Positions 1 to 33,122 of a stretch of 33,122 nt of DNA are shown here, in pieces. The notes under the pieces were generated by a model that ran no database searches, was not told the origin of the DNA, and was given only the letters and a program-made list of their open reading frames with translations. Made by a program: the position numbers and the translations under genes. Location of the stretch: the IMG/VR virus record IMGVR_UViG_3300030430_004599, positions 1 through 33,122 of that record; one strand, 5' to 3'. Origin of the DNA: a virus. How positions within the stretch are numbered: position 1 is the stretch's first letter; every line of letters starts with the position of its first letter.

Positions 1-211
1 CCCGCCCCACCTGCCTTACCTTTCCGGGCCTTGCACCGCCCCGCCATACCGTCTGCTGCCAATCCACACCTGCCTCGCCGTGCCCAACAAAACCGTTGCT
101 CACCAAGCCTGGACAATCCCAGCCCTACCTGCCTTACCAGGCCATACCTGCTCGTGCCACAACATGACTTGCCGCAGCCCGCCTCAGCTGCCAAGCCAAA
201 CCTAACCCAAC
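1..211. repeat. Period-5 CC-rich repeat tract (NNNCC; GGNNN on minus strand)
   Basis: This non-coding, C-rich, degenerate repeat runs to the window edge, so its full length is unknown. CC dinucleotides keep a 5-base register in four blocks, each shifted by one base. They begin at 14, 19, 24, 29, 39, 44, 49, 59, 64 and 69; then 73, 78, 83, 93, 103, 108, 118, 123 and 128; then 132, 137, 142, 147, 157, 172 and 182; then 191, 196, 201, 206 and 211. The 11-mer cctgccttacc occurs at both 10-20 and 128-138, and gccatacc at 43-50 and 141-148. A 5-base period is incompatible with coding. The tract starts right at the stop codon of the leftward operon, so it would be transcribed as a GGNNN-repeat 3' tail. 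No hairpin terminator is visible in it. Function unknown. Confidence 0.85.
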
Positions 212-715
212 CTAAGCATCATTCAGATGATCTTTGATCGGGTCGAGCACACCGGCCAGCTCAGACAGCTGGTCGTATTTGTTGACGAACTGTTGCAGCT
301 CGCGCTTGGCAGTCGCCAGGATTTGTGCCCGGTATTCTGGATCCTTCATGGCTTCGACGGTGCTCACATACGATCGCACCGTTTTGCCCGCGTCGTTTTT
401 GTGAGCGACGCTCGTAAAGACCCGCAGTCGTTTGGGTTCGTACTCCTTGGGAACGTCTTGGGTGCAGACATACACAAGCGATCGCTTGATACGCTTCTCG
501 GTTTCAACGCGCTGCTGCGCAGCGGCGACAGAATCGTCCCACTCGAACTCGTTGTGCAACACAGAGTCCGGGCTCCTGGCGTGATCGACCAGTTTGCCGA
601 CCGGCGCCACCCCACCCCACTCTGCATTGAGCGATTCGATTTCCTGGAGAGCAAGGTTGGGGTCTGCCTTGAAGACAGACCCCTTTGCCCACTCAACGAT
701 GGTGCCGCCGCTCAC
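212..715 (-). CDS. Conserved phage protein with 'LHNEFEWDD' motif, unknown function
   Basis: This 167-aa soluble protein starts at GTG (713-715), overlapping the stop of the upstream gene as GTGA, so it is translationally coupled to the RAMP-like protein. Residues about 36-80 hold a motif pattern I recognise from many phage genomes: an Ala-rich 'DHARSPDS' stretch, then LHNEFEWDD, then a helical segment ending in RIKRSLV. Residues 83-115 look like beta strands, and residues 125-165 are a charged, helical tail. No enzymatic residues are recognised. The strict coupling suggests that it works with the upstream product. The gene ends against the period-5 tract. It could instead be a DNA-recombination accessory protein, since relatives often sit in early regions; this is inference. 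Confidence 0.85.
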   Translation of the reverse strand: MSGGTIVEWAKGSVFKADPNLALQEIESLNAEWGGVAPVGKLVDHARSPDSVLHNEFEWDDSVAAAQQRVETEKRIKRSLVYVCTQDVPKEYEPKRLRVFTSVAHKNDAGKTVRSYVSTVEAMKDPEYRAQILATAKRELQQFVNKYDQLSELAGVLDPIKDHLNDA

Positions 716-1323
716 GCGGCTTCTTCGAGAATGGCGAACTCGCGATCGAGTCTGAAGCGACCGAACTCACCACCCTTTTCTGGTCTCCACTCACCGAGTC
801 CGATACCAAAGCCAGCCCGCTCGATCAGATTCAAGATCGCCGATTGAGTCAGTGCCTTGGAGTCATACTCGAACTTGAGCGTCATCGCCCAGTTCGTGAA
901 CATCGGTCGATAGCGTAGATCGGTGGATCCTGATCCGACTCGCACTACGTCCTCCCGCATAACGGGCTCGTCAGTCTCCAATGCCACCAGGTTGTTTTCG
1001 AAGTCGTCGGGTCGAATGAACAGAGACTTCTTGAGGAGGGTCTTTTCCAAGCCGATGTCCTTGTGCGCTGCTCCGGTCAAGCATGCTTTAATTCCACCTG
1101 CCGGGAAGCCATAACGGCCGTCCGCCAATTTATACGATGCGTTACGAAACTCTTGTTCCGGTTCTCGAGCGTCTCGATTTTTGACGCGAATACCAGCGTG
1201 CTTGTCACGCATCATTTGCAACGCCTTTTCATCCCACTTGTGTTGAATGAATGGACTGGTGCCCTCGATTCGCACAGTCATGAGGGTCTTTTCGATCGGT
1301 TCCAAGGTAATGATGTTACCCAT
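712..1323 (-). CDS. Putative RAMP/Cas7-like RNA-binding protein, stand-alone phage form
   Basis: This 203-aa protein is preceded by an AGGAG site (minus strand, 1334-1330) 6 bases before its ATG. Three features recall the RAMP superfamily of ferredoxin-fold RNA-binding proteins (Cas5, Cas6 and Cas7 groups). The N-terminal strand MTVRIEGTSPF runs into a helix at residues 31-43. Residues 73-84, FPAGGIKACLTG, match the pattern of the 'PGSSLKGALR' segment. A C-terminal glycine-rich loop, GFGIGLGEWRP then GGEFGRF, spans residues 171-190 and resembles the RAMP G-loop. A middle motif, DLRYRPMFTNW (135-145), precedes a predicted strand. No cas gene or CRISPR array is present. I recognise the family as a recurrent phage protein without a firm function; the RAMP assignment is inference from motifs. 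Confidence 0.55.
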   Translation of the reverse strand: MGNIITLEPIEKTLMTVRIEGTSPFIQHKWDEKALQMMRDKHAGIRVKNRDAREPEQEFRNASYKLADGRYGFPAGGIKACLTGAAHKDIGLEKTLLKKSLFIRPDDFENNLVALETDEPVMREDVVRVGSGSTDLRYRPMFTNWAMTLKFEYDSKALTQSAILNLIERAGFGIGLGEWRPEKGGEFGRFRLDREFAILEEAA

Positions 1324-1463
1324 TTTTTTCTCCTAGCCCGCAGGCTTTTACTGATAGTTGTTGAGCCCGAGTTATCTCGAGCGACGCGGACTTTTCCAGG
1401 GTTGCGTGTCATTGTCAACACTTTTATACAAAAAAATACAAAAAAATTTATTTGCAAAAATAG

Positions 1464-1492
1464 TTGCACAACGACACGGTGTTGTGCATAAT
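1464..1492 (+). promoter_or_regulatory. Sigma70-type rightward promoter
   Basis: The -35 box TTGCAC (1464-1469) and -10 box CATAAT (1487-1492) are separated by exactly 17 bases. Transcription would begin near 1499, about 35 bases before the first rightward gene. It is the best promoter match seen in the control region and probably drives the two small genes and the recombinase. Confidence 0.6.
1466..1487. promoter_or_regulatory. Inverted-repeat operator candidate inside the promoter
   Basis: The arms GCACAAC (1466-1472) and GTTGTGC (1481-1487) form a perfect 7-bp inverted repeat with an 8-base centre. It fills the space between the -35 and -10 boxes and touches both. The size and placement are typical of a binding site for a dimeric phage repressor, which would block RNA polymerase. 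No repressor gene is recognised here; the small downstream proteins are the only local candidates. Confidence 0.5.
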
Positions 1493-1534
1493 TCCTTCGT
1501 TGGCGCGATTTTGCGTCGTTTTTGAGGAAAAGTG

Positions 1535-1780
1535 ATGAAGACAGCATTGATGTGTGCTTTTGCAAAGAAGTTCAACTTGAGCCCCAAAGAGGCTTTGTTG
1601 TTGCCTGGTCTATTCCAGGTCGCAGCTCAAAAGACTGAGCTGGGTGAGGAGGAGCTGATGAAGAAAGCTGGGTTCAACCAGGAGCTTGGCGAATACATGG
1701 TTCAGATGGTCAAGCAGGTTGCCAAGACTGATGAAGCAGAGGAGGAATACCAAAAGTTTCTCGAGGAGCAAGCAGGGTGA
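1535..1780 (+). CDS. Small acidic helical protein, unknown
   Basis: This is the first gene of the rightward early operon, 81 aa from ATG 1535. A GTG lies directly in front at 1532, but the GAGG site at 1524-1527 is better spaced for the ATG. The sequence is almost wholly predicted helical: an N-terminal segment with FNLSPKEALLLPGLF could form a compact helical unit, followed by acidic helices rich in Glu and Lys. The length and fold would suit a small regulator or an anti-host peptide, but no clear helix-turn-helix signature is seen. Its stop overlaps the GTG of the next gene. Not recognised. Confidence 0.7.
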   Translation: MKTALMCAFAKKFNLSPKEALLLPGLFQVAAQKTELGEEELMKKAGFNQELGEYMVQMVKQVAKTDEAEEEYQKFLEEQAG

Positions 1781-2010
1781 GCGTCGAAGCAAAAAAAGTG
1801 TTCTACAATCGAGTGCGTCGAACCTGCCTGAAGCATGGCATCGACATCGTGTACCATGGGATGCCGAAAGCTGTCATGGCAATCGAGCTGATCAAAGACG
1901 GTGAGGTGGTGTGCTCCGATCGTACGGACAACAACCGGCCGCTGGACATACCCTGGAAAATGTTCCACATGGAACTTTCTGAACTTGGTTACACAGGAGG
2001 CGTGAAATGA
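1777..2010 (+). CDS. Small unknown protein, coupled early gene
   Basis: This 77-aa product starts at GTG 1777, which overlaps the upstream stop (GTGA), so the two genes are co-translated. The sequence shows a basic N-terminal helix (KKVFYNRVRRTCLKHG), then alternating strands (IDIVYHGMPKAVMAIELIKDGEVV), resembling a small alpha-beta domain. It overlaps the ATG of the recombinase gene by 4 bases, which places it in the same transcript. A role as a recombination directionality factor or regulator is possible by position only. No family is recognised. Confidence 0.7.
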   Translation: MSVEAKKVFYNRVRRTCLKHGIDIVYHGMPKAVMAIELIKDGEVVCSDRTDNNRPLDIPWKMFHMELSELGYTGGVK

Positions 2011-2798
2011 GTGGACGACCGCTCAAGCAGATAAACAACATTTACGGCTATGTGCGAGTGTCGACTGACGAACAGGTCAAGTCTGGCATTTCGCTTGAGA
2101 CGCAAACGGAGCAGATCAACCAGTTTGTGCGTGACAAGTATAACCGAGAGGTCACGCAGTTCTTTAGCGACGAGGGCGTTTCTGGCACTCACGCTGTTGT
2201 TGATCGTCCCGCGAGTCGGGAGCTGACAGATGTGATCGACGAGCATGACGTCGTTGTTTGCACTCGATTAGACCGTTTGTCTCGCTCCACTTCTGACCTC
2301 TTGGGGTTGATCCCGGTCTTGCAGGAAATCGGCATCACGCTGTACTTCTGTGAACAATTCGGTGACATGCCGATCGTTTATCCAGGCGCTGGGCAATCGA
2401 AAGGCCTGGAGTCAAAGTTCGATATGAACTCAATGACGAATCAGATCATGATGATGGTCTTGTCGGCTGTAGCCGAGATTGAGCGCGCTACGATCAAGGA
2501 TCGGTTCGCAGCCGGTAAGCTCGACTGGGCTTCTCGCGGGTACGCGATCGGCGGTTCCGCTCCTTATGGCTACAAGCACGTCGAGGTGAAAACAGGCAAC
2601 AAGACGCGACAGTTCCTCGAAGAGGTGCCGGAAGAGCAGGAGATCTTGGAAGCGATCTACAAGCTTCACGATCGCGGACTTGGCCCGCGCAAGATAGCAA
2701 ACGAAATCAACAGTCTTTACGACGTCAAGCCCTTCACACACTCCAAGATTCAGCGCATCTTGGGCCGCAAATTCCAGGGTTTGCGTCAAGCAGCCTGA
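2007..2798 (+). CDS. Serine recombinase (resolvase/invertase family)
   Basis: This 263-aa site-specific DNA recombinase uses a catalytic serine to break and rejoin DNA. The resolvase domain begins at Y13-GYVRVSTDEQ; Ser19 is the nucleophile and Arg17 the conserved partner. The TRLDRLSRS block (86-94) carries the other active-site arginines. The long E helix region is about residues 140-175 (ending in VAEIERATIKDRFAAGK). Residues 180-260, starting at the G-SAPYGYK motif, are the start of a 'recombinase' DNA-binding domain. The protein is longer than Hin/Gin invertases (about 190 aa) and much shorter than large serine integrases (450 aa or more), and it lacks a zinc-ribbon domain. It could be an integrase for a temperate lifestyle, or an invertase acting on the adjacent tail genes. 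Confidence 0.92.
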   Translation: MSGRPLKQINNIYGYVRVSTDEQVKSGISLETQTEQINQFVRDKYNREVTQFFSDEGVSGTHAVVDRPASRELTDVIDEHDVVVCTRLDRLSRSTSDLLGLIPVLQEIGITLYFCEQFGDMPIVYPGAGQSKGLESKFDMNSMTNQIMMMVLSAVAEIERATIKDRFAAGKLDWASRGYAIGGSAPYGYKHVEVKTGNKTRQFLEEVPEEQEILEAIYKLHDRGLGPRKIANEINSLYDVKPFTHSKIQRILGRKFQGLRQAA

Positions 2799-2809
2799 CG
2801 GCTATGATG

Positions 2810-2828
2810 GTGGCCTCCTGGAGGCCAC
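2810..2828. repeat. Near-perfect 19-bp palindrome after recombinase
   Basis: The arms GTGGCCTCC (2810-2818) and GGAGGCCAC (2820-2828) flank a single T. The palindrome lies 12 bases after the recombinase stop and directly before the next start codon; the ggagg also sits 5 bases upstream of ATG 2830 and can serve as its ribosome site. As RNA it would form a 7-bp stem without a U run, so it is not a classic terminator. It could be a crossover or attachment site for the recombinase, or a translation-control hairpin. Confidence 0.55.
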
Positions 2829-2829
2829 T

Positions 2830-2964
2830 ATGACCGACGACGAAAAACTAGCAGAAGCAATTCGGATCCTCGAAGATTCACTTGCAACTGACTTCATGAC
2901 AGATTCGGTTCGGGACATCATGACCCGAGCTGTCGCGCATCTGAAAGATCTCCAAGGCGCCTAG
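2830..2964 (+). CDS. 44-aa small acidic protein
   Basis: This short ORF runs from ATG 2830 to TAG 2962-2964. It is preceded by GGAGG within the palindrome and overlaps the next gene's GTG by one base. The product is acidic and predicted all-helical (starts MTDDEKLAEAIRILED, ends AVAHLKDLQGA), compatible with a coiled coil. The ribosome site plus tight spacing on both sides supports real translation. No function is recognised. Confidence 0.6.
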   Translation: MTDDEKLAEAIRILEDSLATDFMTDSVRDIMTRAVAHLKDLQGA

Positions 2965-3554
2965 TGTCCAGCGAAACTCTCACAGGCTGGGGGCGCGGCA
3001 CCTGGGGCGAAGCTGCCTGGGGCACGCCTCTTCCGGTTGAGCCCGCCGGAGTCCAGGCAGCTGTAAGCGTCGGATCCGTCAGTGTCGTTGCCAAAGCTAA
3101 CGTCGTTCCCACCGGCCAAGCGGCCACCGCCTCACCAGGCTCTATTCAGATCGTCGCAAAAGCGATCACGCAAATCACCACCGGCGTCAGTGGCACGACT
3201 GCCGTGGGATCAGTCACGACCGTGGCAAAAGCAACCGCGTCTCCGACTGGAGTCGGAGCGACATCGGGTATCGGTTCCGTTACGACGATCGGCAACAACA
3301 ATATCGTTGTGGATGGGCAACAAGCGACTGCGAGCGTGGGTAACATTGAGCCTGTGGGCGGAGCGATCGTCCAGGTCACTGGTCTTGGAGCGACTGCTTC
3401 CGTTGGGTTCATCAACGTCTATGGCGAGATAGACACAAACCAGACACCAAACTACACTGTTGTGGATGATAGTCAGACTGCGAGTTATTCCGCAGTCAGT
3501 ACAAATCAGACGCCGAACTACACAGAACTTGATGCAGGGCGCTCAGCAGCATAA
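2964..3554 (+). CDS. Repeat-containing tail structural protein
   Basis: The 196-aa product uses GTG 2964, one base inside the previous stop. The N-terminus has a TGWGRGTWGEAAWG motif (7-20), also found in other tail proteins of this window. Residues 29-159 are six repeats of about 22 residues, each with the pattern G-x-x-A-T-x-x-x-G-S-V, then hydrophobic strand residues, then polar residues and P-T. This is a beta-repeat shaft as in fibrous virion proteins. The C-terminus carries NQTPNYT twice (near 161 and 180). The position before the long fibre gene suggests an adaptor or part of the tail fibre. No enzymatic role is seen. Confidence 0.8.
   Translation: MSSETLTGWGRGTWGEAAWGTPLPVEPAGVQAAVSVGSVSVVAKANVVPTGQAATASPGSIQIVAKAITQITTGVSGTTAVGSVTTVAKATASPTGVGATSGIGSVTTIGNNNIVVDGQQATASVGNIEPVGGAIVQVTGLGATASVGFINVYGEIDTNQTPNYTVVDDSQTASYSAVSTNQTPNYTELDAGRSAA
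3048..3440 (+). repeat. Six about 22-aa tandem repeats inside tail protein
   Basis: The coding repeats begin at residues 29, 51, 74, 96, 118 and 140 of the 2964-3554 product. The consensus is an initial Gly, Ala-Thr at positions 4-5, and Gly-Ser-Val near positions 9-11. The repeat is clear in protein but diverged in DNA, which indicates an old, functionally held expansion rather than a recent slip. Confidence 0.7.
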
Positions 3555-3568
3555 CGCGAGGATAAACG

Positions 3569-5392
3569 ATGGCAGTCTACACCAACGATCTTAGGCTCAC
3601 CGAATTGGCCACGGGAGAGGGGTCGGGCACTTGGGGCACAACTACAAATCAGTCGCTTTCTTTGATAGGTGAGGCGTTTTCGTTTGGCACAGAGGCCATC
3701 ACGACCAATGCCGACACCCACACTACTACTATTGCCGACGGTTCTACTGATCCCGGTCGCTCTCTTTTCTTAAAATATACCGGCACACTAGATTCTGCTT
3801 GCACGATAACCATCGGCCCCAACACCGTTTCGAAGCTCTGGTTCATTGAGAACGCGACCAGTGGGTCTCAAAACATCATCATAAAGCAAGGCTCAGGCGC
3901 TACGGTCACGATTCCAAATGGTCAAACCAAAGCGATCTATTCTGACGGTGCTGGCTCGGGTGGAGCAATGGTTGATGCCTTGCAAGACTTGTCGATCCCA
4001 GACCTTTTCATCGATGACGATCTTACTTTTACCTCTGACAGCGCCGTTGTGAGTTTTGGCGCTGATGCCGACACCACCCTCACGCACACCGATGGGTCTG
4101 GCCTCACGTTGAACTCTACGAACAAGATCATGTTCAATGATGCGAGTCAGTTCATTCAAGGCTCCAGCGCGACGGTGTTGGCTCTGGGTGCCACAGATGA
4201 GATCGATCTGACTGCGACTGCTATTGATGTGAATGGCACGATGGATATAAGTGGTGCATTGACAGGCACCACCGCAACCTTTACAACAGCCGGCAACACA
4301 TCAGGTCTCATCTTGAAGTCAACAGATGATGACGCATCCGTTGGCCCTCGCTTTGATCTTGTGCGAGATAGCGCCAGCCCTGCTGATGATGACATCATTG
4401 GACAAATAAGGTTTCTAGCAGACAACGATGCTGGTGAAGAAACCAACCTCATTTCGTTAAAAACGATTTTGAAAGATGCTTCTGATGGTTCAGAAGAAGG
4501 TTCCTTCGAAATACTTACAAGGGTAGCCGGAACAAACAGAGGCAGAATGTTTCTGAAGCCTGATGAAACGGTCTTCAATGACGATTCTATAGACTTAGAC
4601 TTTCGCGTTGAGTCAAACAACAAACAGGGCATGTTTATCGTTGACGCTGGCGATGACGTTATAAAAGTTGGAGGTATTACCGGCAGCGCGGACGGCACTC
4701 TTAAAGTTAAGTCTAACTCTAACGACTTTGCTATCGCCTTAGAAGAAAATAGCGGTAATGAAGCGTATCAGCTTGGCGTTATATCTGATGGTTCGATGAT
4801 CATCGCTAACTCAGGTAGTACGGTTGCAAAATTTAACGACTCCGGTGCATTTTTAAGTAACGACGCCGCTGTAAAGGTCGCGGGCACTGAAACAATTTAC
4901 GTCCCTGCGGCTGCGATGTACCCAAACACCACAAACGGTTGTGCGGATTTAACGCAGGTAGAACTATCTAATGGCCCAGAACTGAAGTGCTTAGACTTCG
5001 ATGCAAGCTCTGATGAGAACGCGCAGTTCACAGTCTGTTTTCCAAAGAGTTGGAATGAAGGCACGGTGACTTTCCAAGCGTATTTTACAGTGACGGGCAC
5101 CAACACCGGCACTGTAGCTTGGGGGCTATCGGGCGTATGTATTGCAGATGACGCAAGCATCAATACAGCATTCGGGACTAATGTCGTTGCGACAGCTAAA
5201 GCCTTCAGCGGAACCTCCAACGACATGACGGTAACAGCAGTATCTGGTGCGGTAACGATCTCAAACGCTGCTGTAGATACGCAAACTTACTTTCAAGTCA
5301 TGCGTGATGTTTCAGCAGACACGCAAACAGGTGACGCCCGTCTGCTCGGAATCAAACTGTTCTTCACAACCGACGCAGCGAATGACGCATAA
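3569..5392 (+). CDS. Tail fibre protein (607 aa)
   Basis: This is a long, Thr/Ser/Asp/Gly-rich beta-structured protein. Residues 1-35 (MAVYTNDLRLTELATGEGSGTWGTTTNQSL, in part) form the attachment-type N-terminus I know from marine phage fibres. Residues 36-145 resemble a small beta domain, including the YSDGAGSGGAMVDAL segment. The central part carries short repeats of 'DDLTFTSDSA', 'TNKIMFNDAS' and 'SADGTLKVKSNS' type, as in many trimeric fibre shafts. The last 140 residues look like a distal globular domain. It sits directly before an adhesin gene, so a host-recognition role is likely. The C-terminal half uses more TTA leucine codons and looks more AT-rich than the N-terminal part, suggesting exchange of the distal region. 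Confidence 0.85.
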   Translation: MAVYTNDLRLTELATGEGSGTWGTTTNQSLSLIGEAFSFGTEAITTNADTHTTTIADGSTDPGRSLFLKYTGTLDSACTITIGPNTVSKLWFIENATSGSQNIIIKQGSGATVTIPNGQTKAIYSDGAGSGGAMVDALQDLSIPDLFIDDDLTFTSDSAVVSFGADADTTLTHTDGSGLTLNSTNKIMFNDASQFIQGSSATVLALGATDEIDLTATAIDVNGTMDISGALTGTTATFTTAGNTSGLILKSTDDDASVGPRFDLVRDSASPADDDIIGQIRFLADNDAGEETNLISLKTILKDASDGSEEGSFEILTRVAGTNRGRMFLKPDETVFNDDSIDLDFRVESNNKQGMFIVDAGDDVIKVGGITGSADGTLKVKSNSNDFAIALEENSGNEAYQLGVISDGSMIIANSGSTVAKFNDSGAFLSNDAAVKVAGTETIYVPAAAMYPNTTNGCADLTQVELSNGPELKCLDFDASSDENAQFTVCFPKSWNEGTVTFQAYFTVTGTNTGTVAWGLSGVCIADDASINTAFGTNVVATAKAFSGTSNDMTVTAVSGAVTISNAAVDTQTYFQVMRDVSADTQTGDARLLGIKLFFTTDAANDA

Positions 5393-5402
5393 GAGGTAAC
5401 TG

Positions 5403-6323
5403 ATGTCAGGGTTTGGTTACAACGTCAACGGCTTTGGTGCCTTCCCTAACCGCCAAGGCCCTTACGTCTTAAATATTTTCATAATAGCTGGAGGAGCAGC
5501 AGGAAGTGACGGACAGTTTGCCGGGGGCGGCGGTGGCCCCGGCGAATATTTGACTCGTACTCTTACGGAGCCACCTGCGGGATTGTCATACAGTATTACT
5601 ATCGGCGGGGGTGGGGCACAATCAACTAACCAAACCACTGGTAATAAGGGAACAGAGAGTTCTATTTCTGGTGGTTCAGGTTCTCACGCTATCTCGAACG
5701 ATGAGCCTAGAGGCGGCGGTGGTGGCTCAAGCGAAACCGGTCAGGGTACAACAAGCACTATCGCAGGCGGCGGTGGTGGCGGTGGTTTTTCGCCAAATCC
5801 ATATAGCGGAGGCTCTCACGCTAATGGGTTCAGCGGTGGTGATGGCGGAAACGCCGACCCAGCTAATACTCATTACAACGGCGGTGGCGGTGCAGGAACT
5901 GGCGGCAATGGAGCAGATGGTGCTGATAATACAGCTAATGGTGGCGGTGCTGGGGGGATAGGTTACGAATGGCTTGATGGCACTCGCTACGGCGGTGGTG
6001 GTGGAGGGGGCTATACACAAAGATTCGGCAGTACCTCTTTAGGTACAGTAGCGTCTGGAGGGTCTGGCGGCGGTGGCGCTGGAGGTAATTGTAATCAAAG
6101 CACGAAGAACGATGCCGCTAACGGATCAGCAAATACTGGCAGCGGTGGCGGTGGCGGTGGAACTCCAGCTAGTAGCCCCAGAGCACTAGCCGGGAATGGT
6201 GGATCAGGCGTATGTATTATTCGATACGCAGGGTCGCAGAGAGGCACTGGTGGAACTATTACATCGTCTGGGGGTTTTACCTTCCATACGTTTACTTCTA
6301 GTGGCACGTTTACTACCGCTTAG
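5403..6323 (+). CDS. Glycine-rich tail adhesin
   Basis: This 306-aa protein has about one third glycine, arranged as runs such as GGGGGPGEY, GGGGGGF and GGAGTGGNG separated by polar loops. The N-terminal strand VLNIFIIAGGAAG and the terminal 'GFTFHTFTSSGTFTTA' frame match the known glycine-rich domain of phage and bacterial surface proteins. In T-even phages the gp38 adhesin folds such stretches into a polyglycine-II sandwich that displays receptor-binding loops. The placement immediately after the fibre gene, with an AAGAGGT ribosome site, supports a receptor-binding tip. The family assignment is firm; the exact receptor role is inferred. Confidence 0.82.
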   Translation: MSGFGYNVNGFGAFPNRQGPYVLNIFIIAGGAAGSDGQFAGGGGGPGEYLTRTLTEPPAGLSYSITIGGGGAQSTNQTTGNKGTESSISGGSGSHAISNDEPRGGGGGSSETGQGTTSTIAGGGGGGGFSPNPYSGGSHANGFSGGDGGNADPANTHYNGGGGAGTGGNGADGADNTANGGGAGGIGYEWLDGTRYGGGGGGGYTQRFGSTSLGTVASGGSGGGGAGGNCNQSTKNDAANGSANTGSGGGGGGTPASSPRALAGNGGSGVCIIRYAGSQRGTGGTITSSGGFTFHTFTSSGTFTTA

Positions 6324-6331
6324 GAAAAGAT

Positions 6332-6688
6332 ATGGCGCATTTTGCTAAAGTAGTCGATGGAATCGTCGAGAAGGTGCTGGTAGCAGAGCAAGAATTTATC
6401 GACACTCAAGAAGGCACTTGGGTGCAGACATCTTACAACACCCGAGAGGGAGTGCATCTAGGCCAAGATTTACAACCTGATGGCGGAGTGGCTCTGCGGA
6501 AAAACTATGCGGGTATCGGATTCACTTATGACTCAATTAGAGACGCATTCTATGCGCCTAAGCCGTACCCTAGCTGGGTGCTAGACGAGGATACCTGCTG
6601 CTGGAACGCGCCTGTGTCTTACCCAACAGACAATAAATATTACCAGTGGGATGAAGACAGTACGTCTTGGGTTGAAGTAGGAGAATAA
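6332..6688 (+). CDS. Small fibre-associated conserved phage protein
   Basis: This 118-aa protein (starts MAHFAKVVDGIVEKVLVAEQ) belongs to a family I recognise from cyanophage and other marine phage genomes, where it sits next to tail fibre genes. Hallmarks visible here are the N-terminal AHFAKV strand, GTWVQTSYN (28-36), LRKNYAGIGFTYD (55-67), PYPSWVLDEDTCCW (78-91) and the closing YYQWDEDSTSWVEV (103-116). It may be a fibre chaperone or a capping subunit, but no function has been shown to my knowledge. Aromatic-rich short strands suggest a compact beta protein. Confidence 0.75.
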   Translation: MAHFAKVVDGIVEKVLVAEQEFIDTQEGTWVQTSYNTREGVHLGQDLQPDGGVALRKNYAGIGFTYDSIRDAFYAPKPYPSWVLDEDTCCWNAPVSYPTDNKYYQWDEDSTSWVEVGE

Positions 6689-6690
6689 TT

Positions 6691-6852
6691 ATGGATTTTT
6701 TAATTAACGTGTTTCATGGGGTCACTTTTGCCATAGCCTTATCAGCAGTTTTATGCGCCACGACTACACCGCCAAATAATGAGTGGGCGAAAAAAGCATA
6801 CCGACTGATGAACATCGCAGCTTTTAATGTTTGGAAGTCAGAGGACAAGTGA
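6691..6852 (+). CDS. 53-aa membrane protein, start of lysis cassette
   Basis: This small gene has a good ribosome site (AGGAGA at 6679-6684) 6 bases before its ATG. The product has one hydrophobic segment (FLINVFHGVTFAIALSAVL, residues 3-21) followed by a short polar tail (NNEWAKKAYRLMNIAAFNVW). It opens a run of tiny membrane-linked genes leading to the holin and endolysin, so a lysis accessory role is plausible. Single-TM, short size and lack of family resemblance prevent a firmer call. Confidence 0.65.
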   Translation: MDFLINVFHGVTFAIALSAVLCATTTPPNNEWAKKAYRLMNIAAFNVWKSEDK

Positions 6853-6858
6853 CGCCTA

Positions 6859-7065
6859 ATGGACGTTGGATCAGTCGGCGAAACTGCTCAGGTTAGCTGG
6901 AAGCAAGTAGCGATCCAGAAGCAAGAGCGCCTGCGAACAGGTGCTGAAGGCCAAACCGTGCGCGAAGCCGTCGAGACGATCATTCCAACCATCTATACTA
7001 AAGAAGGGAATAAGGTCGAGGCGCAACCCCTGGCGCCCACTCAACGAGTGAATCTATCCGTATGA
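6859..7065 (+). CDS. Small conserved phage protein, unknown
   Basis: This 68-aa soluble, charged protein (starts MDVGSVGETAQVSWKQ) begins 6 bases after the previous stop and overlaps the next gene by 4 bases. The sequence contains a Gln/Lys/Glu helix (VAIQKQERLRTGAEGQ) and a predicted strand-rich end with PLAPTQRVNLSV. No ribosome site of strength is visible, so it may depend on coupling with the upstream gene. No family recognised; position suggests a lysis or tail role. Confidence 0.55.
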   Translation: MDVGSVGETAQVSWKQVAIQKQERLRTGAEGQTVREAVETIIPTIYTKEGNKVEAQPLAPTQRVNLSV

Positions 7066-7250
7066 GCGACGCAGGCGAAAAAGCATTGAACGAAGTGACT
7101 GCCCATGAAAAAGAGTGTGCGATCCGCTATGAGGGTATCGAGAGGCGGTTAGACTCTGGCAGCAAACGATTCGATCGTCTCGAATCAATGATTTGGGGGG
7201 TTTACGTCACGGTCATAGTGGCTGTTGCTTTGCCGCAATTTATAAACTAA
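7062..7250 (+). CDS. XhlA-like membrane-associated lysis protein
   Basis: The 62-aa product has an N-terminal coiled-coil segment with regularly spaced Glu/Arg (HEKECAIRYEGIERRLDSG), then a basic stretch KRFDRLESM and a single C-terminal TM helix (IWGVYVTVIVAVALPQFI). This layout is that of XhlA-type hemolysin proteins that accompany phage holins. Its ATG overlaps the previous stop (ATGA). In the XhlA/XhlB pairs the protein associates with the membrane and helps the holin-endolysin system. The assignment rests on layout and residue pattern. Confidence 0.65.
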   Translation: MSDAGEKALNEVTAHEKECAIRYEGIERRLDSGSKRFDRLESMIWGVYVTVIVAVALPQFIN

Positions 7251-7271
7251 CAGTTTGTATTAGGCGCGATT

Positions 7272-7733
7272 TTGATTATTGAAAGCGTCGCAGCAGCCGG
7301 CCTCATTCTGAAACAAATATCAGACACGGTGGCCGCAGTGAACGAGGGCCGAGCTTCTATCGAATCGGCCATGGGTCTCATCGCAGATTTCGGATCTGGG
7401 CTAAACGAATTTCAACAATCTAGAGCGACTGGCTTCAGACCTCTCAGTAACGGCGATATCTTGAAGCTCTCTATGTTGCGGAGGTCGCAGGAGCGATACG
7501 AAACCGATTTGCGAAATATAATGCTCGTCATGGATTCTCGCTTGCTCGAGCAATATGACCAGATGGTCGCCGAAAACAGGCGAAAGCATAGGGAGCACCA
7601 AGCACTCATGGCGAAAAAAAAGAGGCAGAGAGAGAAATTGCAGCAACAGATCGCTGTCGGTCTGCTGACTCTAATCATCGGCGGGGGCATTTGTTTAGGC
7701 TTATTCGTCTTAGTGATTAAGGCTTTTGGGTGA
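7272..7733 (+). CDS. C-terminally anchored helical protein, unknown
   Basis: This 153-aa protein uses a TTG start at 7272; no ATG or GTG exists between the previous in-frame stop and this position. It is predicted helical throughout, with an N-terminal amphipathic part (VAAAGLILKQISDTVAAVNEG), a coiled-coil rich in Arg/Lys/Gln at residues 95-127, and a C-terminal TM helix (VGLLTLIIGGGICLGLFVLVI). The charge pattern suggests the long helix lies in the cytoplasm. I have seen similar proteins in lysis regions of marine phages but know of no demonstrated function. Confidence 0.65.
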   Translation: MIIESVAAAGLILKQISDTVAAVNEGRASIESAMGLIADFGSGLNEFQQSRATGFRPLSNGDILKLSMLRRSQERYETDLRNIMLVMDSRLLEQYDQMVAENRRKHREHQALMAKKKRQREKLQQQIAVGLLTLIIGGGICLGLFVLVIKAFG

Positions 7734-7828
7734 GTCGGTTGGAAAAAATTCTGTGGACACTCCTGATCAGCGGCATAGCAGGGCCAACATTTTTGTTTGC
7801 CGCCAGTTACTGGCTGAACATGCCATGA
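7730..7828 (+). CDS. 32-aa single-TM miniprotein
   Basis: The ORF runs GTG 7730 to TGA 7826-7828. Its start overlaps the stop of the preceding gene (GTGA) and its stop overlaps the next ATG (ATGA). The peptide is mostly one membrane helix: MSRLEKILWTLLISGIAG then PTFLFAASYWLNM. Coupling at both ends is the main evidence for translation. A tiny membrane peptide in a lysis cassette could be a pinholin, an antiholin or a spanin-related piece; none can be claimed. A longer reading in another frame through this stretch is rejected. Confidence 0.6.
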   Translation: MSRLEKILWTLLISGIAGPTFLFAASYWLNMP

Positions 7829-8040
7829 TCATGGCTTTCTTGCTTGTTGTCGTGGTAGACAACGCGCAACTCGAAGAGCGTTTTTTTTTCCGCACCGTGG
7901 ATAGATGCAATTTCTTTGCACATATGATTGAGTCGGGGCAGTATAAAATGGTGCAAAATAATAGACTATCATCACAACAAAACGTGACGGCGTACTGCAT
8001 ACCAAAGTATGCGCCGCCTAATACGAAATTCTGGGACTAG
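7825..8040 (+). CDS. 71-aa protein with N-terminal signal/TM segment
   Basis: Start ATG 7825 is chosen because it overlaps the stop of the preceding miniprotein (ATGA). The protein opens with a hydrophobic segment, MIMAFLLVVVV, then a polar domain with two cysteines (RCNFF at about 32 and AYCIP at about 57) and the ending KYAPPNTKFWD. The layout suits an exported or membrane-anchored periplasmic protein with a disulfide, and could be a spanin-like or superinfection-related factor. No family function is known to me. Confidence 0.65.
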   Translation: MIMAFLLVVVVDNAQLEERFFFRTVDRCNFFAHMIESGQYKMVQNNRLSSQQNVTAYCIPKYAPPNTKFWD

Positions 8041-8042
8041 AA

Positions 8043-8369
8043 ATGGCACAGAAGCAGCTTGAGCCATATTCGGAGTACAGTAAATTCGATAAAAATAACG
8101 ACGGTGTGGTGTCGGACGAAGAACTGGAACTCTCACGTCAATTAGAGGAGCTGAAGCTATCCAGCGAAAAGGCAGACGCACAAAGAGGCATGGCTTGGTT
8201 CGCGTTGTGGGGCATGCTTCTCTACCCGTCGATGGTGGTCGGAGCCGAGTACTATGGTCTAACGCAAGCCAGCTCAATTCTGGGTGACATGGCTGCGGTG
8301 TATTTTGCAAGCGTTGCGGCCATCGTCGCGGCGTTCTTTTCGGCGCAAGCTTGGGCAAGCAGGAGATAA
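8043..8369 (+). CDS. EF-hand protein with two TM helices, holin-like
   Basis: The 108-aa product combines a calcium-binding loop and a membrane hairpin. Residues 15-27 (FDKNNDGVVSDEE) fit a canonical EF-hand loop: Asp, Asn, Asn, Gly and a closing Glu at the expected spacing. A helix (residues 28-45) follows, then TM1 (MAWFALWGMLLYPSMVVGAE) and TM2 (MAAVYFASVAAIVAAFFSAQ). The gene starts 2 bases after the previous stop. The two-TM hairpin and position next to holin and endolysin genes suggest a class II holin or antiholin whose activity could respond to calcium; this is inference. Confidence 0.7.
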   Translation: MAQKQLEPYSEYSKFDKNNDGVVSDEELELSRQLEELKLSSEKADAQRGMAWFALWGMLLYPSMVVGAEYYGLTQASSILGDMAAVYFASVAAIVAAFFSAQAWASRR

Positions 8370-8370
8370 C

Positions 8371-8727
8371 GTGTATCACTACAAAGCCAAGCTAGTTCGA
8401 GTCATTGATGGCGATACGATCGACGTGGACATCGATCTGGGGTTCGACGTTTGGTTGAAAAAGCAACGCATCAGGCTTGCAGGTATCGACGCTCCAGAAT
8501 CTCGCACTCGCAATAAAGCAGAGAAGGCCTTGGGTTTGGCGGCAAAAGCAAGACTGACAGAGCTTTGTTCTGGTGAGATGCAGCTTGAGTCCCTTGGGAC
8601 AGGCAAGTATGGCCGCATTTTGGGCATCCCAAAAACTTTAGACGGCATTAGCATGTGCCAGATTCTGATCGATGAGGGCCATGCCGTTGAATATGAGGGT
8701 GGCAAGAAAACTAAAGTTTGGGCGTAA
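8371..8727 (+). CDS. Staphylococcal-nuclease-like nuclease (SNase domain)
   Basis: The 118-aa protein is a bare SNase (thermonuclease, OB-fold) domain, which cleaves DNA or RNA with a Ca2+ cofactor. The GTG start at 8371 follows AGGAGA (8361-8366) by 4 bases; a longer in-frame reading is unlikely. Active-site residues are visible: the VIDGDT motif (11-16), Arg35 and Glu43 in RLAGIDAPE, Asp40, and Arg82 within GKYGR. No signal peptide is seen, so it probably acts in the host cytoplasm, for example on host DNA or recombination intermediates. An SNase inside the lysis cassette is known in some phages but its purpose is unclear. Confidence 0.88.
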   Translation: MYHYKAKLVRVIDGDTIDVDIDLGFDVWLKKQRIRLAGIDAPESRTRNKAEKALGLAAKARLTELCSGEMQLESLGTGKYGRILGIPKTLDGISMCQILIDEGHAVEYEGGKKTKVWA

Positions 8728-8752
8728 CTACGATAAAAATAAGGAGAAAAGC

Positions 8753-9133
8753 ATGAGCAGCCTGCTCACTTCGCTCGTCGGCCCCGTAACGGGACTGTTG
8801 GATAAGTTCATCGAAGACAAGGATCAGAAGGCGGCTTTGGCGCATGAGATCTCAACTATGTCTGAGCGCCACGCCCAGCAGCTTGCGTTAGAGCAAATAG
8901 AGGTGCTCAAGCTGGACGCGCAGGGTAATTGGTTTCAATCGAGTTGGAGACCGCTTGCGGGTTATACATGCGTGTTGGGACTGATGGTCAATTTTCTCAT
9001 CAGCCCTATCGCAGCGGGATTTGGATTAGCCATTCCTCAAGCCGATGCAGGCGTGATGATGCCTTTGCTTCTTGGCATGTTGGGGTTGGGCGGTGCCAGA
9101 TCATTCGAACGTGTTAAAGGCGTGGGTAAATAA
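8753..9133 (+). CDS. Three-TM holin (GTA_holin_3TM type)
   Basis: This 126-aa protein starts at ATG 8753, preceded by AAGGAG (8741-8746) at 6-base spacing. A helical N-terminus (LLTSLVGPVTGLLDKFI then many charged residues) leads to the signature GNWFQSSWRPLAGYTC at about 62-77, a hallmark of the holin family described from gene-transfer agents. Hydrophobic helices at about 75-95 and 102-120 follow. Holins open the inner membrane so the endolysin can reach the wall. It sits directly before the endolysin, whose ATG starts at the last base of this stop. Confidence 0.85.
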   Translation: MSSLLTSLVGPVTGLLDKFIEDKDQKAALAHEISTMSERHAQQLALEQIEVLKLDAQGNWFQSSWRPLAGYTCVLGLMVNFLISPIAAGFGLAIPQADAGVMMPLLLGMLGLGGARSFERVKGVGK

Positions 9134-9579
9134 TGCGGGTGACAAGCAGCGAGGGTATCGCCCTCATCAAAAAATTCGAAGGCTGTGAGCTTGAGGCATA
9201 TCAGTGCTCTGCTGACGTATGGACAATCGGGTATGGCCACACCTCGGGCGTTGCACAGGGCGACACCTGCACCGCAGAAGATGCAGAGTCAATGCTCACT
9301 GAAGATCTTCAGAAGTTCGAGGGATATGTGAACGACCTGGTTGATGTTGATCTTTCACAAAATCAGTTCGATGCACTTGTCGCTTGGACTTACAACCTCG
9401 GCCCCGGCGCTTTGAAAGAATCGACTTTGCTCCGTAAGCTCAACGAAGGCGATTACAAAGACGCCCCCTATCAGATCAAACGCTGGAACCGCGCGGGGGG
9501 TAAGGTGTTGGACGGCTTGGTCAGAAGGCGCGAGGCAGAGGCTTTACTTTTCAAGGGACTGCCCTGGGAAGATGTCTGA
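9133..9579 (+). CDS. Endolysin, phage lysozyme (GH24) with catalytic Cys
   Basis: This 148-aa T4/R21-type lysozyme cleaves the glycan strands of peptidoglycan. The triad pattern E-x8-D/C-x5-T is met by Glu16, Cys25 and Thr31 in the region FEGCELEAYQCSADVW followed by TIGYGHT. The family more often has Asp at the second position; a Cys here is a known variant. The remainder (NQFDALVAWTYNLGPGAL, GLVRRREAEALLF) matches the conserved lysozyme core. There is no signal-anchor segment, so export depends on the holin. It overlaps TerL by 8 bases. Confidence 0.93.
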   Translation: MRVTSSEGIALIKKFEGCELEAYQCSADVWTIGYGHTSGVAQGDTCTAEDAESMLTEDLQKFEGYVNDLVDVDLSQNQFDALVAWTYNLGPGALKESTLLRKLNEGDYKDAPYQIKRWNRAGGKVLDGLVRRREAEALLFKGLPWEDV

Positions 9580-11056
9580 GGTCTCTCTCAAAGATTTCGA
9601 GATTCTCAGCGAGCAAGATCAGAATGAGGCGTTGGCCCTGCTTTCTCGTTACGAGCAGATGGAGAAGCAGGAAACCTGTCAGTCTGATTTCATCGAGTTC
9701 GTCAAACACATGTGGCCCGAGTGCATTCTGGGCCGTCACCACAAAATCATTGGCGACAAGTTCAACAAGATCGCCCAGGGCAAACTGAAAAGACTGATCG
9801 TTTGTTTGCCGCCTAGGCACAGCAAATCTGAGTTTGCGAGCACATACTTTCCCGCCTGGATGATGGGTCTGCGCGGCGATCTCAAAATCATTCAGACGAC
9901 GCACACAGCAGAGTTAGCCGTGCGTTTCGGTCGCAAGGTCAGAAATATCATCGACTCTGATGATTACTCTCAGGTCTTTCCCGATCTGAAACTTCAGGCT
10001 GACAACAAATCAGCAGGACGGTGGACGACCAACCAGGACGGTGAATCATTTTATGCTGGTGTGGGTGGCGCTATCACAGGGCGGGGTGCTGATCTGCTGA
10101 TCATCGATGACCCGCATTCTGAGCAAGACGCGCTATCTCCTACCGCCATGGAGTCCGCGTATGAGTGGTACACCTCTGGCCCTCGCCAGCGTTTGCAGCC
10201 TGGCGGAATCATCATCATCGTTATGACGCGATGGAGCACCAAAGATCTGGTGGGCAAGGTGCTGAAAAAACAAGCTGATGATCACGCCGATCAGTGGGAG
10301 GTCATCGAGTTCCCCGCGATAATGCCTGAGTCAGATACACCCCTGTGGCCCGAGTTCTGGAAAAAAGAAGAATTGTTATCTGTGAAAGCCTCTTTGCCGG
10401 TGAGCAAATGGAATTCACAATGGATGCAGAACCCGACTGCCGAGGCGGGCTCGATCGTGAAAAGAGAATGGTGGCGTCTGTGGGAGCGAGATTATGTCCC
10501 GGCGTATGAATACGTCATTCAGAGTTACGACACCGCATTTTCGAAAAAAGAGACCGCCGACTATAGCGCCATCACTACCTGGGCGATCTTTGAGTCACCC
10601 GATGACGACCACCAAGCGTTGATTTTGCTGGACGCGAAACGAGTACGGCTAGACTTCCCAGAGCTGAAAAAAGTTGCGTATGACGAGTACCGCTACTGGG
10701 AACCGGACTGTATTTTGATTGAGGCAAAGGCTAGCGGAACGCCGCTGACGCAGGAGTTGCGCAGAATGGGGATCCCGGTTACAGCATATACACCAAGTCG
10801 AGGTCAAGATAAGATCGCTAGGATGAACTCAGTGGCTCCCATTTTTGAGAGCGGCATGGTATGGGCGCCGGACGAAGCCTTCGCAGACGAGGTAATCGAA
10901 GAGATGGCCTCGTTCCCGTTCGGCGACAATGATGACTATTGTGATTCCGCGACCATGGCATTGATGCGGTTTCGGCAGGGCGGCTTCTTAAGCCTCAAAG
11001 ATGATTACCAGGAGGAAGCCAGCTTCATGAAAAGAAACAGACAGGTATATTACTAA
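9572..11056 (+). CDS. terL: Terminase large subunit
   Basis: This is the 494-aa packaging motor: an ATPase that drives DNA into the prohead and a nuclease that cuts concatemers. The ATPase domain has a Walker-A-like PPRHSKSE (80-87), Walker B LLIIDDP (175-181) and the coupling motif MTRW (219-222). The RNase-H-like nuclease domain shows Asp320 in QSYDTAFS, Glu384 in ILIEAKASG and an acidic cluster in DDYCDSAT (454-461). The length is normal. It begins inside the endolysin gene and ends one base before the portal ATG begins. No small terminase subunit is recognisable nearby. Confidence 0.96.
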   Translation: MSEVSLKDFEILSEQDQNEALALLSRYEQMEKQETCQSDFIEFVKHMWPECILGRHHKIIGDKFNKIAQGKLKRLIVCLPPRHSKSEFASTYFPAWMMGLRGDLKIIQTTHTAELAVRFGRKVRNIIDSDDYSQVFPDLKLQADNKSAGRWTTNQDGESFYAGVGGAITGRGADLLIIDDPHSEQDALSPTAMESAYEWYTSGPRQRLQPGGIIIIVMTRWSTKDLVGKVLKKQADDHADQWEVIEFPAIMPESDTPLWPEFWKKEELLSVKASLPVSKWNSQWMQNPTAEAGSIVKREWWRLWERDYVPAYEYVIQSYDTAFSKKETADYSAITTWAIFESPDDDHQALILLDAKRVRLDFPELKKVAYDEYRYWEPDCILIEAKASGTPLTQELRRMGIPVTAYTPSRGQDKIARMNSVAPIFESGMVWAPDEAFADEVIEEMASFPFGDNDDYCDSATMALMRFRQGGFLSLKDDYQEEASFMKRNRQVYY

Positions 11057-13551
11057 TGGCGATCGAGAAACGAGGGTTAGGCACAGAGGATGATCCGAAC
11101 GTCACAGCGACCGGCAGCGCCATGGAGGTCGAGCCGGAGATGACTCGCAATGACGAGATTCGCAACGCAGCTGAAATACTCATCCGTGAAGAAGAGATCC
11201 TGATCGATGACGAGATCGATGAAATTGCCCAGCAACCCGTTGTTGACTTCAATACAAACCTGGTCGATTTCATCAGTCAATCTGACCTATCTAAGCTTGC
11301 AGATGACGTGCTGTCCTCTATCAAGTCAGATAAAGAAAGCCGCAGCGAGTGGGAAAAAACTTACACGGATGGCCTGAAATATCTGGGCATGAAGTTCGAT
11401 GAGTCACGCAGCCAACCGTTCGAGGGATCGACGGGTGTCATCCACCCGATCCTGGCGGAGTCTGTAACACAATTCCAAGCCCAAGCTTACAAAGAATTAT
11501 TGCCTGCAAAGGGGCCGGTCAAAACAGAAATCGTCGGGAGACGATCCCCAGAAGTCGAAATGCAGGCGTCTCGTGTTCAGGACTTCATGAACTTTTACGT
11601 CATGAATGTGATGGAGGAGTTCGACCCTGAGTTAGATATGTTGCTTTTCTACCTGCCACTAGCGGGCAGTGCGTTCAAGAAAGTTTACTACGACACTGTT
11701 TCAAACCGAGCTAAAAGCCAGTTCATCGAGCCGCAAGACCTGATCGTCCCTTACGAAAGCACCGATCTTTTTACAGCTGAGCGGGTGACTCATGTTCTGA
11801 ACATGAGCAGGAACGAAATAAAAAAACAGCAGCTCATGGGGTTCTACGCTGATGTTGAGCTGAAAGGCGGGAGTATGCACTTCAGCCGGGATGAGATAGA
11901 GGAGCAGATCGACGAAATCGAGGGCATGGAGCCATCGTACAAGGAGGATCGCGATCGCGTTGTGTTTGAGACGCACACGATCTTAGATCTACCAGGTTTC
12001 GAAGACTTGGACGATCAGGGCACGCCGACAGGACTCAAACTCCCGTACATCATCACAATCGATGAATCGTCTCAGCAGGTGCTGTCAATACGTCGGAACT
12101 ACATCGAGCAAGACCCACTCAAAAACAAAATTAATTATTTCGTTCAGTACAAGTTCTTGCCGGGCCTCGGCTTTTACGGGCTAGGTCTCAGTCACATGAT
12201 CGGAGGCATCAGCAAGTCTGCAACCTCGATCCTTCGGCAGCTGATTGACGCAGGCACCCTGGCAAACTTGCCTGCGGGGTTCAAGGCCCGAGGTATGCGC
12301 ATCAGGGACGAAGACGAGCCATTGCAGCCTGGTGAGTTCCGAGACATTGACACCACCGGCGCGTCGCTGAGAGAGAACCTCATACCGCTGCCGATCAAAG
12401 AGCCCAGCAATGTATTGATGTCTTTGCTCGGTTTATTAGTGGAGTCGGGCAAGCGATTCGCATCCATTGCGGATATGAATGTGGGAGATATGAACCAGGC
12501 TATGCCTGTGGGTACAACAGTGGCTTTGCTCGAGCGCGGCACCAAAGTGATGTCTGCGATCCACAAGCGATTGCACTACAGCCAGAAGCTCGAGTTCCAG
12601 CTGCTTGCGAAAGTGTTCGCGGAATACTTGCCACAGACCTACCCTTACGTTTCGAAGAACGGCCCGCAAGAAATCATGGCGCAAGACTTCGACGGGCGAA
12701 TCGACGTTATACCGGTAAGCGACCCGAATATTTTCAGCCAGAGCCAGCGGATCACCATGGCTCAAGAGCTGCTGCAAATGGTTCAATCTAACCCGCAGAT
12801 CCATGGGCCGAACGGCGTTTATGAGGCGTACAGGAGAATGTACTCAGCCCTTGGTGTTGACGACGTTGATAGTCTCTTGCAGCCTCCACCCCCACCACAG
12901 CCCCCGATGCCGATCGATGCAGGCATCGAAAACAGCGGTTTTTTGATGGGATCGCCAGCTCAAGCTTTTGAGCCACAAAACCACCAGGCCCACATAGACA
13001 CACACCGATCTTTATTCTTGACGCAAGTCGTCAAAGAAAACCCGGCTCTCCAAGGAATGGTTATCGGTCACATGATGCAGCACCTCCAGTTTATGGCAGG
13101 GCAAATGGTGCAAGATCAAATACCGCCTGAGCTGACACAACAGATGCAGGAGCTGTCCGCCGCCGGTCAATCTGGCCAAGTGCCCCCCGATCAGCTACAA
13201 ATGATGAACAGTCAAATCCAGATGCAGATCGAACAATTCTCTGCGCCAATACTCGCACAGCTGACGCAGGAGCTGTTGGAATCAATCGGCCAGGGTGATG
13301 AGACCGATCCGCTAGTGCAGATACGACAGCAAGAGTTGATGCTACGAGAGAAAGCCATTGACTCAGAGAACGATCAGTTCGAGGCCAAGCAAGCTCAGCG
13401 AGCGCAAGAAAAGCTGCTGGAAACTGAAATTGCGAAACAGCGTATTGACGTGCAAAAGGCCGTGGCAGACGATAAATTAGACGTAGCGTTACAACGACTC
13501 AATCAACAAGCAGAGCTGAAACTGTTAGACATACAGAACAAGAGGTCTTGA
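11056..13551 (+). CDS. Portal protein (large P22/podovirus-type)
   Basis: This 831-aa protein would form the dodecameric head vertex through which DNA enters and leaves. The order TerL-portal and the length are diagnostic. The N-terminal 70 residues are acidic; the core includes the SEWEKTYTDGLKYLGM region (about 95-110), ESRSQPFEGSTGVIHPILAE (in part), and a region with GLGFYGLGLSHMIGG (about 376-390) typical of large portals. The last 200 residues are Gln-rich and become a long coiled coil from about 755, comparable to the barrel of P22-type portals. Its TGA overlaps the next ATG. Confidence 0.9.
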   Translation: MAIEKRGLGTEDDPNVTATGSAMEVEPEMTRNDEIRNAAEILIREEEILIDDEIDEIAQQPVVDFNTNLVDFISQSDLSKLADDVLSSIKSDKESRSEWEKTYTDGLKYLGMKFDESRSQPFEGSTGVIHPILAESVTQFQAQAYKELLPAKGPVKTEIVGRRSPEVEMQASRVQDFMNFYVMNVMEEFDPELDMLLFYLPLAGSAFKKVYYDTVSNRAKSQFIEPQDLIVPYESTDLFTAERVTHVLNMSRNEIKKQQLMGFYADVELKGGSMHFSRDEIEEQIDEIEGMEPSYKEDRDRVVFETHTILDLPGFEDLDDQGTPTGLKLPYIITIDESSQQVLSIRRNYIEQDPLKNKINYFVQYKFLPGLGFYGLGLSHMIGGISKSATSILRQLIDAGTLANLPAGFKARGMRIRDEDEPLQPGEFRDIDTTGASLRENLIPLPIKEPSNVLMSLLGLLVESGKRFASIADMNVGDMNQAMPVGTTVALLERGTKVMSAIHKRLHYSQKLEFQLLAKVFAEYLPQTYPYVSKNGPQEIMAQDFDGRIDVIPVSDPNIFSQSQRITMAQELLQMVQSNPQIHGPNGVYEAYRRMYSALGVDDVDSLLQPPPPPQPPMPIDAGIENSGFLMGSPAQAFEPQNHQAHIDTHRSLFLTQVVKENPALQGMVIGHMMQHLQFMAGQMVQDQIPPELTQQMQELSAAGQSGQVPPDQLQMMNSQIQMQIEQFSAPILAQLTQELLESIGQGDETDPLVQIRQQELMLREKAIDSENDQFEAKQAQRAQEKLLETEIAKQRIDVQKAVADDKLDVALQRLNQQAELKLLDIQNKRS

Positions 13552-13898
13552 TGGCAGCAAAATTTATATCATCGAACTCCACTGTGCGGGAGCAGATCGC
13601 CGCGCTCAAAGAGCAGAAGCGTCTCATTCGCGAGATCGAAGCCAAAATGCTTCTGCAAGCGGAACAAAACGCAGCACAGAAAAAACTCCTGAGCGACTAT
13701 CGAATCGCGACGAAAATGGCGCGCATAAATGGTACGGAGCCGCCAGCGCCTTTGCAGCTGATGCCCGCGAAAGAACCAAAGGTTACAGAGCCAGAGCCGG
13801 TAGCGGAGCCCGTAGCAAAGAAACCTGCCCCGAAAAAGGCAAGAGCGAAAAGACCCCCACCGAAAAAAGCCCCCCGAAAGAAGAAGGACGACACATGA
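13551..13898 (+). CDS. Coiled-coil protein with Lys/Pro-rich histone-like tail
   Basis: The 115-aa product starts at ATG 13551 in a TGATG overlap with the portal stop. Residues 10-60 form a predicted coiled coil (QIAALKEQKRLIREIEAKM and following). The last 40 residues are rich in Lys, Pro, Ala and Arg (KKPAPKKARAKRPPPKKAP), like the tail of histone H1 or of DNA-binding virion proteins. It might bind packaged DNA or the portal or scaffold. No family name is recognised. Confidence 0.7.
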   Translation: MAAKFISSNSTVREQIAALKEQKRLIREIEAKMLLQAEQNAAQKKLLSDYRIATKMARINGTEPPAPLQLMPAKEPKVTEPEPVAEPVAKKPAPKKARAKRPPPKKAPRKKKDDT

Positions 13899-14065
13899 AA
13901 GACATGAGCAGGATCGAAAAAGTCGATACGCCGACCAAAACAATCAAAACCACACCTACCGCTCCAGCGCCCGTACGTCGCACGATGGGCGGGCCATACC
14001 GAGTCATCAAGGCTCGCGGGTTCGGTGCGGCAACTCGAGGGTATGATTTTCACGAGCGTGATTGA
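13895..14065 (+). CDS. 56-aa basic protein with RGxGA tail
   Basis: The ORF starts at ATG 13895, overlapping the previous stop (ATGA), and ends at TGA 14063-14065, which overlaps the next ATG. The N-terminal half is Thr/Pro-rich and disordered; the end, GGPYRVIKARGFGAATRGYDF, resembles the end of two Lys-rich proteins coded at 20375 and 20742. Such 'RGxGAAxRG' tails are common in small marine phage proteins as I recall, but their purpose is not known to me. The location in the head block suggests a virion component. Confidence 0.7.
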   Translation: MKDMSRIEKVDTPTKTIKTTPTAPAPVRRTMGGPYRVIKARGFGAATRGYDFHERD

Positions 14066-14247
14066 TGGATGACATCGACCTGGGCAACAGGCTCAAAAGG
14101 GTCTTGCAAGATCGACGAGATCTGATTCAAGAGGTTTTGATGGAAGGTCTGCTCAAAGATATAGAACATTATAAAACTTTGCAGGGCGAGTTGACTGTAA
14201 TAACATTGGTCGAGGAAGCCATCAGAGATTTCTACAAGGAGATTTGA
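14065..14247 (+). CDS. 60-aa helical acidic protein
   Basis: This small gene starts at ATG 14065 in a TGATG overlap. The product is entirely predicted helical: DLGNRLKRVLQDRRDLIQEV, then LKDIEHYKTLQGELTV, then VEEAIRDFYKEI. The regular helix pattern suggests a helical bundle or an oligomer. It is co-translated with the neighbouring head genes. Helical proteins of this size in this place are sometimes head-tail or scaffold accessories; nothing more can be supported. Confidence 0.65.
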   Translation: MDDIDLGNRLKRVLQDRRDLIQEVLMEGLLKDIEHYKTLQGELTVITLVEEAIRDFYKEI

Positions 14248-14248
14248 T

Positions 14249-14668
14249 TTGAGCACCCCGACGACGCAAGCGGCGTACGTCTCCAACGACGAGCGCGTGC
14301 TAGACCCTACCCTCCTCGAAAAATCCGCCCTTGAAAGAATGCCCGACCCCAGCGGTTGGCGGATGCTAGTGTTGCCTTACAAAGGTAAAGCGACTAGCGA
14401 AGGCGGCATACACCTCCTCAAAGAGACTGTCGATCGCGAAGCCTTGGCTACCGTTGTCGCATACGTCGTCAAAATGGGCCCACTGTGCTATGGCGACACC
14501 GAGAAGTTCGGTGACACGCCCTGGTGCCAGGAAAAGCAGTGGGTTCTGATCGGCCGATATGCTGGTGCTCGTTTCAAGCTCGAGGATGGTGGAGAGGTCA
14601 GAATCATCAATGACGATGAAGTGATAGGCACAATTCTTAACCCTGATGACATAGTGAGTTTTTCATGA
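14249..14668 (+). CDS. GroES-like co-chaperonin (phage Cpn10)
   Basis: The 139-aa protein starts at TTG 14249, supported by AAGGAG (14236-14241) at 7-base spacing. From residue 27 the pattern is that of the Cpn10 barrel: PSGWRMLVLPYKGKATSEGG (residues about 30-49), then AYVVKMGPLCYG, WCQEKQWVLIGRYAGARFKLEDG and IINDDEVIGTILNPDDIV. The T4 gp31 protein is the known precedent: it replaces GroES on host GroEL to fold the capsid protein. Its place between portal and scaffold fits that role. The longer N-terminus and weak sequence match to bacterial GroES are normal for phage forms. A mobile loop cannot be defined with confidence. Confidence 0.8.
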   Translation: MSTPTTQAAYVSNDERVLDPTLLEKSALERMPDPSGWRMLVLPYKGKATSEGGIHLLKETVDREALATVVAYVVKMGPLCYGDTEKFGDTPWCQEKQWVLIGRYAGARFKLEDGGEVRIINDDEVIGTILNPDDIVSFS

Positions 14669-15618
14669 TTGAAAACGCAAACGCAGAAGAGCAACTGCAA
14701 GAGGAACAGGTTGAAATCCAGGTAACTGAGGATCCGGTTGAGTCGGAGGATGAGCTAGAAACGTACACCAAGTCCGTTTCAAAGCGCATCAACAAGCTCA
14801 ACCAAAAAAATCGAGAGGCCGAAGCAAGAGCCCAACAACTCGAACAGATCGCTCTTCAGAAAGAAGCCGAACTTCAACAATACCGCAAGTACGCGGCGCA
14901 ACAGTCGAACACTGTCCTCGTCAAAGAAGAAGAGGCTCTCACGTCGAAAGAGGCGCAAGTCGATGATGTCTATCGAAAAGCAGTAGAGTCTGGCGATCCT
15001 GATTTGATTACCAAAGCGTCGAAGCTCCAGAATGACATCGCGATCCAGAAAGAAAAGCTTCGCGTGGCAAAAGCGCGTCAGCAGCAAGATCAGCCACAGC
15101 AAGAAGAGACGTACGTCTCTCAAGGCAACGAACAAGCCGTCGAAGTCCCTACGCAAGAAAGCGTTGCTGAGGAGCAGATTGAGCCAACAGAAGATGCACT
15201 GGAGTGGCACTCTCGAAATCCCTGGTACGGCGATGCCGAGGACGAGAACAATTTGAAAGCCACGCAGTATGCGTATTACGTCCATTACAATCTGGCCAAC
15301 GAAGGCTTCGACGTCGGCTCAGAAGAGTATTACAACGAGTTGGACAACCGTGTTTCTGAGGTTTATCCTCATACTCGATCCGCTGGAGGTGGATCACAGA
15401 CCGTTCAAAGTGAAGCTAGGCCCGCTGTGCAAAGAGTCAGCTCAGCTCCCGTCGGGGGTCGGTCAAAAACACAAGGTAATCGAAAGAATGGCGTGAGCTT
15501 TTCGAAGTCAGAACTTGAGCGACTTCGCGGGTTGAAACCGCATAACATGACCGAAGAGGCTTGGTTACAGAGAGTCGCGAAAGAAAAGCAGAAAATTGCA
15601 CAAAGAGAGGCAAGCTAA
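14665..15618 (+). CDS. Scaffold-like head assembly protein
   Basis: This 317-aa protein has the hallmarks of phage scaffolds: an acidic, disordered N-terminus, a long coiled coil (about 35-165, with many Gln, Glu and Lys), and a basic C-terminal region (SFSKSELERLRGLKPHNM and following) that may bind the capsid protein. A conserved block, WHSRNPWYGDAEDENNLKA (188-206), is typical for this family in marine phages. Its ATG overlaps the GroES-like stop (ATGA). It sits two genes before the head structural genes. No protease domain is visible. Confidence 0.75.
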   Translation: MIENANAEEQLQEEQVEIQVTEDPVESEDELETYTKSVSKRINKLNQKNREAEARAQQLEQIALQKEAELQQYRKYAAQQSNTVLVKEEEALTSKEAQVDDVYRKAVESGDPDLITKASKLQNDIAIQKEKLRVAKARQQQDQPQQEETYVSQGNEQAVEVPTQESVAEEQIEPTEDALEWHSRNPWYGDAEDENNLKATQYAYYVHYNLANEGFDVGSEEYYNELDNRVSEVYPHTRSAGGGSQTVQSEARPAVQRVSSAPVGGRSKTQGNRKNGVSFSKSELERLRGLKPHNMTEEAWLQRVAKEKQKIAQREAS

Positions 15619-16092
15619 ATGGCAGAAACAAAAGCAAGCGCACGTTCGTCTCGTGAATCGCAGTCACACGATAACTCGACTCGCAGAAAACCGTGGCGCC
15701 CAGTAAGAAGCCTGGAAACACCCCCACACCCCGAAGGTTATACCTATCGATGGATAAGGGAGTCCATGCTTGGCCAGGAGGATCGAGCAAATGTCTCTCG
15801 TCGAATCAGGGAAGGTTGGGAACTCGTGAGAGGGACTGAGCTACCACCTGAGTGGCGATCCTTGCCGACTATGGATAATGGCAGACATGAAGGCGTCGTT
15901 TATAACGAGGGGTTGCTCCTCGCAAAGATCCCGAACGAAACGGTCGAAGAAAGACGAGCTTATTATCGAGGCAAGTCCCAAGAAGCCACAGATTCATTGG
16001 ATAACACGATGTTCAATGAAAGCAGAGGCGATAGTCGTTACGTCAAATATGATCCTCAGCGAGATAGCAACGTCACATTTGGACGAAGATAA
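15619..16092 (+). CDS. Conserved head-region protein, unknown
   Basis: This 157-aa basic, hydrophilic protein has a disordered N-terminus rich in Ser/Arg/Lys, then a PEGYTYRWIRESMLGQEDRAN block (in part, residues 38-58) and WELVRGTELPPEW. This 'GY.YRW.R....G.ed..N...R...GWE.V' arrangement is conserved among phage proteins next to scaffold and capsid genes. It may be a capsid-associated or head-completion factor; no function is established to my knowledge. The C-terminus is disordered with DPQRDSNVTFGRR. Confidence 0.7.
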   Translation: MAETKASARSSRESQSHDNSTRRKPWRPVRSLETPPHPEGYTYRWIRESMLGQEDRANVSRRIREGWELVRGTELPPEWRSLPTMDNGRHEGVVYNEGLLLAKIPNETVEERRAYYRGKSQEATDSLDNTMFNESRGDSRYVKYDPQRDSNVTFGRR

Positions 16093-16104
16093 GAGGTACT
16101 GAAA

Positions 16105-16689
16105 ATGGCGAATAAAGACGCTGCTTTTGGAATGAAGCCGATTCGTATGATCGGTGGCGCACCTTATACCGGCGGGACTTCGCGTTATCGTATTGCTGCG
16201 AATTATGGCACTTCCATTTTTCAAGGCGACATGGTTGCGCAAGTAACCGGAGGAACGGTAGAAGTACACGCGGACGGAGGCACTGTGCCGATCGTTGGCG
16301 TTTTCAATGGGTGTCAGTTCACTGACCCCACAACAGGCGAGCAAGTTTTTCAAAACTTTTACCCCGCCTCAACAAACGCTTCGGACATCATCGCTTTTGT
16401 GGTAGATGATCCGAATGTCGTCTTCGAAGTACAGGCAGACGATACTTTCCCCGTAGCAGATCTGTTTGGCAACTTCGACATCGTTTACACCAGTAGTGGC
16501 TCGACCCAAACCGGAATATCTGGTGCGGAGTTGGATGTGACAACAGGTGCTACCAATACGAATCTGCCGATCAAGGCGATCGACATTTCGCAAGATCCGA
16601 ACAACTCGGATGTGGGCTCCGCTAACACTAATGTGCTGGTGGTAATTCAAAACTCTGTCTTTGGCGTCAAAGGCGCCGGACTAGCATAG
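16105..16689 (+). CDS. Head decoration-like structural protein
   Basis: The 194-aa product starts after a good AGAGGT site. It is a beta-rich, mostly uncharged protein (starts MANKDAAFGMKPIRMIGGAPY) with many Gly/Thr/Asp turns. Its position directly before the major capsid gene, and its sequence style (strand-turn repeats such as GDMVAQVTGGTVEV and FPVADLFGNFDIVY), fit a capsid decoration or stabilising protein as in lambda gpD or L decoration. The family occurs in marine phages; the decoration role is inferred from position. Confidence 0.7.
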   Translation: MANKDAAFGMKPIRMIGGAPYTGGTSRYRIAANYGTSIFQGDMVAQVTGGTVEVHADGGTVPIVGVFNGCQFTDPTTGEQVFQNFYPASTNASDIIAFVVDDPNVVFEVQADDTFPVADLFGNFDIVYTSSGSTQTGISGAELDVTTGATNTNLPIKAIDISQDPNNSDVGSANTNVLVVIQNSVFGVKGAGLA

Positions 16690-16701
16690 AGGAGCTGAAC
16701 A

Positions 16702-17619
16702 ATGGCAATTTCAAGAGCACAGCTCGCTAAAGAATTGGAGCCCGGCTTAAATTCGTTATTTGGGCTTTCGTACGACGATTATTCAAAGGAGTACGAAGAA
16801 ATATTCGCCTTAGAGGATTCGTCAAGGGCCTTTGAGGAGGAAGTCCTCATCACCGGATTTGGTGGAGCGCCTACGAAAACAGAAGGTCAAGGCGTAGCGT
16901 TTGACAACGCTGGTGAGTCTTTCACTGCTAGGTATACTCACGATACCGTCGCCTTAGCATTCTCGTTAACCGACGAGGCTGTCGAGGACAACTTATACGA
17001 TTCGTTAGGTAGACGTTACGTTAAGGCTTTGGCGCGATCCATGGCCAACACCAAGGAAGTTAAAGGCGCGGACGTGCTAAACAATGCGTTCGATACCAAC
17101 TTCACCGGTGGCGATGGTGTGACGCTGATTAACACAGCGCACCCGTTAGCAGGTGGCGGCACAGCAGCAAATCGTGCAACGTCGATGGCTGACTTGAACG
17201 AGACCTCCTTAGAGGATGCTTTGATTTCAATCAGCACCTTCACGGACGACAAGGGCCTCACTATTTCAGTGCAGGCAACAAAACTTGTTGTACCCCCACA
17301 ATTGGTATTCGTGGCAGACCGAATCTTGAACTCAACACTGAGATCAGGAACTGCGGACAACGATATCAACGCGATCCGCAACACTGGAGTTCTGCCTGGT
17401 GGTTATACAGTAAACCATTATTTGACAGACCCAGATGCGTTCTTCTTGTTGACCTCTGTGACCGATAGCGGTGAAGGACTGAAGATGTTCCAACGCACGC
17501 CGATGGAAACCAGCATGGAGCCTGACTTTACAACAGGTAACATCAGGTATAAGGCGCGCGAACGATATTCATTCGGGTTTTCCGACTGGCGCGGAATTTT
17601 CGGCTCGCAAGGGGCGTAA
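16702..17619 (+). CDS. Major capsid protein
   Basis: This 305-aa protein follows a strong GAGGAGC ribosome site and lies at the end of the head block, just before a terminator. The sequence shows typical HK97-fold features: an N-terminal helix (MAISRAQLAKELEPGLNSLF), an E-loop region around GGAPTKTEGQGVAF, the spine-helix area VKALARSMANTKEVKGADVL (105-124), and a C-terminal beta part ending in RYKARERYSFGFSDWRG. The fold is inferred from order and pattern. The first eight residues are the same as those of the 31193 product. Confidence 0.85.
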   Translation: MAISRAQLAKELEPGLNSLFGLSYDDYSKEYEEIFALEDSSRAFEEEVLITGFGGAPTKTEGQGVAFDNAGESFTARYTHDTVALAFSLTDEAVEDNLYDSLGRRYVKALARSMANTKEVKGADVLNNAFDTNFTGGDGVTLINTAHPLAGGGTAANRATSMADLNETSLEDALISISTFTDDKGLTISVQATKLVVPPQLVFVADRILNSTLRSGTADNDINAIRNTGVLPGGYTVNHYLTDPDAFFLLTSVTDSGEGLKMFQRTPMETSMEPDFTTGNIRYKARERYSFGFSDWRGIFGSQGA

Positions 17620-17634
17620 AGACCAAGCAAAAAG

Positions 17635-17658
17635 AAGGGGGCTATGCCCCCTTTTTTT
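17635..17658 (+). terminator. Rho-independent terminator after the capsid gene
   Basis: The stem AAGGGGGC (17635-17642) pairs with GCCCCCTT (17646-17653) around a TAT loop, followed by an unbroken T run through 17658. It lies 16 bases after the capsid stop and is the clearest intrinsic terminator in the window. It separates the head block from the second structural block and probably raises capsid expression relative to downstream genes. Confidence 0.9.
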
Positions 17659-17694
17659 GTGCCTGGCGTTACCATACACTGAATAAGTCTGATG

Positions 17695-17715
17695 GTGATC
17701 GCATGGGGCGATCAC
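17695..17715. promoter_or_regulatory. 8-bp inverted repeat upstream of the second virion block
   Basis: GTGATCGC (17695-17702) and GCGATCAC (17708-17715) form a perfect inverted repeat around a 5-base loop, 22 bases before the ATG of the next gene. It could be an RNA hairpin in the leader or a protein binding site. No convincing -35/-10 pair was found in the 80 bases between the terminator and this gene, although a promoter is expected here. Confidence 0.4.
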
Positions 17716-17737
17716 TGGTTCACAAGGGAGAACTTTC

Positions 17738-18448
17738 ATGACAACTCATTTCACTAGCGGCGTTACAAACGTCTCCTCGACTGGCACGTCTGGCAAGCTC
17801 AAAATGCCAGCTCCGCAGAAGTACCACACATACTTCAACGATTTCGACACCTACCTGGCGTCAGATTGGACGATCACCACCACTGAAGGCGGCTCGGGAA
17901 ATGCTTCTGAGGCCCTGGGCGATGGCGACGGCGGTCTCTTGGTTATCACTAACGATGACGCAGATGACGACAACGACTTCCTGCAACTCGTCAAAGAGGG
18001 ATTCAAATTTGAATCCACTAAGCAGCTTGGGTTTGCTGCGCGAATGAAAACCAGCGACGCGGATGCCTCTGATGTCGTGATGGGTTTGCAGCTCACTGAC
18101 ACCTCGCCGCTCAACGTCACCGATGGCATTTTCTTTTTGCTGACGGACGGGTCAACGACTTTGCAGTTCATCGTCGAGAAAGACAGTACACAGAGCACCC
18201 TAGATTTGCCGACCGCGATGGCAGACGACACCTTCATGACCGTGGGGTTCATCTTTGATCCCAAGGATCAACTGTTTCATGTGTACCAAAACAACGTAGA
18301 AGTCGGCACTGTGGTGAGCACTAATGCGCCTGATGATGAAGAGCTAACGGTCAGTTTTGGGATTCAAAACGGCGCAGCCGCAGCCAAAGTGCTGACCGTC
18401 GACTACGTCAGTGCCATGAAAGAGCGAACCGCCACCACCGAACTGTAA
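17738..18448 (+). CDS. Beta-sandwich structural protein
   Basis: This 236-aa protein starts after AAGGGAGAA. It has a Ser/Thr-rich N-terminus (MTTHFTSGVTNVSSTGTSGK) and then a jelly-roll-like domain from residue 29 with strands such as YHTYFNDFDTY, GGLLVITN, FLQLVKEGFKF, FFLLTDGSTTLQFIVEKD and MTVGFIFDPKDQLFHVYQNN. This order resembles concanavalin-like (LamG-type) sandwich domains that bind sugars or act in virion attachment. It may be a head fibre or a decoration protein. The genus-level family is common in marine phages; the specific role is unproven. Confidence 0.7.
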   Translation: MTTHFTSGVTNVSSTGTSGKLKMPAPQKYHTYFNDFDTYLASDWTITTTEGGSGNASEALGDGDGGLLVITNDDADDDNDFLQLVKEGFKFESTKQLGFAARMKTSDADASDVVMGLQLTDTSPLNVTDGIFFLLTDGSTTLQFIVEKDSTQSTLDLPTAMADDTFMTVGFIFDPKDQLFHVYQNNVEVGTVVSTNAPDDEELTVSFGIQNGAAAAKVLTVDYVSAMKERTATTEL

Positions 18449-18459
18449 GGAGGTGAAGT

Positions 18460-18864
18460 ATGGCTGATGCAGTCACAAGCCAAACCATCCAGGATGGTGA
18501 GCGTAAAGCTGTTCTGAAATTCACCAATGCCTCTGACGGCACTGGTGAGTCGGCTGTAAAAAAGGTGGACGTTTCTGCTCTTACGGCGAATGCTCGAGGA
18601 GAGTCCTGCTCGGCTGTCACCATCAATAAAATCTGGTGGCAGTGCACGGGACTCAGCGTCAAGATCGAGTTCGATGCGACCTCAAACGTGTTGGCGATCG
18701 GCTTGAGCGAAGACTCAAACGGTTATCACGACTATTCAGATTTTTCGGGTATACCGAACAATGCTGGCAGTGGTAAGACGGGTGACCTTGACTTCACAAC
18801 GGTGGGACACTCAAGCGGGGACACCTATATGATCATCTTGGAGTTGATCAAAACTTATGGCTGA
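18460..18864 (+). CDS. Conserved structural protein, unknown
   Basis: This 134-aa protein is preceded by TAAGGAGGTGA (18446-18456), a near-complete complement of the 16S rRNA tail, so strong translation is expected. The sequence is beta-rich with an internal INKIWWQCTGLSVKIEFDAT segment (56-75) and a GSGKTGDLDFTT turn. The strong ribosome site suggests an abundant virion component, such as a decoration or minor capsid protein. It overlaps the next gene by 8 bases. Confidence 0.7.
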   Translation: MADAVTSQTIQDGERKAVLKFTNASDGTGESAVKKVDVSALTANARGESCSAVTINKIWWQCTGLSVKIEFDATSNVLAIGLSEDSNGYHDYSDFSGIPNNAGSGKTGDLDFTTVGHSSGDTYMIILELIKTYG

Positions 18865-19150
18865 TACTTCAGACGTAAAGCGAACTAAGTCGGGAAGGCT
18901 CGTCTATCGAGGCGAGTCTTTCCCTGGCTACAACAAACAGAAGCGGACGCCTGGTCAGAAAAAAAAGTTCGCCGTCCTAGCCAAGAAGGGCGATCAAGTG
19001 AAGATCGTGCGCTATGGCGATCCCAAAATGTCAATCAAAAAAGACCAACCAGATCGCAGAAAGTCCTTTCGCGCTCGGCACAACTGTGACGCGGTAGAAA
19101 AGAAAAAGGACGTGTTTTCCGCAGGGTATTGGTCATGCAAAAATTGGTGA
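18857..19150 (+). CDS. Basic conserved phage protein, 'GYNKQKRTPG' family
   Basis: This 97-aa, very basic protein belongs to a family common in marine phages: an N-terminal FPGYNKQKRTPGQKKKFAV (residues 22-40) with a short strand pattern, then KIVRYGDPKMSIKK and the conserved RRKSFRARHNCD (72-83), ending YWSCKNW. Relatives occur next to head genes. The two cysteines at the end, one within NCDAV and one in SCKNW, may bind metal. Function is unproven; a structural or nucleic-acid-binding role is likely from its charge. Confidence 0.75.
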   Translation: MADTSDVKRTKSGRLVYRGESFPGYNKQKRTPGQKKKFAVLAKKGDQVKIVRYGDPKMSIKKDQPDRRKSFRARHNCDAVEKKKDVFSAGYWSCKNW

Positions 19151-19154
19151 TCTT

Positions 19155-20363
19155 ATGACTGTGATGTTTATGACAGAAGCTGGTCGAAAGACTGGTGATT
19201 CGAAGATCGATAGGCTCGCGGCAGAGTATGAGGACACTTATGGGATGCCGCTCAGTGATGCCCAGATAGAAAGATTAAGCTTTTTATCTGCTACGCCAGA
19301 ATTTGGTAATTATGCGATCGATACCTCCGGTTTTGTTTCTGACGCACCCTTCGGAAGCGCACAGCGACAGTCTGAGCTAGATGATTTTAGAAACAAATTA
19401 CTTGCCGAGAGGAACGCGAAAAGAGCAAATCTAACCCTTGAAACCGCAGGCCTTTTGCCTGATCAGCCCGTTTTTGGTGGCCCAGTCGCTCCCCCCGCTC
19501 CAGGTAGTCGCCCAAGGTTGCCTGGAGTGATCGACGATACGCCGATTTTTGCACCACCAAGCCAGCCCCCAGTGATGCCAAGCTTGCCTCCGATCGGGGG
19601 CGGCTCTGACGGGCCTACTGATTATTTGAACCAGCCGTCCCCGTATGCCGAGCTTGGCGATTATCTCCTCAACCGCCCAGTGTTCGATCGGGGGAAACGA
19701 ACCGATGATCCGATGAGTATATTCCGCGAGCGGGATCGAATGAGTGAGGGGGTCGCACCTCCCGAGCCAGGGCGTCTTCCAGAGATGCAAACTCTGCTCG
19801 ACAGAATCGCAGATTTGGAACAAAGATTGGCTGACGTACAACAAGGAGATGCTCTACCGCAGCCCGATCCCGCAAGAGATCTCGCCAATAAAGTGATGGG
19901 TATTGAGCAGCCAACTCCCGCGCCGACACCCGCCGCTGTGATGGCTAACATTTCAGACGGCAGAGCCGACGAACTCGGTTTGTTTGATGTGGGAAATGAA
20001 ATGGGCCAAGGCGGCATCTACGATCGTATGGCACCGCCAAACATCGAAGAGTTGCGTAAACTTGTCGAGGGCCGGTTGTCTGGCATGGGACAAACACAAA
20101 CCCCAACACCTGTACCGCCGCCAGATCCGAGCCGCTTGGAAGGCATGGTCATGGGTGTTCCCAAAACAGAGATGGAAGAAATCGAAAAAGCGAGGGATGC
20201 ACGGGGCGGATTTTTCGGAAGCTCGCTACCTCAAGAGACCATAGATGCCCTGCGTAAACGAATCGAGGGGGCGCGACGCCAGCCTACAAGTACAACCCGA
20301 GCGCCTATGCAGATGCCTAATCAAGAGGATATCCTGAGAGCGGTGCGGAACATAAACATCTAA
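19155..20363 (+). CDS. Proline-rich, largely disordered protein, unknown
   Basis: The 402-aa product has an N-terminal helical part (DRLAAEYEDTYGMPLSDAQI, residues 19-38) and then long Pro-rich stretches (PPAPGSRPRLPGV, PPSQPPVMPSLPPIGG, PTPAPTPAAV, PTPVPPPDPS), broken by short helices such as MQTLLDRIADLEQRLADV (211-228), a likely coiled coil. The composition resembles virion linker proteins or scaffold-like proteins rather than an enzyme. It sits between conserved small basic head proteins. No family is recognised. Confidence 0.65.
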   Translation: MTVMFMTEAGRKTGDSKIDRLAAEYEDTYGMPLSDAQIERLSFLSATPEFGNYAIDTSGFVSDAPFGSAQRQSELDDFRNKLLAERNAKRANLTLETAGLLPDQPVFGGPVAPPAPGSRPRLPGVIDDTPIFAPPSQPPVMPSLPPIGGGSDGPTDYLNQPSPYAELGDYLLNRPVFDRGKRTDDPMSIFRERDRMSEGVAPPEPGRLPEMQTLLDRIADLEQRLADVQQGDALPQPDPARDLANKVMGIEQPTPAPTPAAVMANISDGRADELGLFDVGNEMGQGGIYDRMAPPNIEELRKLVEGRLSGMGQTQTPTPVPPPDPSRLEGMVMGVPKTEMEEIEKARDARGGFFGSSLPQETIDALRKRIEGARRQPTSTTRAPMQMPNQEDILRAVRNINI

Positions 20364-20374
20364 GGAGTTGATGG

Positions 20375-20749
20375 ATGGCTAAAAATGACGTCCCAAAGAA
20401 CGTAGCAAATCCGGCTTTGTATCGAAAAGCGAAAGCCAAAGCCAAGCGGAAATTTGATGTTTTTCCCAGTGCTTATGCTTCGGGATATCTAGTCCAAGAG
20501 TACAAGCGCATGGGCGGCAAGTACAAAGGCGCCAACGGTGGTGAGGTCACGTTAGATCCGCAGAAAAGCGATCTCGATCGTGACGGCAAGCTGAGTAACT
20601 ACGAGCGCAAGCGCGGGACAGCGATCGCGAAGAGTATGGCCAAACAAGCAAAAGGTATGCGCAACGGCGGGACTGTGATGGTTCAAAGCCGAGGCTGTGG
20701 CGCGATCATGCCGGAAAAACAAAAGATGACGAGGGTGCCTCGTGGCTAA
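20375..20749 (+). CDS. Basic protein with EF-hand-like loop and RGCGA tail
   Basis: The 124-aa protein follows AAGGAG (20362-20367). It opens with a Lys/Ala-rich segment, then RKFDVFPSAYASGYLVQEYKR (residues 25-45, in part), a pattern I know from small virus proteins of marine phages and some algal viruses. Residues 66-77 (DLDRDGKLSNYE) form an EF-hand-like loop. The C-terminus, GGTVMVQSRGCGAIMPEKQ then KMTRVPRG, is nearly repeated at the end of the next protein. Both start in an overlapping frame arrangement (CGTGGCTAA). A virion-packaged DNA-binding or structural role is suspected. Confidence 0.7.
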   Translation: MAKNDVPKNVANPALYRKAKAKAKRKFDVFPSAYASGYLVQEYKRMGGKYKGANGGEVTLDPQKSDLDRDGKLSNYERKRGTAIAKSMAKQAKGMRNGGTVMVQSRGCGAIMPEKQKMTRVPRG

Positions 20750-21098
20750 GCCCCAGGGTGGTCTGAAAAAATGGTTCGGCAAGGGTAAGGGTGGCGACTG
20801 GGTAGACATTGGCGCCCCGAAAAAAGATGGCAAGTTTCAGTCCTGCGGTAGAGCTAAGGCTGAGGGGTCGAAACGCAAATACCCAAAATGTGTACCGCGA
20901 TCGACTGCGAAACAGATGACGAAAGGCGAGATCAAATCCGCAGTGACTCGCAAGCGGAAGAAGAAGCAGGGTGTTGGGGGCAAGCCAACCAACGTTAAAA
21001 CTTTCCTTGCCAATGGTGGCGCGGTGATGATCCAAGCGCGAGGGTGTGGTGCTATTATGCCCGAGAAACAAAAGATGACACGAGTGCCGAGGAGTTGA
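20742..21098 (+). CDS. Basic conserved protein, 'WVDIGAPKKDGKF' family, RGCGA tail
   Basis: This 118-aa, Lys-rich product starts at GTG 20742, overlapping the previous stop. Its core, GDWVDIGAPKKDGKFQSCGR (in part), followed by SKRKYPKCVPRSTAKQMTK and a Lys/Arg cluster RKRKKKQ, is a widespread family of marine phages and large algal viruses. Two cysteines (SCGR and KCVP) could bind metal. The final 27 residues, with VMIQARGCGAIMPEKQKM, repeat the previous protein's C-terminus. The shared tail suggests a common partner. It overlaps no gene downstream; the next ATG is 2 bases on. Confidence 0.78.
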   Translation: MAKPQGGLKKWFGKGKGGDWVDIGAPKKDGKFQSCGRAKAEGSKRKYPKCVPRSTAKQMTKGEIKSAVTRKRKKKQGVGGKPTNVKTFLANGGAVMIQARGCGAIMPEKQKMTRVPRS

Positions 21099-21100
21099 GC

Positions 21101-21643
21101 ATGAAAAGATCGGAGACCAAAAAGGCCGTCAAAGATTTCAAGGATCGTAGCCGTCGCACCATGCGGAAAGCCCCAGAGGCTCTCGGGAAAGAAACCGGCG
21201 CGATGCTCACCAAAAAAGAAATGGGCGAGGCGGTTCGAAGGATGCTCGGGAAGGAATCTGGAGCGGCGTTGTCTGAAAAGGATCTAGCAAGCTTAGGTTT
21301 GCGTGTCGATCCTCTCGATAGAATGCAAAGCGGAGGAGCTATGAAAAAGAAAAGAATGAATGCTAAAGGCATGATGGCTGGCGGGAAGATGAAGGCCAAA
21401 GGCATGAAGGCCGGAGGCAAGATGAAAGCGAAAGGCATGATGGCTGGCGGCAAAATGAAAGCCAAAGGCATGAAAGCCGGAGGCAAGATGCAGGCCAAAG
21501 GTATGGCGAAAGGCGGAAAGATGAAAGCCAAGGGCATGGCGAAAGGCGGAAAGATGACCACCAAGGGTTACGCAAAAGGCGGTGCAGCTGGCGGTATGAG
21601 AAAGCCTTCAAATAAAAATAGCGGATTGTATGGCCGCAGATAG
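21101..21643 (+). CDS. Lys/Gly/Met repeat protein
   Basis: The 180-aa product starts at ATG 21101, supported by GAGGAG (21089-21094) at 6 bases; a longer frame start at 21044 is not needed. Residues 1-75 form a charged helical domain (ETKKAVKDFKDRSRRTMRKA, LTKKEMGEAVRRML). From residue 87 seven 11-residue repeats follow, with consensus AKGM-x-x-GGKM-K, giving a highly basic tail. It ends MRKPSNKNSGLYGRR. Such Lys/Gly repeats occur in marine phage genes of unknown role; nucleic-acid condensation inside the head is a reasonable idea. Confidence 0.75.
   Translation: MKRSETKKAVKDFKDRSRRTMRKAPEALGKETGAMLTKKEMGEAVRRMLGKESGAALSEKDLASLGLRVDPLDRMQSGGAMKKKRMNAKGMMAGGKMKAKGMKAGGKMKAKGMMAGGKMKAKGMKAGGKMQAKGMAKGGKMKAKGMAKGGKMTTKGYAKGGAAGGMRKPSNKNSGLYGRR
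21332..21343 (+). promoter_or_regulatory. Internal Shine-Dalgarno plus ATG within the repeat gene
   Basis: GGAGGAG (21332-21338) lies just before an in-frame ATG (21341-21343) inside the 21101 gene. Initiation here would give a 100-aa product made only of the basic repeat domain (starts MKKKRMNAKG). The spacing from the GGAGG core is 4 bases, a bit short but workable. Whether it is used is unknown. Confidence 0.45.
21359..21589 (+). repeat. Seven 33-bp tandem repeats within the Lys/Gly gene
   Basis: Seven 33-base units encode 11 residues each, from N-A-K-G-M-M-A-G-G-K-M to T-T-K-G-Y-A-K-G-G-A-A. Units 1-4 alternate between MMAGG and MKAGG forms, and units 5-6 share MAKGG, so there is a higher-order pair pattern. 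The DNA copies are close, which suggests recent slippage or recombination. The copy number is likely to vary between relatives. Confidence 0.85.
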
Positions 21644-22341
21644 TGGCGTATCTGCAAAGCAACGTCCCTTACTTCAAGTGTTGGGTTCGTAGGGAGTACA
21701 CGCACAACCACGAGAAGTATCATGGCGAGTTTATTCACGCCATGGCGATTGCAGTCACGACGATGCCAACTCGTTGTCTGAGCTTCCAGGTCATTTTCAC
21801 CGGGGCTGAAACGTACGACGACGACAAAGAGCCAAACGTGCATGGCGGCGCTATGTGGGCTCGTATGCCCATAACAGCCTTAGTCGGTGATACTCCCCTA
21901 GAAGAGTGGCCAGAGCCAATGCCGGTTTGGGCGGCTCAACCTTGGGACTGCTCATCTCGGGATCATGCCGTCTATGTTTTGGATCGCTGCACGCCTTGTC
22001 CCTGGTTAGCCAAGATCGATGGCAAAATGTATCCAGCCAAGTATCTTTTCACGGTTGATTACACAAACAACGAAATCGCCGACGACCCAGCTCAGCATAA
22101 GCAGAGTCATGTGATGGAGCTGCTAGACGCGGGTGAGTGGACAGGAAACATAGTGGCGCTCCCTAATAACAGAGTCAGGGTTACACACCCAGCCTGGTTC
22201 GAAACCGGCGAGGGCGCTCCCGATTTCCGACCGTCCCAACATATCCATTACTCAAAGTCTGATTTAGATTACACTCTGGACGTGAACCAAGTGTTCGATA
22301 ATCTTTACGCGGAGACGAAGCGTGGCGGTAAGCGGAAGTAA
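21643..22341 (+). CDS. Conserved marine-phage protein, 'AYLQSNVP' family
   Basis: This 232-aa product starts at GTG 21643, overlapping the TAG stop by one base. Its opening, AYLQSNVPYFKCWVRREY (residues 2-19), is the signature of a family widespread in marine phages, which I know only as a conserved protein. Further shared elements are HGEFIHAMAIAVTTMPTR, MPITALV, the cysteine-bearing RCTPCPWL and MYPAKYLFTVDYT. Several histidines and cysteines (KCWV, HNHEKYHGEF, DCSSRDH, RCTPCP) could form metal sites. The gene lies among head-tail genes, so a structural role is likely. Confidence 0.8.
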   Translation: MAYLQSNVPYFKCWVRREYTHNHEKYHGEFIHAMAIAVTTMPTRCLSFQVIFTGAETYDDDKEPNVHGGAMWARMPITALVGDTPLEEWPEPMPVWAAQPWDCSSRDHAVYVLDRCTPCPWLAKIDGKMYPAKYLFTVDYTNNEIADDPAQHKQSHVMELLDAGEWTGNIVALPNNRVRVTHPAWFETGEGAPDFRPSQHIHYSKSDLDYTLDVNQVFDNLYAETKRGGKRK

Positions 22342-23017
22342 AAATTTCGAGTTAGACGTTGCGGATTACGTCGAGGAAGCATTCGAGCGTTGCGGACTCG
22401 AGCTGCGCACCGGATACGATCTTAAAACGGCAAACCGATCCTTGAATCTCATGTTGGCCGAGTGGGCAAACAGAGGGCTGAATCAGTGGACGATCAACCA
22501 AAAAGAGATCGCGCTCGTAAAAGATACGACCGTCTACACGATCGATACCACAACGCCAACTGCGACGATCGATGTCCTGGATGTCTTCATCCGGGAGACC
22601 ATAGGTGGAGTATCTACCGACGTGCCAATGACGAGGATGTCTAGGTCGGAATATGCAAACATTTCCACCAAGACGAGCACTGGCAAACCGAACCAATATC
22701 TTATCGATAAGCAAATCAGCCCGACGATCACGGTTTGGCCTGCACCCGATCAGAACTCTAAATACGAGCTGTATCTTAACGTGCTCAGTCGTATGGATGA
22801 CGCTGACGCTGGCGCTGACACACTACAGGTGCCGTTCCGATTCTTCCCCTGTTTGGCGGCTGGTCTGGCTTACTACTTGGCTTTGAAAAGAGCACCAGAA
22901 AAAGTTGCCATGCTGAAACAGCTGTATGAGGAAGAGTTCGAGCGTGCTTTGAGCCAAGACCAGGATCGTGTGTCTTTCCGTGTTGCGCCTGATTTACGCG
23001 GCTACAACTTAGGCTGA
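22322..23017 (+). CDS. Head-to-tail adaptor (P22 gp4 / SU10-adaptor-like)
   Basis: This 231-aa protein starts at GTG 22322 within the previous gene. The helical N-terminus (FELDVADYVEEAFERCG, then RSLNLMLAEWANRGLNQWTI) and the beta part with TVYTIDT match the tail accessory family of short-tailed phages, which stack under the portal. Similar residue order 'A..SLN.ML.EWANRGLN.W.' is well known. Its place between structural genes, and a partner adaptor at 23337, support the assignment. It probably closes the portal channel and binds the tail hub. Confidence 0.78.
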   Translation: MAVSGSKNFELDVADYVEEAFERCGLELRTGYDLKTANRSLNLMLAEWANRGLNQWTINQKEIALVKDTTVYTIDTTTPTATIDVLDVFIRETIGGVSTDVPMTRMSRSEYANISTKTSTGKPNQYLIDKQISPTITVWPAPDQNSKYELYLNVLSRMDDADAGADTLQVPFRFFPCLAAGLAYYLALKRAPEKVAMLKQLYEEEFERALSQDQDRVSFRVAPDLRGYNLG

Positions 23018-23340
23018 TGGCGTATGCTAGTAACAGACGAGCCTACGGGATCTGTGACATCACAGGGTTCCGTTATCGGCTGAAAGATATGAAGATGACT
23101 TGGGACGGGTTACTGGTTGGCCCGGATCAGTGGAGCGCAAAACATCCGCAGCTGATGCCCAAGCCCTCACCGATCGATCCCCAAGCTTTGCAAATAACTC
23201 GCCCAGACCAAGCGGCTGACGGCAATGACTCAACGGTCTTCACGGTTTATACAAACGTGGGCGATGGAAAGCTTGGCACACTTTTGCAAACATTTGCACT
23301 TACTGCTAGTGTCGGCACTGTAGAGGTAACTACATCATGA
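23017..23340 (+). CDS. Conserved phage protein related to Cys-containing ribbon family
   Basis: The 107-aa product starts at ATG 23017, overlapping the TGA stop of the upstream gene by one base. Residues 11-50 (GICDITGFRYRLKDMKMTW, GLLVGPDQWSAKHPQ) match a phage family in which two CxxC motifs often form a zinc ribbon; here only one Cys remains (C13), so the metal site is gone. The conserved QITRPDQ follows. The C-terminus is Thr-rich and beta. The role may be in tail completion; function not shown. Confidence 0.7.
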   Translation: MAYASNRRAYGICDITGFRYRLKDMKMTWDGLLVGPDQWSAKHPQLMPKPSPIDPQALQITRPDQAADGNDSTVFTVYTNVGDGKLGTLLQTFALTASVGTVEVTTS

Positions 23341-23987
23341 GCTTCACTTTAGCGACACTGAAATCAACCGTGCAAGATTACCTGCAAGTCAACGAAACGA
23401 CTTTCAACAACAATCTAAACACGTTCATCAAAGAGGCGGAGAGCAGGATCTTCAAGCTTGTTCAGCTGCCCGAGCAACGCAAAAATGTGACGGGCACGGC
23501 GACATCGGGCAACCGGTTTCTCGCCACACCCTCTGATTTCTTTGCGCCGTTTTCGCTCGCGATCATAAACAGTAGCAGCAAATACATATACTTAGATTTC
23601 AAGCACCCTTCGTTCCTCAAGGAGTTCAGTCCGACGTCCACAACCACCGGGACGCCTAAGTATTATTCGTTGTTTGACGATTCTGCTTTCGAGCTTTCTC
23701 CGGTGCCCAATGCAAACTTTACTGTCGAGCTTCATTACCTGCACAAGCCAGCGTCGCTGACGGCGGGCAGTGACTCAGGTTCGACTGTGCTCTCAACAGA
23801 TCACCCCGACCCGTTGCTTTATGGCACCCTGGTCGAGGCCGCTGTTTTTCTCAAGGAAGCCCCTGACGTAGTCGCCAACTTCGAGGCTCGGTTCAAGGAA
23901 GGCGTCGCACGCATGAAGAATGTGAGCGAAGGCCGTGCCACACGAGACGAGTTCCGATATGACTTACTGCGATCAGGTGTGACTTGA
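23337..23987 (+). CDS. Second tail adaptor-like structural protein
   Basis: This 216-aa protein starts in an ATGA overlap with the upstream gene. Its pattern is one I know from marine short-tailed phages: MSFTLATLKSTVQDYLQ, then FIKEAESRIFKLVQLPEQR, GTATSGNRFLATPSDFFAP and YYSLFDDSAFELSP, VELHYLHKPASLTAG, then DHPDPLLYGTLVEAAVFL. This matches SU10-type adaptor or tail-completion proteins. It is paired with the gp4-like gene. The helical start and end with a beta core fit an adaptor ring. It ends in a TGATG overlap with the next gene. Confidence 0.75.
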   Translation: MSFTLATLKSTVQDYLQVNETTFNNNLNTFIKEAESRIFKLVQLPEQRKNVTGTATSGNRFLATPSDFFAPFSLAIINSSSKYIYLDFKHPSFLKEFSPTSTTTGTPKYYSLFDDSAFELSPVPNANFTVELHYLHKPASLTAGSDSGSTVLSTDHPDPLLYGTLVEAAVFLKEAPDVVANFEARFKEGVARMKNVSEGRATRDEFRYDLLRSGVT

Positions 23988-24709
23988 TGGGGAAGATTCA
24001 AGAACTACGAGATAAAAAAGTAGCAATACTCGGTTTGGGAGCATCTCAAATCGATTACGTCATAGGCGTCGAAAACAGCAAAACCTGGGATGAGGTTTGG
24101 ACGATAAACTCCGCGTTAGCGGTTTTCGAATGCGACCGGGTTTTCATGATGGATCCAGCTAGTCGGTTCCTGGATACGGACGACGCTGGGAATCAAACGG
24201 ATGTGATGCGTCGGCTTCTGCCCACCTACACAAAACCAATCTACACTTGCCAGCTCGACGAGCGAGTGCCAAGCCTGGTTGAATACCCTCTCGAGGAGGT
24301 TATTGAGGATCAACGCTGTGCTTACATGAACACCACCGTCGCTTACTCCCTAGCCTTTGCGGCATACCATCGAGTTGGGCATGTAGATCTTTTCGGCATG
24401 GATTTTTCGTACCGGCAAAACCTGCATTTCGCGGAGGCCGGGAGGGCTTGCGTAGAGTTTTGGTTGTGCAAGCTCATCTCCATGGGAATCACAGTCGGGG
24501 TGAGTCCACGCAGCTCCCTGCTCGACCAGAACGTCGAGTTAGAAGAACGGCTGTATGGTTATCACCGTCTACCAAATCCGAAGGTTGCCATGCCAAACCC
24601 CGAAGGTGAGTGGGTGGTTTGCGATCGCTCTGAGCTTGCAGCCATGGTCAAAAAGCATGGTCTTGAGACCACAGAGCCCCTGCGATCACCGGAGCCATAC
24701 AAGGGATAA
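23987..24709 (+). CDS. Putative sugar-transfer enzyme (MptE/DUF115-like)
   Basis: The 240-aa protein starts at ATG 23987 in TGATG. Its opening Rossmann-like strand, KVAILGLGASQIDYVIG (residues 11-27), the VWTINSALAVFECDRVFMMDP segment, YPLEEVI, NTTVAYSLAFAAYHRVGHVDLFGMDFSY and GITVGVSPRSSLL agree with the MptE-like/DUF115 family, related to sialyltransferase-type GT-A/B folds. Several members act on glycans or pterins. In phages such genes may modify virion glycans or the host surface. It is the only clear enzyme in the tail module apart from lysis genes. Substrate unknown. Confidence 0.65.
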   Translation: MGKIQELRDKKVAILGLGASQIDYVIGVENSKTWDEVWTINSALAVFECDRVFMMDPASRFLDTDDAGNQTDVMRRLLPTYTKPIYTCQLDERVPSLVEYPLEEVIEDQRCAYMNTTVAYSLAFAAYHRVGHVDLFGMDFSYRQNLHFAEAGRACVEFWLCKLISMGITVGVSPRSSLLDQNVELEERLYGYHRLPNPKVAMPNPEGEWVVCDRSELAAMVKKHGLETTEPLRSPEPYKG

Positions 24710-24711
24710 TC

Positions 24712-24996
24712 ATGTCGAGAGGTGAAATACAGCTCGGGCAGGTAATGGTGTCGACCACAGACAACCGAGGGCACGACGCTGAGTTCTGGGCCGAGCAAAC
24801 AACTAACAAGATTTTGGGTATCAGCGCAGAGGCTGAGCCGCATATTAGGATGCAAGCTGAGGCTTTCCGAAACCAGGTTTATACCCTTATACTGTTGGGC
24901 ATGAAGAACGCCATCGCTTCTGACCGGGTGACGATACGAGGCTTACTTGCAGCCCAGGGCCACGAGGATATGGCAAAAATTATCAAGGAGCTTTGA
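24712..24996 (+). CDS. Small conserved helical phage protein
   Basis: This 94-aa protein starts 2 bases after the previous stop. It is a family I recognise in many phage genomes: RGHDAEFWAEQTTNKILGI (19-37), AEPHIRMQAEAFRNQVYTLIL (41-61), MKNAIASDRVTI and LAAQGHEDMAKIIKEL. It is all-helical with a compact three-helix prediction. The conserved His, Trp and Asp suggest that it is functional rather than a random ORF, but its role is unknown. It lies between the sugar enzyme and tail genes. Confidence 0.75.
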   Translation: MSRGEIQLGQVMVSTTDNRGHDAEFWAEQTTNKILGISAEAEPHIRMQAEAFRNQVYTLILLGMKNAIASDRVTIRGLLAAQGHEDMAKIIKEL

Positions 24997-24997
24997 T

Positions 24998-25426
24998 ATG
25001 GCCATCACGTCCGCGATCCCCACGAGTTTCAAACAAGAGATTCTTGTCGGCACTCATAACTTTACGGCGTCAAGCGGGAACACCTTCAAGCTTGCCTTGT
25101 ATACTTCCAGCGCAACATTGGGCGCTTCAACCACAGCTTTCACGACGACAGGTCAAGCCTCTGGCACAAATTATACGTCCGGTGGTTCTAACCTGACCTC
25201 AGTCACTCCAACGACTAGCGGAACCACAGCGGTGTGCGATTTTTCAGACCTGACTTTCGGCACTGCTACCGTCACGGCGAGGGGATGCCTGATCTACAAC
25301 TCAAGCGCGTCAAACAAAGCTGCCGCAGTTATCGATTTTGGTGGTGACAAAACCAGCACAGCAGGCGATTTCACGGTGGTATTTCCTAGCCCAACGGCGA
25401 CCGGCGCGATCATTCGGATCGCGTAA
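24998..25426 (+). CDS. Small tail structural protein (Thr/Ser-rich)
   Basis: This 142-aa protein starts at ATG 24998, supported by AAGGAG (24985-24990) at 7 bases; a longer reading from 24947 is rejected. The sequence is beta-rich, Thr/Ser/Gly-rich (starts MAITSAIPTSFKQEILVGTH), with VCDFSDLTFGTATVTARGCL and FGGDKTSTAGDFTVVFP. This is a known small structural protein family in marine phages, placed before the tail hub. It might be a tail-tip or head-fibre unit. It contains no enzymatic residues. Confidence 0.72.
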   Translation: MAITSAIPTSFKQEILVGTHNFTASSGNTFKLALYTSSATLGASTTAFTTTGQASGTNYTSGGSNLTSVTPTTSGTTAVCDFSDLTFGTATVTARGCLIYNSSASNKAAAVIDFGGDKTSTAGDFTVVFPSPTATGAIIRIA

Positions 25427-25432
25427 TGCCCC

Positions 25433-27331
25433 ATGCCGCTGCAAACCTTAGACTTTCAGCCAGGCGTCGACAAAGAGGGCACTGACTATTCTGCAAAGGG
25501 TGGTTGGGTCGATAGCAATCTGATTCGCTTTCGCAAGGGTCGAGTTGAAAAACTCGGGGGCTGGCTGAAGCTTGGCTCCACTTACTTCCTTGGGAAAGCC
25601 AGGGCCCTGCACTCGTGGATCTCTTTGGGCGGAGTGCGTTACCTGGGCATCGGCACAACGGTCAAATACTACATCGAAGAGGGTGAAGCGTTTTACGATA
25701 TCACGCCGATCCGATCTACAACCAGCGCAGGAGACGTGACGTTCAGCGCGACTAACGGATCGTCTACGATTACCGTAGCGGACACAGCCCATGGTGCGGT
25801 AAATGGTGACTTTGTGACTTTCAGCGGTGCAGCTTCGCTCGGTGGCAACGTGACCGCAGCGGTGCTCAATCAAGAATATCAGATCGATCTTGTCACAACC
25901 GCCAACGCTTACACCATCACGGCGAAAGACACAGACGGAACTACGGTCACCGCTAATTCATCCGATTCCGGCAATGGCGGTTCGAGCACGGTGGGCACCT
26001 ACCAGATAAATGTTGGCTTGGACACTTTTGTCCAGTCCTCTGGTTGGGGTCTGGGCACTTGGGGTGCCGGGGGTTTCGGTTCAGCCTCAAGCATCAGTGC
26101 GGTGAATCAGCTGCGTTTGTGGACGCATGACAATTACGGCGAGAACCTGATTATTAATCCTCGCGGTGCAGGCATTTTTCGGTGGGTAGAGAACAACGGC
26201 GTCAACACACGAGCTTTGGAGTTATCAGGCATCACTGGGGCGAACCTGGTTCCGACGGTTGCTCTGCAAGTGCTTACCTCTGAGACGGATCGTCATTTGA
26301 TTGTTTTAGGCGCGGATCCCATCTCAGGCAGCAGCCGCACTGGCGTGGTTGATCCCATGCTAATTGCTTTCAGCGATCAAGAAAACGAGCTTGAGTTTGA
26401 GCCGACGACCACAAACACTGCGGGATCGCTGAGGCTGTCCTCGGGATCTTTCATCGTCGGCGGAATCAAGTCGCGTCAAGAGGTGTTAATTTTTACTGAC
26501 ACGAGCTTATATTCGATGAACTTCATCGGGCCGCCTCTCACGTTTGCTTTGAACCTGGTGAACGAAGGGTCGGGGCTGATCGGGCCGAAAGCCGCCGCGA
26601 ACGCCTCGAACGGCGTGTTTTATGCCAGCAAAACGGCGTTTTACTTCTATAACGGATCGGTTAAAAAGCTCCCTTGCTCTGTCCAAGAGTTTGTATTCAA
26701 CGACTTGGATTTGGGTCAAGCTTTCAAGTGCCACATGGGCATAAATTCTGAGTTTGGCGAAATGTGGTTTTTCTACCCGAGCATAGAAGACGGCACTGGT
26801 GAGATATCTCGATATGTGATCTATAACTATGAAGAGAACAACTGGGCCGTGGGTAGTTTGGTTCGGTATTCATGGCTTGATGCTGGGATCGAGGATCTGC
26901 CGCTGAGCGGAGCAACCACCTCATCCGGCGAGTGTATTTTTCAGCACGAGACTGGATTCGATGATGACGGTGCTGCAATGACGGGCGTTTTTATCGAGAG
27001 TGCGGATCTCGATATAAGCTCGGGAGACAGCTTCAGCTTCATCAAAAAAATCATCCCGGATATGAAATTCGTCACTGATCCCAATGTTTCGAGCGCGCCC
27101 GCTATGAACATCGTGTTGAAGAGGCGTGACTTCCCAGGTCAGTCTCTAACAGTGGACTCGACGAACCAAGTCACCGAATCCTCGACTTTCAGCAATGTGC
27201 GCAGCCGCGCCAGGCAGATGGTGTTCCGATTCGAGAGTGATGACGACAACACTGCGGCAGATCAACTGGGGTATAAGTGGCGGCTTGGCTCTACTCGGAT
27301 TGATATTCAACCGAGTGGGCGACGTGCATGA
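25433..27331 (+). CDS. Tail hub protein (P22 gp10-like, beta-propeller)
   Basis: This 632-aa protein is the major tail hub candidate. It opens with LDFQPGVDKEGTDYSAKG and WVDSNLIRFRKGRVEKLGGW (in part), the conserved N-terminus of the gp10-like hub proteins in short-tailed phages, followed by repeated propeller-like strands (ARALHSWISLGGVRYLGIGT, WFFYPSIEDGTGEISRYVIY). A Thr-rich insertion sits at about 95-190. Residues 202-216 contain GWGLGTWGAGGFGS, a motif shared with the 2964 protein. The upstream ribosome site is weak. Hub identity is by pattern and gene order. Confidence 0.8.
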   Translation: MPLQTLDFQPGVDKEGTDYSAKGGWVDSNLIRFRKGRVEKLGGWLKLGSTYFLGKARALHSWISLGGVRYLGIGTTVKYYIEEGEAFYDITPIRSTTSAGDVTFSATNGSSTITVADTAHGAVNGDFVTFSGAASLGGNVTAAVLNQEYQIDLVTTANAYTITAKDTDGTTVTANSSDSGNGGSSTVGTYQINVGLDTFVQSSGWGLGTWGAGGFGSASSISAVNQLRLWTHDNYGENLIINPRGAGIFRWVENNGVNTRALELSGITGANLVPTVALQVLTSETDRHLIVLGADPISGSSRTGVVDPMLIAFSDQENELEFEPTTTNTAGSLRLSSGSFIVGGIKSRQEVLIFTDTSLYSMNFIGPPLTFALNLVNEGSGLIGPKAAANASNGVFYASKTAFYFYNGSVKKLPCSVQEFVFNDLDLGQAFKCHMGINSEFGEMWFFYPSIEDGTGEISRYVIYNYEENNWAVGSLVRYSWLDAGIEDLPLSGATTSSGECIFQHETGFDDDGAAMTGVFIESADLDISSGDSFSFIKKIIPDMKFVTDPNVSSAPAMNIVLKRRDFPGQSLTVDSTNQVTESSTFSNVRSRARQMVFRFESDDDNTAADQLGYKWRLGSTRIDIQPSGRRA

Positions 27332-27639
27332 GCAGGCTTCTAGAGACCAGGTTGCCGTTCGCTCAAGGCGATGCGGTGTCCGCAGACACGTTCAATCGGT
27401 TGATCAGAATACTCGAGCTGAACCTGGGTCGAGTGGATTTCACCATATCTCCGCACTTCAACGCGACGGAGATCAGCGAGCTTCAGTTTGCAACTGGCGC
27501 AATCATATTCAATACTACGACGGAAATTCACCAAGCTTTCGATGGCACTCAATTTAGGGATCTCTACAGCCATCAGACATATCCGACAGGCTTGGCAGCG
27601 ACGGCAGCAGTGGGTGGAGTATCGGTGACAATATCATGA
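27328..27639 (+). CDS. Small tail-module protein, unknown
   Basis: The 103-aa product starts in an ATGA overlap with the hub gene. The residues LPFAQGDAVSADTFNRLIRI (9-28) and FNATEISELQFATGAIIFNT are typical of a small family next to tail hub genes in marine phages; the second part looks like a beta-strand pair as found at the end of fibre repeats (IIFNTTTEIHQAFDGTQFRDL). It could be a minor tail or tail-needle-associated subunit. Function unknown. Confidence 0.65.
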   Translation: MSRLLETRLPFAQGDAVSADTFNRLIRILELNLGRVDFTISPHFNATEISELQFATGAIIFNTTTEIHQAFDGTQFRDLYSHQTYPTGLAATAAVGGVSVTIS

Positions 27640-29531
27640 TGGAACTTGAACAGGCGCTGATGAGGGTATACGACCAGAAAGACGCTCAGAACATGAGCGG
27701 TTTTGCTGAGGGCGGTACTGTCGTCGAATCAGAGACACAGACTACCCCGGAAATGGATCGCATGTTGATGGAGGCGCAACAGGGCGTCGCCGAAGGAGCG
27801 CAGCAAGATCCGAACGCATCCCTTGTAGAATATATCGATGAACTGTTGGCTCAACGAGATCAAGCAGAAGACTCGAGTGAACGCGCTCAAATCGAGCACA
27901 TGGCAGACGCGGCAGTACTGAGCCAAGAGGCGCCGATGGCGGCGCAAGCTTTCGAGATTGCGGCGCAAGGCCGAGGTGAAGACACGGCACTGGCTCACCT
28001 GCGACCTGGCGAGGTCGTTCTTCCACCCGAAATGTTTGACGACCCAGACTTCGAACGCATGGTCGAGAGCCGTTTCGGCGAACTGGATCTTGATCCAGAG
28101 GCGCACGTTGTTGGGCTGGGTATCGCAAGTCTGAACCCGATCACTGGCCTGGAAGAGTTTGGCTTCCTCAAGAAAATCGCGAAAGGCATCAAGAAGGTCG
28201 TCAAGAAGGTCGTCAAGCCGATCGCAAAAGTCGCTCAGTTTATACCTGGCCCCTGGCAACCAATCGCAGCCATGGCAAACAAAGCTTTCACGGTGTACGA
28301 CGTCGCTAAGGGGAGAGCCAATCCTCTAAGTTTATTGACTGTTGCTGGCCCGCTGGCCACTGGTGGTGGTCTTGGCAAAAATATCGCAGACATCAAAAGT
28401 GCAGGAGGTGGCAGTTTTCTCGGCGGTATCGGTAAAAGTCTGACGGGTACGGGCTCTGCTTTACGCGGTGGTATTGGGAGTTTGTTTTCGAACCCAGTAG
28501 AAGCGTTGAGCAAAGACCTGCCCAACCTTTTGAGAACTGCAAACTATCAAGGTATGTCACCTGCCGAAAGAACAAAAGATGCCGTAACCCGCCTGCGGGA
28601 GTTGACCAAAGATCCAAAAATAAACGAATTGGTTCAAGGATTTCGAAAGTCTGGTCTCGGCCCTGTTCAGCAAATACAGGCTCTGCAACAAGCGGGAGCT
28701 GGCGGATCGGTGTTCGGCAACATTTTGAGCGGGCAAACGACGCTGGGTAATGTCCTGGGCGGAATTGGCCAACCGGGCGCGCAAAGTGGCGGCAGTTTGG
28801 GTGGCTTTTTGGGCGGAGGCCAAGGTCAAGGCGGCTTAGGTGGTCTTCTTGGTGGGGGCCAGGGCGGCGGTCTTGGCGGCTTGCTGGGCGGCGGAGGTGG
28901 GATCGGCGGATTGCTAGGGGGCGGTCGCGGCGGTGGTTTTAACCTGGGAACGCTGGGGGCGCTTGGTGCGGCTGGTCTGATTGGCAAACTCGCCTATGAC
29001 GAAGCTAAGAATATGCGCGGCGTGCCCCTCACTCCGCTCACACAAGAAGGCTCGACAGGCCGATACAATATTGAAGCCGAGATCGCGCGTCGCATGGGCA
29101 AAGAGGCGCCCAACCCTGTTGAGTTTGGGTTGTTACCAGAGGGCACAATACCAACTCTGAGCGGCGGGAGAAGGGCTCCAGAGCGAGAGCAAGAGCCCGT
29201 CATGCAGAGGCGTTACGGTGGCCCGGTCATGGCGTTCGCCGAGGGAGGCGACGTTGCAATAGAAGATTTCAAAAGAATGGATGGCCCGATAAACGGCCCT
29301 GGCACAGAAATCAGTGACGATATTCCAGCGATGCTTTCTGACGGAGAATTTGTCATGACTGGTCGCGCCGTGCGCGGCGCTGGGGCATTCGATCTTCAAA
29401 AAGGCGACGGTGGCATTTTGACGTTGACGCCGAATGGAGCGGAGAGCAGGGACAAAGGCACAAATCTAATGTACGAAATGATGGAGCTGTTTTCTGAGTT
29501 CGCTGACAAGCCGAAGAGGTCAGCGGCATGA
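27636..29531 (+). CDS. Ejection-type virion protein with membrane-active segment
   Basis: This 631-aa protein has an acidic, helical N-terminal region, then LRPGEVVLPPEMFDD (127-141), followed by an amphipathic, Lys-rich stretch at about 178-205 (FLKKIAKGIKKVVKKVVK then PIAKVAQFIPG) and a hydrophobic region AMANKAFTVYDVAKG. A Gly/Leu-rich repeat lies at about 385-438. The C-terminus carries DIPAMLSDGEFVMTGRAV (569-586) and RGAGAFDLQKGDGG, a motif family common in marine phages. The pattern suits an internal virion protein that crosses membranes during DNA delivery. The product starts with the ATG overlapping the previous stop. Confidence 0.7.
   Translation: MMELEQALMRVYDQKDAQNMSGFAEGGTVVESETQTTPEMDRMLMEAQQGVAEGAQQDPNASLVEYIDELLAQRDQAEDSSERAQIEHMADAAVLSQEAPMAAQAFEIAAQGRGEDTALAHLRPGEVVLPPEMFDDPDFERMVESRFGELDLDPEAHVVGLGIASLNPITGLEEFGFLKKIAKGIKKVVKKVVKPIAKVAQFIPGPWQPIAAMANKAFTVYDVAKGRANPLSLLTVAGPLATGGGLGKNIADIKSAGGGSFLGGIGKSLTGTGSALRGGIGSLFSNPVEALSKDLPNLLRTANYQGMSPAERTKDAVTRLRELTKDPKINELVQGFRKSGLGPVQQIQALQQAGAGGSVFGNILSGQTTLGNVLGGIGQPGAQSGGSLGGFLGGGQGQGGLGGLLGGGQGGGLGGLLGGGGGIGGLLGGGRGGGFNLGTLGALGAAGLIGKLAYDEAKNMRGVPLTPLTQEGSTGRYNIEAEIARRMGKEAPNPVEFGLLPEGTIPTLSGGRRAPEREQEPVMQRRYGGPVMAFAEGGDVAIEDFKRMDGPINGPGTEISDDIPAMLSDGEFVMTGRAVRGAGAFDLQKGDGGILTLTPNGAESRDKGTNLMYEMMELFSEFADKPKRSAA
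28789..28950 (+). repeat. Gly/Leu-rich coding repeats (GGLGGLLGGG)
   Basis: The reading frame contains four or five related units of the form GGLGGLLGGG(Q/R)GG between Gln/Gly spacers. The units are degenerate in DNA (gg-rich). It is a low-complexity, flexible, hydrophobic segment within the ejection-type protein. Copy number may vary between relatives. Confidence 0.65.
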
Positions 29532-31177
29532 GCATTTTGACGCCAGGACAGTTAGCACAAGTTCGTCGTTTCCAAGAGGGCGGCAGCGCAGGACAACCTT
29601 TCGTCAGCGGTGTGACCAAATCGGAAACGCGAATGGATCCGATCACCCAGCAGTTACTGTTCGGGCTTGATGGACGAGGCGGCTTCATTCCTGGTGCGTT
29701 CCGCGCAGCGGAGCGAACTTTTTTCGACGATCAGGGCAGGCCAATCGTCATTCCGCAAGAGATCGCAGGATTTTCACCAGATCAACTTGCAGCAATGCAG
29801 CTGGCCCGGTCAAACATAGGTGTACAACAACCTTTCATTGACCGTGCCATGCAGGCCGGTCAGAGGGGGATCGGATCGATACAAAGAGGTTTGGCAGATC
29901 AGGCTTTGGCTTCGCTTAGCGCGTTGGACGCCACTCGCCAGGGCGCGGGTTTCGCACTCGATCAACGCGATCGGGCTTTGAGGGACGCTTTGCGTGGAAC
30001 GCGAGCGGGTCGGGGTCGAGCCGTGTTAGCTGAGCAAGAGTTGCGCAGCGACCTGGGCGACCTGGCCCGGCGCGGCGTGCGAGACACGCGACGTTTCGGC
30101 ACAGATCTCGAGCGGGCTCGTGACGTTGGCCTTTCGGAAGCGCGAAGGTTGAGAAGAGGTCTGAGAGAGTCCGAAAGACTGCTCCGAGGCACGACCGGAG
30201 ATTTTGATTTGGCAGCTGCGACTCAACGACTGCAAGATCCCTTCGAGGAGCAGGTCGTTCAGCAGATGATTCAAGACGCAACCGAAGGGCTCGCAAAACA
30301 AGACATAGCCCAAGCTGCTCGCGACATACAAACTGGCGGCGAGTCGGCTTTCGGGTCTCGAGCCCGACTGACGGCAGCTGAGCGTGCCGAGGCGTTGGGC
30401 AGAGGTTTGGCGAAGAGTGTTGGCGGACTGAGATCCCAAGGCTTTCAAAGAGCACAACAAACCGCGATCGCAGAAGATGAGCGAAGACGGCAAGCAGCCA
30501 GGAGCGCGGCTTCTGGCCTAGCTGGTTTGCGGGGCCAAGATTTTGCTGCTGGCACTGGATACGGCAACCTGTTACAGCAAACCGCTCAACAACGGTTAGG
30601 CGCGCAACAGCAGCTCGGCTCGCAACTGGGACAGCAGGCGCAACAGCGTTTCCAAGCAGGCACCGGATTGGGTCAGACGCTATCACAACTAGGCCAGCAA
30701 GATGCAGCGGCACGCCAAGCGGCAGGCCAAACCGGTCTGAATATCGCAGGACAACTCGCCGGGCAGTTCGGACAGATCGGTCGGGAACGAGCGGCTGGAG
30801 GTCAGGCGCTAGGCGCAGCACAGATGGGCTTCGGCCAGACCCTTGCCGGACTAGGCACTCAGGCACAGCAGGCCGGATTCCAGGACGTGGCTGCGCTCCA
30901 GGGTATCGGCGGCATGGCACAGCAACAAAGGCAGCGTGAACTTGACGCTCAGAGACAGTCGTTGCTGCAAGCACAGCAGGCTCCGCTCGCACAGTTTCAG
31001 GCTTTGATGCCGTTTGTACAATTGAATCGTCCGGGTCAAACACAATTCCAAACCCAGTTCACTCCTCCACCTTCCGCGCTCGGTGCAGGATTGACCGCAG
31101 GATTAGGCGCCCTGGGAGCACTAGGCACATACGCCTCGCAGAACACGCCGTACGGCAATCCCAACATACCGGTGTAA
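29528..31177 (+). CDS. Ala/Gln/Arg-rich internal virion (ejection) protein
   Basis: This 549-aa protein is predicted almost entirely helical. After an N-terminal part (MSILTPGQLAQVRRFQEGG), residues 110-330 have many Arg/Ala/Gln/Leu and short basic helices (DALRGTRAGRGRAVLAEQEL, RRGLRESERLLRG), and residues 330-470 are Gln/Gly/Ala repeats (QQLGSQLGQQAQQRFQAGTG, TGLNIAGQLAGQFG). The C-terminus is a hydrophobic Gly/Ala segment ending at PYGNPNIPV. This matches the long helical ejection proteins (e.g. P22 gp7/gp16/gp20 by analogy) that form a transient channel. The analogy is from composition and position. Confidence 0.7.
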   Translation: MSILTPGQLAQVRRFQEGGSAGQPFVSGVTKSETRMDPITQQLLFGLDGRGGFIPGAFRAAERTFFDDQGRPIVIPQEIAGFSPDQLAAMQLARSNIGVQQPFIDRAMQAGQRGIGSIQRGLADQALASLSALDATRQGAGFALDQRDRALRDALRGTRAGRGRAVLAEQELRSDLGDLARRGVRDTRRFGTDLERARDVGLSEARRLRRGLRESERLLRGTTGDFDLAAATQRLQDPFEEQVVQQMIQDATEGLAKQDIAQAARDIQTGGESAFGSRARLTAAERAEALGRGLAKSVGGLRSQGFQRAQQTAIAEDERRRQAARSAASGLAGLRGQDFAAGTGYGNLLQQTAQQRLGAQQQLGSQLGQQAQQRFQAGTGLGQTLSQLGQQDAAARQAAGQTGLNIAGQLAGQFGQIGRERAAGGQALGAAQMGFGQTLAGLGTQAQQAGFQDVAALQGIGGMAQQQRQRELDAQRQSLLQAQQAPLAQFQALMPFVQLNRPGQTQFQTQFTPPPSALGAGLTAGLGALGALGTYASQNTPYGNPNIPV

Positions 31178-31192
31178 CCAAGCGGATATCTG

Positions 31193-32011
31193 ATGGCTAT
31201 ATCTCGAGCACAACTGTCTGAGCAAATCGATGCGCTCTCAAACGGAGGCACATCGACTGCGGCCGCACCCCAGGCAGATCCGACAATCGCGGATCAATAT
31301 GTCAGTGGGCTGAAATCTATCGATAGATCTCCTGCCGAATACAAAGACGTCTTAACCAGGGCGCAAGAGCTGGCGGCTTACTTTCCAGCACCCAGGCGCA
31401 TGAGCTTGTTTGATTTGGCGAGCAGCGTTGCAAGAGGGCTCGCACAAAACGCACAAAGCGGCAGACCCACGCCTTTGGGATATGGGCTCGGAGTAGGCTT
31501 CGATTTATTTACACAGGAATCGCAGCGCCGAAGAGATGAAGCCGACAAGATGAAACAGCAGCTGTTGCTAATGGCCCGCCAAGAGATTGAGAAGGAGCGG
31601 GCTGACGACATCAAGCTTGCAGAAGCTGGGCTTGAGGCTTCATTCAAGTTACAGCTCGAAAAACTGAAGCAAGCAGGATCGGGAGTATTTCAAGGAAAAG
31701 GCGACCTTGCCTCTGCACTCAACTTTATCCTGCGCGCGGAGCAAGATCCTGAATTGAAAAAAACTGCTGAATACAAGATTGCTCTAGCAGTAGCAGGCAG
31801 GCCCAGGACGCAGGTGATACAGACCGAAGAGGGTGCCAGCACGATCGTCGTTCCTGGCTTAGATATCAACAAAGCTCTGGGCACTACGACAGACGCTACT
31901 ACGACTCCTCCACCAGAGGCGCCAGAGGGATTCACTTTTACGGGCACGTATGTCGACGGCAAGCCGGTTTACCGTAATGACGAAACAGGACAAGAGGGCT
32001 TCTTACAGTGA
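31193..32011 (+). CDS. Internal virion protein, helical
   Basis: This 272-aa protein begins MAISRAQLSEQIDALSNGG, an N-terminal style I have seen in marine phage virion proteins. The central region (residues 100-165) is a Lys/Arg/Glu/Gln-rich helix (RRRDEADKMKQQLLLMARQE, EKERADDIKLAEAGLEASFK), with DLASSVARGLAQNAQSG upstream. The C-terminal part is beta with FTFTGTYVDGKPVYRNDETG, a Sporulation-like small beta hairpin. It lies between ejection-type genes and overlaps the next GTG (GTGA). Likely a minor virion component delivered with DNA. Confidence 0.65.
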   Translation: MAISRAQLSEQIDALSNGGTSTAAAPQADPTIADQYVSGLKSIDRSPAEYKDVLTRAQELAAYFPAPRRMSLFDLASSVARGLAQNAQSGRPTPLGYGLGVGFDLFTQESQRRRDEADKMKQQLLLMARQEIEKERADDIKLAEAGLEASFKLQLEKLKQAGSGVFQGKGDLASALNFILRAEQDPELKKTAEYKIALAVAGRPRTQVIQTEEGASTIVVPGLDINKALGTTTDATTTPPPEAPEGFTFTGTYVDGKPVYRNDETGQEGFLQ

Positions 32012-32649
32012 GTTCGTTTCAACCTTTGACAAAAGAAGAGTTGGCTCGGGCCTCTACTGCACCAACTTCTGAGTTTCGGGCCAAACCGATCGCAGGAACA
32101 GAAAAGAAAAAAGACCCTTTCACTGAAGGGCAAAAAAAGGCGGCTGGCTTTGCTGTGCGCATGGATGCTGCGGTCGCACAAATGGAGGCTCTTGAGGACA
32201 GCGGTTTCAACCCCGTCAACGCTTATGATGTCACAATCGAAAACATGCCGTTCGTCGGCGACTTGGTTGAAAACATTTTCAAATCTGCTAAGTACCAAGT
32301 GTACAACAGAGCCGTGAATGATTTCTTGACGGCCCAGCTGCGCAAAGAGTCTGGCGCACAGATCAACCCGAGTGAGTTTGATCTGATGTTCAAAACTTAC
32401 TTGCCTCTCCCAGGCGATAAAGCGCCTGTTTTACAAGCGAAACGTGAGGCTCGGCGCGCTGCGTTGGCGGCCATGATAGGCGACGCGGGGGAGGCATACA
32501 AACGCACAGCCGATATCGTGGCCGCTGATGCAGGAGACGCTGCGCCATCCCGCCCATCGTCTGAACAGGCTTTACGGATCTTGATTGAAAGAGCCAAGAA
32601 TAATCCTGAGCTTCGGGCTGAACTTGAACAGAGGGGTCTCATACCGTGA
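32008..32649 (+). CDS. Conserved internal virion protein
   Basis: This 213-aa product starts at GTG 32008 in a GTGA overlap. It has a recognisable block: YNRAVNDFLTAQLRKESGAQ then INPSEFDLMFKTYLPLPGD (residues about 97-135), a pattern that I know from phage ejection-region proteins, where 'AQLRKESGA.I...E......YFP.PGD' recurs. The rest is helical with an Ala/Asp-rich linker. Some relatives are fused to larger ejection proteins. The role is inferred from its place before the large terminal gene; it ends in a GTGA overlap with that gene. Confidence 0.7.
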   Translation: MSSFQPLTKEELARASTAPTSEFRAKPIAGTEKKKDPFTEGQKKAAGFAVRMDAAVAQMEALEDSGFNPVNAYDVTIENMPFVGDLVENIFKSAKYQVYNRAVNDFLTAQLRKESGAQINPSEFDLMFKTYLPLPGDKAPVLQAKREARRAALAAMIGDAGEAYKRTADIVAADAGDAAPSRPSSEQALRILIERAKNNPELRAELEQRGLIP

Positions 32650-33122
32650 CGCAGAACGCGCTAGATACGCTCAGTGACGACACCTTGTTGCGGATGGCTA
32701 CCCCCGTCGGGAAAGGCATGAGTGTCGCAGACACCGGTGATTTCGATAATAGTGTGCTTATGGATATCGCTGCGCAACGCCTGTCTGATTCAGTCGACAC
32801 GCAGAGTGGAGCGCCTGCTGACGTAAGGGCGCAGGTCGCTGCCGCACAACGCCAAGAGGACAAGCTGTCCACTCTCAAGAATTTTTTCCCTGACGCCGTG
32901 CCGGTCGAGGTCTTCGACCCAGAGTACGGTGCGACCAAGTTCGGTCGTGGCAACTTTGTTTTCACCAACCCAGAGACGGGTCAGCTGACCCTGTTCGATG
33001 AGGATATTCGCCTGTTCGGTATACCCATCCCGACGCTAGGCGACATCGCAGATGTGGGGCCAGAAATTGCAGAGACGGTTGGCGGAATCGGTGGTGGTGT
33101 GCTTGGAGCCTCAGCGGCGGGG
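32646..33122 (+). CDS. Large internal virion protein, 5' part (truncated by window edge)
   Basis: An open frame starts at GTG 32646, overlapping the previous stop (GTGA), and runs without a stop to the end of the window (159 codons). The start region is acidic (MTQNALDTLSDDTLLRMATP), followed by a Gln/Ala helix, a segment with FFPDAVPVEVFDPEYGATKF, strands FVFTNPETGQLTLFDED and a Gly-rich hydrophobic stretch at the edge (VGPEIAETVGGIGGGVLGAS). The layout fits the N-terminus of the large ejection proteins found at this position in marine short-tailed phages. Whether a transglycosylase or other domain follows cannot be seen. Confidence 0.75.
   Translation, partial: MTQNALDTLSDDTLLRMATPVGKGMSVADTGDFDNSVLMDIAAQRLSDSVDTQSGAPADVRAQVAAAQRQEDKLSTLKNFFPDAVPVEVFDPEYGATKFGRGNFVFTNPETGQLTLFDEDIRLFGIPIPTLGDIADVGPEIAETVGGIGGGVLGASAAG

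What the first reader, a model, noticed from the sequence alone, without database searches (positions are those of the whole stretch)
1..1323. Possible new system: RAMP-like gene, coupled partner and GGNNN-repeat RNA
The leftward operon places a RAMP-like gene, a GTGA-coupled partner and a period-5 GGNNN tail in a single likely transcript. Cas7-type proteins polymerise along RNA at a fixed base step (6 in known effectors). A 5-base lattice beside a RAMP-like gene suggests that the protein could coat its own repeat RNA, as a decoy, a regulator or an anti-defence element. This link is a hypothesis.
Basis: inference. Interest (0 to 1): 0.8.

Follow-up and report, generated by a model that had tools for sequence, protein, structure and literature searches.

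The report
Phage VIPR locus with guide-RNA array
This end of a bacterial-virus genome carries a VIPR locus, a small RNA-guided system published in 2026 that viruses appear to use to switch off rival viruses; here its guide RNAs sit in one continuous array, separated by four-base GGCA marks.

Summary
The 203-aa protein matches the solved "SUSP1 Vipr protein" (36PP, E 4e-10), and its AlphaFold model matches Csm3/Cas7. VIPR (PMC13142463) consists of Vipr, a vap gene and vrRNAs of GGY/NN pentamers, whose NN pairs read DNA with a 1-nt skip.

The minus-strand tract (1-212) is not a plain GGNNN repeat. It is a guide array: three complete 59-nt elements of eleven G-G-Y-N-N pentamers plus GGCA, cut off by the contig end. 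Of 54 related viral loci, 52 have such arrays on the vipr strand and 51 carry the partner gene.

The window's clade (phrog_15946 partner, contiguous GGCA-separated arrays) is split from four sampled SUSP1-like VIPRs (discrete vrRNAs, unrelated partners) by a fully supported branch. It is therefore a VIPR member, but not type II. Whether the preprint's supplement already describes GGCA punctuation could not be checked.

No target of the window's guides was found. One Streptomyces-prophage guide matched a phage exonuclease gene at 22/24 coded bases, skips at wobble positions (chance about 0.05 for that search). The mechanism here rests on homology and anatomy.

The parts
712..1323 (-). vipr gene: 203-aa single-RRM RAMP protein (phrog_4652), with conserved GxGxWRPEKGGExGRF segment
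   Evidence: phmmer to 36PP SUSP1 Vipr E 4.4e-10; profile E 8e-14; AF2 model pLDDT 89, Foldseek top hits Csm3/Cas7; dN/dS about 0.03 against L002
212..715 (-). vap-like accessory gene: 167 aa, phrog_15946, coupled to vipr by GTGA; function unknown
   Evidence: phrog_15946 E 1e-15; relative next to vipr in 51/54 loci; AF2 model pLDDT 92 with no significant PDB match; not homologous to SUSP1 vap1
189..212 (-). start of the vrRNA array (leader): GGTTG GGTTA GGTTT GGCTT GGCA, beginning at the vap stop codon
   Evidence: sequence; similar start in L002, L003, L004
130..188 (-). array element e1 (59 nt): 11 pentamers + GGCA; NN = GA GG GC AA AT GT AC CA AT CT AA
   Evidence: orthologous elements in L002 and L003
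71..129 (-). array element e2 (59 nt): NN = AG TG TT CA TT GA AC TT TG AC GA; absent from L002 and L003 at this place (whole-element gain or loss)
12..70 (-). array element e3 (59 nt): NN = GT TT AG AC AT GG GG AA CC AA AA; orthologue is the second full element in L002 and L003
1..11 (-). fourth element, cut off by the contig end
1465..1488 (.). 24-bp inverted repeat TGCACAAC-N8-GTTGTGCA in the divergent intergenic region upstream of vipr; candidate operator
   Evidence: a similar sequence follows the array in L002

Best explanation
It is a VIPR system. Likely working: the vipr-vap operon is transcribed leftward into the array. Vipr subunits bind the RNA at one per pentamer, gripping GGY and displaying NN. 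The GGCA tetramers break the 5-nt register and so divide the array into separate 11-pentamer guides, either by stopping the filament or by marking processing sites. Each RNP pairs its NN dinucleotides with double-stranded DNA, skipping one target base between pairs, and blocks transcription of a gene of a competing phage or prophage. The partner protein assists, perhaps by binding DNA. Shown here: gene homology, fold, array anatomy, co-occurrence and purifying selection. Taken from the published homologue: RNA binding, the 1-nt-skip code and repression. Inferred: the role of GGCA, the function of the partner, and that this copy works.
For: Homology to the solved SUSP1 Vipr and Cas7/Csm3 fold. 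GGYNN array on the vipr strand in 52 of 54 relatives: 141 dense regions on that strand against 2 on the other. Partner gene in 51 of 54. Array statistics over 4596 pentamers: G 94%, G 80%, C+T 92%, then two mixed positions; 402 of the tetramers are GGCA (the parser favours GGCA, but the raw sequence shows it too). The window tract far exceeds shuffles. Elements turn over as whole GGCA-to-GGCA units: e2 is present or absent between loci with 98%-identical vipr. vipr and vap are under purifying selection. VIPR biochemistry comes from PMC13142463. One Streptomyces-prophage guide of the same clade matches a phage exonuclease gene at 22/24 bases with the skipped bases at wobble positions; chance expectation is 0.046 for that search.
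Against: No target was found for the window's three guides. A second Streptomyces guide gave nothing. In 1.3 Mb of related contigs the 1-nt skip was only slightly richer in matches than the other spacings or the reversed control. In orthologous elements the NN positions are conserved about as well as GGY, not clearly better. No RNA or binding data exist for this clade. The partner has no recognisable fold. The array is truncated.
Confidence: 0.93

Rival explanations
1. The repeat RNA is a decoy or anti-defence RNA (like anti-CRISPR RNA mimics): Vipr coats it and the complex titrates a host defence protein; NN is filler.
For: The RAMP fold and phage location fit an anti-CRISPR origin.
Against: Elements are highly diverse in NN between phages, yet orthologous elements keep their NN about as well as GGY, which filler would not. 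Elements turn over individually like spacers. The homologous SUSP1 system is programmable by NN alone (PMC13142463).
Confidence: 0.04
2. The tract is a regulatory or attenuation leader, or an unrelated DNA repeat beside the genes (packaging, recombination, low-complexity DNA).
For: The tract sits at the very end of the contig, directly downstream of the operon.
Against: Arrays lie beside vipr in diverse phages, almost only on its strand, upstream, downstream or between the genes, with a shared unit and separator.
Confidence: 0.02
3. The tract codes for a repetitive peptide.
For: Open frames cross arrays in some loci.
Against: The 59-nt element (55 + 4) is not a multiple of 3, so the reading frame changes at every GGCA.
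Confidence: 0.01

Closest known systems
VIPR type II of Escherichia phage SUSP1 (PMC13142463; PDB 36PP)
   Same: Homologous Vipr (E 4e-10), adjacent second gene, GGY/NN pentamer RNA on the same strand, phage-borne.
   Different: SUSP1 has four discrete vrRNAs of 12-17 units by my parser, each ending in a fixed sequence, without GGCA tetramers. Its vap1 is not homologous to the window's partner. Long, fully supported tree branch between them.
Other VIPR types in PMC13142463, including 'staggered arrays with overlapping vrRNAs'
   Same: The paper reports staggered and other arrays and six vap families among seven types; the window probably belongs to one of these.
   Different: Not resolvable: the supplement was not readable here, so type number, vap number and whether GGCA is described are unknown.
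Class 1 CRISPR effectors (Csm3/Cas7 backbone)
   Same: RAMP fold; polymerises along a guide RNA; periodic non-pairing bases.
   Different: No CRISPR repeat-spacer array and no cas operon seen; 5-nt lattice instead of 6; guide encoded only in the NN pairs.
phrog_4652 / phrog_15946 neighbours in mycobacteriophage Saal, Gordonia phages ODay and UmaThurman, cyanophage Cy-LDV1 and Rhodoplanes plasmid 1
   Same: Vipr plus the same partner family plus GGCA-separated arrays.
   Different: Annotated as hypothetical proteins; arrays may lie upstream, between or downstream of the genes.

Membership tests
VIPR | RAMP protein of the Vipr family (RRM core, G-loop, thumb) | tested here: met
   phmmer 36PP E 4.4e-10; profile E 8e-14; Foldseek to Csm3/Cas7. 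The thumb was not examined separately.
VIPR | vrRNA of alternating GGY/NN motifs, 9-16 repeats | tested here: met
   39 pentamers in the window, 11 per element; 4596 pentamers in the relatives, usual element 8-13.
VIPR | minimal locus with an accessory vap gene beside vipr | tested here: met
   Partner coupled by GTGA; family present in 51/54 loci. Its identity with a published vap family is not testable here.
VIPR | encoded mainly by phages and proviruses | tested here: met
   Window has terminase, portal and head genes; relatives are phages, prophages and phage-like plasmids.
VIPR | noncontiguous DNA recognition with a 1-nt skip | tested here: inconclusive
   No target for the window's guides; one suggestive 22/24 target for a Streptomyces relative.
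VIPR | vrRNA expressed and bound by Vipr | not testable with these tools
   Needs sRNA-seq and pull-down.
VIPR type II (SUSP1/P. fulva clade) | vap1 family accessory protein | tested here: not met
   No similarity between the partner profile and SUSP1 vap1.
VIPR type II (SUSP1/P. fulva clade) | separate vrRNAs with a fixed, structured 3' tail | tested here: not met
   Elements abut with only GGCA between them; single elements fold no better than shuffles; SUSP1 control shows the discrete form.
Class 1 CRISPR-Cas | CRISPR repeat-spacer array with cas genes | tested here: not met
   No Cas match for either gene in NCBIfam or PADLOC; no tandem repeat of CRISPR form in the window. The other genes of the window were not all scanned for Cas families.

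The most novel reading that the evidence does not exclude
The GGCA tetramer is a punctuation mark: a one-base break in the 5-nt lattice ends each Vipr filament (or directs cleavage) and so lets one long transcript carry many guides without separate promoters or tails. This would be an array logic different from both type II vrRNAs and CRISPR, with whole elements gained and lost like spacers and tied to the phrog_15946 partner.
Probability: 0.35. Interest if true: 0.65.

Novelty: new member of a known kind. Interest (0 to 1): 0.5.

Why it matters
VIPR is proposed as an ancestor of CRISPR effectors and reads DNA by a gapped code. This locus belongs to a large clade outside the characterised type II, found in environmental viruses, Mycobacterium and Gordonia phages, a cyanophage and a Streptomyces prophage. 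Its arrays carry many guides in what looks like one transcript, up to more than 140 pentamers in one array (L020). If GGCA delimits guides, guide boundaries can be read from sequence alone, so targets could be predicted across many phages and element turnover between near-identical phages could be measured as a record of phage-phage conflict.

Tried and rejected
1) Pfam, NCBIfam and PADLOC gave no usable name for either protein. 2) Target search in viral contigs with the e1 core (16 bases) gave 15 hits in unrelated ORFs: chance. A shared motif GAKIVT at first looked like one gene family, but the pattern itself forces it. 3) e2 (18 bases) gave one hit, in an AT-rich contig, without support from the flanking units; e3 gave none; guides shared by several relatives gave none. 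4) All guides against 1.3 Mb of related contigs: a 16/16 match (L042 guide to L020:2988) lies in a terminase-like gene with the skips at codon position 1, not wobble, so chance is likely; 23 strong matches with a 3-nt skip were not inspected and are assumed to be unmasked array sequence. 5) Claim that NN is better conserved than GGY: the first count was biased by selecting pairs on NN; on hand-picked orthologous pairs the positions change at similar rates, and the best single pair (L009/L010) is not significant (P 0.06). 6) PDB and viral fold searches gave no function for the partner. 7) Host of the window phage: only weak terminase similarity to two phages; host unknown.

Full report
WHAT IS THERE. 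The window is a linear 33,122-bp IMG/VR record with terminase, portal and head genes. Two genes run leftward from 1323: a 203-aa ORF (712-1323) and a 167-aa ORF (212-715) that starts on GTG within the overlap GTGA. Directly at the second stop codon, on the same strand, begins a tract that runs to the contig end (212 to 1). Parsed as a lattice it reads GGTTG GGTTA GGTTT GGCTT [GGCA], then three elements of exactly 59 nt (11 pentamers + GGCA) at 188-130, 129-71 and 70-12, then a cut element. In the 39 pentamers position 1 is G in 36, position 2 is G in 31, position 3 is C or T in 33; positions 4 and 5 are mixed. The lattice score is 81.7, against 18.2 for the best of 500 dinucleotide shuffles of the tract and 11.2 for the other strand of the window.

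WHAT IT IS. The 203-aa protein matches one PDB sequence, 36PP 'SUSP1 Vipr protein' (E 4.4e-10; profile 8e-14). Its AlphaFold model (pLDDT 89) matches Csm3/Cas7 subunits (79 hits below 1e-3, best 50 listed). Vipr is the RAMP of VIPR, described in PMC13142463 (first posted 27 April 2026): a Vipr protein, an accessory vap gene and vrRNAs of alternating GGY/NN. The NN pairs recognise double-stranded DNA with one skipped base between them; SUSP1 vrRNAs repress transcription and many natural targets lie in competing phages and satellites. Seven types are described, including some with staggered arrays.

CO-OCCURRENCE. A viral-contig scan gave 54 loci encoding relatives (30-98% identity). Fifty-two have dense GGY arrays on the vipr strand (141 regions against 2 on the other strand). 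One exception is cut at the contig end just after vipr (L033); the other (L053) has only a weak array. A relative of the 167-aa partner is present in 51. Over 4596 pentamers the consensus is G(94%) G(80%, T 14%) Y(92%) N N; 402 of the roughly 450 tetramers are GGCA; most elements have 8-13 pentamers. The parser gives GGCA a higher score than other tetramers, so that fraction is an upper reading, but the unparsed sequence shows the same recurring AGGCAGG junction. Arrays lie downstream, upstream or between the genes.

A CLADE DIFFERENT FROM THE CHARACTERISED TYPE. As a control the same parser was run on SUSP1: four discrete runs of 12-17 units, no GGCA, each ending in a fixed sequence. LESphi2, Medea1 and MakoManhole look the same, and their partner proteins do not match the window's partner family. 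Saal, ODay, UmaThurman, Cy-LDV1 and a Rhodoplanes plasmid have the window's partner family and GGCA-separated arrays. A Vipr tree separates the two sets by a 100/100 branch (only four discrete-type rows were sampled). So the window is a VIPR, but not type II. Which published type it is, and whether GGCA is already described, could not be read from the main text.

HOW IT PROBABLY WORKS. From homology: Vipr polymerises on the RNA, holds GGY and shows NN; the complex pairs with DNA by NNxNNx and represses transcription. From anatomy: GGCA is the one place where the 5-nt step breaks, and elements are gained or lost from GGCA to GGCA. For example e2 is present in the window but absent from L002 and L003, whose Vipr is 98% identical. 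I infer that GGCA separates guides. The partner is under purifying selection (dN/dS about 0.08; vipr about 0.03) and has a confident model, but no fold match; a helper role is a guess from the other vap genes.

TARGETS. None of the three guides of the window has a credible target in the viral contigs or, for e2, in 47 related contigs. The full guide set against 1.3 Mb of related contigs gave no clear signal. One of two Streptomyces-prophage guides tested on 296 Streptomyces genomes hit a phage exonuclease gene (phrog_1674 E 1e-51; Cas4-domain exonuclease E 1e-8) at 22 of 24 bases, with the skips at wobble positions; chance expectation 0.046. The other gave nothing. This is suggestive only.

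VERDICT. Novelty lies only in the member, and possibly in the GGCA-separated array.

Noticed in passing
window 1465-1488: Perfect 8-bp inverted repeat with 8-bp spacer (TGCACAACGACACGGTGTTGTGCA) in the divergent region between vipr and the rightward genes; the only copy in the window. A similar sequence follows the array in L002. Candidate operator.
   Followed up: partly
window 2007-2798: 263-aa serine recombinase (Resolvase domain E 3e-28, only a weak start of the Recombinase domain) next to the VIPR locus; shorter than typical large serine integrases.
   Followed up: partly
window 21351-21582: 33-nt tandem repeat (about 6 copies) inside the ORF 21044-21643, giving a repetitive Lys/Ala/Gly/Met protein; no Pfam match.
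   Followed up: no
window 21643-22341: Match to phrog_3704, named ferredoxin (E 2e-28), an auxiliary gene among the structural genes; no Pfam match.
   Followed up: no
L020 4613-7271: Relative with three arrays (143, 53 and 131 paired GGY) interleaved with vipr and two nearly identical copies of the partner gene, suggesting duplication of array plus partner.
   Followed up: partly
L142 2606-2915 (Pseudomonas phage LESphi2): A phage of P. aeruginosa LESB58 carries a Vipr homologue annotated hypothetical, with three discrete vrRNA-like runs upstream.
   Followed up: partly
L132 / L042: Streptomyces sp. WAC 01529 prophage VIPR with about 16 elements in arrays on both sides of vipr; two elements share the core CT AA CC CC AA CT.
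   Followed up: partly

Follow-up and report, generated by a model that had tools for sequence, protein, structure and literature searches.

VIPR, first described in April 2026 (preprint PMC13142463), is a phage-borne, RNA-guided DNA-binding system of which seven types are distinguished, few of them studied by experiment. Its Vipr protein is a small, early-branching relative of the RAMP proteins, of about 20 kD, which has a RAMP/RRM fold with a G-loop and a thumb and which co-purifies with guide RNA. The guide RNAs, or vrRNAs, are built from 9-16 repeats of alternating GGY and NN, with GGY conserved and NN hypervariable, and the NN pairs read double-stranded DNA with one base skipped; accessory genes, vap1-6, adjoin vipr. 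In type II, the clade of Escherichia phage SUSP1, each vrRNA carries a conserved structured 3' tail (PMC13142463).

We are highly confident that the locus at positions 1-1323 of a 33-kb viral contig (33,122 nucleotides, the whole stretch analysed, hereafter the window) is a phage-borne VIPR system with vipr, an accessory gene and a guide array of its own, and it belongs to this already known, very recently described kind. The terminase encoded by the record is closest to that of phage 023Pt_psg01 (63%), followed by those of Pelagibacter phages HTVC027P and HTVC023P (57-58%), and since the genomes of these relatives are 57-61 kb, the record may lack about half of the genome. VIPR is thereby extended to a partial phage genome with a terminase resembling those of Pelagibacter phages; no Pelagibacter phage stood among the 40 of 157 GenBank phage records listed as matching Vipr. 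Elsewhere in the window, a predicted protein rich in Lys and Gly (21044-21643, plus strand) contains tandem KAKGMKAGGKM repeats.

The vipr gene, its partner gene and their layout

The vipr gene is an intact ORF that runs on the minus strand from its ATG at 1323 to 712, encoding a 203-residue, RAMP-related protein of the Vipr family. The protein matches phrog_4652, a family without known function, at 1.4e-34, and has no significant match in Pfam, NCBIfam or PADLOC. Its sole PDB match is 36pp, the 'SUSP1 Vipr protein' (phmmer 4.4e-10, residues 14-191 of 203); a profile from 35 homologues matches SUSP1 Vipr at 2.5e-14, and a profile of the larger family does so in hhalign at 99.8% and 7.8e-29. 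Judged by these alignments, the protein is a homologue of SUSP1 Vipr and not the stray Cas7-like protein of the original prediction, which had placed the ORF correctly and to which the minus strand must be added.

That prediction had singled out two segments as RAMP-like, FPAGGIKACLTG (residues 73-84) and GFGIGLGEWRPEKGGEFGRF (residues 171-190), and both are borne out as conserved cores of a large family. The stretch from G171 to G188 holds most of the 17 invariant columns in the alignment of 35 homologues, so that the G-loop-like segment is conserved at the sequence level, and P74 and K79 are conserved in at least 90% of the aligned homologues; the motif reading therefore goes beyond chance pattern-matching. 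Comparison of the Vipr profile with those of Cas7, Csm3 and Cas5, a profile check of the kind that had been proposed, gave hhalign probabilities of at most 0.2%, which is decoy level for these shallow RAMP alignments of 7-9 sequences, though the best register, itself not significant, aligned FPAGGIKACLTG on the RAMP motif IPGSSLKGVLRS and so agreed with the proposed motif placement. Because the direct comparison is not significant, the RAMP relation of the window protein, and with it the predicted RNA binding, is drawn from the homology to SUSP1 Vipr and from the preprint (PMC13142463).

The protein had also been described as stand-alone, which does not hold, since a conserved partner gene lies between vipr and the array. 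This vap-like accessory gene (212-715, minus strand; 167 aa, phrog_15946) has a putative accessory role, and in 85 of 91 loci a member of its family adjoins vipr; a search with the accessory protein alone retrieved four new loci, all with vipr and an array. Compared with SUSP1 vap1 it reached an hhalign probability of 2% over 30 columns, and its profile finds no match in SUSP1, so that at the level of sequence the two accessory proteins are unrelated.

On the minus strand the order is vipr (1323-712), accessory gene (715-212) and array (212-1). The GTG start of the accessory gene overlaps the vipr stop by 4 nt, and the first G of the array is the last base of the accessory gene's stop codon, a layout that suggests a single transcription unit of vipr, vap and array. 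The rightward genes, which begin at 1532, diverge from this operon, and the 'early operon' of the original prediction was thus loosely right, in that there is an operon, of two genes and an array, but a separate one on the minus strand. In the divergent intergenic region, at 1459-1499, lies a dyad motif (TTGCACAACGACACGGTGTTGTGCATAAT), seen as TTGCACAACGACACGG..TGTTGTGCATAAT, which is possibly a phage promoter or operator; it has counterparts at the equivalent place in two related loci (L001, 4532-4575; L002, 4338), and in L001 it recurs past the array, at 2364. A serine recombinase with a resolvase domain is encoded near the VIPR locus and divergently from it (2007-2798, plus strand).

The guide array and its occurrence among relatives

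The locus had been taken to have no array, and yet a GGY/NN guide array, of a non-CRISPR kind, runs from the stop codon of the accessory gene to the end of the contig (212-1, minus strand). A dynamic-programming parse of the minus strand found 43 units before the array runs off the contig end, with a score of 71.2 versus 11.9 +/- 3.8 in dinucleotide shuffles (maximum 30.4; 0 of 2000 as high). GGY is perfect in 30 of the 43 units, and about 30% of units deviate from it. The array opens with a leader block, GGTTG GGTTA GGTTT GGCTT GGCA (189-217), which overlaps the end of vap and is nearly invariant in close relatives, and continues with three complete blocks, each of 12 units and 59 nt: block 1 (130-188; NN pairs GA GG GC AA AT GT AC CA AT CT AA), which ends in GGCA, block 2 (71-129; AG TG TT CA TT GA AC TT TG AC GA) and block 3 (12-70; GT TT AG AC AT GG GG AA CC AA AA). 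The record end cuts block 4 after its start (1-11). Blocks 1 and 3 have homologues in L001 and L002, and block 2 is absent at the corresponding place in both, while the rest of their arrays lines up with the window array block for block; whole blocks are thus gained or lost between close relatives.

A structured 3' tail of the SUSP1 kind was found neither at the junctions from block to block nor where arrays end. The folding stability of the window array and of the complete L001 array lies about 1.5 sd above shuffles, an excess so small that we make no claim about array RNA structure, and Rfam gave no matches in window positions 1-3000, so that there is no known ribozyme there.

Among the loci with Vipr homologues that were fetched (54 viral and 48 genome), a strong array lies within 2 kb of vipr in 85 of the 92 that have at least 700 nt downstream, and all 95 arrays within 2 kb are on the vipr strand. 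Farther from vipr there was one strong array in 673 kb, and a scan of 273 kb of other phage DNA returned none. The identical scan at a lower score threshold recovers the vrRNAs of SUSP1, with one lying upstream and three downstream, in agreement with the published layout (PMC13142463). Arrays upstream of vipr, alone or beside a downstream one, occur in L022, L025, L027, L028, L041, L050, L051 and others (13 upstream arrays overall), and under a permissive parse two arrays are very large, with about 740 units in L054 (8398-12045) and about 540 in L019 (4845-7507); the array region of L054 moreover contains a second Vipr-like ORF, a divergent one (ORFs 7586-8386 and 8844-9587). Pentamer arrays have several open frames and give rise to false repetitive ORFs such as MAMRGVAGSGRARHGMAGLG (L022, L025, L027, L035, L050), a likely source of mis-annotation of which annotators should be warned.

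Guide blocks across the family mostly have 8-14 pentamers, with up to 18 in close relatives. They are joined through a 4-nt step that shifts the 5-nt phase and that is nearly always GGCA|GGY (349 cases). Conservation of GG is 0.92 and 0.88 in the first two units of a block and 0.89 and 0.98 in the last two, against 0.63-0.77 in mid-block, and AA, AT and AC are favoured as the NN that immediately precedes the GGCA unit. Substitutions were counted in 37 pairs of homologous blocks from the family, pairs that are related to one another rather than independent events. The rate per site is 0.054 at the first G, 0.065 at the second and 0.088 at Y, versus 0.176 at each of the two N positions, so that NN sites change about 2-3 times more often than GGY; C/T exchanges account for 25 of the 39 changes at Y. 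A retained GGY with a variable NN is the pattern predicted by the published code.

Proposed mechanism, targets and alternative explanations

The original prediction had the RNA-binding module reused for a different task, a reading at odds with the position of vipr beside an accessory gene and a guide array of its own, which points to RNA-guided DNA recognition as the likely task of the window Vipr. The vipr-vap-array unit would probably be read leftward into a single RNA that starts in the divergent intergenic region; its expression, like any processing of the RNA, we infer. Vipr subunits would bind the array RNA, presumably one per GGYNN pentamer, with GGY held and the NN pairs exposed, and by analogy with SUSP1 VIPR, from which RNA binding, reading with a 1-nt skip and repression are taken (PMC13142463), successive NN pairs would read double-stranded DNA with one base skipped between pairs. 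Once bound, such complexes would keep competing phages or satellites in a shared host from transcribing their genes.

In the clade of the window locus guide blocks of about 9-18 pentamers are chained directly, and the conserved 4-nt step (GGYNN GGCA|GGYNN) probably delimits each Vipr filament or guide. Since the GGCA|GGY step breaks the 5-nt Vipr register, we propose that it sets filament ends and guide boundaries. In its full form, in which the phase shift punctuates tail-less VIPR arrays, separating guide from guide without a structured tail, and in which neighbouring guides share the junction pentamers, the proposal is a tentative one, with the balance somewhat against it. In tail-less arrays sequence phase alone does seem to mark the guide boundaries, and about 100 related loci now form a large comparative set for this tail-less, phase-shifted array form; if the junction rule is true, guides could be parsed automatically from such arrays, making target prediction possible.

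With 261 distinct blocks and skips of 0-3 nt, a search of the relatives' loci with arrays masked gave no excess over shuffled guides, and no block had a near-full match in the window or in the relatives' loci. In viral contigs, the matches to exact 1-nt-skip patterns taken from stretches of the three window blocks numbered 0, 6, 42 and 9, none agreeing beyond 19 of 22 bases, and the pattern from a block common to L010, L012 and L013 had no near-full match. These five pattern scans yielded partial matches at chance level, as calibrated by a single shuffled-NN scan, in which the control of one pattern gave 19 matches versus about 18 distinct genes for the real pattern. Two target candidates, GANIVTHILK (L115) and CFHLETFC (about 20 copies of one gene), are consistent with chance and were set aside.

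An array that serves self-regulation, aimed for instance at genes of its own phage or of a prophage rather than at competitors, would fit with targets of the window blocks not being found in the scans made, and the preprint reports that a Vipr aimed at a repressor can also trigger induction (PMC13142463). We consider this improbable, though not negligibly so, given that no near-full block match occurs in the window or the relatives' loci, and that in two clades the reported targets are mostly those of competitors (PMC13142463). Very unlikely is a RAMP-derived RNA-binding protein exapted elsewhere, such as in mRNA regulation or as an anti-CRISPR, that works with no guides and has the repeats nearby by accident; the motif reading and the lack of a target for the window blocks are compatible with it, but the linkage of array and vipr in 85 of 92 loci, invariably with a shared strand and with almost no arrays elsewhere, and the difference in substitution between NN and GGY both speak against it. 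A genuine CRISPR-Cas relic or a mini Class 1 effector on a phage, to which the RAMP-like motifs would lend themselves, as would the non-significant register on the PGSSLKG motif of Csm3-type proteins, can be practically dismissed, as the array is a pentamer code with no CRISPR repeats, PADLOC matches none of the four neighbouring proteins tested, Vipr has no Cas match in Pfam or NCBIfam, and the Cas7, Csm3 and Cas5 comparison is at decoy level.

Comparison with described systems

Among other RNA-guided systems, TIGR-Tas, as far as its description goes, is alike in being phage-borne, RNA-guided DNA targeting with tandem guide arrays, and is set beside the window locus by that description; the window protein matches the Vipr family instead. 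The RAMPs of Class 1 CRISPR systems (Cas7, Csm3/Cmr4, Cas5) share with the window Vipr a glycine-rich loop, the positions of PGSSLKG-like motifs and the logic of binding an RNA guide, but the profiles are not significantly alike and the window Vipr has just about 200 aa. The array of the locus is of the GGY/NN kind and not a CRISPR array, and in this record, which covers part of a genome, PADLOC finds no cas genes among the four neighbouring proteins tested.

Within VIPR, the phase-shift punctuation of tail-less arrays may be the part that is new. The 'staggered arrays' named in the preprint (S18 of PMC13142463) may, going by the phrase itself, already cover a phase-shifted, tail-less architecture and possibly that of the window array.

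The closest described relative is the type II VIPR of Escherichia phage SUSP1 (KT454805; PMC13142463; PDB 36pp), whose vipr gene is at 28474-29061 of KT454805; ALH47003, considered as SUSP1 Vipr, proved wrong. The SUSP1 sequence also contains a gene-free stretch of 1.7 kb (L064 27919-29614; record 72919-74614) with recurring TCTAACAAG/CTTAACA-like motifs, which are not GGY/NN. Both hallmarks of type II, the structured 3' tail and a SUSP1-type vap1, are absent from the window locus: the SUSP1 vrRNAs are separate and tailed, with one upstream, whereas the window blocks are tail-less and chained by GGCA|GGY phase shifts, and SUSP1 vap1 and the window accessory protein belong to unrelated families. 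The C-terminus of Vipr reads GEWRPEKGGEFGRF in the window protein versus GDWRPRFGRF in SUSP1. The window locus nonetheless has a Vipr protein, a GGY/NN array with complete 12-unit blocks, the contrast between GGY and NN, and an accessory gene beside vipr, and it is like SUSP1 VIPR in a Vipr that is homologous over nearly its full length, in the order vipr-vap-array, in a guide RNA of GGY/NN pentamers and in being encoded by a phage.
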